DNA of 64,000 bases from Verrucomicrobiota bacterium. Its GTDB lineage: Bacteria; Verrucomicrobiota; Verrucomicrobiia; Opitutales; UBA953. The notes under the pieces were generated by a model. It was not told the origin of the DNA, did not search any database, and was given only the letters and a program-made list of their open reading frames with translations. This document shows, one piece after another, positions 1 through 64,000 of the stretch; position 1 is the first letter of the stretch, and every line of letters starts with the position of its first letter. The stretch spans positions 1 through 64,000 of the forward strand of contig VHDL01000001.1 in assembly GCA_016871415.1 (NCBI GenBank), in the 5' to 3' direction. Position numbers and translations under genes: made by a program.

Positions 1-193
1 CGGCGTCCTCGTCGGCGGGCTCGGGCAGCGTCGCGCGCCCGTCGGCGAACTTCCAGCCCGCCTCGCCGCCCTCCCTCGATTCACGGAGCACGCGCACGCA
101 CGAGGCGTCGGGCCAGCCGACTTCGATCAGCTCCCGGACGACGTCTGTGCGGCCCGAGCCGGCCGCGCCGAGCACGATTACCAGCGGCGTCAT
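1..193 (-). CDS. P-loop NTPase, N-terminal fragment (cut by window edge)
   Basis: The gene reads leftwards out of the window, so only about 64 N-terminal residues are visible. They begin [19 protein letters not shown], a hydrophobic strand followed by a Walker A-like loop at residues 9-16. The usual lysine of the loop is arginine (GAAGSGRT). The start ATG overlaps the aroC stop in an ATGA, so the gene is translationally coupled behind aroC. The rest of the protein is outside the window, so neither the family nor the substrate can be named. A small GTPase or kinase is possible, and the Arg at the lysine position may mean altered or absent nucleotide hydrolysis. Confidence 0.6.
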
Positions 194-1299
194 GCCTTCC
201 TGCCGCAGCGGCCGAAGGGGGCGTTCTGTCCGCGGTCGCGGATCCAGTGGTCGACCGTGACGAGCGCGGCCATGGCTTCCACGATGGGCACCGCACGCGG
301 GAGCACGCACGGATCATGCCGTCCGCGGGCCGTCAGTTCACGGGCGCGTCCGTCAGGGCCGACCGTACGCTGCGGACGGAGCACCGTTGCGGTCGGCTTG
401 AAGGCGACGCGGAAGACCACCGTCTCCCCGTTGGTGATGCCGCCCTGCGTGCCGCCGGAGCGGTTGGTCTCCGTGCGGATCCTGCCGCCGCGTCGCACGA
501 AGACGTCGTTGTGCCGCGAGCCCCTCATGAGCGTGCCGGCGAAGCCGCTGCCGATCTCGAAGCCCTTGGTCGCGGGCAGGGAGAGCATCGCCTTGGCCAG
601 TTCAGCCTCGAAGCGGTCGAACACCGGTGCTCCGAGGCCGGGCGGGAGATTCTCGATTGCGCAGTAGATCACGCCGCCCACCGAGTCGCCTTCGGCGCGG
701 GCCTCCTTGATGAGCGCCTCGATGCGCGTTGCCGTTGCGGGATGCGGGCAGCGGGTGGGCGAGGCCTCGATCTGGCGGAGCGAGGGCGTGCGGGCGGGCG
801 GAGGCATGCGCACGTCGGACACCGACTCCACCCAGGCGGTGATGCGTGCCCCGCAGGCGTGCTTCAGGACCGTCTTGGCCACCGCTCCGGCGGCAACGCG
901 CGCGGCCGTCTCGCGGGCCGAGGAGCGTCCGCCGCCCTCCACCGCGCGGATGCCGAACTTCGCGTCGTAGGTGAAGTCGGCGTGGGACGGACGGTAGGCC
1001 GTGCGCATCTCCGCATAGGCGGAGGAGCGCTGGTCCGCGTTGCGGATGACGATGGCGATGGGCGTACCGAGCGTCAGTCCGTCCGGAGAGATTCCGGAAA
1101 GCACCTCGGGCTCGTCGCCCTCCTTGCGCTGCGTCGTGAGCGCGCTCTGCCCCGGCCGGCGTCGGGCGAGCTCCGAACGCAGGAAGCCCAAGTCGAAGGG
1201 TACGCGCGGCGGGCAGCCGTCGATGACGACGCCGATTGCAGGTCCGTGGCTTTCGCCGAAGGTCGCGATGCGGAAACTGTGCCCGTGGATGTTGCCCAT
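190..1299 (-). CDS. aroC: Chorismate synthase
   Basis: AroC converts 5-enolpyruvylshikimate-3-phosphate to chorismate with reduced FMN, the last step of the common aromatic pathway. The 369-residue protein has the normal family length and begins [20 protein letters not shown], which contains the signature around residues 8-19. Further family blocks follow: [23 protein letters not shown]-type sequence near residues 47-70, [17 protein letters not shown] near 123-139, and the [13 protein letters not shown] segment near 281-293. It is followed by, and overlaps by 4 bases, the partial P-loop gene. Chorismate made here would feed the trpE product encoded at the far end of the window. Confidence 0.97.
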
Positions 1300-1309
1300 G
1301 CTTCTGTGT

Positions 1310-1352
1310 CAGTTCAAAAGAGACGCCGCCTGACCGGGGGCCGGGCGGCGTC
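1310..1352 (-). terminator. Probable intrinsic terminator after the lipoprotein gene
   Basis: A 9-bp inverted repeat (GACGCCGCC at 1322-1330, GGCGGCGTC at 1344-1352) lies directly downstream of the minus-strand lipoprotein gene. On the minus strand it is followed by a T-rich stretch TCTCTTTT. It separates that gene from aroC. Confidence 0.55.
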
Positions 1353-1376
1353 CGTCTGGCGGTCCCGCCCCGACGC

Positions 1377-1811
1377 TCAGCGGCGGAGGTTGGAGGAGAT
1401 GCGTGAGATCAGCTTCTGGCTCTCGGGCAGGTTGCCGAAGTTGCCGTACTTGATGGACACGGCCGTGTAGGTCTCGTTCTTCTCCTTGTCCTCCGTCTTC
1501 GCAATCTCGACGGTGACCAGGAGGTCGCCGACGGAGCGGGCGAAGACCTTGACCCCGACCTTGTCGTTGTCGCCGCCGGGTCCGGTGATGTCGGACTCGC
1601 CGGTGCGCATCATGCCGGGGGTCTGGTCGAGCGAGCGGTTGACCGCGTTGAAGACGTTTGCGACGGGCGCGTTGTAGCGGGTAGTGACGACGCCGGAGAT
1701 CTGGCTCGCCGAGGCCTCACGGCTGTCCGGGTTGTCCACGCCGACCTTCGTGTTGCAGCCGGTGAAGGCGATGGCGGAGACAAGGAGGGCGGCGGCGAGG
1801 GCGTGCTTCAT
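1377..1811 (-). CDS. Small lipoprotein, DUF3568-like
   Basis: This 144-residue protein has a classic lipoprotein signal: MKHALAAALLVSAIAFTGCN with the lipobox FTGC, so Cys19 should be lipidated after signal peptidase II cleavage. The mature part is soluble, with alternating strands such as SQISGVVTTRYNAPVANVFNAV and VGVKVFARSVGDLLVTVEI. This pattern resembles small DUF3568-type lipoproteins, but the assignment comes from general appearance only. It stands alone, with a terminator-like hairpin after it and a 10-bp inverted repeat about 90 bases upstream of its start. No function can be given beyond a probable envelope location. Confidence 0.75.
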   Translation of the reverse strand: MKHALAAALLVSAIAFTGCNTKVGVDNPDSREASASQISGVVTTRYNAPVANVFNAVNRSLDQTPGMMRTGESDITGPGGDNDKVGVKVFARSVGDLLVTVEIAKTEDKEKNETYTAVSIKYGNFGNLPESQKLISRISSNLRR

Positions 1812-1899
1812 GGTGTCGGTGGAGGATGGTTTCTTTCAAAGCATAGCCGGCGAGGCTTGGCAAACGATTTCGCCCCTCCGGCGGCCCCGGGTGCAGTCC

Positions 1900-1928
1900 G
1901 ATTTGTAATTAGAAAGTCATTACAAATC
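1900..1928. repeat. 10-bp inverted repeat in the divergent control region
   Basis: GATTTGTAAT (1900-1909) and its exact complement ATTACAAATC (1919-1928) flank a 9-base spacer. It is A+T-rich in a G+C-rich setting and lies about 90 bases upstream of the lipoprotein start and 270 bases upstream of mraZ. There is no T-run, so a dimeric regulator site is at least as likely as a terminator. Confidence 0.5.
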
Positions 1929-1989
1929 CGTCCGCGCCGCGTCCGCCGGCCGGCCGGTCGCGCCCCGGTGGGCGACCTGGGCGCGCCCG

Positions 1990-2148
1990 GTTGATCACCC
2001 CGCCTCCCATTTATTCCAGTATAAATGACCTAAAGCGCTGAAAGAGAGAGCTTAACCAAAAATAAAGACTGATATCATTCATTAAACTCCAAACCGGGCG
2101 ATCTGTGAACAAGAGAATGGAAGCCTGGGGGGCTAATTCCTTGACCTG
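1990..2148 (+). promoter_or_regulatory. A+T-rich leader and probable promoter region of the dcw cluster
   Basis: The 387 bases between the divergent lipoprotein and mraZ starts hold no gene. Their right half, especially about 2005-2095, is distinctly A+T-rich and is the obvious place for the dcw promoter. TTGACC at 2141-2146 could be a -35 element, but no good -10 element follows at 17 bases, so no exact promoter is called. The region ends in the MraZ operator. Confidence 0.4.
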
Positions 2149-2183
2149 TGGGGGGATGTGGGGAAAAGTGGGCGAACTTGGGG
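2149..2183 (+). promoter_or_regulatory. MraZ operator: four TGGGN repeats spaced exactly 10 bp
   Basis: TGGG occurs at 2149, 2159, 2169 and 2179, that is, TGGGN boxes separated by 5 bases on one face of the helix. A further TGGG lies at 2126, off the 10-bp register. E. coli MraZ is known to bind TGGGN direct repeats separated by 5 bases upstream of its own gene. The array ends 15 bases before the mraZ start codon chosen here, so autoregulation of the dcw cluster is the natural reading. Confidence 0.8.
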
Positions 2184-2198
2184 CTTTATCCCAACCTC

Positions 2199-2657
2199 AT
2201 GTCCATTGGCGCCAACAACCTTCTCTTCACCGGCATCCACAACGGAAAGCTGGATGAGAAGAACCGTGTCACCATTCCGGCGTCCTGGCGTTCGGACGGC
2301 ACGGGCGACCTGAACTTCCTCGCGATGTTCCATCCGGCGCTCGGCACCATCGTGGTGTTCCCGCCCTCCATGATGCAGCGCATCCGCGACGCTTCGTCGC
2401 AGGTGACCGTGAGCGATCCGGACAAGATGAACGCGCTCCGCACGCTGGGTGAGAACAGCCTGCAGGTCGTCTGCGACAAGGCCGGACGCATCACGCTCAA
2501 CGAGCACGTCGTGAGGCAGGCGCAGCTAGAGCGGGACGTCGTGTTCAGCGGCTCCTTCAGCACGTTTCAGATCGCCTCCCCGCGTCCGCCCAAGGCTGAC
2601 CGCGAGTCGGAGTCCGCCCGCACGGTTCTCCGCGCCCTGCGCGAGCTCGGCCTCTGA
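2199..2657 (+). CDS. mraZ: Transcriptional regulator MraZ
   Basis: MraZ is the DNA-binding first gene of most dcw clusters. The 152-residue product from ATG 2199 begins MSIGANNLLFTGIHNGKLDE and has the two expected AbrB-like swapped-hairpin halves, each with a DxxxR motif: DEKNR near residue 20 and DKAGR near residue 93. A longer frame from 2148 exists, but its extra 17 residues would be encoded inside the operator, so the internal ATG is preferred. There is no strong Shine-Dalgarno sequence at this start. The protein is expected to bind the TGGGN array just upstream and tune expression of the genes that follow. Confidence 0.93.
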   Translation: MSIGANNLLFTGIHNGKLDEKNRVTIPASWRSDGTGDLNFLAMFHPALGTIVVFPPSMMQRIRDASSQVTVSDPDKMNALRTLGENSLQVVCDKAGRITLNEHVVRQAQLERDVVFSGSFSTFQIASPRPPKADRESESARTVLRALRELGL

Positions 2658-2708
2658 GCCGTATCCAAAACTTACTTACACTACCCACAGCTTGTTCACA
2701 GACCCCCG

Positions 2709-3626
2709 ATGACCAGCCACGTGCCAGTCCTGCTGGAGGAGTGCATGACGCTCCTCGCCCCCGCGGAGGGGCGCGCCTACCTGGACTGCACCTACGGCGG
2801 CGGCGGGCACACGGAGGCGATGCTCGCGCGCGGGGCGAGCGTCGACGCGATGGACCGGGACCCCGAGGCCGCCGTGCGCGCACGGGCCGCCTCGGAGCGC
2901 CATCCCGGCCGCTTCCGCTTCCATCCGGAGGATTTCCGGCACCTTGACCGCGTTCCGGGACGGTATGACGGCGTACTGATGGACATTGGGGTGTCTTCGT
3001 ATCAGCTCGACGTCCCGGAGCGCGGCTTCGCCTTTAGGCATGACGGTCCCCTCGACATGCGCATGGACACCGCCCGCGGCCGCACGGCCGCGGAGTTCCT
3101 CGAGCGCGGCTCCCGCGACGAGATTGTCCGGGCCGTCCGCGATTACGGGGAGGAGCCGCGCTGGCGCCGCGTCGTCGAGGCCATCGTGGCCGCGCGCGGC
3201 ACGGGCCGCCTGTCCCGCACGGTCTCCTTCGCCGAACTGGTGGCCGAGGCCGCCCCGCCGCCGCCCGGCCCCCGCAGCGCCCACCCCGCCACGCGGACCT
3301 TCCAGGGCGTGCGCATCGCGGTCAACGATGAGCTCGGCGCGCTCGAGCAGGCGCTCCCTTCGGCCTTCGGCAAGCTGACCGACGGAGGCGTGCTCGCCGT
3401 CATCTCCTTCCATTCCCTCGAGGATCGCATGGTGAAGCGTTACATGAACGGCCTGGCCGGCAGGCCGGTCGACCGTGACGACGCCACCCCGCAGGACGAG
3501 AGGGTGCGCCGCGCCGAGCTGCTCACGCGCCGCGCCGTGAAACCGTCCGACGCCGAGCAGTCGCGCAATCCTCGGAGCCGGTCCGCCCGGCTCCGCGCTG
3601 TCGGGAGGCTGGCCGAAATCCGATGA
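2709..3626 (+). CDS. rsmH: 16S rRNA (cytosine1402-N4)-methyltransferase
   Basis: RsmH (MraW) methylates N4 of C1402 in 16S rRNA using S-adenosylmethionine. The 305-residue protein is of typical length. It starts MTSHVPVLLEECMTLLAP, carries the SAM-binding DCTYGGGGHTEAML block at about residues 22-35, and has the downstream family segments LMDIGVSSYQLD near 93, RTFQGVRIAVNDEL near 196 and ISFHSLEDRMVK near 234. It is second in the dcw cluster after mraZ, as in most bacteria, and its stop overlaps the ftsL start in an ATGA. Confidence 0.97.
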   Translation: MTSHVPVLLEECMTLLAPAEGRAYLDCTYGGGGHTEAMLARGASVDAMDRDPEAAVRARAASERHPGRFRFHPEDFRHLDRVPGRYDGVLMDIGVSSYQLDVPERGFAFRHDGPLDMRMDTARGRTAAEFLERGSRDEIVRAVRDYGEEPRWRRVVEAIVAARGTGRLSRTVSFAELVAEAAPPPPGPRSAHPATRTFQGVRIAVNDELGALEQALPSAFGKLTDGGVLAVISFHSLEDRMVKRYMNGLAGRPVDRDDATPQDERVRRAELLTRRAVKPSDAEQSRNPRSRSARLRAVGRLAEIR

Positions 3627-4012
3627 AGCCCGTCCGCGCGCTCAGCTGGATGACCGGCGCCGCCGTCCTGATTGTCTTCTTCATCGGGATGATCGGCGTC
3701 ATGCGTCTCCGCATCGCCGCCAACGAGGTGGGCGGGCGCATCGTCCGTCTCGAGCGCGGCTCCGGTGAGCTCACCAAGGAGCTCGAGCGCCTGCGTCGCG
3801 TGCGCGACCAGCACTGGGACACCATCCAGCTGCAGGACCGGGTGGGGGAGTCCTTCCGGCCCCCGCCTCCCGATCAGGTGGTCTGGATTCCGCGCATCTT
3901 CGTTCCGCCGCCCCCCGCGGCCGGAGCGGCCAACCAGCAGGGCCCTCGCATGACGGCCCGTGAAGTCGCCTTTCGTCCGATGACGGGGCAGGGAGGAACA
4001 CCGCTGCGATGA
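3623..4012 (+). CDS. ftsL: FtsL-like division protein
   Basis: FtsL is a short bitopic division protein that, with FtsB and FtsQ, activates the FtsW-FtsI septal synthase. This 129-residue product has one membrane helix at about residues 11-28 (TGAAVLIVFFIGMIGVM). A charged, leucine-spaced segment follows at about 29-65 (NEVGGRIVRLERGSGELTKE), suitable for a coiled coil, and the tail is rich in Pro and Ala. Sequence identity is not decisive for this family. The call rests on topology and on the position between rsmH and ftsI with 4-base overlaps at both ends. The Pro-rich tail is longer than usual. Confidence 0.75.
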   Translation: MKPVRALSWMTGAAVLIVFFIGMIGVMRLRIAANEVGGRIVRLERGSGELTKELERLRRVRDQHWDTIQLQDRVGESFRPPPPDQVVWIPRIFVPPPPAAGAANQQGPRMTAREVAFRPMTGQGGTPLR

Positions 4013-5802
4013 CCCTTCCCCACGCCAGGCGGATTCGCTTCCGTTCTCTGGCCTGGGTCGTGTCCGCCTGCTTCCTGGCCGTGCTGGTCAGGCTGGTGCA
4101 ACTGCACTGGGTGGACGCCCCGGAGCTGCGCGCCGAGGCCTATCAGGCACGGCGTCACGTCGAGACCCGGCCCTGCCGTCGCGGAGAGATCCGCGACATG
4201 CAGGACAACCTGCTGGCCGTCTCCGAGGACGTCTGGGACATCGGCGTCGACCCCGAGTCGCTGCGTCCCGGGGAGGAGTCGCGCATCCCCGAGGTGGGGG
4301 CCGCGCTCGGGCTGCCTCCGGCCAAGGTCCGTGAGGCCTTCGTCTCACGGACGCGCGTGGACGCCGAGGGCGTCGAGCGCAAGGTGCGTTGGGTGGTCCT
4401 GCTCAAGGAAGTCGGCGAGCCCGTGATGCGCAAGGTCCAGGCGCTGCGCATCAAGGCCTTGCGGGCCGAACCCAAGTACCGGCGCAGCTACCCCAAGGGT
4501 AGCCTCGCCTCCCACGTCGTCGGCTACGTCAACAAGGAGGGCGTGCCGGCCGCCGGCATCGAGCGCGTGATGGATTCGCTGCTGGCCGGGCAGAACGGAT
4601 GGATCGAGTCCGAGCGCGACGGCCGTCGCCGGGAGATCGCCAGCAACCGCCTGCGGGAGGTCGTCCCGGTGGACGGCAGCACGGTCGTGCTCACCATCCA
4701 TGGCCAGGTCCAGAGGGCCTGCGAGGATGCGCTGGACGCCGCGGCCCGGCGTTACCGTCCCAAGGGCGGGGTCATCATCGTGAGCGAGCCGCGCACGGGA
4801 CGCATCCTCGGCCTCGCCAACTGGCCCACCTTCGACCTGAACCGATTCTACGACGCCCAGGCCGCCCCCATGGACAGCCAGCGCAACCGCGCGGTCTCGG
4901 ATGTCTATGAGCCCGGATCGGTCTTCAAGATCGTCTCGGTCGGGGGCGCCCTCGAGGAGGGACTCGCCACCCCCAATTCCGTCTACGACTGCGGCGCCAC
5001 GCACGTGCCCTACCGCGGCCGCATGGTCTCGATGCCGGCCGACTCGCACGCCATGGGGGTCGCGGACCTGCGGCAGATCGTGCGGGAGTCCTCCAATCGC
5101 GGCACGGTCCAGGTGGGGATGCTCTACGCGGAGCGCCTCGGCGAGGAACGCTTCTTCAACCTGGTCAAGTCGTTCGGCTTCGGCTCGACGAGCGGGCTGA
5201 TTACCGGCGCCGAGGTGTCCGGGCTGCTCATACCGCCCAGGAGCTGGGACGGCCTGACCATCTCGCGCATGCCGATGGGCCATTCGGTCAGCGTCACCGC
5301 GATCCAGATGCACATGGCCATGTCGGCGGTGGCCGCCGAGGGGCTGCTGATGCAGCCCCAGCTCGTGCTGCGCGTCGAGGATCCGGTCACGCGCGAGCCC
5401 TTCCTCTCCTATCCGGCGCGCAGCCGGGGCCGCGTGCTGTCCGCCGAGACGGCGCGTCGACTGGCGGGCATGCTGCGCGAGGTGTGCGGCAAGGGCGGCA
5501 CCGCGCCCGTGGCGGACATCGCCGGATACGAGGTGGCCGGCAAGACGGGCACGACGCAGAAGATCGTCGGCGGACGCTATTCGAGCGCGCATCACGTGGC
5601 GTCCTTCTGCGGATTCTTCCCCGCCCAGGATCCCCGCCTCGCGGTCACCGTCATCATCGACGAGCCTCAGGGCGAGGGCGTGGGCTACGGCGGGAAGGTC
5701 GCCGCGCCCATCTTCCGCGAGGTGGCGGAGAAGTGCATCCGCTGGCTCGACATCCCCCCCGTCGCCTCCGTCCGCGGCGCCTTCGCGGAGGTGCGCCGAT
5801 GA
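4009..5802 (+). CDS. ftsI: Septal peptidoglycan transpeptidase FtsI (PBP3)
   Basis: FtsI is the class B penicillin-binding protein that crosslinks septal peptidoglycan together with FtsW. The 597-residue protein has one N-terminal membrane helix (about residues 12-27), a dimerisation region, and a transpeptidase domain with all three active-site motifs. These are SVFK with nucleophile Ser304, SSN at 361-363 and KTG at 512-514. There is no C-terminal PASTA domain. Start and stop both lie in ATGA overlaps, with ftsL and murE, showing translational coupling. Confidence 0.95.
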   Translation: MTLPHARRIRFRSLAWVVSACFLAVLVRLVQLHWVDAPELRAEAYQARRHVETRPCRRGEIRDMQDNLLAVSEDVWDIGVDPESLRPGEESRIPEVGAALGLPPAKVREAFVSRTRVDAEGVERKVRWVVLLKEVGEPVMRKVQALRIKALRAEPKYRRSYPKGSLASHVVGYVNKEGVPAAGIERVMDSLLAGQNGWIESERDGRRREIASNRLREVVPVDGSTVVLTIHGQVQRACEDALDAAARRYRPKGGVIIVSEPRTGRILGLANWPTFDLNRFYDAQAAPMDSQRNRAVSDVYEPGSVFKIVSVGGALEEGLATPNSVYDCGATHVPYRGRMVSMPADSHAMGVADLRQIVRESSNRGTVQVGMLYAERLGEERFFNLVKSFGFGSTSGLITGAEVSGLLIPPRSWDGLTISRMPMGHSVSVTAIQMHMAMSAVAAEGLLMQPQLVLRVEDPVTREPFLSYPARSRGRVLSAETARRLAGMLREVCGKGGTAPVADIAGYEVAGKTGTTQKIVGGRYSSAHHVASFCGFFPAQDPRLAVTVIIDEPQGEGVGYGGKVAAPIFREVAEKCIRWLDIPPVASVRGAFAEVRR

Positions 5803-7322
5803 GCCCCGCCTCGATGTCGGCCTCGCGATCCATGGAGAAGCCCACGTTCCAGGAGCTCATGGAGGGGCTCCCCGTGCTGGGGCGTTCCGGCGACTGGTCC
5901 GCTCGCGTCACGGGGCTGGTCACGGACAGCCGCCGGGTGCTGCCCGGGTCCCTCTTCTTCGCCCTGCCGGGACAGCGCAGCGACGGGCACGTCTTCGTCG
6001 ACGAGGCCGTGGCCCGCGGCGCGGCGGCGGTCGTCTCCTGGTCGCCGGTGGGCGGCATACCCGCCGTGGCCGCCGCCCACATCGGCCAGCCCCGCAAGGC
6101 GTTGGCGGAGGTGGCGCGCCGTTTCCATGGACATCCTGAGCGTTCGCTCACGCTCGCCGGCGTCACCGGCACCAACGGGAAGACGACCGTGTCGACCCTG
6201 CTCCGCCACCTGCTACAGTCGGACGGCTCCTCCTGGGGGCTCATCGGGACGGTGCGTTACCATCTCGGCGGCCGCCGTTCGGTGCCTTCATTCAAGACCA
6301 CGCCGGAGTCCGCCGACCTGGCGGACTTCTTCCGCCAGATGGCGGACGCCGGTTGTGCCGGGGCCTGCCTCGAGGTCAGTTCACACGCGCTGGACCAGGA
6401 CCGCGTCCACGGCTTCCGTTTCGCGGTCGCCGGCTTCACCAACCTCACTCGTGACCACATCGACTACCACGGCGACCTCGAGGCCTACTTCGCCGCCAAG
6501 CGCAGGCTGTTCGACGGCGGCACCGGTGACGCGCCGGGCGCTTGCGCGGTGAACGTCGATGACGGGTACGGCCGGCGTCTGGCCGAGACCTGCCGCGGAC
6601 GCGGCGTCGTCGTCACGTACGGCCGCGCGGCCGGCGCGGACCTCCGCGCGGAGGACGTCACGCTCGATTCCGTCGGCGCGGCCTTCACGGTGCGCTGGTG
6701 CGGCGCCTCCGCGCGCTTCGTCAGCACGCTACCCGGCGCCTACAACGTCGAGAACGTGCTTTGCGCGCTCGCCATGGCGGCCGGCCTCGGCCGCGATCCG
6801 CTCGCGTTGGCCGCCGCCATGGCGGACTTTCCCGGCGTGCCCGGACGCATGGAGCGGGTCGACGCGGGGCAGGAGTTCCAGGTCTACGTCGACTACGCGC
6901 ACACGGACGACGCCCTGCGCAACGCCCTCGGCATGCTGCGGGCCATCACGCCTGGCCGCGTGCTCTGCGTGTTCGGCTGCGGCGGCAGCCGAGACCGTGG
7001 CAAGCGGCCCGTCATGACCGCCGCGGCCGCCGGCCTCGCGCACCGCGCGTGGGCCACGGCTGACAACCCCCGCCGCGAGAGCATCGAGGACATCTTCGCC
7101 GACATGCGCACGGCCCCCGGCGGGGTCGCGAACGTGGCCTTCGTGCCCGACCGCAGGGAGGCAATCGCCCTCGCCCTCGCCGACGCCCGTCCGGGCGACT
7201 GCGTGCTCATCGCTGGCAAAGGACATGAGACGACCCAGGAATTCGCGGACACCGTCGTCCCGTTCGACGACCGTCTGGTCGCCCGCGAGCTCATCACCCT
7301 GAGGAGGGGCCGCGCGAACTGA
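5799..7322 (+). CDS. murE: UDP-MurNAc-tripeptide synthetase, meso-DAP adding
   Basis: MurE adds the third stem-peptide residue to UDP-MurNAc-L-Ala-D-Glu using ATP. From ATG 5799 (overlapping the ftsI stop) the protein has 507 residues. It contains the Mur ligase ATP loop GVTGTNGKTTVSTL near residues 120-133, the carbamylated-lysine region, and DNPR at 422-425. The DNPR signature is known to select meso-diaminopimelate over lysine. The reading frame is open further upstream, but that extension lies inside ftsI and is rejected. The stop overlaps the murF start by one base (TGATG). Confidence 0.96.
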   Translation: MSPASMSASRSMEKPTFQELMEGLPVLGRSGDWSARVTGLVTDSRRVLPGSLFFALPGQRSDGHVFVDEAVARGAAAVVSWSPVGGIPAVAAAHIGQPRKALAEVARRFHGHPERSLTLAGVTGTNGKTTVSTLLRHLLQSDGSSWGLIGTVRYHLGGRRSVPSFKTTPESADLADFFRQMADAGCAGACLEVSSHALDQDRVHGFRFAVAGFTNLTRDHIDYHGDLEAYFAAKRRLFDGGTGDAPGACAVNVDDGYGRRLAETCRGRGVVVTYGRAAGADLRAEDVTLDSVGAAFTVRWCGASARFVSTLPGAYNVENVLCALAMAAGLGRDPLALAAAMADFPGVPGRMERVDAGQEFQVYVDYAHTDDALRNALGMLRAITPGRVLCVFGCGGSRDRGKRPVMTAAAAGLAHRAWATADNPRRESIEDIFADMRTAPGGVANVAFVPDRREAIALALADARPGDCVLIAGKGHETTQEFADTVVPFDDRLVARELITLRRGRAN

Positions 7323-8692
7323 TGCCCTGCTTCGCGCCAAAACGTCTCGCGACGTGGTCCTCCGGACGCTGGACCGCGGCGCCCGCCGTGCCGGTCACGG
7401 GCTTCGGCGTCGACTCCCGTTCGCTCGCTCCGGGCCAGGCTTTCGTGGCGCTCCGCACCGGACGTCGGGACGGGCACGACTTCCTGGCCGACGCCCGCGC
7501 CCGCGGCGCCTCCTGCGCGCTGGTCTCCCGCACGGTCGACGACGTCCTGCCCCAGCTGGTCGTCGATGACGCCCAAGCTGGCCTGCGTCGCATCGCCGCC
7601 GCCTGGCGTGAGGCCTTCGCGGGTCCCGTCATCGGCGTGACCGGCAGCGTCGGCAAGACCTCCACCAAGGACCTGCTCGGAGCGCTGCTCGGCCCGGCCG
7701 CGTTCGTGACGGAGGCGAACCTCAACAACACGCTGGGGGTGCCCCTTATGCTGTTGCGGACCGATTCCGCCGTCCACCGTTGCGCGGTGATCGAAGCGGG
7801 GATGAGCCTGCCGGGCGAGCTGGGCCTCTCCGCTCGCGTGCTCAGTCCCGACCTCGCGATCGTCACCGCCGTGGCGGCCGTGCATCTCGAAGGGGTGGGC
7901 GACCTGGACGGAGTCGCTCGCGAGAAATCCGAGCTCGTCGCCGCGCTCCGACCCGGCGGACGTGCGGTCATTCCTGCCTCCCTGCTCGACTGGCCCTCGT
8001 TCGCCGCCCACGCCGGACGCTGCGTCGCTGTGCGTTTCGTCGGCGAGCCCGATCCGGCCGTGAAACCCGCCCGCCTCGTGGAGGCCGCCCTCGGCCGCGA
8101 CGCCTCCGGCCGCCGCACGCTGACCGTGGACGGCCATCCGATGGCCCTCGGCCCCGTCTCCGACGGGCTTGCGCGCAACGCCGCGCTGGCGGTCGTCGCG
8201 GCCGGTCTGGCGGGGGCGGACGCCGGAGCCGTCGCCGCGGTGCTCGCCTCCTGGATGCCTCCGGCCGGCAGGGGCAGCTTGCACGTCGAGGGCGCCCGCT
8301 CCTGGTACGTCGACTGCTACAACAGTAGTCCCGCCTCCCTGCTGGATTCCGCCGCGAGCTTCGACCGTCTCAGCCGCGAAGACGCGGAGGGTCGCCTGTG
8401 GATTGTCGGAGGCATGGCCGAGCTCGGCGCCGACTCCCTGCGCATGCATCGTGAGGCCTTCGCGGCGCTGCCCGTCCGCGCCGGCGACCTCGTGGCGGCC
8501 TTCGGCGGCGACGCACCCGCCGCGCTCGAGGCCGTGCCGTCCCTGGCCGCACGCCTCGCGGCCGCCTCCCATGCCGAACTCGCCGCGGCCGCGGCCTCCC
8601 GACGAGGCTTCGTCTTCGTCAAGGGCAGCCGCTCCCACGCGCTCGAACGGGCGCTTCCCGAGTCCGTACGGACCCAGGTCCATTTCCACTGA
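7322..8692 (+). CDS. murF: UDP-MurNAc-tripeptide:D-Ala-D-Ala ligase
   Basis: MurF joins D-Ala-D-Ala to UDP-MurNAc-tripeptide, the last cytoplasmic ligation before MraY. The 456-residue protein has the ATP loop VIGVTGSVGKTSTKDLL near residues 102-118 and the EANLNNTLGVPL segment near 134-145 that follows it in MurF proteins. It also has the central YVDCYNSSPASLLDS region near 329 and a C-terminal Mur ligase domain. It is of normal length and lies between murE and mraY. The start overlaps the murE stop by one base. Confidence 0.95.
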   Translation: MPCFAPKRLATWSSGRWTAAPAVPVTGFGVDSRSLAPGQAFVALRTGRRDGHDFLADARARGASCALVSRTVDDVLPQLVVDDAQAGLRRIAAAWREAFAGPVIGVTGSVGKTSTKDLLGALLGPAAFVTEANLNNTLGVPLMLLRTDSAVHRCAVIEAGMSLPGELGLSARVLSPDLAIVTAVAAVHLEGVGDLDGVAREKSELVAALRPGGRAVIPASLLDWPSFAAHAGRCVAVRFVGEPDPAVKPARLVEAALGRDASGRRTLTVDGHPMALGPVSDGLARNAALAVVAAGLAGADAGAVAAVLASWMPPAGRGSLHVEGARSWYVDCYNSSPASLLDSAASFDRLSREDAEGRLWIVGGMAELGADSLRMHREAFAALPVRAGDLVAAFGGDAPAALEAVPSLAARLAAASHAELAAAAASRRGFVFVKGSRSHALERALPESVRTQVHFH

Positions 8693-8699
8693 AGAAACC

Positions 8700-9812
8700 A
8701 TGCTTCACCGTCTCAGCGAACTCGAATCCGTCTGGGGGCCCTTCCGGCTCTTCGACTACCAGACGGTGAGGGCCATCCTGGCCTTCTGCACCTCGCTCGG
8801 TCTCGGCCTCCTGCTCGCGGGGCCCGTCATCCGGCGTCTCGCCGCCCTCCGTCAGCCCGAACGCTCCGCCGTGCTGATGGGCGACCTCGCGAAGGAGGGC
8901 GGCAAGGTGCCGACTATGGGCGGGCTGCTGATCGCAGCCGCCGTGCTGCCCTCCGTGCTCTTGTGGGCCAAGCCCAACACGCTCATCTGGGCTTCGCTTG
9001 TCTGCTTCATCGGCATGGGGGCGGTCGGCCTTTACGACGACTGGCTCAAGGTGCGCAACCGCAGCTCGGAAGGCATCAGGCCGGGGGCCAAGCTGATCGG
9101 ACAGGGCGTCTGCGCGCTCCTGGCGCTCGGCGTCCTCCTCCTCGATCCCTCGCGCCGTGAGGCCGCCGCCGAAGTCTGGCTGCCGGTCCTCAACGGGCCG
9201 CTGTGGAACGGAGCCTCGCTGGGCCTGCCTTTCGCGGTCTGCCTCACCGTCGCCGGTGCCTTCTTCGTGCTCGTGTGCGTCGGCTGCTCGAACGCCGTCA
9301 ACCTGACCGACGGCCTCGACGGCCTCGCCATCGGCTGCGTCATCATCACGACGCTGGTCATCGGCGGCGTCGCCTACCTCGCCGGCCACCGGGAGCTGGC
9401 CGAGTACCTGCGCATCTCGCACGTGCCCGGCGCGGGCGAGCTGGCGGTCCTCTGTTCCGCCTTGGTCGGCGGCGGGCTGGTCTTCCTCTGGCACAACGCG
9501 GCCCCGGCCGAGCTCTACATGGGCGACGTCGGCGCGCTCGGTCTCGGCGGTGTCCTCGGGGCGGTCGCGTGCCTGATGCACCAGCCCTTCCTGCTCGCCG
9601 TGGTCGGCGGCGTCTTCCTCGTCGAGGCGGTCTCGGTCATCCTGCAGGTCGTCCATTTCCGGCGCACCGGCGGCCGCCGCCTTTTCCTCATGACGCCGAT
9701 CCACCACCACTTCCAGAAGAAGGGGTGGCCCGCAACCAAGGTGGTCGCGCGGTTCTGGATCCTGTCGTTCCTCTGCGGGCTGCTCGGCCTGCTCACCCTT
9801 AAGCTGCGATGA
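8700..9812 (+). CDS. mraY: Phospho-MurNAc-pentapeptide transferase
   Basis: MraY transfers phospho-MurNAc-pentapeptide to undecaprenyl phosphate, making lipid I in the inner membrane. From ATG 8700, seven bases after the murF stop, the protein has 370 residues, normal for the family, and about ten hydrophobic segments. Family motifs seen are YDDWLKVRNRSSEG near residue 112, NLTDGLDGLAIG near 201 and HHHFQKKGWPATKVV near 337. The frame is open upstream into murF, but that extension has no MraY character and is rejected. Confidence 0.96.
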   Translation: MLHRLSELESVWGPFRLFDYQTVRAILAFCTSLGLGLLLAGPVIRRLAALRQPERSAVLMGDLAKEGGKVPTMGGLLIAAAVLPSVLLWAKPNTLIWASLVCFIGMGAVGLYDDWLKVRNRSSEGIRPGAKLIGQGVCALLALGVLLLDPSRREAAAEVWLPVLNGPLWNGASLGLPFAVCLTVAGAFFVLVCVGCSNAVNLTDGLDGLAIGCVIITTLVIGGVAYLAGHRELAEYLRISHVPGAGELAVLCSALVGGGLVFLWHNAAPAELYMGDVGALGLGGVLGAVACLMHQPFLLAVVGGVFLVEAVSVILQVVHFRRTGGRRLFLMTPIHHHFQKKGWPATKVVARFWILSFLCGLLGLLTLKLR

Positions 9813-11080
9813 CCGACTTCCCCGAGTCCCTCCGCCGCCGTCTCGCCAGGCCCGCCGCCGTCCTGGGCGCGGGCATCAGCGGCGCCGCGGTCGCGGAGGC
9901 GCTCGCGGCCGGCGGATTCGCCTCTGTCATCTATGACGAGAAGGGCGACAACCGGGCCTTCGGGCCCGAGGAGGCGGCGCGGCACGACCTCCTCGTCTAC
10001 AGCCCCGGTTTCCCGCAGGCGCATCCCTGGCTTCTCGCCGCCCGGCGGGCTGGTCTGCCCTGCCTTTCCGAACTCGACTTCGGCGCCCTGCTCTGGACCG
10101 GCCCGGCCGTGGCCGTCACCGGGACTAACGGCAAGACGACCCTGACCGAGTTACTCGCCTTTGCCTTCAAGCGCGCCTCCCTCGACGCCGTCGCCTGCGG
10201 CAACGTCGGCCTGCCGCTGACGTCCCTCCATCGGACCGTCTCGACGGGCTCGTTCCTCGCCGTGGTGGAGGTGAGCTCCTTCCAGGCCGAGGACCTCCGT
10301 CACTTCACTCCTGAGGCCGTCCTCTGGACCAACTTCGACGAGGACCATCTGGATCGTCACGGCGACCTCGAGACCTACTTCCGCGCCAAGTTCAAGCTGA
10401 TCGAGCGCATGGCGCCCGGCGGCATCCTCGTCGTCGGCGAATCCGTCGCGGCCCACGCGCGACGCTTCGGGATTGAGCTCCCGGAGTCCGTCATCGTCGC
10501 CACGCGGGCCGAGGCGGCCACGACCGTGCCCGCCGGTTCGCCCTTCGACAGCTGGCCCCAGCTTGAGAACTGGGCGGTGGCCGTCGCCTACTGGCGCGCC
10601 CGCGGCCTCCCGCTGCGCGTCCTCGAGGAGTCGGCGAGCATCTTCCGGCTGGCGCCTCACCGGCTGCGCAAGGTGGCCGAGGCCTCGGGGGTGGAGTTCT
10701 GGAACGACTCCAAGGGCACGAACTTCCATGCTGTGCTCGCGGCCCTCGCACAGTTCAGCGTCCCCGTGCGCTGGATCGGCGGAGGCAAGTGGAAGGGCGG
10801 CGACCTCCGGCGCTTCGCGGAGAACGTCGCTCCGCTCGTCGACTCGGCCTGGCTCATCGGCGAGACCGCGCCCGAACTTGAGCGGCACTTCCTCTCCCTC
10901 GAACGCCCCGTGCGGCGTTTTGATTCGCTGCAGGACGCCGTCCTCGCCGCGGCGAAGGACGCGCCCGCTCCGACGGTCGTCCTGCTCAGCCCCGGATTCT
11001 CCAGCTTCGACATGTTCCGGAGCTACGCCGAGCGCGGCGTCGTCTTCGAGCGCGCGGCCGCGGCCCTCGCGCGCCGCTGA
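9809..11080 (+). CDS. murD: UDP-MurNAc-L-alanine:D-glutamate ligase
   Basis: MurD adds D-glutamate to UDP-MurNAc-L-Ala. The 423-residue protein has an N-terminal Rossmann-like domain (AAVLGAGISGAAVAEAL) and the ATP loop AVTGTNGKTTLTELLA near residues 103-118. It also has the catalytic-lysine and Mg block VLWTNFDEDHLDRHG near 172-186 and the C-terminal FWNDSKGTNFHA and WIGGGKWKGGD segments. The start overlaps the mraY stop by 4 bases. A gap of about 45 bases without an obvious terminator separates it from the next gene. Confidence 0.95.
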   Translation: MTDFPESLRRRLARPAAVLGAGISGAAVAEALAAGGFASVIYDEKGDNRAFGPEEAARHDLLVYSPGFPQAHPWLLAARRAGLPCLSELDFGALLWTGPAVAVTGTNGKTTLTELLAFAFKRASLDAVACGNVGLPLTSLHRTVSTGSFLAVVEVSSFQAEDLRHFTPEAVLWTNFDEDHLDRHGDLETYFRAKFKLIERMAPGGILVVGESVAAHARRFGIELPESVIVATRAEAATTVPAGSPFDSWPQLENWAVAVAYWRARGLPLRVLEESASIFRLAPHRLRKVAEASGVEFWNDSKGTNFHAVLAALAQFSVPVRWIGGGKWKGGDLRRFAENVAPLVDSAWLIGETAPELERHFLSLERPVRRFDSLQDAVLAAAKDAPAPTVVLLSPGFSSFDMFRSYAERGVVFERAAAALARR

Positions 11081-11125
11081 ACTTTCCCAACCCAAACCAC
11101 ACCCAGCCAAACCCAACCACCAGCC

Positions 11126-11746
11126 ATGAGACCCCTGATAACCGTCACCGCTGTCGTGATCCTGCACCTCTGCGTGCTCGCCGTGCTCGTCGGCGTCAAC
11201 GGATGTCGCAGCACCTCCGGCCACGAGGTCGATTCCCCCGCCGACCTGGCCGCCTTCTCCGGCGGCCTCCGCCGCGCCCAGCTCCCGACTAAGGTCGGAG
11301 CCGCCCCGGTTCCTTCGGCCCCGGCCGCCCCGGCCGTCGCTGCGCCCGCGCCGGTCATCGCGACGCCTCCTCCCTCCGCCCTCGTCGGCTCGGCCAAGGT
11401 CGCGCCTGGCGAGACCATCGCCGTCATGAAGGGCGAGACGCTTTTCGCGATTGCCCGGCGCCAGGGCGTCTCCGTCGCCCAGCTCGCCTCGGCCAACGGG
11501 CTGCCGCTCAACGCCACGTTGCGGGAGGGGCAGCGGCTGAAGATCCCCGCGCCGGGGCAGTCCGCCGCCGCGCCCAAGGCCGCGCCGAAATCCGCCCCCA
11601 AGTCAGCGCCCAAGCCCGCGGCTCCTGCGCCCGCGCCCGCGCCCCCAGCCGAACCGTTCAAGCTGACGATCATCGGTTCGCCGGCCACCCCCAAGCCCGC
11701 GGCTCCCGCGCCGGCCCCCGCTCCGGCTCCCGCACCCCGGAACTGA
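11126..11746 (+). CDS. LysM-domain envelope protein inside the dcw cluster
   Basis: This 206-residue protein begins with a hydrophobic segment (about residues 4-24, VVILHLCVLAVLVGVNGC). It could be a membrane anchor or a poor lipobox, since VNGC departs from the consensus. One LysM domain follows at about residues 95-140 (MKGETLFAIARRQGVSVAQL), the fold known to bind N-acetylglucosamine in peptidoglycan. The flanks are low-complexity Ala/Pro/Lys tracts, probably a flexible periplasmic linker. It sits between murD and ftsW in the same direction, so a role at the septal wall is an inference from context. It is not one of the standard dcw genes. Confidence 0.85.
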   Translation: MRPLITVTAVVILHLCVLAVLVGVNGCRSTSGHEVDSPADLAAFSGGLRRAQLPTKVGAAPVPSAPAAPAVAAPAPVIATPPPSALVGSAKVAPGETIAVMKGETLFAIARRQGVSVAQLASANGLPLNATLREGQRLKIPAPGQSAAAPKAAPKSAPKSAPKPAAPAPAPAPPAEPFKLTIIGSPATPKPAAPAPAPAPAPAPRN

Positions 11747-11768
11747 TCCCTGAAGGCCCGACGCCGCG

Positions 11769-12983
11769 ATGGTGATCAAGGTGAGGAGCGACGCTCCGGA
11801 GTCCCTGGCTGGGCACTCTGTCGGCATCCTGCTCATCGCGCTCGCCCTCGCGGCCTTCGGGCTGATGGTCCAGTACAGCGCTGGCATCTCGCTCTCGTCG
11901 AGCAACCGCTTGGTCGCCTTCGAGCGGCAGCTGATGTACCTGCCGGCCGCGCTGTTCGCCGGTCTGCTCGTCTACCGCATCGACCTCGACGTGGTGCGAC
12001 GCCACCGATGGTGGATCCTCGGCGCGGCCATCGTGGCCCTCTTCGCGGCCCGCATCCCGGGCATCGGCGTCTCCGTCAACGGCTCGTGGCGCTGGATTGA
12101 CCTCGGAATCATCCGCCTGCAGGCCTCTGACCTCGGCAAGGTCGCCTTGGTCGTGATGCTCGCCCACTTCCTGGCCGGCTCGCAGCGGCGCACCCTCCGT
12201 CCCGACTTCCCAGCGCTTTTCTTCAGTGCCCGCAGCCCCTACGTCATGACCGCGGCGGGCTGGGCCGACTTCAAGCAGGGCTACCTCTGGCCCGCGTCAG
12301 TCATCGTCGCGGTCTGCGCCGGCATCGCCCTCGGTCCCGACCTCGGCACCATCTTGCTCTGCTGCGCCGTCGGCGGCTCGATGATGCTCATCTCCGGCGC
12401 GCGCTGGCGGTACGTGATCCCGACCTTCCTCGTCGGCGCCGCGGTCTTCGCGGCGGTGGTGCTGAACTGGGAGAACCGCATGCGCCGGTTCCTCTCCTTC
12501 ACCGACCCCTGGGGCCGCCGCGGTGACGAGGCCTACCAGCTCTTCGAAGGTATGGTCGCCTTCGGCGTCGGCGGCATCACCGGCCAGGGTGCGGCGCAGG
12601 GGCTGCAGGGCCGAGCCTTCCTGCCGGAGGCGCACACCGACTTCGTATTCTCTGTGATCGGGGAGGAGTATGGTCTCATCGCGACCGCGACCGTGGCCTG
12701 CGCCTACTTCGCCATCTTCCTGCTGGCACACCGGGCGATGAAGCGGTCCGCCGACCTCTACCGTTTCAACCTCTGCCTCGGTGCGACCCTCTTCCTGGTC
12801 ATCCAGTCCCTCGTCAACATGGGCGTGGTGACGGGGCTGCTTCCGACGAAGGGGATTTCGCTGCCGTTCCTCAGCTACGGCGGCACCAACCTCGTCATCA
12901 TGGCCTGTATGGTCGGGCTGACGCTCAACTGCCTGCGTGACGCGCAGGGGCCGGCGTTCGTCCCCGGGGAGGCCAGGGCATGA
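11769..12983 (+). CDS. ftsW: Septal peptidoglycan glycosyltransferase FtsW
   Basis: FtsW is the SEDS-family polymerase that works with FtsI to build septal glycan strands from lipid II. The 404-residue protein has about ten membrane segments. Family blocks include NGSWRWIDLGIIRLQASDLGK-like sequence near residue 104, the large periplasmic loop containing GDEAYQLFEGMVAFGVGGIT and EAHTDFVFSVIGEEYGLI, and the C-terminal GISLPFLSYGGTNLV. RodA is the main alternative, but the position between murD and murG favours FtsW. Its stop overlaps the murG start (ATGA). Confidence 0.94.
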   Translation: MVIKVRSDAPESLAGHSVGILLIALALAAFGLMVQYSAGISLSSSNRLVAFERQLMYLPAALFAGLLVYRIDLDVVRRHRWWILGAAIVALFAARIPGIGVSVNGSWRWIDLGIIRLQASDLGKVALVVMLAHFLAGSQRRTLRPDFPALFFSARSPYVMTAAGWADFKQGYLWPASVIVAVCAGIALGPDLGTILLCCAVGGSMMLISGARWRYVIPTFLVGAAVFAAVVLNWENRMRRFLSFTDPWGRRGDEAYQLFEGMVAFGVGGITGQGAAQGLQGRAFLPEAHTDFVFSVIGEEYGLIATATVACAYFAIFLLAHRAMKRSADLYRFNLCLGATLFLVIQSLVNMGVVTGLLPTKGISLPFLSYGGTNLVIMACMVGLTLNCLRDAQGPAFVPGEARA

Positions 12984-14065
12984 GCCGCTTCCTGCTCGCC
13001 TGCGGCGGCACCGGGGGCCATCTGGCGCCGGGCATCGCCCTCGCGCAGCGTCTTGCGGAGGACGGTGGCGAATGCCTGCTCATCGTCAGTCGCAAGGCTG
13101 TCGACGCGCGCATGACTGCTAAGTACCCAGCCCTGCGCTTCCTGCCCGGCTCCGGCCGCGGATTCGGGCCCGGGCTGCTGGGCAGAATCCTTTTCTTGCC
13201 CGCCTTCCTGGGCGCGGTCTGGGCCTCGTGGCGCACGCTGCGTTCGTTCGGCGCCGACGCCGTGGTCTGCTTCGGCGGATTCATGAGCCTGGGGCCGGCG
13301 GTCGCGGCCGCGCTCGCCGGCGTCCCGGTCATCGTGCACGAGGCCAACCGCAAGCCCGGCAAAGCCGTCCGGCTCATCGCGCGCTTCGCCCGCGCCGTGC
13401 ATCTGCCTCCCGGGGTGCGCATCGCAGGCGTCGCGCCGGAGCGCCAGTCCGATTCGGGCTATCCCGTGCGCCAGGAGATCGGACCGCGCCCGCGGGCGGA
13501 GTCGCGGCGCGCCCTCGGCCTGCCTGAGGAGGGAAAAATGGTGCTCGTGCTCGGGGGAAGTCAGGGGGCCGCGTCCCTGACGCGATGGGCGGAGTCCGCG
13601 CTGCCGGAGCTCGCGGCCCGCGGCACGCACTTGCTCTGCCTCACCGGTCCCGCGGGTCGCGACGCCGTCGAGCGCCATGGCGGCGTCACCGCGCGGTTCC
13701 TGCCTTTCTGCGATCGCATGGCCGAGGCCTACGCGGCGGCCGATCTCGCCGTGTCGCGTGCGGGCGCCGGCACGCTCGCCGAGCTCGCCGCCTGCCGCAC
13801 GCCCGCCGTGCTCGTCCCGCTGTCGACCGCGGCCGACGACCATCAGAGCGCCAACGCCGAGCACCTGGCGGGGACGGGTGCCGCCGTCTGCGTGCGTGAA
13901 TCGGAGCTCGTCGGGCTGAGCGCCGAGGTTTGCGCCCGGCTCGATGACGCGTCCGGGCTCGCGCGCATGCGCACGGCGCTGGCCGCGGCGGACGCGGCTA
14001 ACCGTTGGGACGAGCTGCGGCGCCATGCCGTCGCTTTCGCCAAGGAGGGGCGCGCCGGGCGATGA
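12980..14065 (+). CDS. murG: UDP-GlcNAc:lipid I GlcNAc transferase
   Basis: MurG transfers GlcNAc onto lipid I to make lipid II on the inner face of the membrane. The 361-residue protein starts MSRFLLACGGTGGHLAPGIA, with the GGTGGH donor and acceptor loop at residues 9-14. It has GGFMSLGPAVAAALAGVPV near 96, the GGSQGA loop near 193 and the C-terminal SRAGAGTLAELAA segment near 258. Its length is normal. It is coupled by 4-base overlaps to ftsW before it and to the murC-murB fusion after it. Confidence 0.95.
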   Translation: MSRFLLACGGTGGHLAPGIALAQRLAEDGGECLLIVSRKAVDARMTAKYPALRFLPGSGRGFGPGLLGRILFLPAFLGAVWASWRTLRSFGADAVVCFGGFMSLGPAVAAALAGVPVIVHEANRKPGKAVRLIARFARAVHLPPGVRIAGVAPERQSDSGYPVRQEIGPRPRAESRRALGLPEEGKMVLVLGGSQGAASLTRWAESALPELAARGTHLLCLTGPAGRDAVERHGGVTARFLPFCDRMAEAYAAADLAVSRAGAGTLAELAACRTPAVLVPLSTAADDHQSANAEHLAGTGAAVCVRESELVGLSAEVCARLDDASGLARMRTALAAADAANRWDELRRHAVAFAKEGRAGR

Positions 14066-16341
14066 GCTCCGGTTCAGCCTGGATGCTCGGCGCCTGCGGC
14101 ATGGGCGTGGGGCCGCTCGCCATCTACCTCAAGGGTGAGGGATGGGAGGTCTCCGGCTGGGACGACTCCACCGGAAGCCCGATGGAGCTCCAGCTCGCGG
14201 ACGCGGAGATCCCGCTGCTCCGCGACCCCTGGTCGGCCGGCCGCTGTCCGGGGCTCGTCGGACGCTCGAGCGCGGTGAAGCCGGGACATCCCGCGCTCAC
14301 GCTGGCCGAATCGAAGGGCGCGCGCGTGCTGCGTCGCGGCGAGTTGCTGGCGGATCGCGTCGCGGACCGCCGTTTCGTCGCGGTCTGCGGCAGCCATGGC
14401 AAGACCACCACCTGCGGCATGATTGTCGCCGCCCTCGCGGGCGCCGGCGCCGACTTCGGCTACGTGCTCGGCGGGCTGTTCCGGGAGCCCTCGATGCCGC
14501 CAGCGCGCGCCTCGGCGTCCTCCCCGTGGGTCGTGGCGGAGGTCGACGAGAGCGACGGTACCATCGGGGCTTTCTCGCCCGACGTTACGGTCGCGGTGAA
14601 CCTCGACTGGGACCATCCCGACTACTACCGGGACGAGGCGGCGCTGGAGGCGGTCTTCCGGGCGCTCTTCGAGCGCACGCGTACGGCGGTGATCATCCCC
14701 GAGGGGAACGCGCGCCTCGAGCGGCTCGCCGCCGGTCTTTCCGTGTCCGTGCTGCGCGTCGGGCCCGAGGGCGACTACCGGGCGCGTCCCGTCGCCGGCG
14801 ACCACGCGTCCTCGGTGCTCGAGCTCGGCGGAAAGTTCCCCGCGCTCCAGGCGACCCTGCCCGTGGCCGGCACCTTCAACCGGGCCAACGCCGCCATGGC
14901 CCTCGCCGTCGTGCACGTCGTCACGGGCGCGGTGTCGCCGGAGCCGCTTTCCCGCTGGCGCGGCATCCGCCGCCGGCAGGACGTGCTCTACGAGCGCCCC
15001 GGCCTGCGGGTGCTGGCGGACTACGCCCATCATCCCACGGAAATCGCCGCGCTCCTGCGCTGGCTTCGCGAGACCCATCAGGGCCGCGTGATCGTGGTCT
15101 TCCAGCCTCACCGGCACACCCGCACGCGGCAGTACGCCGCCGAGTTCCGGCAGGCGCTCACCGCGGCCGACCACGCGCTGGTGATGCCGGTCTATTCCGC
15201 GGGCGAGGCCGCGGTCGAGGGCGGCGGATCGGAAGCCGTGGTGGCCGGCTCTTCGCACCGTCTGGTGGAGGACCGGCGGGCCCTGCCCGAGGTCCTGGAC
15301 GCGCTCGTGGCCGGCGAGGAGGCGGTGGTCGCCTTCGTCGGCGCGGGCGATATCGAGCGTGACGCCGAGGCCTACGCCAAACGCCAGCGCCGTCACGGGT
15401 CGGCTGCGGTCACCCCGGACCTTTCCGACCTCGTGGCCGGCCGTCTCTCCGCCGGAGCAGTGCTGCGGCCCAACGAGCCCCTCGCACGCCGCACCACGCT
15501 GGGCTTGGGCGGCAACGCCCGCTGGTACGCCGAGCCCGCCACCGTCGATGACGTCGTCGCACTCCTGCGCGCCTGCGCCGAGCTCGACCTCCGCTGGTTC
15601 GTCATCGGCCGCGGCAGCAATCTGCTGGTGCCGGACGAAGGCTATGACGGTCTCGTGCTGCATCTGGAGCCCGCCCGCTGGGGCGAGGTGACGTCGCTCG
15701 GCGACGGCCGGCTGAGGGTTGGGGGCGGGGCCCGTCTTAAGGAGCTCTGCGGCGCCGCGGCCCGCGAGGGGCTGGCCGGATTCGAATTCCTGGAAGGGAT
15801 TCCCGGGACCGTCGGCGGCTCGCTGCGGATGAACGCCGGTGCCATGGGCGGCTGGATCTTCGACGTCGTCGAATCGGTGGAGTGGCTTTCGCCGCAGGGC
15901 AAGGTGCGCGCCGCGCGCCGTGACTCATTCGACGCGCTCTACCGCGACTGCCCGCAGCTGCACGGCGCCGTCGTGCTTTCCGCCGTGCTGCGCGCGTCCG
16001 GCCGCGACGAGCCGGCCGCCATCCGCGCGCGGATGGAGGAGATGGCCCGCCGCCGGCGCGAGTCCCAGCCGCGCGAGGCCAGCGCAGGCTGCGTCTTCCG
16101 CAATCCCGACCCGGCCAAGGCCGGCCAGCTGGTCGACCGCGCCGGGCTCAAGGGGTTCGCCTGCGGCGACGCGGAGGTCTCGCTGGTGCACGCCAACTTC
16201 ATCGTGAACCGGGGCGCCGCGAGCGCATCCCAGTTCATCGAGGTCATGCGGCACGTGCGGACCGAGGTGAAGCGGAGCGGCGGCGCCGAGCTGCAGCCCG
16301 AGATTGTCGCGCTCGGCCGTGAATGGAGGGACCTCCTGTGA
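14062..16341 (+). CDS. murC/murB: MurC-MurB fusion: UDP-MurNAc:L-alanine ligase and UDP-GlcNAc-enolpyruvate reductase
   Basis: One 759-residue frame encodes two enzymes of consecutive steps. MurC fills about residues 1-450: an N-terminal nucleotide-binding segment MLGACGMGVGPLAIYL, the ATP loop GSHGKTTT at 110-117, EVDESDGT near 162 and ADYAHHPTE near 320. MurB fills about 453-759: RRTTLGLGGNARW, the FAD-binding GRGSNLLVPDEGYDG, GIPGTVGGSLRMNAGAMGG and AGCVFRNP. MurB makes UDP-MurNAc, the substrate of MurC, yet here it follows MurC in the chain. Cys677 occupies the position of the proton-donating Ser of E. coli MurB (SAGS there, SAGC here). Start and stop lie in 4-base overlaps with murG and ddl. 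Confidence 0.95.
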   Translation: MSSGSAWMLGACGMGVGPLAIYLKGEGWEVSGWDDSTGSPMELQLADAEIPLLRDPWSAGRCPGLVGRSSAVKPGHPALTLAESKGARVLRRGELLADRVADRRFVAVCGSHGKTTTCGMIVAALAGAGADFGYVLGGLFREPSMPPARASASSPWVVAEVDESDGTIGAFSPDVTVAVNLDWDHPDYYRDEAALEAVFRALFERTRTAVIIPEGNARLERLAAGLSVSVLRVGPEGDYRARPVAGDHASSVLELGGKFPALQATLPVAGTFNRANAAMALAVVHVVTGAVSPEPLSRWRGIRRRQDVLYERPGLRVLADYAHHPTEIAALLRWLRETHQGRVIVVFQPHRHTRTRQYAAEFRQALTAADHALVMPVYSAGEAAVEGGGSEAVVAGSSHRLVEDRRALPEVLDALVAGEEAVVAFVGAGDIERDAEAYAKRQRRHGSAAVTPDLSDLVAGRLSAGAVLRPNEPLARRTTLGLGGNARWYAEPATVDDVVALLRACAELDLRWFVIGRGSNLLVPDEGYDGLVLHLEPARWGEVTSLGDGRLRVGGGARLKELCGAAAREGLAGFEFLEGIPGTVGGSLRMNAGAMGGWIFDVVESVEWLSPQGKVRAARRDSFDALYRDCPQLHGAVVLSAVLRASGRDEPAAIRARMEEMARRRRESQPREASAGCVFRNPDPAKAGQLVDRAGLKGFACGDAEVSLVHANFIVNRGAASASQFIEVMRHVRTEVKRSGGAELQPEIVALGREWRDLL

Positions 16342-17258
16342 GCCGCGCGCCCGAGATCGTCATCCTCGCCGGCGGCGCCTCCTCGGAGCGCGAGGTTTCC
16401 CTGCGTTCGGGGCGCGCGGTCGCGTCCGTCCTGCCCGGCTCCCGCCTCGTCGAGCTGCCCGGCGACGCCCTGCCGGACTGGCTGGACGCCTCCCGGCATG
16501 TCGTGCTCCCCGTGACCCACGGCGGCTGGGGGGAGGATGGAGGTCTCCAGTCGGCCCTGGAGGGGCTGGGCGTCGCGTACGCGGGGAGCGACGCGGCGGC
16601 GAGCGCGCTCTGCATGGACAAGGTGCGGACCAAGGCGGTGATGCGCCGTTCGGACGTGCCCGCCGCGCCAGAGGCCGCCTTCGAGGCGTCGGCTCCGCCT
16701 TCGGCCGAGGCGTTGGTCGCCCGGCTGGGCGAGGACGTCGTGATCAAGCCCTCCGACCAAGGAAGCAGCGTTGGCCTCCTCATGCCCTGCGGGGCGGAGG
16801 AGGTGGCCCAGGCGCTGGCGTCCCTGCCGCCCGGCCGTTGGATGGCTGAACCGCGGCTTTCCGGCCGCGAGCTTTCTATCGGGGCGCTGGACGGGGAGCC
16901 CCTCGGTCTGGTCGAGATCGTGCCGCATTCCGGCGTCTACGACTTCACGACCAAGTACACCAAGGGCGCCTCCGAGTACCGTTATCCCGCGGAGGTCCCC
17001 GCCGCGGCCGCCGCCGCGGCCGCCGCAGCCGCCGCCCGCCTCTTCGCGGCCTGCGGCTGCCGGGACTTCGCCCGCGCCGACCTCATCCTTGAGTCCGACG
17101 GCCGTTTCCACTTCCTTGAAATCAACACTCTGCCCGGCATGACCGAGACCAGCCTCCTTCCCATGAGCGCCTCGTGTAAAGGGCTCGACTATCCGGAGCT
17201 CGTCAGGCGCATGGTCGCGCCCGCCGTCGCTAGATTCAGCCGGAGGGCCTTGCACTGA
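16338..17258 (+). CDS. ddl: D-alanine-D-alanine ligase
   Basis: Ddl makes the D-Ala-D-Ala dipeptide used by MurF. The start is taken as GTG 16338. It overlaps the murC-murB stop in a GTGA and is preceded at 7 bases by GGAGGG, while the in-frame ATG at 16323 has no such site. The 306-residue ATP-grasp protein shows LAGGASSEREVSLRSG at the N-terminus, VIKPSDQGSSVGL near residue 134, YDFTTKYTKGASEY near 197 and FLEINTLPGMTETSLLP near 257. About residues 220-231 are an uninterrupted alanine run where other Ddl proteins have a mixed helix. The fold should tolerate this, but it is odd. Confidence 0.94.
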   Translation: MSRAPEIVILAGGASSEREVSLRSGRAVASVLPGSRLVELPGDALPDWLDASRHVVLPVTHGGWGEDGGLQSALEGLGVAYAGSDAAASALCMDKVRTKAVMRRSDVPAAPEAAFEASAPPSAEALVARLGEDVVIKPSDQGSSVGLLMPCGAEEVAQALASLPPGRWMAEPRLSGRELSIGALDGEPLGLVEIVPHSGVYDFTTKYTKGASEYRYPAEVPAAAAAAAAAAAARLFAACGCRDFARADLILESDGRFHFLEINTLPGMTETSLLPMSASCKGLDYPELVRRMVAPAVARFSRRALH

Positions 17259-17259
17259 A

Positions 17260-18228
17260 ATGGGCTTTTTCGCTCGACTCTTCGGCCGCCGTCGCGATTC
17301 CTACCTCGGCCCCGCCGACCGGGACTGGCGCAACCTCGTGCCGCAGGACGTCAACCGCGTACCGGGCGACGAGGTCGGACGCCGTCGCGCCGTTCGTTCC
17401 CGTCTGCCCGCGGCATTCGGCGTCGTACTGTTCGCCCTCATGGGCTACCTGCTCTGGGCCGCCCTCGAGGACTCCACGCCCACCAGCCGCGTCGCCCTGC
17501 GTTTCAAGACGGACGGATTCCTCCCCGAGTCCTTCGTCCGTCAGGTCGTCGGGTCCGCCCCGGACGGCGCGGCCCGCGACGTGCGTGCCATCAAGGCCGA
17601 CCTCGAGTCGGACAACCAGGTGATGTCGGCCGACGTGCGTCGTCGTGCCGACGGCAGCCTCGACGTCTCCGTCCGCGAACGCGTGGCCGTCGCCCGCGTG
17701 GCGCTGGCCGAGGGAGGCCCGCTCGTTGTGCGCATCGTGAGCCCGGACGGACGCACCTTCACGGGGCTCGGCTATCCCGAGTCCGTCGTGCGCGACCTGC
17801 CGGAGATACGGGACTTCCGCATGACCGGAGAGGGCGACCGTCTGAGCGTCGACGGCCTCGAGGTCGTCGGGCCCTTCCTGCTCGCCGCGCGTCAGGAGCA
17901 GGAGCGTCATTACCGGCAGTGGTCCGCCGTGTCCCTGCGCGACTGCTTCGGCGCGCAGGAGGATGCCCCCGGATCCAACCTCAACGTCATCGTCCGCCCC
18001 GCCTCGCAGCCCGTCGACCGGCCCGCCCTCGTGGGCATCGTCTTCTCCACCGCCAACTGGAGGCAGGAGCTCGCCATGCTTCCCCGCATCGACGTCGAGA
18101 ACCTCCTCCGCCGGCCCGGCGTCACCTCGCAGTCCTACGTGCTCAAGCTCTCCATCCGCAACCGAACCTACAATCCTCCCGTGCCTGAACCGCGCCTGGT
18201 GCCCGTCACCGCCTCCGTTGTACGATGA
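17260..18228 (+). CDS. ftsQ: FtsQ-like division protein (by position)
   Basis: FtsQ is a bitopic protein linking early and late divisome parts. This 322-residue product has a basic N-terminal cytoplasmic region of about 50 residues and one membrane helix at about 51-69 (AAFGVVLFALMGYLLWAAL). A periplasmic part of about 250 residues follows. Sequence similarity to known FtsQ is weak. The call rests on topology and on the place between ddl and ftsA, where ftsQ normally lies. The segment DVRAIKADLESDNQVMSADV could correspond to a POTRA-like domain. The stop overlaps the ftsA start in an ATGA. Confidence 0.7.
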   Translation: MGFFARLFGRRRDSYLGPADRDWRNLVPQDVNRVPGDEVGRRRAVRSRLPAAFGVVLFALMGYLLWAALEDSTPTSRVALRFKTDGFLPESFVRQVVGSAPDGAARDVRAIKADLESDNQVMSADVRRRADGSLDVSVRERVAVARVALAEGGPLVVRIVSPDGRTFTGLGYPESVVRDLPEIRDFRMTGEGDRLSVDGLEVVGPFLLAARQEQERHYRQWSAVSLRDCFGAQEDAPGSNLNVIVRPASQPVDRPALVGIVFSTANWRQELAMLPRIDVENLLRRPGVTSQSYVLKLSIRNRTYNPPVPEPRLVPVTASVVR

Positions 18229-19460
18229 CCCCCAAGACGCTGCCATCGCTCATCGCCGTCATCGACGTCGGCACCGCCAAGACCGTCAGCCTCGTCGGAC
18301 AGATGATCGCTGGCCAGGCCCGCATGCTGAGTTTTAGCGAGCGGCCGACCAAGGGCGTCGTGAAGGGCGTCGTGACCGATCTCGAGCAGTTGCACGCCTG
18401 CGTGCACGAGGTCGTACATGACGTCGAGCGCGGCGCCGGACGGAGCGTCGACCAGGTCTATTTGTCGCTGGGTGGCCCGGCCGCGGAGGGCGAGCGCGTG
18501 AAGGGTCTCGTGATGGTGCCCGCGCGTGACGGCAAGGTCACCCAGAAGGACCTGCAAGAGGCCGTGGCTTCGGCGCGCCGCCAGGAGCCCCCGGCGGGGC
18601 GCACCACCATCCTCTACATGCGTCAGCCCACCATGCTGGACGGGAAGCCCGTCGCGAGCCCCGTGGGCATGACGGGCCGCCGACTCGAGGTCAGCTTCTG
18701 GCGCGTGACGATGGAGGAGGCCCTGGTGCGGCTGCGCGTGGGCATGATCAACGGCATGAGCATACGCGTGCGCGACTTCATCCTTTCCTCGCACGCCGCG
18801 GCCTGCGCGGCCGCCCAGGACGCGGACAAGCACGGCGGCGTCCTCGTCATCGACATGGGCGCGGGCACGACCGACTGGATTCTTTACTACAAGGACCACA
18901 TCCTCTGCGCCGGTTCGCTCCCCTTGGGCGGCGAGCACCTCACCAACGATCTCAGCGTCGCCCTGCGCGTCAGCCGTGAGACCGCCGAGGATATCAAGTG
19001 CCGCTTCGGTTCCGGCGTGCACCGTGAGGCGGACCTCAACCAGACCATCTGGAAGGACGGCGACCGCGGCCTGGGCGACCAGCAGTTCAACCGCGGCACG
19101 ATCACCAAGGTGCTGTCCCTGCGTTATCAGGAGACGCTCGACCTGGTGCGCAAGGACGTGATGCGCCATCTCGAGGGCATCTTCCCGGGACATGGCGTGA
19201 GGCTCGACCAGCACATGCTGCCCTCCGGCGTCATCCTCACCGGAGGTTCCGCCAACCTGGCCGACGCCTGCGAGGCGGTCCAGCAATCGCTCGGCCTGAC
19301 CGCCCGGGTGGGCGCGCCGGTCTTCGACAGCGAGTCGCTGCGCAAGCCTGAGTACGCCGGTGTGGTGGGGCTGATGCGCGCGGCCATCACCGATGCTCCT
19401 CCCGCCGCGCGACGTCCGCGCGGGCTCTGGGACCAGATCAGGGTCCTTTTCCGATTCTGA
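18225..19460 (+). CDS. ftsA: Division protein FtsA
   Basis: FtsA is the actin-like ATPase that tethers FtsZ to the membrane. The 411-residue protein has the phosphate 1 loop IAVIDVGTAKTVSLVG at about residues 10-25, the 1C domain with the KGVVKGVVTDLEQL segment, the phosphate 2 region VLVIDMGAGTTDWILYY near 206-222, and GVILTGGSANLADA near 335. The C-terminal RRPRGLWDQIRVLFRF is an amphipathic helix typical of the FtsA membrane anchor. The stop is one base before the ftsZ start. Confidence 0.94.
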   Translation: MTPKTLPSLIAVIDVGTAKTVSLVGQMIAGQARMLSFSERPTKGVVKGVVTDLEQLHACVHEVVHDVERGAGRSVDQVYLSLGGPAAEGERVKGLVMVPARDGKVTQKDLQEAVASARRQEPPAGRTTILYMRQPTMLDGKPVASPVGMTGRRLEVSFWRVTMEEALVRLRVGMINGMSIRVRDFILSSHAAACAAAQDADKHGGVLVIDMGAGTTDWILYYKDHILCAGSLPLGGEHLTNDLSVALRVSRETAEDIKCRFGSGVHREADLNQTIWKDGDRGLGDQQFNRGTITKVLSLRYQETLDLVRKDVMRHLEGIFPGHGVRLDQHMLPSGVILTGGSANLADACEAVQQSLGLTARVGAPVFDSESLRKPEYAGVVGLMRAAITDAPPAARRPRGLWDQIRVLFRF

Positions 19461-19461
19461 G

Positions 19462-20592
19462 ATGGAACGGACGCCCTCCATCCTGCTCCTCGGTCTGGGC
19501 GGCGCCGGTTGCTCGATGGTCTCCCGTCTCTCCTCCGGACTCACTTCCGAGGTGGGCGCGCTGTTCGTGGACACGGATGAGCGTTCCCTGCCCGCCGGCA
19601 GGGTCACGCTGCAGCTAGGTCGCCAGCAGACCCGGGGCATGGGGACCGGCGGTGAGGTCGGCTCCGGGCTGGCCGCGGCGGAGTCCGAGGAAGCCGCGCT
19701 CCGTCGGGCGCTGGCGGGCGCCCATGTCGTGGTGCTCGTGACCGGCCTCGGCGGGGGCACCGGCAGCGGGGCGGCGCCCTTCATCGCCGCCTGTGCGTCC
19801 GACACCGGCGCCACCGTGCTCTGTTTCGCCACGATGCCTTTCTCGCACGAGGGGGAACGCCGCCAGCGCGAGGCCGACCAGGCGGCAACGGTCCTCGCCG
19901 GCCGCTGTCACGGATTCATCGCGGTCCACAACGACCTCCTGCTCCAGCAGGTGCCCGCAGACGCCCCCATGCCCGATGCATTCGCCGCAGCGGACGCCTG
20001 GGTGGGCGGCGCCATCCGCGGCATCGCGGCGGCCTTCGCGCCGGGAGCGCTCGTTTCGGCGGATCCCTCGGCGTTGCGCTCCATCCTCTCCACTCGGGGT
20101 TCGCCGACACTCTGCGCCTTCGGCGCGGGAGAAGGGCAGGGCGCCGCCATGAAGGCGGCGCGGGCCGCGGCGGACTGTCCGCTCGCCCACGGTCCGGGGG
20201 CGGTGACCAAGGTGGCCTCGCTCTTCGTCCATGTCTCAGGCGGTCTGGAGCTGACCTCGACCGACGCGTTCGAGGCCGTGGCCGCGGTGCGCGCCAAGTT
20301 CGGCGGCGAGACCTCCACCGTGCTCTGCGCGCGGACGGATCCGGCGCTGGCCGGGAGGGCCGAGGTGTCGGTGCTCGGCGCCTCGTTGCCCGTTCCGCGT
20401 GCGCCCGCCAAGGGTCGCAAGGGCGCCAAGTCCGGCAAAGGCGACGAGTCCCAGACGGTGTTTCCTTTCGCCACGGATGAGGCGGTCCGCCGAGGGTTCT
20501 TCGGCGGCGCGCCCCTCACCATCGTGGACGGCCAGGACATCGACGTGCCGACCTACATCCGGAGGGCGGTACGCCTGCCTTCCGGATACTGA
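19462..20592 (+). CDS. ftsZ: Divergent division GTPase FtsZ
   Basis: FtsZ is the tubulin-like GTPase of the division ring. From ATG 19462, one base after the ftsA stop, the protein has 376 residues. The tubulin signature is present (GLGGGTGSGAAP, core at 97-103) and so is a C-terminal peptide (DIDVPTYIRRA) like the conserved tail that binds FtsA. Several normally invariant positions differ. The N-terminal nucleotide loop reads GLGGAGCSMV, with Ser where Asn is usual. The T7 loop reads ALVSADPSALR, with Ser199 for Asn and Ala204 for the second Asp (E. coli D212), while the first Asp is kept as D201. Position and tail support an FtsZ role. Confidence 0.88.
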   Translation: MERTPSILLLGLGGAGCSMVSRLSSGLTSEVGALFVDTDERSLPAGRVTLQLGRQQTRGMGTGGEVGSGLAAAESEEAALRRALAGAHVVVLVTGLGGGTGSGAAPFIAACASDTGATVLCFATMPFSHEGERRQREADQAATVLAGRCHGFIAVHNDLLLQQVPADAPMPDAFAAADAWVGGAIRGIAAAFAPGALVSADPSALRSILSTRGSPTLCAFGAGEGQGAAMKAARAAADCPLAHGPGAVTKVASLFVHVSGGLELTSTDAFEAVAAVRAKFGGETSTVLCARTDPALAGRAEVSVLGASLPVPRAPAKGRKGAKSGKGDESQTVFPFATDEAVRRGFFGGAPLTIVDGQDIDVPTYIRRAVRLPSGY

Positions 20593-20640
20593 TTCCGCTT
20601 CCCGGTTGCGCCCGCCGCCGCCGCTCCTAGGTTTGTCTGG

Positions 20641-21857
<1,217 letters not shown>

Positions 21858-21861
<4 letters not shown>

Positions 21862-22970
21862 GCCGCGTCCTCGCGCAGCAGTCCGAGCAGGCCCTGCACC
21901 TCCCAGTTGCGCGCCCTTGCGGGGAAGCCGAGCAGCCGCCGTGCTTCCTCCACCTCGTCGGGACGGTTGCCCGGAGGCCATTCCATCCAGAGTCTCTCCA
22001 TCGGCCTGCCCGTCGCGTCCAGCAAGGGCAGCAGCGCATCGACGGTCACGGTGTCGGCGCGGCTTTCCGGAAGCGCCCGCCCCAGTACGTCCTCGTGCAG
22101 ACGCTTCCTGGCGACTTCGGGCGATCCATGCTCACGATCCGCCCAGACGAGCACCGCTTGTCGCCATCCGGCGTTGGTACGGTTGAGGTCGAGATACTGC
22201 GCGAGCCGTCGGTAAGGGTGGCCGGAGGGCCTCAGCCCACGCAGGCGCCACCGTCCGCACTTGCGCATGTACACGGCGTCCAGTCCGAGGAGCTCCATCG
22301 CCTCAGGCGAGAGGTCCGCGGCCAGCTCCGACATCGGCGCGCGGTTGCCGCCCGTCCCCAGGGATTCGACGAAGAGGGCGTGACAGGCGGCCCCCCATCC
22401 TTGCTCCCTGAGCCTGGCGGCGGCGTGGGTCGTCTTCCTGGCGAACCGTGCGGCGGCGCGCTTCCGGAGAGTCTTCGCCACGTCCGCTCCGCCCTCGCGC
22501 AACCTTCGGGCGATGTCCTGCGCCCGTCCCCTCAGTTCCAGCAGCGCATCCTCCTCGGCGACTTCCTCAAGGTCCCGCGGCAGATGAGGCAGGAGCAGCG
22601 TCGATTCAGGCGACCGGCCCGAAGCCGTCCTGACCGGCTTCAGTTCGGGCAGCAGGACCGCGTGGAGCACGACGCCGTCATAGGCCGGATCCGCGCCGTG
22701 GCCGTGGGCCGCCCAGTCTCCGCACCGGAGGTGGATCTCGACGTCACCTCGTACGCGCGCTCCGTTCACCCTGAGTTCGGCACCCATGAAGTCGGGCCCC
22801 GCCGAACGGTTCCATGCGCCCGGCCTGATCACGTCGATCAGCGCCCCGGACAGCGCCGGGAGGGGGCCGCGCACCTCGCCCGCCGCCCAGAGGCGCTGGA
22901 TCGCCCGTTCTGCGAGCGTGAAGGGCCCGTAGGGCCCCGTGAGTTCTTCCACGCCTTCATCCTTTTCCAT
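21858..22970 (-). CDS. DUF2851 family protein
   Basis: This 370-residue protein begins MEKDEGVEELTGPYGPFTLA. It has the features of DUF2851 proteins: an early GAWNRSAGPDFMGAELRVNG block followed by GDVEIHLRCGDWAAHGH and AYDGVVLHAVLLPELKPV, then a helical C-terminal half ending WEVQGLLGLLREDAA. The VEIH-like core gives it the look of a nuclease-like or beta-rich fold, but no function is established. The frame stays open upstream across the tRNA-Ser gene. That extension is rejected and ATG 22970 is used. It is convergent with sufS, with stop codons overlapping by three bases. Confidence 0.8.
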
Positions 22971-23080
22971 CCCTTCACTCCAGCGTCCGCCGTCGGGGAT
23001 GGAAACCCGGACATCGCCCAAGGGTGTTGATGGGGAATGGACTTGAGGGAAGACCCCAGCCGCCGTTGAATGCCTCTTAC

Positions 23081-23165
23081 GGAGAGGTGGCAGAGTGGTC
23101 GATTGCACCTGACTTGAAATCAGGCGAGCCGCAAGGCTCCGGGGGTTCGAATCCCTCCCTCTCCG
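23081..23165 (+). tRNA. tRNA-Ser (anticodon TGA)
   Basis: Acceptor strands GGAGAGG and CCTCTCC pair, the anticodon stem CCTGA/TCAGG encloses loop CTTGAAA with anticodon TGA, and the T arm GGGGG-TTCGAAT-CCCTC is intact. The long variable arm (GCGAGCCGCAAGGCTC) is typical of serine tRNA. The 3' CCA is not encoded. Only nine bases separate it from the next start codon. Confidence 0.95.
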
Positions 23166-23174
23166 CCCCCTTTC

Positions 23175-24131
23175 ATGCAAGCCCGCCGCATCGTCGTCCT
23201 GGACGGACACACGCTCAACCCCGGAGACCTTGACTGGGGTCCGCTCGCCGCCCTCGGCCCGCTCGAGGTGCATGAATGGTCCGCGCCGGCCGACGTCGCC
23301 GCACGCATCCGTGGCGCCGACATCGTCTTCACGAACAAGACGCCGCTCACGGCGGACGTCCTCGCGGGCGCCACCGGCCTCCGTTTCATCGGCGTGCTGG
23401 CCACCGGCTACAACGTCGTGGACGTGGCCGCCGCGGCCGCCGCCGGCATCCGTGTCGCCAACGTGCCCGGCTACGGCACCGCCGCGGTGGCGCAGCATGT
23501 CTTCGCGCTCCTGCTCGACCTGACCAATCACGTCGCGCTCGAGGGCGCGGCCGTGGCGGCCGGAGACTGGACCCGCTCACGCGACTTCTGCTTCCTGCGC
23601 CGGCCCATCGCCGACCTCGAGGGCCGCACGCTGGGCGTGGTGGGCTGGGGTGAGATCGGCCGTGCCGTCGGACGCATCGGCGCCGCCTTCGGCATGAGGG
23701 TCATCGCCTCCGCGCGCACGCCCAAGTCCGATCCGGCGGCCGAGTTCGTGGGCATCGACGAGCTTTTCGGCCGGGCGGACGTCGTCAGCCTCCATTGCCC
23801 CCTCACCGAGGCGACGCGCGGACTGGTCTCCGCCGCCATGCTCGCCCGCATGAAACCGACCGCCTGCCTCATCAACACCGCCCGGGGGCCGCTGGTGGAC
23901 GAGGCCGCGCTCGCCGAGGCGCTGCGCAAGGGCGTCATCGCGGGCGCCGGCCTGGACGTGGTCTGCGTCGAACCGATGCGGCCGGACTGCCCTCTGCTCG
24001 GCGCGCCGCGCTGCGTCATCACGCCCCACGTGGCCTGGGCTTCGCCCGACGCGAGGCGCAGGCTGATGGACGAGACCGTGGCGAACCTCCGGGCCTTCCT
24101 CTCCGGCGAACGGCGCAACGCCGTCGCCTGA
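23175..24131 (+). CDS. D-2-hydroxyacid dehydrogenase (glycerate/hydroxypyruvate type)
   Basis: Members reduce 2-keto acids or oxidise D-2-hydroxy acids with NAD(P). The 318-residue protein begins MQARRIVVLDGHTLNPGDLD, a start typical of the glycerate dehydrogenase-like branch. It has the nucleotide loop GVVGWGEIGRAVGRIG near residues 155-170, the catalytic arginine in LINTARGPLVDEAAL near 233-247, a glutamate near 263 and the catalytic histidine in VITPHVAWAS near 278-287. The ATG is nine bases from the mature end of tRNA-Ser with no Shine-Dalgarno sequence, so it is probably transcribed with the tRNA. The exact substrate cannot be told from sequence. Confidence 0.88.
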   Translation: MQARRIVVLDGHTLNPGDLDWGPLAALGPLEVHEWSAPADVAARIRGADIVFTNKTPLTADVLAGATGLRFIGVLATGYNVVDVAAAAAAGIRVANVPGYGTAAVAQHVFALLLDLTNHVALEGAAVAAGDWTRSRDFCFLRRPIADLEGRTLGVVGWGEIGRAVGRIGAAFGMRVIASARTPKSDPAAEFVGIDELFGRADVVSLHCPLTEATRGLVSAAMLARMKPTACLINTARGPLVDEAALAEALRKGVIAGAGLDVVCVEPMRPDCPLLGAPRCVITPHVAWASPDARRRLMDETVANLRAFLSGERRNAVA

Positions 24132-24135
24132 GCCG

Positions 24136-24640
24136 TCATTTCTTCTTCCGGGCGAGTTCGTCGAACTCCTTGCTCAGTTCGAGGTCGGCCGGCTTGACGG
24201 CCGCCGGAGCCCCGCCTTCGGGGATGTCGGCCTTCAGGGTCCAGAGCACGCCGTTGACGACGAGGCGCCGGAAGGGCTCGTCGGCGAAGTTGTCATGGAA
24301 GTGCGCGCCGACGAAGCCGAAGGACCGTCCGCCGTCGGCACGTTCATAAGTCCAGGCCACGGGATGATCCTCTCCCGCCACCGTGACTCTCGCGATCGGG
24401 CGGGCCGTCCCGAGGAAGCGCAGCCGGTAGTACCACTCGTCCTTGCAGGTGAAGTCGCTCCATCCCCGCCCGACCGGATGTTCCCCGGCCACGTCGCGCA
24501 CCTGCGAGGTCTCCACCTTGTAGCGAGAGAAGCCGCCCTTCTGGGCGTTGAACCATCCGCCCATCGCGTTGAGCCAGAGGCCCGAGGCCTCAGGGTCGGC
24601 CGACCCCGTGCCCCAGTGGATGGCGGAGAGGCCGACGCCG
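24136..24640 (-). pseudogene. ThuA-like domain protein, 5' truncated
   Basis: Reading leftwards, about 165 codons encode the C-terminal part of a ThuA-like (trehalose utilisation, glutamine-amidotransferase-like) domain: GVGLSAIHWGTGSADPEASG, LNAMGGWFNAQKGGFSRY, EHPVGRG, DEWYYRLRF, HPVAWTYERADGGRSFGFVG and FRRLVVNGVLWTL. Such proteins are usually 250-300 residues. The first 100 or so residues are missing and homology stops just before VGLSAIHW, at the palindrome 24640-24649. An internal ATG at 24564 would give a 142-residue product, but that would be an incomplete domain. Downstream it converges on the dehydrogenase gene. Confidence 0.75.
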
Positions 24641-24649
24641 CTTGCAAGC
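24640..24649. other. 10-bp perfect palindrome at a head-to-head gene junction
   Basis: GCTTGCAAGC equals its own reverse complement. It lies where the recognisable ThuA-like sequence (leftwards) and the recognisable sulfatase sequence (rightwards) both end. Both genes have lost their 5' parts here, which marks it as a rearrangement or assembly breakpoint. Confidence 0.6.
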
Positions 24650-25205
24650 AGACGCGGCCCGCGTTCCGCTGCTGGTCGTCGCCCCCGGCGTCGCCGGCGG
24701 CGGCGCCGTCGTCCGGACGCCCGTCAGCCACGTCGACCTCTTCCGCACCCTCACCGAGCTGGCCGGCTTCGCGCCGCCCGCGAACGTGCAGGGCCAGAGC
24801 CTCGTGCCCATCCTCAAGGATCCTTCCGCCGTCGGCCGCGGCTGGGCCGTGACGCAGGTCATGCGAGGCGGAGCCGGTCGCGTGGCCGCTTCGACCGTCG
24901 CCAAGCAGGTAACCGCCGCCAAGAAGAAGGCCGCGTCCAAGTCTTTCTTCGGCTACAGCCTGCGCACCGCGCGCTGGCGCTACACCGAGTGGGACGAGGG
25001 CAGGGAAGGGCGCGAGCTCTACGACCATGACGCCGATCCCGGCGAGCTCGTGAACCTGGCAGACAAGCCCGAGCACGCGCAGACCGTGGCCGCCCTGTCC
25101 GCGAAGCTCAAGGAGGCCGTCCGCACGACCTTCCCCGCCGACGGCAAGTCACCTGAAGTGAAGGAGACCCTCTGGTCTCCCCTCATCAAGGACGCGCCGC
25201 GCTGA
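24642..25205 (+). pseudogene. Sulfatase, 5' truncated (C-terminal part only)
   Basis: About 187 codons encode the C-terminal third of an alkaline-phosphatase-fold sulfatase of the iduronate-2-sulfatase type: ARVPLLVVAPGV, SHVDLFRTLTELAGF, VQGQSLVPILKDP, FGYSLRTARWRYTEWDEG and ELYDHDADPGELVNLADKPE. Sulfatases of this type are usually 450-550 residues. The N-terminal catalytic part, with the Cys/Ser converted to formylglycine and the metal ligands, is absent. Homology begins immediately right of the palindrome at 24640. The only start available is a TTG at 24642. It cannot be an active sulfatase as it stands. Confidence 0.75.
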
Positions 25206-25222
25206 GACCGGGCGGAGTCGGT

Positions 25223-25262
25223 GAGCGAAACGCTCGAATCGGACACGAATGACCGTGTCCGA
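25223..25262. repeat. Nested inverted repeats upstream of the large haem protein gene
   Basis: GAGCG-AAA-CGCTC (25223-25235) is followed by TCGGACACG-AATGAC-CGTGTCCGA (25239-25262). The second arm can also pair with part of the first. There is no T-run after either stem. This may be the end of the sulfatase transcript, mRNA structure or a regulator site in the 142-base gap. Confidence 0.45.
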
Positions 25263-25347
25263 GCATATCGCCGCGTTTATAGATGAGGTTTTTATGGATT
25301 GGAACCTTCTCCGCCATTCCCAGTCTTTTCATTTCATCATTCACCCC

Positions 25348-28300
25348 ATGAAGCACACCGCAATCGCCGCCCTCGCGCTACTGCTGGCCGCAGTCGGTCA
25401 TGCTCAGTCCAAGCCAGCGGTCCCCAGGATCGTCCTGCCGCCGGAACCCCCGGCTCAGGCCGTCACCCAGAAGGTCGACCTGCTTGAGCTCTTCCGCAAG
25501 GGAGAGTCCGAGCTCTTCGTCAATCCGAAGGGCGACATCGCCGGAGATCCCAAGTCCGTGTTCAAGTTCGCTCCCGACGGCAACTTCGTCGTGAGCGGAG
25601 AGGGCTACGGAGCCATCACCACCCTCGGCGCCTATCGCGACTACCACCTCGTGATCGAGTTCAAGTGGGGTCAGAAGACCTGGGGCAAGCGCGAGAGCCG
25701 TTCCCGTGACAGCGGCATCCTCGTCCACTGCTACGGACCCCAGGGCTCCGTCGGCGGCAACTGGATGGCCAGCATCGAGGCCCAGATCATCGAGGGCGGC
25801 GTGGGCGACATCCTCGTCCTCTCCCCCAAGCTGGCGGATGGAACCGTGCTCCTCTCCTCGCTCTCGGCCGAAGTCGGCCGCGACCGTGACAAGGAGAAGG
25901 TGTGGACCCCCGGCGCCCCGCGCGAGACGATGACCGGCGGCCGCCTGAACTGGTCCAAGCGTGACCCCGACTGGAAGGACGTCGTCGGCTACCGCGGCAA
26001 GGACGACGTCGAGTCGCCCTTCGGCAAGTGGACCCGCTTCGAGGTGATCGCCAAGGGCGACACCCTGCAGTACTTTGTCAACGGCGTGAAGGTGAACGAA
26101 GCCTTCGACGTGAAGCCCAGCCAGGGCCGCCTGCAGCTGCAGACCGAGGCCGCGGAGATGCACGTCCGCCGCTACGAACTGCACCCGATCGGCGGATTCA
26201 ACGAGAAGTGGGAGCCTTCCAAGGCGGCCCGTTCCGACGCGCATCCCGCGTCGGACGACGTCAAGGCGCAGGCCGCCTTCGCGGCCAAGTACGGCGACGC
26301 CCAGGAGATTCCGGGCTACGCCGTGCGTCCCGCGAAGCTCGACTTCGCCAAGGACCAGGCGCGCAACTTCGCGCTGCCTCACCGCCTCCCGGTGGGCTTT
26401 GAGATGGTCGTCGCCGCCGCCTCTCCGATGGTGGCCAATCCCACGATGGGATGCGTCGACGACCGGGGCCGCCTGTTCGTGGGCGACTCCATCGGCGTCA
26501 ATTGGAGCCCGAAGAAGTTCGAGAAGGAGAACCCCGGCCGGGTCGTGATGCTGGAGGACCGCGACGGCGACGGTGTGTTCGACCTCAGCACCGTCTTCGC
26601 CGACAAGCTCACCGTGCCGAAGGGTGGCTGCTGGGCCGGCGGCAGCCTTTTCGTCGCTTCGCCGCCCGGGATATGGAAGTTCACCGACGCCGATGACGAC
26701 GGCGTGGCCGAGCAGCGCGAGCTGGTCGTCGGCGGCTTCGAGTGGACCGCAAACGGCGCGGATTGCCACGGGCCCCGCCTGCACCCGGACGGCCGCCTTT
26801 ACTGGACCCATGGCCGCAAGGGTCACACCGTGAGGCAGAAGGACGGCACGCTCGTGCATGCCGGCCTCAACAGCGGCGTCTGGTCGATGAAGACCGACGG
26901 TACCGACATCCGCTGGCATACCTTGGGCTGCGCCGACAATCCGGCCAGCATCGACTTCACCCCGACCGGCGAGATCGTGGGCACTGTCGACCTCTATTTC
27001 GGCAGCCCGCGCGTCGACACCCTCATGCAGTGGCAGCTCGGCGGTGTCTACGAGCGCCCTGACTTCCTGCGCATCATCGCCAACCTCCCGCGCACCCACG
27101 AGCGCATGCCGATCCTGAAGGAACTCGGCCACGTCGTCCCCAGCGGCTGCTCCTTCTGGAAGCACGGAAACCGCATCGCCCCTGCCGACCATCCGCTTTC
27201 GTCCGCCCCGGATAGCCTCAACCTCCTCGTCGCCTTCTACAACTCCAAGAAGATTGTGCGATTCGAGCTGAAGCCTGAGGGCGCCACCTATCAGGCGACC
27301 GAGCACGAATTCCTGACCGTAGACCGCATGGGCGCGCATCTTTCCGACGTCATCGAAGCCCCGGACGGCTCGCTGCTAGTCGTGGACACCGGCACCTGGT
27401 ATTCGCATTGTCCTTCTAGCCTGAAAGGCGTGGAGAACGTGCCCGGAGCGATCTACCGCGTGCGCCGCACCGCGGAAGGGAAGTCCGCGCATGAGGCCGT
27501 CGCTAAAGCCCATCGTCCGTTCGCGCCCGCGCCGGTCAAGACCGACGCCGAACTCCTCGCGCAGCTCTCATCGGCCGATCAAGCGGTCGTCCGTCGCGGA
27601 CTCGAAGGCTTGACTTTCCGCGAGGCCAAGTCTCCCGCCATCACCGAGGCCATCCGCGGGCTCCTCTCGCGTGAGGCCGACCTCGTGCTTGAGCACGCCA
27701 TCCTCACCGCCGGCATGCGGCTCGGCGGTTTCACCGCCGCCGACCTCGCCACCGTCGAGGAGCCGATCGCTCAGGCCCGTCTCCTGCGCATCGTCTCGCA
27801 GACCCGCGTCAAGGAGTCGGACTATGCGGACGTCCTGAAGTTCTCGGTCAGCGTGGCCGATTCCGCGGACGCCGCCTTGGCGAAGAACGCCTTTCTTGCG
27901 CTCAGCAAGGCCGTCGCCGCCGATCAGGTGGTCGCTCCGCTCTTCGCCCGTTGGCTCGCGCAACCCGCGCCGTCAGCGACGCAGGTCGCCGCTTTGGGTA
28001 AGTTCGCCGCCGCGCTGGCTGGCCAGCCCGGCGTCGCCAAGGGCATCGCCCGGATGCTTGCGCATGAGAAGGCCGCCGTCCGACAGGCCGCGCTCCGCGC
28101 CATCGCGGGCCAGACCGGCAAGGTGGACGCGAGGGAGTGGCTGCCCGCGCTCGAAGCCCAGCTCGCCCAGGGCGCTTCGCCGCTCCTCTTGGACGCCCTC
28201 GCCCACGTGAAGGACAGGCGTTTCGATGCTTCGTTGAACGCGATTGCCGCCGATCCGGCCAAAGCGTCCTCACTTCGCCTCAAGGCGCTGCTCGCGCTCT

Positions 28301-29151
28301 CCAGCAGCGGCGAAGACCTCAGCGACGCCGCCTTCAAGCTGCTTATGGACCTCCTCGTCGATCCGGCCAGTCCGGGCCTGCGGATGGACGCCGCCGCGCG
28401 CCTGGCCAACACCAAGCTCACCCCGGCTCAGTGGGACGCCTATCTCGCGTTGCTGCCCAACGCCGGCCCGCTGGAGCAGAACGAACTCCTCGTCGCCTTG
28501 GCGGTGCCGCAGAACTACAGGCGCATCTCCAAGGAGACCGGCTGCAAGATTGCTGTCGCCCTCAGCAAATCCCCGATGCTGGGTACGTTCCGTCAGGACC
28601 TCGTGCGCAAGGCCTTCAGCTTCCTGCCGCGGGAAGTGTATGAGATCCTCGAACCTTCCTTCGACGTCGCTCTGGCGGCCAACGACGCCAAGCGCGAAAG
28701 ACTCGGTCCGTTAGCGCTGGCCGCCGTCAAGCAGGGCGACCCGGCCGCCGGCCGCGCCGTCTACGAATCCGGCAAGGGCGCCTGCGTCGCCTGCCATAAG
28801 ATCGGCGAGAAGGGCAACGAAATCGGACCGAACCTCACCAAGATTGGCGGCATCCGCGCCGAACGAGAACTCGTGGAGAGCATCCTCTTCCCGAGCTACA
28901 ACATCGCCCGCGACTACGACCTTAACTCCTTCCAGCTCACGGACGGCAGCACCGTGCTCGGCCTAATCCAGGCCCGTTCGGCGGAGGGCGTGACAATCAA
29001 GGAGGCCTCGGGTCAAAGCCGCCTGCTCGCCGACGAGGCCATCGCCTCTTCGACGCAGCTCACCACCAGCCTCATGCCAGCCGGTCTGGACGGCATGCTC
29101 AGCGAGAAGGAGCTCACCGACCTCGTCGCTTACCTCCGTTCGCTCAAGTGA
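25348..29151 (+). CDS. Large secreted PVC-type haem protein with DUF1080, propeller, HEAT and cytochrome c modules
   Basis: The 1267-residue product from ATG 25348 starts with a signal peptide (MKHTAIAALALLLAAVGHAQ). Residues about 45-285 look like a 3-keto-disaccharide hydrolase (DUF1080) domain, a concanavalin-like sugar module. Residues about 335-710 resemble the propeller of PVC membrane-bound dehydrogenase-like proteins (FEMVVAAASPMVANPTMGCV, GRVVMLEDRDGDGVFD). Helical HEAT-like repeats follow to about 1120. A cytochrome c domain closes the protein, with CVACH at 1146-1150 and EIGPNLTKIGG after it. The likely place is the periplasm, acting on sugars with electron transfer through the haem. 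Actual substrate and activity are unknown. An upstream in-frame start at 25249 would bury the signal peptide and is rejected. Confidence 0.85.
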   Translation: MKHTAIAALALLLAAVGHAQSKPAVPRIVLPPEPPAQAVTQKVDLLELFRKGESELFVNPKGDIAGDPKSVFKFAPDGNFVVSGEGYGAITTLGAYRDYHLVIEFKWGQKTWGKRESRSRDSGILVHCYGPQGSVGGNWMASIEAQIIEGGVGDILVLSPKLADGTVLLSSLSAEVGRDRDKEKVWTPGAPRETMTGGRLNWSKRDPDWKDVVGYRGKDDVESPFGKWTRFEVIAKGDTLQYFVNGVKVNEAFDVKPSQGRLQLQTEAAEMHVRRYELHPIGGFNEKWEPSKAARSDAHPASDDVKAQAAFAAKYGDAQEIPGYAVRPAKLDFAKDQARNFALPHRLPVGFEMVVAAASPMVANPTMGCVDDRGRLFVGDSIGVNWSPKKFEKENPGRVVMLEDRDGDGVFDLSTVFADKLTVPKGGCWAGGSLFVASPPGIWKFTDADDDGVAEQRELVVGGFEWTANGADCHGPRLHPDGRLYWTHGRKGHTVRQKDGTLVHAGLNSGVWSMKTDGTDIRWHTLGCADNPASIDFTPTGEIVGTVDLYFGSPRVDTLMQWQLGGVYERPDFLRIIANLPRTHERMPILKELGHVVPSGCSFWKHGNRIAPADHPLSSAPDSLNLLVAFYNSKKIVRFELKPEGATYQATEHEFLTVDRMGAHLSDVIEAPDGSLLVVDTGTWYSHCPSSLKGVENVPGAIYRVRRTAEGKSAHEAVAKAHRPFAPAPVKTDAELLAQLSSADQAVVRRGLEGLTFREAKSPAITEAIRGLLSREADLVLEHAILTAGMRLGGFTAADLATVEEPIAQARLLRIVSQTRVKESDYADVLKFSVSVADSADAALAKNAFLALSKAVAADQVVAPLFARWLAQPAPSATQVAALGKFAAALAGQPGVAKGIARMLAHEKAAVRQAALRAIAGQTGKVDAREWLPALEAQLAQGASPLLLDALAHVKDRRFDASLNAIAADPAKASSLRLKALLALSSSGEDLSDAAFKLLMDLLVDPASPGLRMDAAARLANTKLTPAQWDAYLALLPNAGPLEQNELLVALAVPQNYRRISKETGCKIAVALSKSPMLGTFRQDLVRKAFSFLPREVYEILEPSFDVALAANDAKRERLGPLALAAVKQGDPAAGRAVYESGKGACVACHKIGEKGNEIGPNLTKIGGIRAERELVESILFPSYNIARDYDLNSFQLTDGSTVLGLIQARSAEGVTIKEASGQSRLLADEAIASSTQLTTSLMPAGLDGMLSEKELTDLVAYLRSLK

Positions 29152-29160
29152 GCGGGGCGC

Positions 29161-29400
29161 TCAGCCGCCGAGCAGCCAGCCGATCAGCGGCGTGGCGAGC
29201 AGGATGACCACGCAGCCTCTGGAACGGGGACTTGTGTCGTTCTGCCTGTCATCCAGGCCGGCACCAATCTCCTCCCGCAGCATTTCCCGAAGTTCCTCGT
29301 CGTCCAGGTCGTCATCGGGCCGGGCGCCGAGCTCCTCCCGCAGCCTCTCCCGGATTTCTTCATCATCCATGTCGTCGATGTCATCGTGTCCGTGGCTCAT
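29161..29400 (-). CDS. Small acidic tandem-repeat protein with C-terminal membrane helix
   Basis: This 79-residue protein contains two copies of a 21-residue acidic unit: DMDDEEIRERLREELGARPD and DLDDEELREMLREEIGAGLD. A short polar linker follows, then a C-terminal hydrophobic helix (GCVVILLATPLIGWLLGG). Topology suggests a tail-anchored protein with the acidic, probably helical, repeats in the cytoplasm. It is convergent with the large haem protein gene and divergent from the glycosyltransferase gene. The repeat structure and start context argue for a real gene, but no family is recognised. Confidence 0.6.
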   Translation of the reverse strand: MSHGHDDIDDMDDEEIRERLREELGARPDDDLDDEELREMLREEIGAGLDDRQNDTSPRSRGCVVILLATPLIGWLLGG

Positions 29401-29489
29401 GGCGGATTATTCTGCCCAGACCCGGCCAGGTCGCAAGGTCCCGCCTTTCCTCTCGTCCTGGGCCCTGCCTTGGCCCATCTTCGGCGCGT

Positions 29490-30221
29490 ATGGCGACCAT
29501 CCTGTGCATGAAGTGGGGGACCAAGTACGGCCCGGAGTACGTCAACCAGCTGCGCTCCATGGTCCGCCGGCACCTCCGCATGCCGCACCGGTTCGTCTGC
29601 CTCACCGACAGTTCCGCCGGACTCAATCCCGACATCGAGTGCTTCCCGATTCCCAGCCTCGAACTGCCGGCCGGGGCACCTGAGCGCGGCTGGACCAAGC
29701 TCGTCTCCTTCTCGCCCGCGCTGACCGTCCCCGGCGGCCCCGAGCTCAAGGGCGACGTCCTCTTCCTCGACATCGACATCGTGATCGTCGGCCCCATGGA
29801 CTGCTTCTTCGAGCAGCCCGGCGACTTCCTCATCATCCGCGACTGGCAGAAGGGCGACTACACCGGCAACTCCTCCGTCTACCGCTGGCGTGCCGGGACC
29901 TATCCCGACGTCCTGGAGCATTTCCGCGCCAACCTCGAGGCCGTGCGCCGCCGTCACCGCAACGAGCAGGAGTTCCTCACCGCGCATCTCAGCGCGCAAG
30001 GCAAGGTGAGCTACTGGCCGGAGACCTGGTGCCGCAGCTTCAAGCGCCACTGCGTGAAGTGGTTCCCCTTCTCACTCTGGAAGACGCCTTCGATTCCGGA
30101 GGGTGCCCGCATCATCGTCTTCCACGGCATGCCCAACCCGCCCGACGCGCTCGTCGGACGAAGCGGCAAGTGGTACCGTCGCGTGCTCCCCACGCCTTGG
30201 ATTGCGGACAATTGGAAGTGA
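29490..30221 (+). CDS. Putative glycosyltransferase
   Basis: This 243-residue protein begins MATILCMKWGTKYGPEYVNQ. It shows the layout of GT-A glycosyltransferases related to the GT8 style: an N-terminal strand, HRFVCLTDSSAGLNPDIE near residue 34, and a DxD motif in GDVLFLDIDIVIVGPMDCFF near residue 88, which would bind metal and sugar nucleotide. Later it has NEQEFLTAHL and RIIVFHGMPNPPD, resembling the conserved His region near the end of GT8 proteins. There is no signal peptide. No carbohydrate cluster surrounds it, so donor and acceptor are unknown. Confidence 0.6.
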   Translation: MATILCMKWGTKYGPEYVNQLRSMVRRHLRMPHRFVCLTDSSAGLNPDIECFPIPSLELPAGAPERGWTKLVSFSPALTVPGGPELKGDVLFLDIDIVIVGPMDCFFEQPGDFLIIRDWQKGDYTGNSSVYRWRAGTYPDVLEHFRANLEAVRRRHRNEQEFLTAHLSAQGKVSYWPETWCRSFKRHCVKWFPFSLWKTPSIPEGARIIVFHGMPNPPDALVGRSGKWYRRVLPTPWIADNWK

Positions 30222-30230
30222 GCCTGGCGC

Positions 30231-31652
30231 TCAGGCCTGCTTGCCTTCTTCCGGGGCCTCGGCGGAGCCGGCCTCTTCGCCGTCGTCCTCCTGCTCCTCG
30301 GCCGCCTTGGCTTCGCTCAGGACCGGCTGGGCGAAGAGACGCCCGTCGGGCAGATTGGCCACGTAGCCCTCACCGATGAGGAAGCTGAGTTCTCCCACGA
30401 CCTTGGCCCGCGCGGCGTCATCGGCCTGGTCTCCGGCGACCGCCGCCACGACGTCCTTGACGTGTTGTCCGGGGCACGTGTCCAGGGCGGCGAGGATCTT
30501 GGTGAGCGAGTCGCTGAAAGTGGCCTTGGGGTCGCGGCATCGCCGGCGCACCGCGCAGGCGTAGTGGATACCTTTCTTGCCCTTGCGGTAGATGTGGAAG
30601 CCCTCGCGGTTGAGGCGTCCGCGGATGCCGTTGGCGGTCTGGAGCGGGAAGGCGCGCTGCCTTTCGATTTCGAAGCGCACCGAATCACGGATCGGCCCCG
30701 GCGCCATCTCCCCGAGCAGGCGTCCCGCGAAGCGGACCTCCCTGTGCGAGCGCACCACCTGCTCCTTGCGGAAGGCGAGGAGGAAGCCGCGGGCGGCGTC
30801 GAGGCTCTCGAGACGCTCCGGTTCGCCCTCCTTGCGTCCCCTGGGGGCGTATTCCGCGCGCTTGGACATGGCCTTGAGCCATTCGTCGATCTTCTCCTGC
30901 TCGCGCACCATCTCGAGTCCTGCCTTGAAGCGGTCGAAGGGGACGCCGGGGCAGTGGCGGGCATGGTGCTCGCGCAGATTCCGCTGGTAGCTGTGGTGCG
31001 TCGGCGCGCCGAGCAGCAGGCCCGTCCGGGGGTCGCGCGCGACCATGAGGAAAGAGCCCTTTGGGGCTTCGACGTCGACCTCCACCACGTCGAAGAACTT
31101 GTCGAGGTGTCTCGACATGACGTGCGAGACCGCCTCGGCTTCCGCCATGAAAGGATGTCCGTCGGGCACGGAGACCGAAAGACAGGCGTCGGTGCGGCCG
31201 TCCTCGTCCGGGAGCCGGATCATGATCGAAAGGCGGTCCTCCTTGTCGAGGATCAGCAGGGCGACCTCGAACAGTTCGTAGGTCATCCGGCTCGTCTTCA
31301 TGGCGCCGCCCAGAACCTCGAACTTGGCGTCATCGGGGAAGAACGATGAGAGCACCGCAGGGCGGAAGGGCGGGGCGTCCTCCCAGCGGCGCGGTCCTCG
31401 TCCTTCGCCGCAGGACTCCCTCCGCGGGCCGCCGGGGCCGTCGCGGCGGGGTCCGCTGGGGCCGCTGCGTCGTTCACCGCTGGGGCCTTCACGGAAGCGC
31501 GGCCGGTCTCCGTCATGGCGCGGACCGCGTCCGCCGCCGCTCACCTTCTCGGCAGGGCCCGAGACCCAGGAGGGCCCGAAGCCGAGGGATGCCAGGTCGA
31601 GCTGGAACGAAGGCTCCTGCGGAGGGTTGTGCTCGGCTGGCTCGTTGGACAT
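30231..31652 (-). CDS. Hypothetical protein with RG/PG-rich N-terminal tract and C-terminal winged-helix-like region
   Basis: I do not recognise a named family for this 473-residue protein. Residues about 35-95 are low-complexity and rich in Gly, Arg and Pro (GGRGPRHDGDRPRFREG), which usually means disordered and often RNA-binding. A folded middle part follows (FFPDDAKFEVLGGAMKTSRM onward). Near residues 390-450, ILAALDTCPGQHVKDVVAAV and ELSFLIGEGYVANLPDGRLF look like a winged helix. The tail is very acidic. The RG tract with a possible nucleic-acid-binding domain suggests a nucleic-acid-associated role, which is inference only. Confidence 0.65.
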   Translation of the reverse strand: MSNEPAEHNPPQEPSFQLDLASLGFGPSWVSGPAEKVSGGGRGPRHDGDRPRFREGPSGERRSGPSGPRRDGPGGPRRESCGEGRGPRRWEDAPPFRPAVLSSFFPDDAKFEVLGGAMKTSRMTYELFEVALLILDKEDRLSIMIRLPDEDGRTDACLSVSVPDGHPFMAEAEAVSHVMSRHLDKFFDVVEVDVEAPKGSFLMVARDPRTGLLLGAPTHHSYQRNLREHHARHCPGVPFDRFKAGLEMVREQEKIDEWLKAMSKRAEYAPRGRKEGEPERLESLDAARGFLLAFRKEQVVRSHREVRFAGRLLGEMAPGPIRDSVRFEIERQRAFPLQTANGIRGRLNREGFHIYRKGKKGIHYACAVRRRCRDPKATFSDSLTKILAALDTCPGQHVKDVVAAVAGDQADDAARAKVVGELSFLIGEGYVANLPDGRLFAQPVLSEAKAAEEQEDDGEEAGSAEAPEEGKQA

Positions 31653-31688
31653 GCGAGGGGTTAGCGTTTCGAATCACGGCCGCTTGGC

Positions 31689-31710
31689 AAGCGTCGGAAA
31701 GACGCTTTTT
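31689..31710 (+). terminator. Terminator-like hairpin with no gene in front of it
   Basis: AAGCGTC-GGAAA-GACGCTT followed by TTT on the plus strand has the form of an intrinsic terminator. The nearest upstream plus-strand gene ends at 30221 and the divergent minus-strand gene starts at 31652. It lies 47 bases before tRNA-Leu. It may end a short unannotated transcript or be chance. Confidence 0.35.
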
Positions 31711-31757
31711 ACTTGCGCCAGCTGAGCGAGTTTCCAGCGTCCAACTTCCTTGTGTTC

Positions 31758-31841
31758 GCTCAGGTGGTGGAATGGCAGACACGCATGCTTGAGGTGCATG
31801 TGCCGCAAGGTGTCCGGGTTCAAGTCCCGGCCTGAGCACCA
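31758..31841 (+). tRNA. tRNA-Leu (anticodon GAG)
   Basis: Acceptor strands GCTCAGG and CCTGAGC pair, and anticodon stem CATGC/GCATG encloses loop TTGAGGT with anticodon GAG. The variable arm is long, as in leucine tRNAs, and the T arm CCGGG-TTCAAGT-CCCGG is intact. The 3' ACCA is encoded, so CCA is genomic here, unlike in the tRNA-Ser of this window. Confidence 0.95.
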
Positions 31842-31850
31842 AGGAAGACC

Positions 31851-31872
31851 GGCGCCGATCGGCGCCTTTTTT
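31851..31872 (+). terminator. Intrinsic terminator after tRNA-Leu
   Basis: GGCGCC-GATC-GGCGCC followed directly by six T residues, ten bases after the tRNA end. It lies 38 bases before purD, so purD must be served by readthrough or by a start close to its codon. Confidence 0.8.
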
Positions 31873-31909
31873 GTTCCCATCCCGTCCGTGCCGAGGCACA
31901 ACTGTGCGC

Positions 31910-33208
31910 ATGGCGCAGCAGGAGAAGATTGACGTCCTCATCCTCGGTTCGGGCGGGCGTGAGCACGCCCTGCTCAAGGCCTGCCTGCGCAGCCCCCGGG
32001 TCGGCAAAGTGCGCGTCGCTCCGGGCAACGGCGGCATGGCGCTGGAGGCCGAGTGCCTGCCCGTTGACGCCGCCGATTCGGCCGCGGTCCTCGCGCTCGT
32101 GCGACGGACTGGCTCCGGCTTCGTCATCGTCGGTCCCGAGGTACCTCTCGCGGCGGGCGTGGTCGACGTCCTGGAGGAGGCCGGCGTGCCGGCCTACGGT
32201 CCGCGGTCCGCGGGCGCGCGATTGGAGGCCAGCAAGGCCTTCACCAAGGAGTTCCTCTTCCGCCACCGCATCCCGACCGCGGCGTCCACCACCTTCACCT
32301 CGCTCGAGCCCGCCCTCGCCCACGTGAGGTCGGGCCCCGTCCCCGTCGTCATCAAGGCCTCAGGCCTCGCCGCAGGGAAGGGCGTCGTCATCGCCACCAC
32401 GCACGCCGAGGCCGAGGCTGCTTTGCGCGACATGATGGGCGCCAAGGTCTTCGGCGCTGCGGGCGACGAAGTCGTGGTTGAGGAGTTCATGCAGGGCGAG
32501 GAGGCCTCGATCATGCTGATGGTCTGCGGCGAGGAGTACCTCATGCTTCCGCCCAGCCAGGATCACAAGCGGGCGGGGGAGGGGGACACCGGCCCAAACA
32601 CCGGCGGCATGGGCGCCTACGCGCCGGCCGACGTGGTCACGCCCGAGGTCGAGCGCCGCGTGCGCTCCGAGATCATCGAGCCGACCTTGCGCGGCCTGCG
32701 TCAGGACGGCATCGACTATCGCGGCACGCTCTACATCGGTATCATGGTGACCGCGCAGGGTCCCAAGGTCGTCGAGTTCAACGTCCGATTCGGCGACCCC
32801 GAGTGCCAGGTGCTCATGCCTTCGCTGGAGAGCGATCCGGTGGCCATCATGGAGTCAATCGCGCGCGGCAGCTTCAAGGCCTCGTCCGTGCGTCTCCGTC
32901 CCGGCGCCACCATCATCGTCGTGCTGGCGGCCGGAGGCTACCCCGGCGAGATCCGCAAGGGCGACATCATCACCCTTCCGGCGGAGGTTCCGCCGGGCGT
33001 GGACATCCTCCATGCTGGCACCGTCCGCCGCCCCGACGGGAGCGTCGTGACGTCCGGCGGCAGGGTCCTCGGCGTCGTGGCCCACGGTCCCAACCTGCGG
33101 TCCGCGGCCCGCCTAGCCTATCAGGTCGTGCCCATGATCAACTTCGGGGGCTGCCATTACCGCCGAGACATCGGCCACCGTCAGCTGAAGCGTGAGGCGG
33201 GCAGGTGA
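31910..33208 (+). CDS. purD: Phosphoribosylamine-glycine ligase
   Basis: PurD joins glycine to phosphoribosylamine with ATP, step two of purine synthesis. The 432-residue protein starts MAQQEKIDVLILGSGGREHA, the standard N-terminal GxGGREHA block. It has the ATP-grasp segments PVVIKASGLAAGKGVVIA near residue 144 and HKRAGEGDTGPNTGGMGAYAP near 220, and the metal-binding EFNVRFGDPECQVLMP near 290. The start at ATG 31910 removes 13 residues that would be encoded next to the tRNA terminator. It is alone in its pathway in this window. Confidence 0.95.
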   Translation: MAQQEKIDVLILGSGGREHALLKACLRSPRVGKVRVAPGNGGMALEAECLPVDAADSAAVLALVRRTGSGFVIVGPEVPLAAGVVDVLEEAGVPAYGPRSAGARLEASKAFTKEFLFRHRIPTAASTTFTSLEPALAHVRSGPVPVVIKASGLAAGKGVVIATTHAEAEAALRDMMGAKVFGAAGDEVVVEEFMQGEEASIMLMVCGEEYLMLPPSQDHKRAGEGDTGPNTGGMGAYAPADVVTPEVERRVRSEIIEPTLRGLRQDGIDYRGTLYIGIMVTAQGPKVVEFNVRFGDPECQVLMPSLESDPVAIMESIARGSFKASSVRLRPGATIIVVLAAGGYPGEIRKGDIITLPAEVPPGVDILHAGTVRRPDGSVVTSGGRVLGVVAHGPNLRSAARLAYQVVPMINFGGCHYRRDIGHRQLKREAGR

Positions 33209-33219
33209 TTACTTGAACA

Positions 33220-33235
33220 GCCGCCTCGAGGCGGC
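33220..33235. repeat. 16-bp perfect palindrome between purD and the phosphatase gene
   Basis: GCCGCCTCGAGGCGGC is its own reverse complement and sits in the 38-base gap. No T-run follows on either strand. It may act as an RNA stem at the end of the purD message or as a protein site. Confidence 0.45.
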
Positions 33236-33246
33236 AATCTGACCTC

Positions 33247-33732
33247 ATGGGGGCCGAGCGCGACACCGTGACGTTCGTATGCACGGGCAACACGTGCCGG
33301 AGTCCCATGGCCGAAGCGCTCCTCCGGGCCGCCCTTACCAAGTGGGGCGACGGACTCGGACACCTCAAGGTCGCCTCATGCGGGCTCGCCGCTGAGGAGG
33401 GCGTGCCGGCCTCCGCCAACACCCAGCGTGTCATGTCGAAAATCGGGCTCGACCTCTCCGCCCACCGCAGCCGCGGCGTCAGCCGGGAGGCCATGAACCG
33501 GAGCCTGGTCGTCTTCGCGATGACCGCCCGGCACGTGGAGCACCTGCGGGAGCTCTTCGGAAGCCTTCCGGACCGCGTCATCGTCCTGCGTGACGTGCTG
33601 CCCGAAGGGGCCTCTCGGAACATTCCGGACCCCTTCGGCGGCGAACTCCGTGAATATGAGGAGTGCCGTGATTCCATGGTTGAAGCCGTACCCGCGCTCA
33701 TCGAATTTCTGCGCAAACACTTCGCCCGATGA
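33247..33732 (+). CDS. Low-molecular-weight phosphatase, predicted protein-arginine phosphatase (YwlE type)
   Basis: This 161-residue protein has the P-loop CTGNTCRS at residues 12-19 (nucleophile Cys12, Arg18) and the general-acid Asp in IPDPFGG (Asp128), the layout of low-molecular-weight protein tyrosine phosphatases. In Bacillus YwlE the threonine inside CTGNTCRS (T11) is known to steer the enzyme to phosphoarginine. Here Thr16 is the same residue, whereas tyrosine-specific members have Ile or Leu. It overlaps rpiB by 4 bases and glyA follows, the gene order also known from Bacillus (ywlE, rpiB, then glyA nearby). No arginine kinase gene is seen here. Confidence 0.8.
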   Translation: MGAERDTVTFVCTGNTCRSPMAEALLRAALTKWGDGLGHLKVASCGLAAEEGVPASANTQRVMSKIGLDLSAHRSRGVSREAMNRSLVVFAMTARHVEHLRELFGSLPDRVIVLRDVLPEGASRNIPDPFGGELREYEECRDSMVEAVPALIEFLRKHFAR

Positions 33733-34169
33733 ACAGCCTCCCGGCCATCTCCCTCGGCAGCGACCATGGCGGTCTTCTCCTGAGAAAGGGTCTGGCCGAG
33801 GCCCTGCGCGCCAAGGGATACGCCGTGCTCGACCGGGGCACCGATACCGAAGCCTCGTGCGACTACCCCGATTACGCCCAGGCCGTCGGGGCCGACGTCA
33901 CCGCCGGACGGGCCCGGTTCGGCGTCCTCGTGTGCACCACCGGCATCGGCATCTCCATCGCCGCCAACAAGATCAGGGGCGTGCGGGCGGCCCTGGTCCA
34001 GTCCGCCGACGCCGCCGGCCTGTCCCGCCGTCACAATGACGCCAACGTCCTCTGCTTCGGGGCCAAATACGTGGACCTGCCGCTTGCGCTTTTGTGCCTA
34101 GACGCGTTCCTGTCCTCTGAGTTCGAGGCCGGCCGCCACTGCCGCCGCGTCGACAAGCTCGAAGCTTGA
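33729..34169 (+). CDS. rpiB: Ribose-5-phosphate isomerase B
   Basis: RpiB interconverts ribose-5-phosphate and ribulose-5-phosphate. The 146-residue protein is of normal length. It has SLGSDHGGLLLRKGLAEAL at the N-terminus, the DYPDYA segment near residue 45, the catalytic-cysteine block CTTGIGISIAANKIRGVRAA near 70 and RRHNDANVLCFGAKYV near 100. The start lies in an ATGA overlap with the phosphatase stop and glyA begins 18 bases after its stop, so the three are likely one operon. Confidence 0.93.
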   Translation: MNSLPAISLGSDHGGLLLRKGLAEALRAKGYAVLDRGTDTEASCDYPDYAQAVGADVTAGRARFGVLVCTTGIGISIAANKIRGVRAALVQSADAAGLSRRHNDANVLCFGAKYVDLPLALLCLDAFLSSEFEAGRHCRRVDKLEA

Positions 34170-34187
34170 CCTTCCCCTTTCACAAAC

Positions 34188-35441
<1,254 letters not shown>

Positions 35442-35509
35442 GTGAAAACCCCCAGATTTATCTTCCCTTTGCCCGCAATAGGTTAACAATCAATGTACCC
35501 CCAAATCCA

Positions 35510-36232
35510 ATGACTCCTCAAAACCGCAACCGCAAGGGCTTCACGCTGATTGAGCTCCTTACCGTAATCGCGATCATCGGCATCCTCGCCGCCGTCCTTT
35601 TCCCGGGCGTGCAGGGCGTGATGCGCTCCGCTAAGAAGAACAGCGCGCTGAACAAAGTGCGTTCGATCGGGCAGGGGTACATGAACTGGGCTCAGGGTAC
35701 CAAGAACATCGCGACTGGCGCCTTCACTCCCGGCAGGACGACGACCACCACCCTTGAGGGATACGCCGCCATCCTGGCCGATGGCGCCCAACTCGACTCC
35801 GGCGAACTCTGGTTCCTGGATTCCGACCCCGCCGCCGACGCCATCACCCAGCTTCCAAAGAACGTCATCACCCGTACCGGCGCGACCTACCAGGTGAACG
35901 CGCTGTTCACGACCGCCCTCTCGCAGGGCAAGTCCGGCTGGGACGTCTACACCCCGACCTCGCGTTCCGTGGTCGGTCAGGTGCAGGTGCCTCTCGCCTG
36001 GTCCCGCGGCCTGCAGGCCGACGGCACCTGGTCGCAGGCCGGAGCCACCTTCGCCGACTCCGTCTGGGGCACCGAAGGCGGTCACATCTGCTACGGAGAC
36101 GGCCACGTCTCCTGGGTGAGCGACACCAGGGCCGACGGCCCCAACGCCTTCACCCAGACCAACGGTCAGCCCACCGCCAACTGGCTGCAGTCCGCTTCGG
36201 TACCCACCACCGCCGCGAAGTGCACCCAGTGA
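35510..36232 (+). CDS. Type II secretion/type IV-like pseudopilin
   Basis: The 240-residue product from ATG 35510 begins MTPQNRNRKGFTLIELLTVI. It carries a prepilin peptidase site (K/GFTLIE, with Glu at +5) followed by the long hydrophobic helix (about residues 11-32). The mature part is globular and polar. GGHICYGDGHVSWV near residue 198 is the H-x-DGH type motif seen in many PVC prepilin-like proteins. No assembly ATPase, platform protein or peptidase gene is nearby, so it is an orphan that would rely on machinery elsewhere. A longer frame upstream is rejected because it would displace the leader. A strong terminator follows. Confidence 0.85.
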   Translation: MTPQNRNRKGFTLIELLTVIAIIGILAAVLFPGVQGVMRSAKKNSALNKVRSIGQGYMNWAQGTKNIATGAFTPGRTTTTTLEGYAAILADGAQLDSGELWFLDSDPAADAITQLPKNVITRTGATYQVNALFTTALSQGKSGWDVYTPTSRSVVGQVQVPLAWSRGLQADGTWSQAGATFADSVWGTEGGHICYGDGHVSWVSDTRADGPNAFTQTNGQPTANWLQSASVPTTAAKCTQ

Positions 36233-36252
36233 TCGCGCGCTGATCGCCCGCG

Positions 36253-36282
36253 AAAAGCCCCGGCTTCCGCCGGGGCTTTTTT
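36253..36282 (+). terminator. Strong intrinsic terminator after the pseudopilin gene
   Basis: AAAAGCCCCGGC-TTCC-GCCGGGGCTTTT then further T residues: an 8-bp G+C stem extended by four A-T pairs and a six-T tract, 20 bases after the stop. Confidence 0.92.
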
Positions 36283-36320
36283 GTTTCCGCAAGGCGTCCC
36301 TGCGGGACATACTGGGAGCG

Positions 36321-37268
36321 ATGTCCTCGTTGCGCGCATGGGTTTCCGCCGCCCGCCCCAAGACCCTGGTGGCGGCCGTCGCGCCCGTCGCGCTCGGCGG
36401 CGCGGTTGTCGTCGCCCGCGCGGGCGTGCCGGGTCTCTGGGCGGCCCCGGGTTTTGTTTTTTTCATCCTCAGCTGCCTGGGCTTCGCCCTCTGCGTGCAG
36501 GTCGCCTGCAATTTCGCCAACGACCTCGGGGATTCCCTCCGCGGCGCGGACACCGCCGCGCGCGTCGGGCCACGCCGCGCCGTCTCCGCTGGAGACATCG
36601 CGCCCGACGCCATGCGACGGGGCATCTGGATCGCCTGCTTGCTGGCGCTCGTGCTGGGCGCGCCCGTCGCATCGCTCTCTCCGTGGCTCTTGCTGGCCGG
36701 CTTCCTCGCCATCGGTTGCGCGCTTGCCTACACCTTGGGGCCGTTCCCGCTGGCCTACCGCGGGCTCGGCGACGTCTTCGTCATCGCCTGCTTCGGCGTC
36801 CAGGCCACCGTGCTCACCGCCTGGGCGCTCTGCTCGCCCGGCCAAGGGCCGGGAGACTGCAGCTGCGACGCGCTGGCGATGCCGTGGTTCGCCGCCCTCA
36901 TCGCCGGCCTCGGCCTCGGTCTGCTTGCGGACAACATCCTCGTCGCGAACAATGCGCGCGACTACGAGACCGACCTCGCCGTCGGCAAGCGGACCACCGT
37001 CGTGCGTTTCGGCCGCGGTTTCGCACGCAACCTGCATGGATTCAACTCGGTCTTCGGTCTGGTCTGCCTAGGGTGCGTCTTCGGATGGGTGCCGCTGGTG
37101 CTGCTGCCGTGGGCGCTTTGGCAGCATCTCGCCTTCCGCCGGGCCTCCGCCCCGCAGGATTTCCTGCCGTTGCTCGGCCGTGCCGCCGTGCTGATGCTGC
37201 TGGCCACGGCGTTGTGCGTAACTGCCACTTGCCTCGGGTGGGCGCCCGCTGGCACCCTCAATCTGTGA
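36321..37268 (+). CDS. menA: 1,4-dihydroxy-2-naphthoate polyprenyltransferase
   Basis: MenA attaches the polyprenyl tail to dihydroxynaphthoate in menaquinone synthesis and is an integral membrane enzyme of the UbiA family. The 315-residue protein has about eight to nine hydrophobic segments. The first Asp-rich motif reads NFANDLGDSLRGADTAARVG near residues 64-83 and is followed by RRAVSAGDI. The second Asp-containing region, NNARDYETDLAVGKRTTVVR, is near 213. The N-terminal WVSAARPKTLVAAVAPVALG is typical of MenA. No other menaquinone gene is present. The stop overlaps the next start by one base (TGATG). Confidence 0.88.
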   Translation: MSSLRAWVSAARPKTLVAAVAPVALGGAVVVARAGVPGLWAAPGFVFFILSCLGFALCVQVACNFANDLGDSLRGADTAARVGPRRAVSAGDIAPDAMRRGIWIACLLALVLGAPVASLSPWLLLAGFLAIGCALAYTLGPFPLAYRGLGDVFVIACFGVQATVLTAWALCSPGQGPGDCSCDALAMPWFAALIAGLGLGLLADNILVANNARDYETDLAVGKRTTVVRFGRGFARNLHGFNSVFGLVCLGCVFGWVPLVLLPWALWQHLAFRRASAPQDFLPLLGRAAVLMLLATALCVTATCLGWAPAGTLNL

Positions 37269-37747
37269 TGAGTGAACCCCGACAGTCCCTCGCCGGAGAG
37301 CTCGAGTCCTTGGTCGGCAAGGTGGGCCGCCCCTCCTGGGACGAATACTTTATGGCGACCGCCGTGCTCGTGAGCTCCCGCTCCAGTTGCGAACGCCTCC
37401 ACGTCGGCTGCATCGTCGTCTCCACCGGCAAGCATCCCAACCGGCTGGTCGCCGCCGGGTACAACGGTTTCCTGCCAGGCGCGCCGCACGATTCCCACAT
37501 CCGTGACGGCCACGAGCTCGCCACCGTCCACGCGGAGCAGAACGCCGTGGCCGACGCGGCCAAGCGCGGCGTCTCCCTGCAGGGAACCGTCTGTTACGTC
37601 ACCCACTACCCCTGCGTGAACTGCGCGAAGATCCTCTCCGCCGCCGGCGTCGCCGAGGTGCGCTACCGTCATGATTACAAGAACGACCCGCTCGTCGGAG
37701 AGCTCTTCGCCCAGGCCGGCGTGAAGGTCACCCGTCTCGAGCACTGA
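37268..37747 (+). CDS. Deoxycytidylate (dCMP) deaminase
   Basis: The enzyme converts dCMP to dUMP, the precursor of dTMP. The 159-residue protein has the zinc-dependent deaminase signature: HAEQNAV near residue 89 (His ligand and catalytic Glu) and PCVNCAKIL near 115 (two Cys ligands). RPSWDEYFMATAVLVSSRSSC lies near the N-terminus and GYNGFLPGAPH near 66, which fits the dCMP rather than the cytidine or tRNA branch. It is coupled to menA by a one-base overlap and to the YqgE gene by a one-base stop/start overlap. Confidence 0.88.
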   Translation: MSEPRQSLAGELESLVGKVGRPSWDEYFMATAVLVSSRSSCERLHVGCIVVSTGKHPNRLVAAGYNGFLPGAPHDSHIRDGHELATVHAEQNAVADAAKRGVSLQGTVCYVTHYPCVNCAKILSAAGVAEVRYRHDYKNDPLVGELFAQAGVKVTRLEH

Positions 37748-38292
37748 TGTCCGGCGCCACCGTCAGCCTGGCCGGCAGGCTGCTGGTCTCACATCCCTCC
37801 CTGAGGGACGGGAACTTCCGTGAGACCGTGGTGCTCCTCCATTCCCATTCCTCATCCCAGGGGGCCATGGGCGTGATCATCAACCGTCCTTTGCCGGCCG
37901 TGCTCGCCGAGGCGAGCCCGCCGCTGCAGGGCACGCCACTCGCCCGGCTGCCCATGTTCCAGGGCGGACCGGTCGCGGCCGACCGATTCGTCATCGGCGG
38001 CTGGTCGTGGCATTCCTGCGGCGAGGCTGAGTTGCGCCATGGCCTGGACAGGGAGTCCGCCGAGGCGCTCGTCTCCGGTGGCGGGCATGTCATCCGCGCC
38101 TACGTCGGCTATTCGGGCTGGTCTCCGGGTCAGCTCGAGAACGAGCTCCGCATGAACGCCTGGGTCATCTGCCCTTTCACCCGAGAGGTCGCCGCATCCG
38201 AGGGCGAGGCCATGTGGCGTCTGCTGCTCAGGCTGCATGCGCCGGAACTCCTGCTGCAGGCCGGCGCGCCGGACGACCCGGGCTTGAACTGA
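37747..38292 (+). CDS. YqgE/AlgH family protein (UPF0301)
   Basis: This 181-residue protein begins MSGATVSLAGRLLVSHPSLR and has the family pattern DGNFRETVVLLHSHSSSQGA-MGVIINRP near residues 21-47, PMFQGGPVA near 74 and AYVGYSGWSPGQLENEL near 118. The family (DUF179) is widespread but its biochemical role is not established. AlgH was named from alginate regulation in Pseudomonas. It is the last gene of the menA-dCMP deaminase-yqgE group and converges on the M23 peptidase gene with one base between the stops. Confidence 0.9.
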   Translation: MSGATVSLAGRLLVSHPSLRDGNFRETVVLLHSHSSSQGAMGVIINRPLPAVLAEASPPLQGTPLARLPMFQGGPVAADRFVIGGWSWHSCGEAELRHGLDRESAEALVSGGGHVIRAYVGYSGWSPGQLENELRMNAWVICPFTREVAASEGEAMWRLLLRLHAPELLLQAGAPDDPGLN

Positions 38293-38293
38293 T

Positions 38294-39280
38294 TCAGCGG
38301 GCCGAGTCGGCGAGGATGCCCATCTGACGGGTCAGCGTCTCGCCCGGCCGGTCGCCGGTCGCGGAAAGCATCTTGCGGCGGATGAGCACGTCGCGCTGCG
38401 AGCGGTCGAGGGCGATCAGGCTCCAGCCCGACTTGGGCAGCTCGGGGCTGCCCTCCGGGAGCGCGGTCCAGCGTCGGGGTAGACCGTGCCAGGTGAACTC
38501 GATCTTCCATCCAGCCGCGCCGGCGGCCTCCCCTTCGGTCAGGGCCGGATAGCGCAGGGCGAAGTCCGGCGTCTTGGCGCAACGCAGCGCGCAGGCCAGC
38601 GCGGCGGGGGTCCTCCGCACTTCCTCGAAGAGGTCGGCTCTTCCTGCGCGAAGGATCGGCAAGGGGTCCACGCCGATGAGGTTCTGGCCGTTCCAGACAC
38701 CGTGGTGGTTCTTGGAGCCGCGGTTTTGGGCCTGGGCGTCGTGCCAGCGGTTGAAATTGCCGGAGAGGAGGAGTCCCACCTCGAAATGCAGGTGGGCGCG
38801 GGACTGCGGGATCGGGTCCGACCGGTCGGCGGTGCGTCCCATGGTGCCGAGCGTGAGGCCCCTTTGCACCTTGGCCCCGACCCTGATGGCCGGAGAGATG
38901 CGGGCCATGTGCGCGTAGAGCGTGTAGTGAGGCACCTTGGCGTCGGCGTGCCAGAGCACCACGAAGATGCCGTAGGGACCGTTGGTCCAGTGGTTGAGAT
39001 GCATCACCTCGCCGTCGGCGGCGGCCAGGATGGCGTCCGCCGCCTCGCCCATCCGGTCATGGAAGGCGGGACGGATGTCGACGCCCTCATGGAACCGCCG
39101 GCCGTTCTCCCGCGTCATCCCGAAGAGCGCGGATTCGATCCTGCCTGAGACCGTCGGCTGGACGAAGTCCTCGAGGCGCCGCGTGAAGGCCGGCTCCATC
39201 GAGGTCGGCCAGCCGAATTCGGCCGCACGCAGGGCCGTGCAGAGCAGCACCAGGCAGGCGACGGAAGCGCTCCGGCTCAC
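38294..39280 (-). CDS. M23 family metallopeptidase (LytM-type), secreted
   Basis: M23 enzymes cleave peptidoglycan cross-bridges or act as activators of other hydrolases. The 328-residue protein has a signal peptide (MSRSASVACLVLLCTALRAA) and an intact zinc site: HEGVD with His64 and Asp68, then HLH at 163-165 within SRAHLHFEVG. YTLYAHMARISP lies between them. The ligands are all present, so an active hydrolase is predicted. About 120 residues follow the peptidase domain without a recognised fold. It is the last of three minus-strand genes, each joined to the next by a 4-base overlap. Confidence 0.87.
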   Translation of the reverse strand: MSRSASVACLVLLCTALRAAEFGWPTSMEPAFTRRLEDFVQPTVSGRIESALFGMTRENGRRFHEGVDIRPAFHDRMGEAADAILAAADGEVMHLNHWTNGPYGIFVVLWHADAKVPHYTLYAHMARISPAIRVGAKVQRGLTLGTMGRTADRSDPIPQSRAHLHFEVGLLLSGNFNRWHDAQAQNRGSKNHHGVWNGQNLIGVDPLPILRAGRADLFEEVRRTPAALACALRCAKTPDFALRYPALTEGEAAGAAGWKIEFTWHGLPRRWTALPEGSPELPKSGWSLIALDRSQRDVLIRRKMLSATGDRPGETLTRQMGILADSAR

Positions 39281-39798
39281 AGCCCCTTGTCCTTGGCCTT
39301 GTTGACGGCCTGGATGGTCTTCTCGATCCGTGCGGCCACGGCGAAGGCCGCCTGGTCGTTCGACATCCCCTTCTGCTCGACGTGGAAGAAGAGCCGGCCG
39401 TCGCCGATGGGCTGGGTGATGCGCATGATGCCCACCGTCTCGCTGCCGATCACCAGCACGAGGCTCCTGCCCGAGGCATCACGCGAGAGCAGGGCGATGT
39501 CCTGCATGCCTCCGGGGTCGAGGGTTAGCATCACGTAGTGCTGCCTCAGGTCCGAATCGCCGGCCATCACGACGCTGACCGCCGCAAGCCGCTCCGCCAT
39601 GACCACGGCTTTGGGCGCGACAAAGATGGCGATTCCGCTGACTGGCAGCACGGCCGGCGTCGAGCCGGGTGCCGCTCCTCCCGCGCCGGTCTCGACGAAG
39701 ATGGACGCCAGCTCGGCTTTCGGAGTAGACTTGCAGCCTGCGAAGAGCAAGGCGGCGGTGAGGGCGATGAGCGTGATTCGAAGGCGCATGGAAGTCAT
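39277..39798 (-). CDS. Lipoprotein of unknown function, coupled to the M23 peptidase
   Basis: The 173-residue product has a lipoprotein signal (MTSMRLRITLIALTAALLFAGCK, lipobox FAGC, Cys near residue 22). The mature part of about 150 residues is mixed strand and helix (SGIAIFVAPKAVVMAERLAA, HYVMLTLDPGGMQDIALLSR) and ends in a helix. I recognise no family. The start chosen overlaps the stop of the preceding gene by 4 bases. A second ATG nine bases later is possible. Its stop overlaps the peptidase start. Its place between a cytoplasmic-looking protein and a wall hydrolase suggests an envelope task. Confidence 0.72.
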   Translation of the reverse strand: MTSMRLRITLIALTAALLFAGCKSTPKAELASIFVETGAGGAAPGSTPAVLPVSGIAIFVAPKAVVMAERLAAVSVVMAGDSDLRQHYVMLTLDPGGMQDIALLSRDASGRSLVLVIGSETVGIMRITQPIGDGRLFFHVEQKGMSNDQAAFAVAARIEKTIQAVNKAKDKGL

Positions 39799-40286
39799 CC
39801 CGCAAGCAGGTCGAGGCTGCCGCCCAACAGCCGGATGTGGTCGGGCTGCAGGTCGATGGCGGGCACCTGATGGACCTGCTTGGTGGCTGCGTGCAGGTAC
39901 GGGATCATCCCCTTCTCCGGAGGTCCGGCCTGTCGGAGGACGCGGCGCCGCTCAAGCAGCATCGCGAGGATGTGTTTGAGGATGGCTCGGTCACCGGTGG
40001 GGTCGGCATCCTGCTCGTAGAGGGAGAGGAAGAGCTCCTCGCGCGAGGCCAGCAGCTGGGCGCGCTGGGCCTGCTCCTCCTCCGCGGGCGCCTTGACCTC
40101 GCGGGTCCAGCGTCCCAGTAGCAGGCCGGGAGGATTGAAGCCGGCGGCTTGATCCTTGAGCACGTCGGCTCGCTCGATCACGCCTCCCAGGGGCTTGTGC
40201 ACGATGCAGGTGACGAGGTCACCCGGGCGCAGCTCCTTGCCGCTGGCTGCGCACTGTCGGGCGATGGGTCGGACCTGCCATTCCAT
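39795..40286 (-). CDS. Hypothetical protein, first gene of the M23 operon
   Basis: From ATG 40286 this is a 163-residue soluble protein beginning MEWQVRPIARQCAASGKELR. The early CAASGKELRPGDLVTC segment has two cysteines 15 residues apart and could bind a metal with other residues. It continues WTREVKAPAEEEQAQRAQLL, a charged helix, and DPTGDRAILKHILAMLLERR. It resembles uncharacterised proteins I associate with planctomycetes and verrucomicrobia, but no function is known. A longer frame upstream is Pro/Arg-rich shadow and is rejected. It leads a three-gene operon with the lipoprotein and M23 peptidase. Confidence 0.7.
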   Translation of the reverse strand: MEWQVRPIARQCAASGKELRPGDLVTCIVHKPLGGVIERADVLKDQAAGFNPPGLLLGRWTREVKAPAEEEQAQRAQLLASREELFLSLYEQDADPTGDRAILKHILAMLLERRRVLRQAGPPEKGMIPYLHAATKQVHQVPAIDLQPDHIRLLGGSLDLLAG

Positions 40287-40375
40287 AGCTGCAAGATGGC
40301 ACTCCCCGCCCCGCTGGAGCAACCCCTTTCCCTTTGCGGCTGACGGCCGCCCCGCTTTCTCGCAGGCTGGGTTCC

Positions 40376-40948
40376 ATGGATTCGTCCCAAGGTCTCGCCC
40401 TGCTGGCGGTGGACGTGCAGCCCGTCTTCTTCCGGGCCATGGATTTGCCGGAGGTCTTCCTGCGTCGCTGCCGGCTGGCCGTGTCCGCCGCACGGCTGCT
40501 CGGTCTGCCGACGCTGTTCACCGAACAGGCGCCCGCGAAGCTCGGCCCGACCCACCCCGACCTGCTGCTGGATGCCGGCCGACCGGCGGGGCTTTTCCCG
40601 AAGTCCGAATTCTCCGCCTTCGGCGCTGCCGGCTTCGAGGAGAGAATCCGGGAGCTTTCCGTCGAGCACCTGCTGCTGGTGGGGCTGGAGGGGCCCGTCT
40701 GCGTGCACCAGACCGCCATCGAGGCCGTTCGGCGCGGTCTCGGCGTCACGGTGCTGGCCGACGCCGTGACCTCCCGGCGACCTGAGGACCAGGCGGTCTG
40801 CTTCGACGCCCTGAGGACGGCCGGCGTCTCGGTGCTGCCCGTCGAGACGGTCTTCTATTCCCTGCTTCGCGGCGCCGATCACCCCGCCTTCAAGGATTTC
40901 ACCGAGCTGGTGAAGGCCGGCGGTCAGGTCCGGTCGACCGCCAGCTGA
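40376..40948 (+). CDS. Isochorismatase-family cysteine hydrolase
   Basis: The 190-residue product from ATG 40376 has the family triad: Asp13 in LLAVDVQPVFF, Lys76 in FPKSEFSAF and Cys109 in LVGLEGPVCVHQTA. Members hydrolyse amides or vinyl ethers such as nicotinamide, isochorismate or ureido compounds. The length is close to nicotinamidase-like and YcaC-like proteins. The substrate cannot be read from sequence. The nearest genes are not a catabolic pathway. Its last 25 bases overlap the tail of the convergent tsaD gene. Confidence 0.83.
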   Translation: MDSSQGLALLAVDVQPVFFRAMDLPEVFLRRCRLAVSAARLLGLPTLFTEQAPAKLGPTHPDLLLDAGRPAGLFPKSEFSAFGAAGFEERIRELSVEHLLLVGLEGPVCVHQTAIEAVRRGLGVTVLADAVTSRRPEDQAVCFDALRTAGVSVLPVETVFYSLLRGADHPAFKDFTELVKAGGQVRSTAS

Positions 40949-41946
40949 GCCTCCGGAGTCACGGAGGCGTCGGTCGGCAGGCCTGCGTCCGCCCAGGCGG
41001 CGAACGCGATCATGGCGGCGTTATCCCCGCAGTGGCTTGGCGCGGCGGCCAGCAACGGGACTCCCCGTTCGCGTGCGATCTTGCCGACGGCCGAGCGGAC
41101 TGAGGCGTTGTTCGCCACGCCGCCGGAGATGCCGAGGGAGCGATGCCTTCCCGCTTCCAGCGCCGAATCCGTCTTGGCCGTCAGCTGGTCGACGATCGCC
41201 CGCTGGTAGCCCGCGCACAGGTGAGGCATCTCCCGCCGCAGTTCGGCGTCCGACAGTTTTTCGAGCTGGTAACGCAGGGCGGTCTTGAGGCCGGAGAAGC
41301 TCATGCGGAGGTCAGCCCGCTCGGGGATTCCCCGTGGGAAGCGATGCCGGGAGGCGTCCCCGTCCGCCGCCAGCCTCTCGATCAGGGCTCCGCCGGGGTA
41401 GGGCAGGCCCAGCAGTTTCGCGCCCTTGTCGAAGGCCTCGCCCGCCGCGTCATCCACCGTGCGTGCGACGACGCGCATCGCGAGGTCCCGGCCGAGTTCG
41501 ACGAGCAGGCTGTTTCCTCCCGAGACGACCAGGGCGAGGTGCGGCAGCAGGGCTTCCCGGGCGGCGGCGAAGCCGGCCGGATCGGCCGCGTGCAGGGCCA
41601 TGAATGAGGAGTGCACGTGGGCCCTGAGGTGGTTCACGCCCGTCAGGGGCCTTCCCAGGGACAGCGAGAGGGCGCGCGCGCAGGCGATTCCGAGGGAGAG
41701 ACAGGGAAGCAGGCCGGGGCCTCGCGTCACGGCGACACGGGTGACCGCTGGCAGTTCGTCCCAGAATTCTTCCAGCAGCAGCGGCAGCGCCGAAAGGTGC
41801 ATGCGGCTCGCAAGGTCGGGCACGACGCCGCCGTACTTCTCATGGGCGGCGGCCTGGGAACTGACCGTCTCACGGACGATTCCGCGCGCCGGATCGAAGG
41901 CAGCCAGCGCGGATTCGTCGCAGGAACTTTCGACGGCGAGGATCAC
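40924..41946 (-). CDS. tsaD: tRNA N6-threonylcarbamoyladenosine synthase subunit TsaD
   Basis: TsaD transfers threonylcarbamoyl to A37 of ANN-reading tRNAs. The 340-residue protein starts MILAVESSCDESALAAF and has HEKYGGVVPDLASRMH near residues 35-50. The metal-binding NHLRAH has His106 and His110, LVVSGGNSLLVELG lies near 138, and ISGGVANNASVRSAV is near the C-terminus. It is of normal length. It is divergent from the MidA-type gene and overlaps the isochorismatase-like gene tail to tail. TsaB, TsaC and TsaE are not in the window. Confidence 0.95.
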   Translation of the reverse strand: MILAVESSCDESALAAFDPARGIVRETVSSQAAAHEKYGGVVPDLASRMHLSALPLLLEEFWDELPAVTRVAVTRGPGLLPCLSLGIACARALSLSLGRPLTGVNHLRAHVHSSFMALHAADPAGFAAAREALLPHLALVVSGGNSLLVELGRDLAMRVVARTVDDAAGEAFDKGAKLLGLPYPGGALIERLAADGDASRHRFPRGIPERADLRMSFSGLKTALRYQLEKLSDAELRREMPHLCAGYQRAIVDQLTAKTDSALEAGRHRSLGISGGVANNASVRSAVGKIARERGVPLLAAAPSHCGDNAAMIAFAAWADAGLPTDASVTPEAQLAVDRT

Positions 41947-42028
41947 GCCATGAGTGAGCCTGAATCCGTCCCGTGCTCAACCCCTCTTTCGTCTGGCGGG
42001 ATCTCCCGTCTCCCCCACGCTCTGCCGG

Positions 42029-43009
42029 GTGGACGACGCCAGCCGGCATGCCGCCATCGTCGACCTGCTGAAAAGCGGGTCCCGAGCCGGCGTCGTGCCT
42101 TTCGTCGAGCTCGTGCGCGCGGCGCTCTACGCGCCGGGGCTGGGTTATTATGTGACGGAGCGCGCGAGGGTGGGCCGTCGCGCGGAAGCTGATTTCACGA
42201 CGGCCGCCGAGGTCGGGCCGGTGTTCGGCGAGCTGGTCGCCGCCGCGGCCGAGTCGCTCGTGGGCGACCTCTCCGGGCATGCGTTGGTCGAGGTCGGCGC
42301 CGAGCCGGGACAGTCGCATTTCTCATCCGTCGCGTCGCGCTTCGGCGCGCACCTGACCTTCCGTGTCGGCGAGGCCGTCGCGATGCCTCCCCGCGCCGTG
42401 CTGGTGGCCAACGAGCTGCTGGACGCCCAGCCCTTCCATCGCTACCTGCGCACGGAGGGACGTTGGGTCGAGCTGGGCGTGCGCACCGACAGCAGGGAGC
42501 TCGAGGTCGTCCCGCTCGACGTGCCGTCGACGCCCGCCTCGGCCGCGTTCATCGCAACCCTGCCCGATGCGGAGGAGGGATGGATCCTGGACGCTCCGCT
42601 CGAAGCGGAGGAACTGCTCCGATCGCTGCTCGAGGGCGGCTGGTGCGGAGCCGCCGTCTTCCTGGATTACGGACGTACCGTCGCCCAGTGCCTGGAGTCG
42701 TCGCCCGCCGGCACCGCGCGGGCCTACCGCCGGCACCGCATGTCGGGCGAGATTCTCGAAGGGCTTGGTTCGCAGGATCTGACCTCGCACGTGCTCTGGG
42801 ACCGGCTTGAGCCCGTGATGCGCGCGGCCGGTTTTTCTGAAGTGAAGGTCGACCGTCAGGAGGCCTTTTTCGTGCTCAAGGCGGGCCACGCCATGGAGCG
42901 GCTTGCGGCCTCGGGCGGGCCTGAGGTGACCGGCGCCCTCCGGGCCCTGACCCATCCGGCCCACTACGGCTTCAAATTCCAGGTCCTGCACGGGGTCCGC
43001 CGGGCCTGA
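42029..43009 (+). CDS. MidA/NDUFAF7-type SAM-dependent methyltransferase
   Basis: The protein has the marks of the DUF185 family: VPFVELVRAALYAPGLGYYV near the N-terminus, DFTTAAEVGPVFGELVAAAA, a SAM-binding strand ALVEVGAEPGQSHF, LVANELLDAQPFHR and CGAAVFLDYGRT. Human NDUFAF7 in this family methylates an arginine of complex I; bacterial substrates are unclear. The start is uncertain. GTG 42029 gives 326 residues and suits the family, while GTG 41954 would add 25 residues without family character. A nearby ATG (41950) with a good GAGG site is in a different frame. It is divergent from tsaD. Confidence 0.8.
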   Translation: MDDASRHAAIVDLLKSGSRAGVVPFVELVRAALYAPGLGYYVTERARVGRRAEADFTTAAEVGPVFGELVAAAAESLVGDLSGHALVEVGAEPGQSHFSSVASRFGAHLTFRVGEAVAMPPRAVLVANELLDAQPFHRYLRTEGRWVELGVRTDSRELEVVPLDVPSTPASAAFIATLPDAEEGWILDAPLEAEELLRSLLEGGWCGAAVFLDYGRTVAQCLESSPAGTARAYRRHRMSGEILEGLGSQDLTSHVLWDRLEPVMRAAGFSEVKVDRQEAFFVLKAGHAMERLAASGGPEVTGALRALTHPAHYGFKFQVLHGVRRA

Positions 43010-43076
43010 TTCCGTCACCCCGCTCTCGACCTGGGCGGAACTATCCTTTCGCTCCAAGGACTCACCCCTTTCCGCT

Positions 43077-46000
43077 ATGCGCATCCTCATCGCGTCCCTC
43101 GCCACCCTGTCCCTGTGCCTGCCCCTGGGCGCCGAGACCAAGATCATCCAGGCCTTCGAAGGGGACGGCTTCGACACCTGGCAGACGACCGGCATGGCCT
43201 TCGGCCTCGCGCCTGTTCCCGGCAAGATCAAGGGCATCAACGGCGAGTTCCGCAACTACGGCGGGCAGGCCCTCGTATGCTCCGGCCACGGCGGTGACGC
43301 CGCCGTCGGCACGCTCACCTCCCCCAAGGTCCGCATCGACCTGCCTTACCTCGCCTTCCACGTCGCCGGCGGCAATCATCCCGGCAAGACCGCCGTCCAG
43401 CTGCTCGTCGGCGACAGGGTCGTCCGCGAGGCCACCGGGGTCAACGGCCTCACCCTTCGCACCGTCTCCTGGGACGTCTCCGAGTTCAAGGGCAAGGAGG
43501 GCGTCATCCGCATCGTCGACGACCATCAGGGTTCGTGGGGCATCATCGCCGCCGACCACTTCGTGCTGAGCACCGACAAGGAGACCAAGCTGCCTTCCGG
43601 CGGACGCCCGCGTCCGGTGGCTGAATCCAACCTGCTTCGCGTCGAAGGCGAGGGCAGCGCGGCCGTCACGCCCGGCCTCACCTTCCGGCCCACCGCCCGT
43701 CGCGAGGAGCTCGGCGTCACCTCGCCGACCGCCATCGCCTTCGGCAACGACGGCTCCCTCTACGTCGCCGAGACCCACCGCTTCCGCTTCGGAATCGAGG
43801 ACGACCGCAACAATCTCTTCTGGTATCACGACGACCTGGCCGCCCGCACCGTGGCCGACCGCAGGGCCATGCATGACAAATGGGCCGCTCGGAAGTCCAT
43901 CGAATGGATGACCGCCAAGTCCGAGGTCATCCGACATCTCTCCGGCGAAGGCGCCGACGGCGTCTACGCCAAGGGCAGGGTGCTCTCGGAGAAGTTCAAC
44001 GACGTGCTCGACGGCACCGGCGCCGGCGTCTTCGCCTGGGATGACACGGTCTACTTCGCCTGCATCCCCAAGCTCTGGATGATCCACGACCCCAAGGGCG
44101 CCGGCGTGGAGGCTGGGCGCAAGGTCATCGAGGAAGGTTTCGGCGTGCGCGTCTCGCTCTCGGGACATGACATGAACGGCTTCGCGATCGGCGTGGACGG
44201 GCGCGTCTGGGGCACCATCGGCGACCGCGGCTTCAACCTCACGACCAAGGAGGGCCGCCGCTACGACTTCCACAACCAGGGCGCGGTCTTCCGCTTCGAG
44301 CCCGACGGCACCGAGTTCGAGGTCGTGCACACCGGCCTGCGCAATCCGAAGGAGATCGCCTTCGACGCGTTCGGCAACGGCATCTCCGTCGACAACAACT
44401 CCGACCAAGGCGACGCGGCCCGCGTGGTCTACGTGGTGCATGGCGCCGACTCGGGCTGGGAGATGGAGCACCAGGCCATGCACACCTTCCACCGCGAGAT
44501 CGGCCTCGAGCAGCGTCCGCTCTCCCGCTGGATGACCGAGCGCGTCTGGGAGCGGCAGAACTCGGCCCAGCCGGCCTTCATCATTCCGCCCGTCGACTAC
44601 GTCTCCTCCGGTCCCTCGGGCCTGACCTACCACCCCGGCGCCGGATTCTCCGAGGCCGAGGCCGGGCGGTTCCTGATCTGCGACTACCGCGGCTCCGCCG
44701 CCGCGTCGGGCATCTGGTCCTTCCGCGTCGAACCCAGCGGGGCCGGCATGAAGATGGCCGACAGCCGCCAGCTCCTCTGGGGCGTGGCCGCGACCGACGC
44801 CGAGTATGACTGGAAGGGACGCCTGGTGGTCTCCGACTTCATCACGGGCTGGGAATCCCACGCCGCCGGGCGCATCGTGACCCTGACTTCGGAGAAGCCT
44901 TACCGTGCGGACGCCGCCGCCCAGGTGGCCGACCTCATCCGTGAAGGTTTCGCCAAGCGCGCCGCCAAGGAGCTCGCCTCGCTCCTCGCCCACGCCGACC
45001 AGCGTGTCCGCCTGCGCGCCCAGATCGAACTGACCCGCCGTCCGGAGGGCGCGGATCTCTTCGAGGCGGCCACGCGTTCCAAGGACCTCCTCGAGCGCCT
45101 CCACGGGGTCTGGGGTCTCGGCATCCTCGCCCGCCGCGGCGCCGCCATCGCGCCCTCCGCCGCCTGGGGCGGCAAGTCCGTGCCCAAGGCGCCGGAGTCC
45201 GAGCGCGCCGCCGCCGCCCGCCGGCTGCTGCCGTTGCTGGCCGACGCCGACGCCGAAGTGCGCGCCCAGGCCGTGCGCGCCCTCGAGGAGTCGCCGCTTG
45301 CTGGTGACTCGCTGCCCTTCGCCAAGCTGATCCTCGACCCATCCCCGCGCGTCCGCGCCTTCGCGACCATCGCCGCCGCCCGCCTGCGCGCCAAGGGCGC
45401 GCTGCCTCATGCGCTCGCCATGCTGCGGGAGAACGCCGACCGCGATCCCGTGCTCCGGCACGCGGGCGTGTACGCCATCCAGCACCTGACCGACACCGCG
45501 GCCGAATTCGATGCCGTGGCCGCCGACGCCTCCGACTCCGTGCGCCTCGCGGCCTGCGTCGTCCTCCGTCGCCGTCAAGACGCGTCCGTGTCCCGCTTCC
45601 TCCGCGACCGTTCCGACACCGTGGCCGATGAGGCCGTGCGCGCCATCCATGACCTGGCCTTCGAATCCGCCCGGCCGCAGGTCGCGGCGCTGATCGACGA
45701 CCTCGGCCGCCGTCCTTGGACCACGTTCATGTTGCGTCGTCTGACCCACAGCGCCTTCCGTCTGGGGGGCGCGGAGAACGCCGCCCGCGTGGTCAGGATC
45801 GCCACCGACGCATCCTTGCCCGCCGAGGCCCGCGCCGAGGCGCTCCGTCTGCTTGGACTCTGGGTCGGCCCGCACCCCGTCGACCAGTCCACCGGTCACT
45901 GGCGTCCGCTGCCCGCCCGCGACGCCGCCGAACTCCGGCCCAGCCTCTCCGCCGCGCTCCCGACCCTGCTCAAGGGCGACTCCGAGACTTTGCGCGTGAC

Positions 46001-47411
46001 CCTCGACCTCGTCGAACTCCACTCCCTCGACGTGGCTTCGCTGCCGACCGACGTCCTGTCCTCGCTGGTGTCCAACGAAAAGCTCAGCGGCGCCGCGCGC
46101 GCCAAGGCCCTCGAACTTTGGCTCAAGCGCAAGCCTTCCGACCTCGTGCAGGTAGCCGAACGTTTCGCCATGGACCGGCAGGACGCCGTCTCCATGGTGG
46201 CCATCGGCGAACTCGCCCATCTTAATCCCGCCGAGGGCCTCTCCCGTCTCGCGGAGGCGGTCAAGGGCGGCTCCTCCGCCCGCAAGCAGGGTGCGTGGAA
46301 GGCCCTCGCCACCCTCAAGGCCGACGGCGTCGCCGCGCTCTTCGTTGCGCAGCTCGGTGAGCTGGCCAAGGCCCGCGGCGTCTCGCCCGCCGCGATCGAG
46401 ATGACCGAGGCGGCCGCCGCCCGGACCGAGCCCGAGGTGAAGCGGGCGCTGGAGTCCTTCCGTGCCGCGCTCAACTCATCCGTCGAACCGCTCGCCGCGT
46501 GGATGCCCGCCCTCGAGGGCGGAGATCCGGCCCGTGGCGCCTCGCTCTACCAAGCGCACCCTGCCGGCCAGTGCCTCCGTTGCCATCGCGCGTCCTCCGA
46601 TTCGCATGCCGCGGGCGGCGAGGCCGGCCCCAATCTCGCCGGCGTGGCCAAGCGCGGCGACCGTCGGCACCTCCTTGAATCCATCGTCCTGCCTTCCGCC
46701 AAGGTGGCGGCCGGCTACGGCGCCGTCACCGTCGACCTCGCCAACGACCGTCAGCTGGCCGGACTTCTGCTCAAGGAATCCACGGACAGCGTCGACGTCG
46801 ACGTCGCCGGTTCCCGCTGGCGCGTGGCGCGCAAGGACATCAAGTCCATGACCCCGCCCGCCTCCGGCATGCCCGCCATGGACAAGCTGCTCACCCTCGG
46901 TGAAGTGCGCGACATCGTGGCCTGGCTCGCGACCCTCGACAAGGCGCCCAAGGCCGGCAAGTCCGTCGAGTCCAAGCCGCTCGACATCTCCACCGTCAAG
47001 GCCGCCGCCGCGCCTGCCGCCGCCGGGGTCGATCCCGCCGTGATGGCGCTGGGCAAGCAGCAGTTCGCCACCTGCATGGCCTGCCACGGTCCCAACGGCG
47101 AGGGCACGGCCATCGCGCCGCCCTTGGCGAAATCCGACTGGGTCGGCGGCCCCGTCGAGAACCTCATCCGCATCCAGCTCCGCGGCCTGACCGGCCCTCT
47201 CAAGGTGTCCGGCAAGGATTACGTCCTGCCTGTCCCGATGCCGCCGCAGGCGTATCAGACCGACGAGCAGATCGCCGCCGTCCTGACCTACGTGCGCAAC
47301 AGCTTCGGCAACTCCGCCCCGGCGGTGAAGCCCGAACAGGTGAAGGCCCTGCGCGGCGAGGCCGGCAAGCCGATGCTCACGCAGTCCGACCTCGTCCCGC
47401 CCGGCAAGTGA
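43077..47411 (+). CDS. Giant secreted PVC-type dihaem HEAT-repeat protein
   Basis: The 1444-residue product has a signal peptide (MRILIASLATLSLCLPLGAE). Residues about 22-170 resemble the N-terminal module seen in some GH32 levanase-like proteins (FEGDGFDTWQTTGMAFGLAP, HPGKTAVQLLVGDRVVREAT). About 200-620 form a PVC dehydrogenase-like propeller (TSPTAIAFGNDGSLYVAETH, GLRNPKEIAFDAFGN). About 640-1140 are HEAT-type helical repeats. Two cytochrome c sites follow, CLRCH at 1166-1170 and CMACH at 1333-1337, the second within a standard class I domain (HGPNGEGTAIAPPLAKSDWV). A periplasmic oxidoreductase passing electrons through two haems is inferred. Its substrate, perhaps a sugar, is unknown. Confidence 0.86.
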   Translation: MRILIASLATLSLCLPLGAETKIIQAFEGDGFDTWQTTGMAFGLAPVPGKIKGINGEFRNYGGQALVCSGHGGDAAVGTLTSPKVRIDLPYLAFHVAGGNHPGKTAVQLLVGDRVVREATGVNGLTLRTVSWDVSEFKGKEGVIRIVDDHQGSWGIIAADHFVLSTDKETKLPSGGRPRPVAESNLLRVEGEGSAAVTPGLTFRPTARREELGVTSPTAIAFGNDGSLYVAETHRFRFGIEDDRNNLFWYHDDLAARTVADRRAMHDKWAARKSIEWMTAKSEVIRHLSGEGADGVYAKGRVLSEKFNDVLDGTGAGVFAWDDTVYFACIPKLWMIHDPKGAGVEAGRKVIEEGFGVRVSLSGHDMNGFAIGVDGRVWGTIGDRGFNLTTKEGRRYDFHNQGAVFRFEPDGTEFEVVHTGLRNPKEIAFDAFGNGISVDNNSDQGDAARVVYVVHGADSGWEMEHQAMHTFHREIGLEQRPLSRWMTERVWERQNSAQPAFIIPPVDYVSSGPSGLTYHPGAGFSEAEAGRFLICDYRGSAAASGIWSFRVEPSGAGMKMADSRQLLWGVAATDAEYDWKGRLVVSDFITGWESHAAGRIVTLTSEKPYRADAAAQVADLIREGFAKRAAKELASLLAHADQRVRLRAQIELTRRPEGADLFEAATRSKDLLERLHGVWGLGILARRGAAIAPSAAWGGKSVPKAPESERAAAARRLLPLLADADAEVRAQAVRALEESPLAGDSLPFAKLILDPSPRVRAFATIAAARLRAKGALPHALAMLRENADRDPVLRHAGVYAIQHLTDTAAEFDAVAADASDSVRLAACVVLRRRQDASVSRFLRDRSDTVADEAVRAIHDLAFESARPQVAALIDDLGRRPWTTFMLRRLTHSAFRLGGAENAARVVRIATDASLPAEARAEALRLLGLWVGPHPVDQSTGHWRPLPARDAAELRPSLSAALPTLLKGDSETLRVTLDLVELHSLDVASLPTDVLSSLVSNEKLSGAARAKALELWLKRKPSDLVQVAERFAMDRQDAVSMVAIGELAHLNPAEGLSRLAEAVKGGSSARKQGAWKALATLKADGVAALFVAQLGELAKARGVSPAAIEMTEAAAARTEPEVKRALESFRAALNSSVEPLAAWMPALEGGDPARGASLYQAHPAGQCLRCHRASSDSHAAGGEAGPNLAGVAKRGDRRHLLESIVLPSAKVAAGYGAVTVDLANDRQLAGLLLKESTDSVDVDVAGSRWRVARKDIKSMTPPASGMPAMDKLLTLGEVRDIVAWLATLDKAPKAGKSVESKPLDISTVKAAAAPAAAGVDPAVMALGKQQFATCMACHGPNGEGTAIAPPLAKSDWVGGPVENLIRIQLRGLTGPLKVSGKDYVLPVPMPPQAYQTDEQIAAVLTYVRNSFGNSAPAVKPEQVKALRGEAGKPMLTQSDLVPPGK

Positions 47412-47423
47412 CCTGACGCCTGT

Positions 47424-49712
47424 TCAGCGCAGAGGGATGCGCTCCGGCCAGCCGCCGCCGTCCTCGCGGGTCAGGCTGATCTCCGTGGCGTCGCCCCGGG
47501 CGATGATCACGGCCTCCATGGGTCGGATGCGATGGTCCGTCTTGGCTCCGCGCGAGACGCGGTAGCGGATCATGAGCGAGGAGCCGAAGCGTTCGACTGA
47601 CGAGACGGCGATCTTCGTGTCGACCTCGGTCTTGAATTCCGTGAACAGCACCACGACCTCCTTGGAGAAGTCGGGCATCCTCGGAGGCGGTCCCATCACG
47701 CGCGCCGGGCTCAGCAGCCGGCCGAACTCCTCCTTCGTGCGGATGACGCGTCGGTTGCTGAAATCCTCCCTGCCGACGTAAAAGTGCTGTTCGAGCCGGT
47801 GGAACGGTTCCGCCTGGACCATGCTCCCGTCGGCCTTGCGCAGGTTCACCAGCCCCGCGCGCCCGTCCGGTAGCACGCCGATCTCGGCGATGAGCCGTCC
47901 CTCGTTGCGGAGCTTCTCCCATTCCTTGCCCTTGCCCTCCTCGACGAAGAAGGCCTCGATGCCGAAACGGAGCCGTCCCCAACGACGCGAACCCGAGTGG
48001 CCGCGCAGGTAGGGTCCGGAGGCGGGACGGTTCAGCGTCGGCGCGCCCGCGCCGGCGATGCCCTTGGCGTCCACCTTCAGAGGCAGAAACACCGCCGTGT
48101 CGTCCGGCAGATTCCAGTAGGGCTCCCGCATGCTGCCTCCGCCTTGGTCGCCGTGCAGGGCCGTCCACTCCTTGTTGAGCCGGGTGATGTCGTCGGACGT
48201 CGGGTCGGAGAATTCATATCCCAGGATGACGTATTCGCCCTTCATGAGGTCACGCGGGTCGATCGCGCGGCAGCGCAGCAGGAAGCGTTCGCCCGTCTCG
48301 GCCGGACGCCCGTGGTGCCAGGCCATCCACAGCAGCCCGGTCGCCTGCAGCAGCGCGCAGGCCAGGGCGATGGGTCGCGCCTTCGCGGTGAGGAAGGCGA
48401 AGGGGCCCTCGAGCCAGCCCGGACTCCAGTCCGTCACCGCAGAGGGGGCGGATGATTCCTTCTGCGCCCGCCACACCTTGGCCAGGATGAAGAGGATGAC
48501 GCCGACGGCGGCGAAGAAGCCGGCCGTGCCGAGCATCCCGAAGTCCTCGGCGATGTCGACGTAGCGGGCGGTGAGCCAGGCCAGGAAGACCAGCGAGCCG
48601 TAGACGTAAGGCCGCAGGCGGCCCTCGGAGAGCCCCGTGCGCACCAGCCACACCGCGATGGCGATTGTGATGACGTTGGCCGTTGCCCGCACCAGCGTCT
48701 GGGCGAGCACGGAATGCGGAGCGATCTCATGTCCCAGGCCCAGGGCGAGCGTGCCGAGCACGATGACCGCGGGCCACGTGCGGGAATCGTCCTTGTCGCG
48801 GAGACCTGACCGGAGCGCCCAGACCGCGGCGATGAGGCTCAGGCCCAGCATGAACGGATCACGGAGGAGCCCCAGGCCCGAGCCGCTGTCCGACCGGCCG
48901 AGCATGCCGACGTAGATTGTGATGGCCGTCACCCCGAGCGTGCCGATGAAGCGGAATCCCAGGGCGTAGGGACTGCCCGTCGGATGCAGCGCGGCCAGCG
49001 CCAGCGGCAGGGTGAAGCAGGCGATCGCGAACCCTCCGCGGAAGACGAACCACGTCGCCGCCAGCGCCCATGCGACCGCTCCGGCGACGACTGGGAGCCG
49101 GCTCCGGTAGGCCGTCGCGGCGGAGGGCAGCAGGAGCAGCAGGAACATGAGCCGCGTCCATTTGATCTGGGGCGAAAGGGCGTCGCCGTAGTCGCCCAGC
49201 TCCATCAGCAGCCACGTCGCGGCGAGGGCCAGCGTCGCCACGTGCAGCAGCGCCGACTCCAGGACGATCGCGAAGGGCAGCGTGCCGAGGCACCAGGCCA
49301 GCACCGCGTCCGGACTGTGCGCGTCCATGTGGTATGTCTGGCCCACCAGCGCGATGCCCGCCCCGAACATCAGGCAGCCCGCGAGGTGGCCGAGGACCGA
49401 GCCCGTGCGGCGGGCGTTGAACGTATACCAGAGGCCGACGCCTTGGAGCAGCGCCACTCCGGCGACTACCGTGGCTAGCTTTCCGCCGCGGGGGAGGTCG
49501 GCCCAGTTGTGCCCGATCACGAGCATCACCGCCGCGCCGAAGAGCAGCACCCCGAACGCGCGGAGCACGAAGGCCATCCGGCCCGAGGGTGTCTCCTCCT
49601 CGGGATAGCGGCCGAGGATACGGTTCCTCTGTTCTGGCGAGATCAGGCCGTCGACCGACCATCCCTCCGATTCCTTGGCGAGCCATTCACGGATACCTTT
49701 GGGGAGGGGCAT
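47424..49712 (-). CDS. DUF2157 and GDYXXLXY domain membrane protein
   Basis: From ATG 49712 the protein has 762 residues beginning MPLPKGIREWLAKESEGWSV. The N-terminal DUF2157 part (VDGLISPEQRNRILGRYPEE) is followed by a long run of membrane helices, roughly 14-16, to about residue 450. A soluble C-terminal region carries the GDYXXLXY signature as GEYVILGYEF. Such proteins are known in many bacteria but have no assigned function. The soluble C-terminal domain probably lies outside the cytoplasm. A longer N-terminal frame is rejected. It converges on the giant haem protein gene with 12 bases between the stops. Confidence 0.83.
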   Translation of the reverse strand: MPLPKGIREWLAKESEGWSVDGLISPEQRNRILGRYPEEETPSGRMAFVLRAFGVLLFGAAVMLVIGHNWADLPRGGKLATVVAGVALLQGVGLWYTFNARRTGSVLGHLAGCLMFGAGIALVGQTYHMDAHSPDAVLAWCLGTLPFAIVLESALLHVATLALAATWLLMELGDYGDALSPQIKWTRLMFLLLLLPSAATAYRSRLPVVAGAVAWALAATWFVFRGGFAIACFTLPLALAALHPTGSPYALGFRFIGTLGVTAITIYVGMLGRSDSGSGLGLLRDPFMLGLSLIAAVWALRSGLRDKDDSRTWPAVIVLGTLALGLGHEIAPHSVLAQTLVRATANVITIAIAVWLVRTGLSEGRLRPYVYGSLVFLAWLTARYVDIAEDFGMLGTAGFFAAVGVILFILAKVWRAQKESSAPSAVTDWSPGWLEGPFAFLTAKARPIALACALLQATGLLWMAWHHGRPAETGERFLLRCRAIDPRDLMKGEYVILGYEFSDPTSDDITRLNKEWTALHGDQGGGSMREPYWNLPDDTAVFLPLKVDAKGIAGAGAPTLNRPASGPYLRGHSGSRRWGRLRFGIEAFFVEEGKGKEWEKLRNEGRLIAEIGVLPDGRAGLVNLRKADGSMVQAEPFHRLEQHFYVGREDFSNRRVIRTKEEFGRLLSPARVMGPPPRMPDFSKEVVVLFTEFKTEVDTKIAVSSVERFGSSLMIRYRVSRGAKTDHRIRPMEAVIIARGDATEISLTREDGGGWPERIPLR

Positions 49713-49757
49713 GGCGGCAGGATGGCGGTCCGGGACTTCGGATGCGAGGGTGAAGGC

Positions 49758-49783
49758 AGGGCGGCCATTGCCATGGCCGCCCT
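49758..49783. repeat. 10-bp inverted repeat upstream of the DUF2157 gene
   Basis: AGGGCGGCCA-TTGCCA-TGGCCGCCCT lies 46 bases upstream of the DUF2157 start. No T-run follows on either strand. It may be leader structure of that gene. Confidence 0.4.
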
Positions 49784-49892
49784 TCGCCGCGGCATGTACG
49801 TTGGGCCGGGCAAAGTCTTTTGACCCGATGCGCCTCCGTCCTCCCACGGTCGTGATGGCGATCACGTCCCTGCCGTGGAACCCACCCAACAG

Positions 49893-49919
49893 AAAGCCCC
49901 GGCGGGTTGCCGGGGCTTT
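49893..49919 (-). terminator. Intrinsic terminator after the aldolase gene
   Basis: AAAGCCCCGGC and GCCGGGGCTTT pair over 11 bp around a five-base loop, 21 bases beyond the minus-strand aldolase stop. The minus strand reads TTTCTGTT after the stem. Confidence 0.8.
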
Positions 49920-49940
49920 GCGGGAGGCGTGACGGGCTCC

Positions 49941-51011
49941 TCAGGCGATCGTCACTTCCTTCGTCAGGTAGACGTCCTGAATCGTGTGGAGCAGCTTGGC
50001 GCCTTCGGCGATCGGGCGCTGGAAGGCCTTGCGGCCCGAGATCAGGCCCTGGCCTCCCGCGCGCTTGTTGATGACCGCCGTCTTGACCGCTTCCGCGAAG
50101 TCGTTGGAGCCTGAGGGACCGCCCGAGTTGATCAGGCCGATGCGACCCATGTAGCAGTTGGCCACTTGGTAGCGGGTGAGGTCGATCGGGTGGTCGGTCG
50201 ACAGGTCGCTGTACATGCGCTTGTCGATCTTGCCGTAGGAGGATTCCGTCTGCTGGATCGCGAGGTAGCCCCCGTTGTTCTCCGGCAGCTTCTGCTTGAT
50301 GATGTCGGCCTGGATGGTGACGCCGAGGTGGTTGGCCTGGCCGGTGAGGTCGGCGGACACGTGGTAGTCCTTGTCCTTCTTGAAGGCGCTGTTGCGCGTG
50401 TAGCACCAGAGCACCGTGGCCATGCCCAGTTCGTGGGCCATCGCGAAGGCCTGCGAGACCTCGATGATCTGGCGGTTGGATTCGGCCGAGCCGAAGTAGA
50501 TCGTCGCGCCGACCGCGGCGCAGCCCATGTCGGCGCACTGCTTGAGCGTGCCGTACATCACCTGGTCGCCCACGTTGGGGTAGGTGAGGAGCTGGTTGTG
50601 GTTGATCTTCACCATGAACGGAATCTTGTGCGCGTAGCGGCGGGAGACGCTGCCGAGCACCCCGTAGGTGGAGCAGACCGCGTTGCAGCCGCCCTCGATG
50701 GCGAGCTTCACGATGTTCTCGCCGTCGAAGTAGATCGGGTTCTTGGCGAACGAGGCACCGGCGGAGTGCTCGATGCCCTGGTCGACTGGCAGGATGGAGA
50801 CGTAGCCCGTGTTGGCGAGGCGGCCCGAGCCGTAGAGCCGCTGCAGGTTGGCCAGGACCTGGTTGCTGCGGTCGGACGGCGCGAACGCGTGGTCGACCCA
50901 GTCGGCGCGGGGCTGGTGGATCTGCTCCTTGGAGATCTTGGGATTCTTGAACCCGAGGAGGTTCTCGGCGTCGGCGCCGAGGAGTTTCTGGATTTCGCTG
51001 TATTGGCTCAT
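49941..51011 (-). CDS. fbaB: Class I fructose-bisphosphate aldolase (DhnA/FbaB type)
   Basis: The enzyme cleaves fructose-1,6-bisphosphate through a Schiff-base lysine, without metal. The 356-residue protein matches the length of E. coli FbaB (about 350). It has family blocks [20 protein letters not shown] near residue 69, [17 protein letters not shown] near 128, [20 protein letters not shown] near 164, [11 protein letters not shown] near 197 and [19 protein letters not shown] near 295. Many verrucomicrobia use this aldolase in glycolysis and gluconeogenesis. It is monocistronic: a clear terminator follows and a gap of about 100 bases precedes it. Confidence 0.93.
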
Positions 51012-51114
51012 GTCAGGAAAGGCGTTGCAAAGGCATCAGATGGGTGGGCGGACGGCGGGCGTTCAAGCCCGAATTCAAAAACCGTCGATTAAGCCCGATT
51101 TTCCGCCGCCCTGC

Positions 51115-52911
51115 TCAAATCTGCCAGTCGTCGGCGGAGGCCGAGGCCGGTCGCGGCAGCTCGGGATGCGGAGCCGTCAGGACATGAAGCACCGCCTCGC
51201 CTCCGCCCGCCAGTTCCTTGGCACGCCGTACCGCCTTGGCCAGGGACGCCGTCGGATTGGAATCCTCCCAGGGAATTACATTCGCGGCGCCGATCTGTTC
51301 CACGAGGCCCGCGTCGACGAAGACGGCCATCGTCTCCGGCTTCGCTTCGCAGAGGATGAGGTGCCGGCCGCCCTGCCGCAGCGTCTCGGCGAGGTCGCGG
51401 AGGAGCAGCACCCCGTTGGCGTCGAGGTGGAGCGCCTCCCGGAACTTGACCACCATGACCTTCAGGTTCGGATCGGCGGAGGCGCGCCTCAGGTGGTCAT
51501 GGAAGGCCTGCGTCGCGCCGAAGTGCAGGCTGCCCTCCACATGGAGGATGGAGATGCCCGTCGAGGCGCGGCCCGCGGGACGCTCGTGCAACTCGCCCTG
51601 TTCGCCGAAGTCGTACTCCACCACCTCGGGCTTCGAGGTCCGTTTCAGGTAGAAGGCCACTGCGACCGCCGTCCCGAAGAAGATCGCCACGTCGAGCGGC
51701 GCGACGAGCGCCGTGACGAACGTCGTGAGGAACACCGTCCGGTCCTGCCGGCCTGACTGCAGGATGATCCGCACCACCGCTAGGTTCGCCAGCTCCACTT
51801 CGGCGATGATGACCAGCGCCGCCAAGCTGGAGAGAGGCACCAGACCCACCCATTGGCCCGCCAGCAACGCGACGCCGAGCACGGCCGCGCCGCAGAAGAC
51901 CGAGGCCAGGGCCGTCCTTGCGCCGCTGGCGACGTTGAGCGCCGAGCGTGTGATCGAGCCTGAGGCGGCCATGCCGCCCGTGAACGCGCAGGCCACGTTG
52001 GCCATGCCCAGCCCGTAGGTCTCCTGGTGCAGGTCGGACGTGCGGCCGGTGCGCAGCGCGGAGGCGCGCGCGTTGGCCGTGCCCTCGATGATGACGAGCA
52101 CGGCCAGCGCCAAGGCGGGTGAGAACAGCGTCGAGAACGTGCGCAGCGAGAATTCCGGGCTGCGCAGCAGCGGGCCCCCCGCCGCCGCTCCGACGTAGTG
52201 CACCAGGTCGCCGTGCGATCCCTGGTTGGCGGCGACGTTCTGGCCGAGGGCCGCGAACGCCGTGGCCAGCGTCACCGCGCCGAGGATGGCCTTGCCGGCG
52301 CCGTGCTTGCGCCGCAGGCCGAGGTAGGCCGCGGCCGTGAGGGTCGCCAGCCACATGTCCATGCTGAGGACCAGCTGGCGTGAGGACTTCAGGGCGGCCC
52401 AGAGCACCTCGGGCAGCGTCTCATCGGTAAAGTCGCCCGGCAGTCCGAGGGCCGGGGGCAGCTGCATCGCGATGACGCGGAGCGCCGCCGCCGCGACGTA
52501 GGCCGAGATGACCGTGCGCGGCACGAAGTCCGCGAAGCCGCCCAGCCTGAGCCAGGAGGCCAGCAGCAGGAATCCGCCCGTCATCAGCAGCAAGGTGGGC
52601 AGGGCGGTGGCGCGCATCTCGGGCGTGGCCGCGCCCATGGCCGCGAAGGAGCCCAGCAGCAGTGCGGCTGACGCGTTCGTGGGGCCGGCCGAGAGATTGG
52701 CGGATCCGGAGAAGAGCGGGGCCACCAGCGCCGCGACGCCGCATCCCGCGAGGCCGCACCAGACCGGTAGGCCGGCCTTCATCGCGAATGCCATCGACAT
52801 CGGGAAGGCGAGCAGGGCCACGCTCAGTCCGGCCAGCAGGTCCGCCTTCAGCGACTCGCCGTCGCAGCGGGGCAGCACCTTGAGCACCGGCAGGGCCGCG
52901 GGCCTCGGCAT
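51115..52911 (-). CDS. SulP family anion transporter with STAS domain
   Basis: SulP proteins carry sulfate, bicarbonate or dicarboxylates across the inner membrane. The start is taken as ATG 52911 because GGGAGG stands eight bases before it. A GTG at 52974 would add 21 residues and has no such site. The 598-residue protein has the family start LKADLLAGLSVALLAFPMSM and the FSGSANLSAGPTNASAALLL block. About 11-14 membrane segments and GSITRSALNVASGARTALAS follow. The C-terminal STAS domain lies at about residues 450-570 (LKVMVVKFREALHLDANGVL). The ion carried cannot be told, and no carbonic anhydrase or sulfate-assimilation gene is next to it. Confidence 0.88.
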   Translation of the reverse strand: MPRPAALPVLKVLPRCDGESLKADLLAGLSVALLAFPMSMAFAMKAGLPVWCGLAGCGVAALVAPLFSGSANLSAGPTNASAALLLGSFAAMGAATPEMRATALPTLLLMTGGFLLLASWLRLGGFADFVPRTVISAYVAAAALRVIAMQLPPALGLPGDFTDETLPEVLWAALKSSRQLVLSMDMWLATLTAAAYLGLRRKHGAGKAILGAVTLATAFAALGQNVAANQGSHGDLVHYVGAAAGGPLLRSPEFSLRTFSTLFSPALALAVLVIIEGTANARASALRTGRTSDLHQETYGLGMANVACAFTGGMAASGSITRSALNVASGARTALASVFCGAAVLGVALLAGQWVGLVPLSSLAALVIIAEVELANLAVVRIILQSGRQDRTVFLTTFVTALVAPLDVAIFFGTAVAVAFYLKRTSKPEVVEYDFGEQGELHERPAGRASTGISILHVEGSLHFGATQAFHDHLRRASADPNLKVMVVKFREALHLDANGVLLLRDLAETLRQGGRHLILCEAKPETMAVFVDAGLVEQIGAANVIPWEDSNPTASLAKAVRRAKELAGGGEAVLHVLTAPHPELPRPASASADDWQI

Positions 52912-53020
52912 GCACGCCGCCTCCCGCAGCAGCTGCAGGAGGTCGGCGAGGATTCCGGTGAGTCCCTTGAGCACGGCTTGTCGTAGCCTGTACCCCGCGG
53001 GCGCATCAACCGATTTCTGG

Positions 53021-53485
53021 TCAGTCCATGCTTTCCGGACTCAGCTGGGCCACGAGTGACTGCTGCAGCAGGCCGAAGCAGGCGTAGCAGGCGAGCGCGT
53101 GACGCTTCTCGGCCGGGAGCGACTCGTCGTCCAGGTCCTCCGAGGCTTCGAGCCGTGAGTCCGGAATGTCGTTGAAGACCAGCTCACGCAGCGCCAGCCG
53201 CACCGAGGAGATCGCCCGCAGGAAGCCGAGGGCCTGGGCCTCGTTGCGCAGCAGAATCACCGCCGGATCCCCCTTGGCCGTGGCGAAAGCGGAGGCCAGT
53301 AGCCTGGCCTCCTCCGAGGCGTGGGCCTCGAGCGCCCCGGTCCAATAGCCAGTCACGTCCTCGTCGTCGGCGGGGATGCGCGCGCGCCGCACGGCGACGC
53401 GCGCCGCGGCCGGGGCGATCAGCCGCAGGAGATCGGAGAGGACCGTCCGGGCCTCCGCCGTCATGGTGAGCCTGATCTCAGGCAT
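53021..53485 (-). CDS. DUF2017-like protein coupled to clpS
   Basis: This 154-residue, mostly helical acidic protein begins MPEIRLTMTAEARTVLSDLL and has NEAQALGFLRAISSVRLALR near residue 83. Its start overlaps the clpS stop by 8 bases. In actinobacteria a DUF2017 protein of similar size is commonly encoded next to clpS. The position and the LRxAISSVRLALRE pattern suggest a related protein here, although similarity was judged by eye only. A role in ClpS-ClpAP protein turnover would be an inference from the coupling. The cysteine pair near the C-terminus (CYAC) is notable. Confidence 0.55.
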   Translation of the reverse strand: MPEIRLTMTAEARTVLSDLLRLIAPAAARVAVRRARIPADDEDVTGYWTGALEAHASEEARLLASAFATAKGDPAVILLRNEAQALGFLRAISSVRLALRELVFNDIPDSRLEASEDLDDESLPAEKRHALACYACFGLLQQSLVAQLSPESMD

Positions 53486-53765
53486 CCTGTTCGAGCCTGG
53501 CGTCGAGGTGCCACTGCTGGAGCTCGAGCGCGAGCATCTCGGCGCGCTCGCGGTCGCCGGTCCAGACCGTGGCCCGTCCCTCCTCGTGGATGAGGCGCAT
53601 CAGGCGCTTGGCGGATTCGTGCGAGACGCGCAGCACGCTGACGAAGGCCACCACGACGTAGCCCATGAAGTTCACCGGGTCGTTGCGTACGATGACGTTC
53701 CAGCGCCGCTCCGCCTTGGCGGAGGTCTCCGTCCTAACCTCGGGCTTGATCTTTGGTCGGGCCAT
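53478..53765 (-). CDS. clpS: ATP-dependent Clp protease adaptor ClpS
   Basis: ClpS delivers N-degron substrates to ClpAP. The 95-residue protein has a flexible N-terminal part and then the core RRWNVIVRNDPVNFMGYVVV, containing the ND-V/P-N motif of the substrate pocket, VLRVSHESAKRLMRLIHEEG and RAEMLALELQQWHLDARLEQ. All core features are present. No clpA lies next to it. Its first 32 bases lie inside the end of the upstream histidine kinase gene, so the kinase, clpS and the DUF2017-like gene form one overlapping chain. Confidence 0.93.
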   Translation of the reverse strand: MARPKIKPEVRTETSAKAERRWNVIVRNDPVNFMGYVVVAFVSVLRVSHESAKRLMRLIHEEGRATVWTGDRERAEMLALELQQWHLDARLEQDA

Positions 53766-56355
53766 GCGTGGCTTGGGGCATTTCGGAAGTTAGACGTTCC
53801 TTGAGCCGGCGCAAGCCGTTGATGAGATCCCTGACCGCCTCGTCCGAGCCGGGACCTTCCGGCTGCCGCTCCAGGCCTCCCGCGACTTTGGCGAGCGCGC
53901 CGCAGGCCATGAGGGACAGCATGCCCTTCACCCCGTGCGCCTCCCGGGACAGCGCCGGCCTACCGGCTTCCTCCGCCGCGGACCTGAGCCGGCCGATCAT
54001 GCCGTCAGCGTGGCGCAGGAAGGCGCGTCCCGCGGCTTTCAGGTCCTCGGCGGACTCCAGGTCGGCGGCGGCCATCGCGTCCGCGTGTTCGTCCTCCGCG
54101 GAGAGCGGCCGGCCCTCGCCGAGTTCAGTGAGCTTCTCCAGCAGTTCGGCTCCTCGCACCGGCTTGGAGAGATGGGCGTCGAAGCCGGCCGCCTCGCAGC
54201 GGGCGCGGTCAGACTCCTGGGTCATGGCGGTCATCGCCAGAAGCCCGATGCGGCTGCGTCCGGAGGCGGCTTCCTCCTTCCGGATGCTTTCGGCCGCGGC
54301 CAAGCCGTCCATCACCGGCATCTGGATGTCCAGCACGCCAACGTCGAACTCCGCCTTCCGCCAGGCCTCGACGGCCTGCGCGCCGTCGCCCACCGCGGTC
54401 ACCCGGTGTCCAGCCTTGCGCAGCCGCGATTCCGCCACCTCGCGGTTGACCTCGTTGTCCTCGGCGAGGAGCACCCTGAGCCTGCGGGCGGGCCTGCGCG
54501 CCGGAACGGCTCCCTCTGGTTCCTCCGACGGTGGCGCACCGGCGAACTTGGCCCAGAGCCCAGTGAGTCCGAGCGGCTTGGAGAGCACGTCCCTTCCCAT
54601 CAGCCCGGCCTCGGGAGCGGCGAGGAAGGTAATCTGTTCGCGAGGCAGGTCCGGCAGGTTGGGGTGCAGGTCCTCGGGGATGTCGACCAGGGCCAGGTCG
54701 AAGGGGCGGCCAGCGCGCGCCGCCTCCCGCCAGAGCTCGCACGCCTCGCCCGCGTCCTCCGCGGCGACGCAGGATGCGCCCCATCGTGCGAGTGAGTCGC
54801 AGAGCCAGCTCCTGACCTCGGGGCGGCCGCCCACCGCCATGATTCTGCGTCCCGAGAGGTCGGGCGCGGGACTCTCTGGGTGTTCCGTGTCGGGGTCCAC
54901 CAGCATCGTCGCCGTGAAGACGCTGCCTTCGCCGGGGGAACTGGTCACCTTGACGAAGCCGTCCATCGCCTGGACCAGGCTCCGCACGATGGTCAGGCCG
55001 AGCCCTGTCCCGCCGAAGCGGCGCGTCGTGGAGGCGTCGGCCTGCGTGAAGGGCTCGAAGATGCTCTCGAGGCGGTCCGGGGGGATGCCGATGCCCGTGT
55101 CCTCGACCGTCAGCGTCGCCTGCAGGCGGTCGCCGCGCGAGGCGAAGGAAAGCCTCGCGGCGACGTGTCCTTTCGAGGTGAACTTCACCGCGTTGCCGAT
55201 CAGGTTGGCGGCGACCCGCCGGAACTTAACCGTGTCGCCCAGGACTGCGCGCGGGCTGGCGGCGTCACACAGGGCTTGCACCGAGACGCCCTTGCGGCGG
55301 GCCTGGCGGTGGAACTGCGCGGCGACCTCCTCGAGGGCCCGCACCGGATTGAACGGAGCGCGGTCGACGGTGACCCCGCCGTGATCCAACCGGGAGAAGT
55401 CCAGCACGTCCCGCACCGTGTCCTCCAGTTCCGTCACGCTGCGGAGGATCCTGTGGAACGTCTCGGCGGCCGGGCGGTCCGGCTCCAAGAGCGCGGCCTC
55501 GCAGAGGCCGTGGATGGCGTTCAGGGGGTTACGGATCTCGTGCGTGACATTGGCCACGAACTGCCAGCGCGTCGCCGCGAACTCCTCCGCCCTCTCGAGG
55601 GCGATGCGTAGCCGGTTGTGCTCATCGATGGTCTCCGTGATGTTGACCGCGAAGGTCAGGAGTCCCGAAGGGAGTCCTGCGCCGCCCTTGGTCAGCTCAT
55701 GGACCACCCGGACCAGCCTCGACCTGCCGTTGGCGGTCTCGAAGTGCGTGACCGCCTGCCGCACCCGGCGTCCCGTGCGTTTCACTTCCTCGTCGAACTT
55801 GGCGAACTCGGCGGCGGTGGCGGGCGAGAGGATGTCCGAGAGACGCAGGTCGGCGACGTTGCCTCGGTAGGCAAGGGCGAGGAACTCGTCGAGGCTGCGG
55901 CTGGTCTGGAGGATGCGGCCCTCGAGGTCGCGGAAGATGATGAAATCGGGCGAGTTCTCGATGAGCGTGCGGGCCAGGCTCATGCCGGAGCGGGGCGTGA
56001 GCAGGGGCTGACCGTCCACCTCCGCGTCATCGGCGAGCAGCACCCAGACCTGCTGTGCGTAGCGCGGGTCTGGCAGCAGGATGACCTTGGCGGCGCGCAA
56101 GGGCGCCTCGCCCTTGGCCGGACGCAGTTCCAGCAGCCCGCTCCAAGATGACCAGCGGGCCGCGGAGAAGAGCAGGGAGGACACCGGTCTCCCGTTGTCC
56201 ATCTCCACGAAGATCTCGTCGATACGCGTGCGCGGCTTCAGCTTCCGTCCAAGGGACTTTTCAAAAAGCGGGTTGGCGTGCAGGACCTTGCCGTCCCGGC
56301 TGCTGACCAGGAAGGGCCAAGGGAGCAGGTCCGGCAATGCGGAGAGATCCGGCAT
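53734..56355 (-). CDS. Cytoplasmic hybrid histidine kinase with two receivers and HPt domain
   Basis: The 873-residue protein has no membrane segment. Domains in order are two PAS-like domains (about 1-115 and 125-245), a HisKA domain with the phospho-accepting His272 in VTHEIRNPLNAIHG, and a HATPase (N box NLIGNAVKFTSKGH near 384, DTGIGIP near 419, GGTGLGLTIV near 448). A degenerate receiver follows (about 503-607), where the acidic pair is replaced by Gly-Gly but Asp558 remains. Then come a canonical receiver (about 625-745, LLAEDNEVNR, phospho-Asp676, Lys731) and an HPt domain with His807 (EAHGVKGM). This is a BarA/ArcB-like phosphorelay. The cognate response regulator is not in the window. 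It overlaps clpS by 32 bases. Confidence 0.92.
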   Translation of the reverse strand: MPDLSALPDLLPWPFLVSSRDGKVLHANPLFEKSLGRKLKPRTRIDEIFVEMDNGRPVSSLLFSAARWSSWSGLLELRPAKGEAPLRAAKVILLPDPRYAQQVWVLLADDAEVDGQPLLTPRSGMSLARTLIENSPDFIIFRDLEGRILQTSRSLDEFLALAYRGNVADLRLSDILSPATAAEFAKFDEEVKRTGRRVRQAVTHFETANGRSRLVRVVHELTKGGAGLPSGLLTFAVNITETIDEHNRLRIALERAEEFAATRWQFVANVTHEIRNPLNAIHGLCEAALLEPDRPAAETFHRILRSVTELEDTVRDVLDFSRLDHGGVTVDRAPFNPVRALEEVAAQFHRQARRKGVSVQALCDAASPRAVLGDTVKFRRVAANLIGNAVKFTSKGHVAARLSFASRGDRLQATLTVEDTGIGIPPDRLESIFEPFTQADASTTRRFGGTGLGLTIVRSLVQAMDGFVKVTSSPGEGSVFTATMLVDPDTEHPESPAPDLSGRRIMAVGGRPEVRSWLCDSLARWGASCVAAEDAGEACELWREAARAGRPFDLALVDIPEDLHPNLPDLPREQITFLAAPEAGLMGRDVLSKPLGLTGLWAKFAGAPPSEEPEGAVPARRPARRLRVLLAEDNEVNREVAESRLRKAGHRVTAVGDGAQAVEAWRKAEFDVGVLDIQMPVMDGLAAAESIRKEEAASGRSRIGLLAMTAMTQESDRARCEAAGFDAHLSKPVRGAELLEKLTELGEGRPLSAEDEHADAMAAADLESAEDLKAAGRAFLRHADGMIGRLRSAAEEAGRPALSREAHGVKGMLSLMACGALAKVAGGLERQPEGPGSDEAVRDLINGLRRLKERLTSEMPQATHGPTKDQARG

Positions 56356-56432
56356 GTCGTCAGGCTAGGGGGTCGCCGGCGGGAAGGCAGTAACAACCTC
56401 CTGAGCAATGGACCCCTTGGTGGCGTCCCGAC

Positions 56433-56517
56433 TGGTGCTCAGGAAGGGACTTGAACCCTTACGCTTTATGGGCACTGGAACCTGAATCCAGCGTGTCTGC
56501 CATTCCACCACCTGAGC
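56433..56517 (-). tRNA. tRNA-Leu (anticodon CAG)
   Basis: Read on the minus strand, acceptor strands GCTCAGG and CCTGAGC pair and the anticodon stem CTGGA/TCCAG encloses TTCAGGT with anticodon CAG. The long variable arm is leucine-type and CCA is encoded at the 3' end. Its 5' half closely resembles the GAG isoacceptor at 31758 (shared GCTCAGGTGGTGGAATGGCA), as expected for leucine tRNAs. Confidence 0.94.
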
Positions 56518-56558
56518 AAGCAGTCGGGAGGTTCAGAAAAGGGCGGGTTCTTTGCGTG

Positions 56559-57068
56559 TCAAGGAGCGAGGGGTCGCCCCAAGGTCTTCTGCATGTAGAC
56601 GCAATCGAGCGTCTGACCGAGCTTCCTTCCCACGCCCCGGAGTTTGCCGGCGTTTTCGAAGCCTTGCGCAGCATGCAGACGCAGGCTGGCCTCTTGGTCC
56701 CCCGAGATGCGTGCCACGATCACCCTGTGCCCCAGCTTGACGGCCTCCTCGATGAGCTTCCCAAGGAGCAGCTTCCCCAAGCCTTTCCCATGGTGGCGGT
56801 GGTCGATGAAGACCGAGTCCTCGACCGTACCGTCCCATCCCTGACGAGAGTTGTACACGGACAGGGAGGCCCAGCCCAGGATTTCGCCGCCCGCCTCCGC
56901 CGCCAAGACGGGATGGGCGGGGCTTCGGGATTCCAGCCATTTACGCCTGCCATCGTCGGTTTCCTCCGTCAGATGCCAGGTGCAGGTGCTGGACCGGACA
57001 TAATGGTTGTAGATCCGGTTGATGGCCCCGGCGTCGGCACGCGTGGCTCGGCGGACGCTGACTTCCAT
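56559..57068 (-). CDS. GNAT acetyltransferase, phosphinothricin acetyltransferase-like
   Basis: The 169-residue product from ATG 57068 begins MEVSVRRATRADAGAINRIY. It has the PAT-like features NHYVRSSTCTWHLTEE, AAEAGGEILGWASLSVYNSR, VEDSVFIDHRHHGKGLGKLL (the acetyl-CoA pyrophosphate loop near residues 97-107) and RISGDQEASLRLHAAQGFEN. Related proteins acetylate phosphinothricin, methionine sulfoximine or similar amino acid analogues, but the natural substrate here is unknown. It stands alone, divergent from rpmJ and downstream of no obvious operon partner. Confidence 0.85.
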   Translation of the reverse strand: MEVSVRRATRADAGAINRIYNHYVRSSTCTWHLTEETDDGRRKWLESRSPAHPVLAAEAGGEILGWASLSVYNSRQGWDGTVEDSVFIDHRHHGKGLGKLLLGKLIEEAVKLGHRVIVARISGDQEASLRLHAAQGFENAGKLRGVGRKLGQTLDCVYMQKTLGRPLAP

Positions 57069-57118
57069 GGGGGGATACTTGGGGCTGCGGACGGGGGGCT
57101 CAAGCCAAGGAAATCCCG

Positions 57119-57147
57119 TTGACACCGCTGTTGGCGGCATCTTTGTT
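57119..57147 (+). promoter_or_regulatory. Possible promoter of rpmJ-rpmE2
   Basis: A perfect TTGACA occurs at 57119-57124. At 17 bases it is followed by TTTGTT (57142-57147), a weak -10 element, about 33 bases before the rpmJ start. No Zur-like A+T-rich palindrome could be recognised by eye in this gap. Confidence 0.3.
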
Positions 57148-57179
57148 GGCGGGCCTGCCGTGCGATACGGCCCTCCGCC

Positions 57180-57305
57180 ATGAAAGTCTCCTCCTCCCTC
57201 AAGTCCCTCAAGAAGCGTCATCCGAACTGCCAAGTCGTGCGTCGCAAGGGCCGCATTTACGTGATTAACAAGACCCACCCGCGCTACAAGGCGCGCCAGG
57301 GCTGA
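57180..57305 (+). CDS. rpmJ: Ribosomal protein bL36, cysteine-poor form
   Basis: A 41-codon gene encodes [20 protein letters not shown] followed by [20 protein letters not shown] and a final Gly. It is the long L36 form that has only one cysteine and lacks the CxxC zinc ribbon of the common 37-38-residue form. Such zinc-independent paralogues are known to substitute for the zinc form in some bacteria when zinc is scarce. It is followed 18 bases later by the equally cysteine-poor L31 gene. Confidence 0.93.
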
Positions 57306-57323
57306 TTCCAAGCTGCTTACGCC

Positions 57324-57566
57324 ATGAAGAAAGAAGGCCATCCTGATTACCATCCGGTCGTGTTCGTGGACGTCTCCACCGGGCGCGAGTTCCCGACCCG
57401 TTCGACCATGAAGTCCAAGGAGACCAAGTCGATTGGCGGGGTAGAGCATTTTGTGATCCGCCGTGAAGTGACCATGGATTCGCATCCTGCCTACACCGGA
57501 GAAAAGCGTTTCGTGGACTCCGCCGGTCGCGTCGAGAAGTTCAATTCGAAGTTCCGCCGCAAATAA
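57324..57566 (+). CDS. rpmE2: Ribosomal protein bL31 type B
   Basis: The 80-residue protein begins MKKEGHPDYHPVVFVDVSTG and has SSM-like TRSTMKSKETKSI, SHPAYTGEKRFVDSAGRVEKF and a basic end. It has no cysteine, so it is the type B, zinc-independent L31. In many bacteria this form is controlled by Zur and replaces zinc-binding L31. The pairing with a cysteine-poor L36 directly upstream suggests joint regulation. A terminator follows at once. Confidence 0.95.
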   Translation: MKKEGHPDYHPVVFVDVSTGREFPTRSTMKSKETKSIGGVEHFVIRREVTMDSHPAYTGEKRFVDSAGRVEKFNSKFRRK

Positions 57567-57589
57567 GGCGATTTGCCGGCTTCCCCCCA

Positions 57590-57612
57590 AACCCCGAATT
57601 CGGGGTTTTTTA
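57590..57612 (+). terminator. Intrinsic terminator after rpmE2
   Basis: AAACCCCGAATTCGGGGTTT with further T residues: a palindromic G+C stem flanked by A and T tracts, 23 bases after the rpmE2 stop. Confidence 0.88.
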
Positions 57613-57630
57613 TGTCCCGCCTAGGATTTA

Positions 57631-57646
57631 TTGAAATATTTCAATC
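57631..57646. repeat. 16-bp perfect A+T-rich palindrome
   Basis: ATTGAAATATTTCAAT is its own reverse complement, in the A+T-rich gap between the rpmE2 terminator and the outer-membrane gene. It is a good candidate for a dimeric regulator site. Confidence 0.5.
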
Positions 57647-57744
57647 ATTTAGTGGGATTGGCCTATTTCCCTCAAATAAAAAAGGGGCCGTCCGCCTAAA
57701 AGGGCCCCGAAGTTACGTAGGCCCTTGCGCTACAAATAATAGAA

Positions 57745-57768
57745 CTATTCACACCTAATTGTGAATAG
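57745..57768. repeat. 8-bp inverted repeat upstream of the outer-membrane gene
   Basis: CTATTCAC and GTGAATAG flank an eight-base A+T-rich spacer, about 85 bases before the start codon at 57852. No T-run follows, so an operator is more likely than a terminator. Confidence 0.5.
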
Positions 57769-57780
57769 CCGTGGATAAAA

Positions 57781-57849
57781 CAGGGGTCAGACTAGAAATT
57801 AGCATAAAGTGCTTGATTTCATTTCCGGGCTGTAGCAATACTGACCCTG
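57781..57849. repeat. 69-bp element bounded by CAGGGGTCAG / CTGACCCTG (REP or mini-element-like)
   Basis: CAGGGGTCAG (57781-57790) and CTGACCCTG (57841-57849) are inverted copies differing by one extra G. The 50-base interior is A+T-rich and without an open frame. GGGGTCAG ends of this kind are often seen at REP sequences and the short elements linked to REP-associated transposases. It ends two bases before the outer-membrane gene start, so it forms the gene's leader. No transposase is in the window. Confidence 0.45.
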
Positions 57850-57851
57850 CT

Positions 57852-58361
57852 ATGAAGCACATCCTCCCGATCCTCACCCTCACGACCCTCGCCGCCGCGG
57901 CTTCCGCCCAGGCTGCTTCAGGTCTTTCCTACAACCGCGCTGGCCTCAGCTACAATACTGACGCTGGTGCTGGCGACAACGGTTACTCCGCCTCGGTCGA
58001 AGCCCTCGTCGGCTCCTCGAACGTCTGGGTCGGAGCTTCCGCTGAACTCACCAATGCTGGCGGCGACTCAGCCTTCGTCGGTTACCTGTTCAAGAGTGTC
58101 GTCGCTGGCATCGACGCCACCGCCTTCGTTGGCTCCAACGACAACTACGGCATCATCGCCCGTCGCTCCCTGAACGAAGTCATCGCTGGTCTCGAAGGTC
58201 GCGTCGTCTGGACTCAGAGTGGTGGTTCCAACAGCGACAACTTCGTCTACGAGCTCGCCTACAACGTGAACTCGAAGTACCAGGTTGCCGTTTCGATTCA
58301 GGACAGCGACGTCGCTTCCCAAAACGACGACGTCTCCCTCACCGTCCGCTACAACTTCTAA
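57852..58361 (+). CDS. Small outer-membrane beta-barrel-like protein
   Basis: The 169-residue product has a signal peptide (MKHILPILTLTTLAAAASAQ, cleavage after AQA). The mature part of about 147 residues is made of short alternating strands (GLSYNTDAGAGDNGYSASVE, NVWVGASAELTNAGGDSAFV, YQVAVSIQDSDV) and ends VSLTVRYNF. A terminal Phe with alternating hydrophobic residues is the usual outer-membrane barrel signature. About eight strands fit this size. No family is named. An in-frame start at 57771 is rejected because it would bury the signal peptide and pass through the repeat element. A strong terminator follows. Confidence 0.75.
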   Translation: MKHILPILTLTTLAAAASAQAASGLSYNRAGLSYNTDAGAGDNGYSASVEALVGSSNVWVGASAELTNAGGDSAFVGYLFKSVVAGIDATAFVGSNDNYGIIARRSLNEVIAGLEGRVVWTQSGGSNSDNFVYELAYNVNSKYQVAVSIQDSDVASQNDDVSLTVRYNF

Positions 58362-58383
58362 TCCTCGGATCAGAAGTTGAACC

Positions 58384-58411
58384 AAAGGGCCCCGGAAACG
58401 GGGCCCTTTTT
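58384..58411 (+). terminator. Intrinsic terminator after the outer-membrane gene
   Basis: AAAGGGCCCCG-GAAA-CGGGGCCCTTT with more T residues: an 11-bp stem with a GNRA tetraloop, 23 bases after the stop. It also lies just beyond the convergent transglutaminase stop and may serve both strands. Confidence 0.92.
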
Positions 58412-58414
58412 GTT

Positions 58415-59257
58415 TCACCTGGCCTCGAGGTGCACCGTGATGCGCATCTCGCGGTCACCCGAGCCCCAATAGCTTCCGCTGACCGGGGTGGCGTCGCGAT
58501 AGTCCCGGCCGACCGCTGCGGCCACATAGGCGTCGGTCACCGGCTTCCCGTTGGTCGGATCAAGCCCCAACCATCCTTGGCCCGGCAGCCAGACCTCGCA
58601 CCAGGCGTGGGAGGCGTGGCCTCCGATGATTTCGCCCCTTCTGGCGTCGTAGACGTAGCCGCACACGTATCTCGCGGGCAGGCCGACCGCCCGGCAGAGA
58701 GCGAGCAGCAGGTGGGCATAGTCCTGGCAGACCCCCTTGCGATGGACGAAGAATTCCTCGGTGGTCGTCCCGATGTGGGTGGCGCCCGGAGCGTAGGTGC
58801 TGCCTGCGTGCACGGTCCTCATCAGTTCCATGGCCATCGTGTGGATGCCGCCAGGCGACTGCTCGATGTCGATCGCCGCCCTCCAGATCTGGGGGGTGAT
58901 GTGCACGGGGCCGTCGGGCAGGAGGTAGGGCTGAAACGATTCCCTCAGGGATTCATCCCCCAGGAGGGCTTTGGAGGGGTCATCCGCCAGCAGGCCGGAC
59001 GGACCGGGCAGGGTCTCGACCAGACTGACCGCCTCGATGGTCAGGGCGGTGTGGGGTTCTTCGACCTCGAACCGGTGGACCGGATTGCGGTGCAGGTCAT
59101 GGTAGCGTTCCAGCCGGGTGGCCGGGACGACCCGGATGACGTGCATCAGGGACTTTTGCCGGCGGTTCGTGAGCGGAGTGACCCTCAGTTCGTTCGTGTT
59201 GCCATGGACCGGCAGGGCGTACCGGTATTCGGTGCGATGCGTGACGCGTAGCTTCAT
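58415..59257 (-). CDS. Transglutaminase-like cysteine protease-fold protein
   Basis: The 280-residue protein begins MKLRVTHRTEYRYALPVHGN. An N-terminal beta domain (about 1-120) precedes the transglutaminase core with a complete triad: Cys177 in KGVCQDYAHLLLAL, His217 in GGHASHAWCEVWLPG and Asp233 in GLDPTNG. Bacterial members of this kind usually act as peptidases or amidases rather than crosslinkers. It is the last gene of the operon ATP-grasp, alpha-E, transglutaminase, with 17 bases after the alpha-E stop. These three are known to occur together in many bacteria and are predicted to make or process an unknown peptide-like compound. Confidence 0.9.
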   Translation of the reverse strand: MKLRVTHRTEYRYALPVHGNTNELRVTPLTNRRQKSLMHVIRVVPATRLERYHDLHRNPVHRFEVEEPHTALTIEAVSLVETLPGPSGLLADDPSKALLGDESLRESFQPYLLPDGPVHITPQIWRAAIDIEQSPGGIHTMAMELMRTVHAGSTYAPGATHIGTTTEEFFVHRKGVCQDYAHLLLALCRAVGLPARYVCGYVYDARRGEIIGGHASHAWCEVWLPGQGWLGLDPTNGKPVTDAYVAAAVGRDYRDATPVSGSYWGSGDREMRITVHLEAR

Positions 59258-59274
59258 GGGCGCGCTTCAGTGGG

Positions 59275-60324
59275 CTATTGCTGCTGCTGTTGCTGCTGTT
59301 CGCGATGCCACTGGGAGGCCTGGTCGCCCGAGCCCAGCCGACCGAAGCGGCGGTCTACCTCCCCGGGGAGCAGCACGTAGGTCTCAAAGACCGCCTGTCC
59401 GGCCGCGTTGAGCTGGACCTGCAGCTCGTCGATGTAGTCGTGCAGCCCACGGGACATGACTTCGGCGGGGCCGGAGAAGCTCAGTCGGGCGAGCAGGGCG
59501 CCCGTGATCTTTTCGCAGGCGTTGGAGTAGCGTCCCGTCGCCGTGCCGGAGATGTCGTGCAGGACCTGATCGGCCCGGCGCAGGCAGTGGCGCACCGAGC
59601 GGGGAAATTCATTCGAGAACACCAGCAGGTCCACGACGTTGGCCACGGCGATCTCACCGCCGTAAAGACGTCGGTAGCTGGCATGGGCGGAGCAGGCGCG
59701 GAGGATCGCCCCCCAGCGCAAGGAGGCCCGGGCGTCGTCGGGGTCATCGCCGAAACGGATGTCCAGGAATCGGCTCGTCATGTCGCCCCGCTCGAGCAGT
59801 CGTCCCAGCCGGAGGAAGTTCCAGCCTTCGTCGCGGGTCAGAGTGGCCTCGGTGATGCCGTCGAACATCATGGATGAGCCGATCACGCGTTCGTAAAAGG
59901 CGTGCGGGGACCGGGCGAGCAGGTCGATCCCCTCCTGGGAGCCCACGAGCATGTGGAGGGCGTTGAGTTCCGACCACATTTCATCCGAGATCTTGTCGCG
60001 CACCGAGCGGGCGTTCTCCCGCGCCTGCCGGACGCAGGAAAGGATGGAGTCAGGATTGCGCGGGTCGAGGGTCAGGAAGCGGGCGGCGTCGCCTCTGCCC
60101 GGCGAAGGATGCAGGGCGCGGAACGATGACTCCATCGCCGTCGCGCGCAGGACGGGCGTCCAGTATTCCTCCTGGGCTGGCCCGCTGCCCAAGGTCTCAT
60201 CATCGAGGAGCATCTCCTCGCTGACGCGGACGAGACGGGCGAGGTTCTCCGCGCGTTCGATCTGCCGGGACATCCAATACTGGTGGTCCGCGACGCGCGA
60301 GAGCAGGGTGGGGGGCGCGTTCAT
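59275..60324 (-). CDS. Alpha-E domain protein (DUF403)
   Basis: The 349-residue, almost all-helical protein begins [20 protein letters not shown] and continues [20 protein letters not shown], the conserved alpha-E start. It has a long helical core with [51 protein letters not shown] and [20 protein letters not shown]. The domain is named for its conserved helices and glutamates. No reaction has been shown for it. The C-terminus ends in seven consecutive glutamines. The start overlaps the ATP-grasp stop by 4 bases, so the two are translationally coupled. Confidence 0.92.
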
Positions 60325-61754
60325 GCGACCATCACCCAGGTGTCCTTGCTGCCGCCGCCCTGGGAAGAGTTCACGACCAGTGAGCCCTTGCGCAAGGCGA
60401 CGCGGGTGAGACCGCCCGGCATGACCTTGACGCTGTCTCCCCAGAGCACGAAGGGACGCAGGTCCACGTGGCGTCCCTCCAGTCCGCCCTCCACCAAGGT
60501 GGGGTGCTGGGAGAAGCGCACGACCGGCTGCGCGATGTAACCTCTGGGGTTGGTGATGATGCGGGCGCGGAACTCCTCGATCTGCGCCTTGGTGGCCGCG
60601 GGTCCGATGAGCATCCCGTAGCCGCCGCTCTCATCGGCCGCCTTGACGACGAGTTCCGGCAGTCGGTCCAGGATCAGCTTCCGGTCGTCGTCCCTCCACG
60701 CCAGGTGGGTGGGCACCTGGTCGAGCAGGGGTTCCTGGCAGAGGTAATACCGGATCATGTCCGGCACGTAGGCGTAGGTCACCTTGTCGTCGGCCACGCC
60801 CGTGCCGATCGCGTTCGCCAGCGCCACGTTGCCTCGTCTGACCGCGTCCACCAGCCCCGGCACGCCCAGCACCGAATCCTTGCGGAACACCTGGGGATCC
60901 AGGAAATCGTCGTCGATGCGGCGGTAGATGACGTCGACCTGACGCAGGCCGCGCGCCGTCCGCATGTAGACGAATCCGTCCAGCGCGATCAGGTCGCGCC
61001 CTTCCACAATCTCGATGCTCATCTGCCGGGCCAGGAAGGAGTGCTCGAAGTAGGCGCTGTTGTGCACGCCGGGAGTCAGCAGCACCACGTTGGGGTCCGG
61101 GTTGCCGCGCGGTGCCACGTTGCGCAGGGTCGCCAGCAGGTCCGCCGGATAGGTGTCCACCGGCCGTACGGCCCCGGCCCCGAACAGCCCCGGGAAGACG
61201 CGCTTCATCGCCGAGCGGTTCTCCAGCACGTAGGAGACCCCGGAGGGGCAGCGCCCGTTGTCCTCCAGCACCAGATACCTTCCATCCCGGTCTCGGATGA
61301 GGTCGGTGCCGCAGACGTGCACGTAGGCGTCCTTGGGCACCGAGGCGCCCACGAACTCAGGCCGGAAATGCCGGGCTCCGAGGATGACCTCCTTGGGGAT
61401 GATGCCGTCCTTGATGATCTTCTGGGCGTGATAGACGTCGTAGAGGAAAAGATTGAGTGCGGTGATGCGCTGGATGAGCCCCGCCTCGATGCGTTCCCAC
61501 TCCGCGGCCGGAATCACTCTCGGGAAGGGGTCGAACGGAAAGACACGCTCCGTCCCTCTCTCATCCCCGTAGACCGTGAAAGTCACGCCTTGCTTCATGA
61601 ACAGCAGTTCCAAACTGCGCAGTTTCTGACCCAATTCCTCCTGGTTGAGTCCGCGCAGCCTTTCGGCCAGACCCCGGTAGTAGGGGCGTACCGCTCCTTG
61701 CGAGTCCACCAATTCGTCAAAAAGGTCGGCAGGTCGGTAATTGTCGAGGAGCAT
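60321..61754 (-). CDS. Circularly permuted ATP-grasp type 2 protein
   Basis: Proteins of this family are predicted ligases that form peptide or amide bonds with ATP. From ATG 61754 there are 477 residues (a TTG four codons upstream is possible). Family features include the N-terminal [60 protein letters not shown], the ATP-grasp segment [30 protein letters not shown], and the C-terminal [17 protein letters not shown] with the basic residue and glycine loop. It is the first gene of the three-gene operon with alpha-E and transglutaminase. The substrates are not known. Confidence 0.92.
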
Positions 61755-61857
61755 GCCCTTTTTCAAGCAGGGCGCCTGCCATGCTCCGGGAGGCGGGCTC
61801 CCTGCCCGAAAACGGCCTCGACTAAGCCTGAACTTGGTCAGGGTCCGACGGAAACGC

Positions 61858-62916
61858 TCACAGGCCCTTGCGGTCGGCCGGCCCGTCTTCGCGGAAACCT
61901 TTGGAGCGGAAGAACTCCCTGAGCACTTCGGATCTGGCTTCGGCCATGCGGTTGCGCTGCACGTCCTCCGGGGACAGCATCTTTTGGCGTTCGGTCATCA
62001 CGCGGCGCAGCCGCATCAGGGCCGACTGCTGCAGTTGTCGCACCCGTTCGCGGGTGAGCTTGAAGGCGGCCCCCACCTCCTCGAGCGTGAGGGGGCTCTC
62101 GCCGTCCAGGCCGAAGCGCCGCACGAGCACCTCCCGTTCGCGCGCGTCCAAGTGGGACAGCAGATCCTGCAGTTCACCGAAGTCCGACTTTCCGCGGAGA
62201 CTTTCGAAGGGCGTGCGTTCGCTTTCGTCCTTCACCAGGTCGCCGAGGGTGGCATCGCCTTCCTCGCCCACGGGCTGGTCCAGCGAGGCTGCGCGGTTGG
62301 CCACCGCCTTCATGTGCACGACCTTGGAGAGCGGGATTTGCATCGCCTCCGCGATCTCCTCGTTGTGCGGCTCCCGGCCGATTTCGGCCGCGAGCTGCGC
62401 GGTCACCCGGCGCATCTGTGAGATGCGGTCCACCATGTGCACCGGCAGGCGGATCGTCTTGCCGCTGCTGGCCAGCGCGCGCTTGATTGCCTGCTTGATC
62501 CACCAGGCCGCGTAGGTGCTGAGCTTGCCGCCCTTGTCGGGATCGAAGCGTTCGACCGCCTTGATCAGTCCGAAGTTCCCCTCGCTGATCAGGTCCATCA
62601 GGGGTAGCCCGAAGCCGTCATAGTCCTTGGCGATGCGCACGACCAGCCGGAGGTTGGACTGGATCATCCGCTGGCGTGCCGCCTCGTCACCCTTGAGCAC
62701 CTTGCGCGCGAGGGCGGTCTCCTCCTCGAGGGTCAGGAGGGGGGTCTTGCCGATCTGGTCGAGGTAGGTCCGCAGCGGGGAGCGCTCCTCGGGATGCAGC
62801 TGGTCGAAGGGCAGGCCGGGCTCCGTGACGTCCTCCTCGGGCGAGGCGGGCGGCGGCGCGGGAGGCGCCGGAACCGGCGGCCGATCCTTGGCCTTCCTGA
62901 CGGGTCGCTTAGCCAA
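61858..62916 (-). CDS. RNA polymerase sigma-70 factor, group 2 (RpoD/RpoS-like)
   Basis: The 352-residue factor lacks region 1.1 and starts with a Pro-rich tail ([13 protein letters not shown]). Region 1.2 is [20 protein letters not shown]. Region 2 has [40 protein letters not shown] and [18 protein letters not shown], which are the core-binding and -10 recognition helices. Regions 3 and 4 follow, with the [23 protein letters not shown] recognising -35. About 55 residues beyond region 4 are unusual. The size and missing region 1.1 suggest an alternative housekeeping-like factor. Its start is two bases after the trpE stop, so it may be expressed with tryptophan synthesis. Confidence 0.92.
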
Positions 62917-62918
62917 GT

Positions 62919-64000
62919 TCAGGCCCTGAGTTTAGAGGCTAGGCCCAGGGCGCGGAGCACGCCCTTGGACTTGTTGACCGTCTCCTCGTATTCGGTGGCG
63001 GGCACGGAGTCGGCGACGATGCCGGCGCCAGCCTGCACGCTGGCCACGCCGTCCCGGAGGGAGGCGGTGCGGATGACGATGCAGGAGTCGTGGCCGCCGT
63101 CGAAGCCGAAGTAGCCCACCGCGCCCCCGTAGGCGCCGCGGCTTTCGCGTTCGAGTTCGGAGATGACCTGCATCGCGCGCACCTTGGGCGCGCCGGAAAG
63201 GGTACCGGCCGGGAAGGTCGCCCGGAAGAGGTCGAAGGCGTCCCGTCCTTCGGCCAGCTCCCCTTCGACCTGGGAGACGATGTGCATCACGTGCGAGTAG
63301 CGTTCGACCACGGCGTAGTCCGGCACCGTGACTGATCCCGGCACGCAGACGCGCCCGAGGTCGTTGCGGGCCAGGTCGACCAGCATGAGGTGCTCCGAGC
63401 GCTCCTTGGGGTCGGCGAGGAGCTCGGCCTCCAGCCTTCGGTCTGCCGCCTCATCGGCTCCCCGCGGACGGGTGCCGGCGATGGGACGGATCTCGCAGCG
63501 ACGTCCGGTCAGGCGCACGTTCACTTCGGGAGAGGCGCCCACCATGTCGAAGCCGCCGCCCGTCTCGAGGGCGAACATGTAGGGGGAGGGGTTGACGTGG
63601 CGAAGCACGCGGTAGAGGTCCAGCGGATCGCCCTTGAAGGGCACGTCCTTGCGGCGCGACAGCACGACCTGCACGCAGTCGCCGGCCCGCACGTATTCCT
63701 GGGTCCGGCGCACGGCGGCCTCGAAGGCCGGCTGGTCGACGTTCCCCTTGCCCTCCGCGAAGCCGGCGACGGCTGGGAGCTCGGCGGCCGGCGCGGCCTT
63801 CGGGCCGGTCACGACCGTGCGCAGGGCGTCCAGTTCCTTGCAGGCGGCCTGCCAGGCCTCGTCGGCCCTGTCGGGCGAGCTGATGCGGGCGTTGACGATC
63901 AGACGGAGCGTCTGGCGGGCGTTGTCGAAGGCCACGACCCGGTCGACCAGCATGAAATGCAGCAACGGACTACGGGTCGGATCCGCGGCGGCCTTGGGCA
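62919..64000 (-). CDS. trpE: Anthranilate synthase component I (5' end outside the window)
   Basis: The gene enters from the right edge, so the N-terminal part is missing and about 359 residues are visible. The chorismate-binding domain is clear: RRTQEYVRAGDCVQVVLSRR, YMFALETGGGFDMVGASPEV, RPIAGTRPRG, ERSEHLMLVDLARNDLGRVC, ERYSHVMHIVSQVEGEL, ATFPAGTLSGAPKVRAMQVI and AYGGAVGYFGFDGG. The PIAGT and DLARND signatures with an NxxV-type start are those of TrpE. PabB is the main alternative. It converts chorismate to anthranilate with a glutamine amidotransferase partner not seen here. The sigma factor gene follows after two bases. Confidence 0.93.
   Translation of the reverse strand, partial: PKAAADPTRSPLLHFMLVDRVVAFDNARQTLRLIVNARISSPDRADEAWQAACKELDALRTVVTGPKAAPAAELPAVAGFAEGKGNVDQPAFEAAVRRTQEYVRAGDCVQVVLSRRKDVPFKGDPLDLYRVLRHVNPSPYMFALETGGGFDMVGASPEVNVRLTGRRCEIRPIAGTRPRGADEAADRRLEAELLADPKERSEHLMLVDLARNDLGRVCVPGSVTVPDYAVVERYSHVMHIVSQVEGELAEGRDAFDLFRATFPAGTLSGAPKVRAMQVISELERESRGAYGGAVGYFGFDGGHDSCIVIRTASLRDGVASVQAGAGIVADSVPATEYEETVNKSKGVLRALGLASKLRA

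Follow-up and report, generated by a model that had tools for sequence, protein, structure and literature searches.

In the solved filaments of Staphylococcus aureus FtsZ, which hydrolyzes GTP by a two-cation mechanism with Mg2+ and K+, the upper T7 loop contributes two acids, D210 and D213, that hold the attacking water. In the transition state D210, the equivalent of E. coli D209, rotates to place the water; D213, the equivalent of E. coli D212, keeps its place and, jointly with R143, gives the site its shape. The K+ ion is bound by N208 and met from below by Q48. The single mutations D210N and D213N both stop assembly (PMC8936486). From the same study we take the conservation of D209 and D212 outside the Verrucomicrobiota. 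E. coli FtsZ D212A has 7% of its GTPase left (PMC8142252), D212G (ftsZ2) has been reported to function in division (PMC4383033), and a membrane-targeted construct of D212G, with its GTPase reduced approximately tenfold, makes vortices that are static (PMC7320174). In α/β-tubulin the same T7 position decides whether an interface hydrolyzes GTP, with E254 driving hydrolysis and K254 blocking it (PMC13394414). Natural deviations have been described as well. The FtsZ of Ca. Thiosymbion oneisti has a low GTPase activity, the cause of which lies elsewhere since the binding and catalytic residues are conserved (PMC8953583), and the FtsZ of Nitrosopumilus maritimus, which has lost the T7 motif together with the GTP-binding motif, does not polymerize (PMC3684127). 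Whether division requires FtsZ to hydrolyze GTP and treadmill has been argued from laboratory mutants. Along with the second copy of the CPR, verrucomicrobial FtsZ proteins have been described as the most divergent bacterial groups (PMC9871819).

The window, that is, the whole stretch of 64,000 nucleotides that was analyzed, encodes an FtsZ that has kept the first of the two T7 acids and lost the second. It derives from a genus of the Opitutales known mostly from metagenome assemblies (relatives BS6, UBA953 and UBA7397) and, to judge from isolate names, probably mainly from freshwater. An earlier note on the sequence gave the coordinates, strand and reading frame of ftsZ correctly (Table 1). 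The gene begins with the ATG at 19462, one base past the ftsA stop codon, and its upstream neighbors ftsW, murG, murC-murB, ddl, a gene at the ftsQ position and ftsA mark the locus as an ordinary dcw cluster. Fusion of murC and murB in one frame is a known verrucomicrobial feature (PMC12283558).

Table 1. Genes of the dcw cluster and segments of FtsZ discussed in the text (positions in the window; residue equivalents refer to E. coli FtsZ unless stated otherwise)
Feature	Position	Strand	Remarks
ftsW	11769..12983	+	TIGR02614 293 bits, best match, below the cut-off of 338
murG	12980..14065	+	TIGR01133 212 bits, below the cut-off of 250
murC-murB fusion	14062..16341	+	One 759-aa frame matched by both the murC and the murB model
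ddl, D-Ala-D-Ala ligase	16323..17258	+	NF002378 261 bits, cut-off 243
ftsQ	17260..18228	+	Assigned by cluster position only; no NCBIfam match
ftsA	18225..19460	+	Directly upstream of ftsZ; TIGR01174 238 bits, cut-off 176
ftsZ	19462..20592	+	376 aa; the genome's only tubulin/FtsZ-family gene; PF00091 98.6 bits
T1/P-loop region, G13-S18 (GGAGCS)	19498..19515	+	S18 in place of N24
T2 loop and start of H2, D37-R41 (DTDER)	19570..19584	+	D37 for N43, D39 = D45, R41 for Q47
T4 G-box, residues 96-103 (LGGGTGSG), tubulin signature	19747..19770	+	Intact
Residues E130-R134	19849..19863	+	R134 = R142 (S. aureus R143)
T7 (synergy) loop and start of H8, residues 193-207 (APGALVSADPSALRS)	20038..20082	+	S199 = N207, D201 = D209, P202 = F210, A204 = D212
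C-terminal conserved peptide DIDVPTYIRRAVRLPSGY	20536..20589	+	Present

By orthology, operon, fold and motif the protein is a genuine FtsZ. It lies well above the cut-off of 33 bits of the Tubulin/FtsZ GTPase domain (PF00091), and scores 24.5 bits with the FtsZ C-terminal domain (PF12327), the curated cut-off of which is 27; the fold match obtained with Foldseek spans this domain. With the NCBIfam equivalog TIGR00065 it reaches 178.6 bits, below the cut-off of 295.2. This cut-off is passed by just 29 of the 141 genomes of the class and thus shuts out most verrucomicrobial FtsZ proteins, for which reason it was not taken as defining FtsZ. The tubulin C-terminal domain has no match in the protein and the best fold matches are FtsZ, which distinguishes it from BtubA/B. 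The tail peptide and the tubulin signature had been said to be kept, and both are present, as DIDVPTYIRR and as the G-box GLGGGTGSG (residues 95-103); in the alignment the GGGTGSG core is accompanied by the nucleotide-contact residues E130, R134, N157, F174 and D178. The C-terminal conserved peptide is expected to be the FtsA-binding tail. The earlier note had proposed a search for a second canonical ftsZ; PF00091 has a single match, ftsZ itself, in the organism's genome (2.21 Mb, 99.5% complete). The gene is under purifying selection, with a dN/dS of approximately 0.11-0.13 relative to the two nearest relatives and of 0.03-0.24 over the pairs tried in the genus, and the C-terminal peptide and ftsA are conserved. 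Another genome of the sample (contigs C11 and C39) contains two genus-type ftsZ genes, the products of which are 70% and 68% identical to the window protein, and is most likely a mixed bin.

The T7 loop of the window FtsZ reads GALVSADPSALR, so that the canonical pair of acids is reduced to D201, with A204 at the second site. Alignment by phmmer (HMMER) to the FtsZ proteins of S. aureus and E. coli/Klebsiella is ungapped in this region (LMNVDFADVRTV in E. coli, LVSADPSALRSI in the window), pairs the residues as listed in Table 1 and retains R214 as R206. The same register was obtained in a MAFFT alignment of 275 proteins. The exchanges of Asn for Ser199 and of D212 for Ala204, with a Pro following D201, which had been noticed from the sequence alone, were borne out in both alignments, as was the Ser in place of Asn in the first loop. 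To these are added two changes that had escaped notice, N43 to D37 and Q47 to R41. The residue equivalent to the K+ ligand N208 of S. aureus FtsZ is Ser199 in the window and Ala or Pro in congeners. A further change concerns E. coli D187, in a region whose Asp presumably contacts the guanine. A loss of guanine recognition through this change was considered and set aside because the neighboring D178 is invariant in the genus and occupies the site of the S. aureus Asp (E. coli N186). The predicted structure has the FtsZ fold (pTM 0.73), with a well-predicted N-terminal domain, a less well-predicted C-terminal domain and an unpredicted linker and tail. In the model, T7 comprises residues 193-201 and P202 opens H8, the first turn of which contains A204; at the level of the model, this agrees with A204 at the D212 site. 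The 50 best Foldseek matches listed are all FtsZ, headed by S. aureus FtsZ (E 6e-24, TM 0.85 by target length).

Confined to a single genome, the loss of D212 would be nothing out of the ordinary. What is of real interest is its occurrence throughout an order, together with its mirror image elsewhere, on both of which the earlier note was silent. Among 32 aligned congeners, Asp at 209, Pro at 210 and Ala at 212 occur in 32/32, so that A204 is not a sequencing error; position 24 is Ser in 26/31 and Ala in 5/31, Arg occupies position 47 in 23/31, and the Arg equivalent to R142 is present in 31/32. In the 81 sequences from the rest of the Opitutales, D209 is kept in 71, and position 212 is Thr in 39, Ser in 14, and Asp in just 7, with Ala, His, Met and others making up the remainder. 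In a tree of 139 representative FtsZ proteins from which the T7 columns were left out, the Opitutales are monophyletic (support 100), and D212 is placed as lost at the base of this clade. The change is thus ancestral to the Opitutales. A few members of the order (L247, L045 and L218) are acidic again at 212. From the T7 loop of a protein of the same family as the window organism (L215), RGLINIDFATLRSA, together with the pattern in the order, we infer a path from Asp through Thr to Ala at this position. N207 and F210 were probably lost later than D212.

In many families of the same class or phylum outside the Opitutales the reverse is found: position 209 is Gly, Thr, Ser or His and position 212 is Asp or Glu, as in the loops PGLINVGLDDLMAA, PGLIRIGFDDLLRA and TGIINITFADIQEL. 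L143, L145, L162, L169, L108, L097 and L146 are among the FtsZ proteins of this kind. An additional Asp at 211 (GLDDL) occurs in 8 of the 28 D209-lost families, where it perhaps stands in for D209; nothing comparable is seen in D212-lost families. Among 247 reliable FtsZ sequences, 46 have both acids, 134 only that at 209, 59 only that at 212 and 8 neither. By majority within each of 91 verrucomicrobiotal families the corresponding numbers are 23, 38, 29 and 1 (Fisher p 1.6e-8), and hence 90/91 families retain one T7 acid or both. Since families share ancestry, a model of correlated loss was fitted on the tree. It was superior to independence (LR 16.0, 4 df, p 0.003; loss-only p 0.0006; second tree p 0.001); under it, the rate at which either acid is lost drops about fourfold after the loss of the other. 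The same model applied to 12 other residue pairs revealed none with significant protection in both directions; the strongest of them (24/207 and 24/43) showed co-loss, as general decay would give. A stricter test with independent pairs was not significant (median p 0.63), and the pattern had been noticed in the same data that were used to test it. As the FtsZ tree is unstable in the Verrucomicrobiota (PMC9871819), an either/or rule for the two T7 acids across the phylum is treated as likely rather than proven. It suggests that a division ring can work in living cells with a single T7 acid. No report of a missing T7 acid or of the either/or pattern was found in the open-licence literature, which is no proof of novelty.

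The explanation that we favor, with a probability of roughly 0.62 when taken as a whole, is that the window protein is the true division FtsZ of the organism and the only one, that D212 was lost at the base of the Opitutales, and that what resulted is a working, probably slow, GTPase with one acid. According to this scenario, the ancestor of the order dispensed with the second T7 acid, and in the genus position 212 would have become Ala, N207 Ser, Ala or Pro, and F210 Pro. GTP binding and filament formation would be those of an ordinary FtsZ, and D201 would be the only T7 acid to position the attacking water where subunits meet, R134 and D39 of the Mg2+ site having been retained. Hydrolysis would proceed, though at a lower rate than in E. 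coli, and subunit turnover would consequently be slower too. Across the phylum one T7 acid would suffice, the Opitutales having kept the first and several sister orders the second. The expectation of a working GTPase comes from the identity of the retained Asp, which is the water-positioning Asp of S. aureus FtsZ. Conservation is similar in the two groups of families at both of these sites: the Arg at 142 is kept in 33/40 D212-lost families versus 21/26 families with two acids, and D45 in 36/41 versus 24/26. Because S. aureus D213N does not assemble, the site is likely to be compensated elsewhere in the protein; a column-by-column scan of the D212-lost families uncovered no clear compensating gain. 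Against the favored explanation stand the accompanying loss of N207, as read from the alignment, and the static vortices of membrane-targeted E. coli D212G (PMC7320174).

How much hydrolysis such a site would support is the point on which the alternatives differ. That GTP is bound but hardly ever hydrolyzed, much as at the K254 interface of β-tubulin, and that the Z ring is a static framework on which the septal wall is made, is improbable, though it draws on the motif alignment made here of D212 with the catalytic E254 of α-tubulin (roles of E254 and K254: PMC13394414), on the static vortices and feeble GTPase of membrane-targeted D212G (PMC7320174) and on the missing N207. Such a scaffold would be expected to drift at D201, R134 and D39, yet the genus shows little or no variation at these residues, and the retention of one T7 acid in all but one of the families likewise speaks against it. 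A GTPase of normal rate, in which D212, N207 and K+ are replaced by, for instance, R41 (Q47 in E. coli) or a reorganized network of waters, is slightly less improbable but still doubtful. The position is a suggestive one, as the equivalent Q48 faces the T7 K+ site in S. aureus FtsZ (PMC8936486) and Arg predominates there in the genus. However, Arg or Lys at 47 shows no association with the loss of N207 across families, so that R41 as a K+ substitute tied to this loss was rejected, and neither a new T7 acid in any congener nor, among D212-lost families, a column with a clear compensating gain was found. The earlier note had offered slow hydrolysis or the takeover by another residue. The former stands as the best reading, with the rate estimated by analogy; for the latter there is no support around T7, as in the alignment none of the 32 congeners has another acid at positions 204-217 and a local replacement acid in T7/H8 is thus absent from the genus.

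This absence also bears on the remote prospect that an acidic residue would turn out to occupy the D212 site once structures are aligned, the outcome named in the earlier note as contradicting it. Overall identity to solved FtsZ proteins is indeed just 28-30% or so, but T7 aligns without gaps to several of them, anchored by D201 and R206 (R214), the intermediate relatives RGLINIDFATLRSA and TGLINLDFATLRQA also anchor the register, and D201 is the sole acid at positions 204-217; in the sequence alignments, no acid falls on D212. Nor is there much to be said for the idea that FtsZ is in decay or has been put to another use and has given up its part in division, which is very unlikely. The score below the NCBIfam cut-off and the existence of reduced Opitutales in which neither ftsZ nor ftsA is detectable might point that way. 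The former applies to most genomes of the class, and decay is rejected by the dN/dS values and the dcw operon, with an ftsA above its cut-off, to which the conserved tail peptide and the sole copy may be added. Moreover, ftsZ is essential in Verrucomicrobium spinosum (PMC12283558). V. spinosum presumably belongs to a family of our survey (f46) that displays a D209-lost T7 loop and a distant second tubulin-family gene, as in Prosthecobacter.

The slow one-acid GTPase that we favor resembles the E. coli D212A and D212G mutants in having lost D212 and kept the first Asp, and its low rate is inferred by comparison with theirs. The latter are laboratory mutants of an otherwise canonical FtsZ, whereas in the window the change arose naturally, has become fixed in an order and comes together with others at N207, F210, N24, N43 and Q47. 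S. aureus FtsZ, the closest solved structure by fold, has its D46, R143, G-box and D210 equivalents kept in the window protein, whereas N208, D213 and Q48 are represented by Ser, Ala and Arg. In contrast to α/β-tubulin, the decisive T7 position is not occupied by Lys and the equivalent of D251 is kept; since the window FtsZ would form a homopolymer, every interface would be altered. With the FtsZ of Ca. Thiosymbion oneisti the window protein would share a naturally low GTPase. The loss of the T7 motif is shared with N. maritimus FtsZ, the G-box of which, unlike that of the window protein, is not intact. An order that lacks the acid equivalent to tubulin E254 and sister orders that lack the other acid would be nature's own test of how small the active site can become. 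They provide ready-made protein pairs for GTPase, treadmilling and structural work, and the sequences name the acid on which each lineage relies.

A bolder proposal, which we regard as unlikely, is that the T7 acids are mutually replaceable and that one of them was dropped repeatedly in the Verrucomicrobiota, that the Z rings of the Opitutales are near-static and poor in hydrolysis, with treadmilling no longer the organizer of septal growth, and that this relaxed state is a step towards division without FtsZ and FtsA. If true, it would link the window FtsZ to the mode of division apparently used by reduced Opitutales. In 14 Opitutales genomes of 0.8-1.1 Mb, and likewise in one of 2.3 Mb on a single contig (G237), ftsZ was not found with TIGR00065 or with a profile of diverged Opitutales FtsZ, and searches for ftsA in the ftsZ-less genomes gave just weak matches resembling MreB/DnaK. 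FtsZ-less division inside the order is therefore possible; completeness is 86-95%, but the absence recurs in several families. Three proteins from genomes of about 1 Mb (family f67) have a recognizable G-box and an unrecognizable T7 loop (e.g., FACRLNDFAHH) and are perhaps intermediates towards the loss of FtsZ.

Other divergent proteins were encountered in the survey. Ten FtsZ proteins of family f29 (L204-L213; genomes of 2.2-2.5 Mb, several on single contigs) match TIGR00065 with E values of 1e-6 to 1e-22 and have T7 loops that cannot be aligned. An FtsZ-like protein of a member of the Selenomonadaceae has a canonical T7 loop, but its frame contains no C-terminal conserved peptide. In three genomes (G165, G169 and G184) a distant second tubulin-family protein occurs beside FtsZ, with the T7 loop PGKLNTDLSEFVTN (L214, from G165), and looks like BtubA/B of Prosthecobacter.
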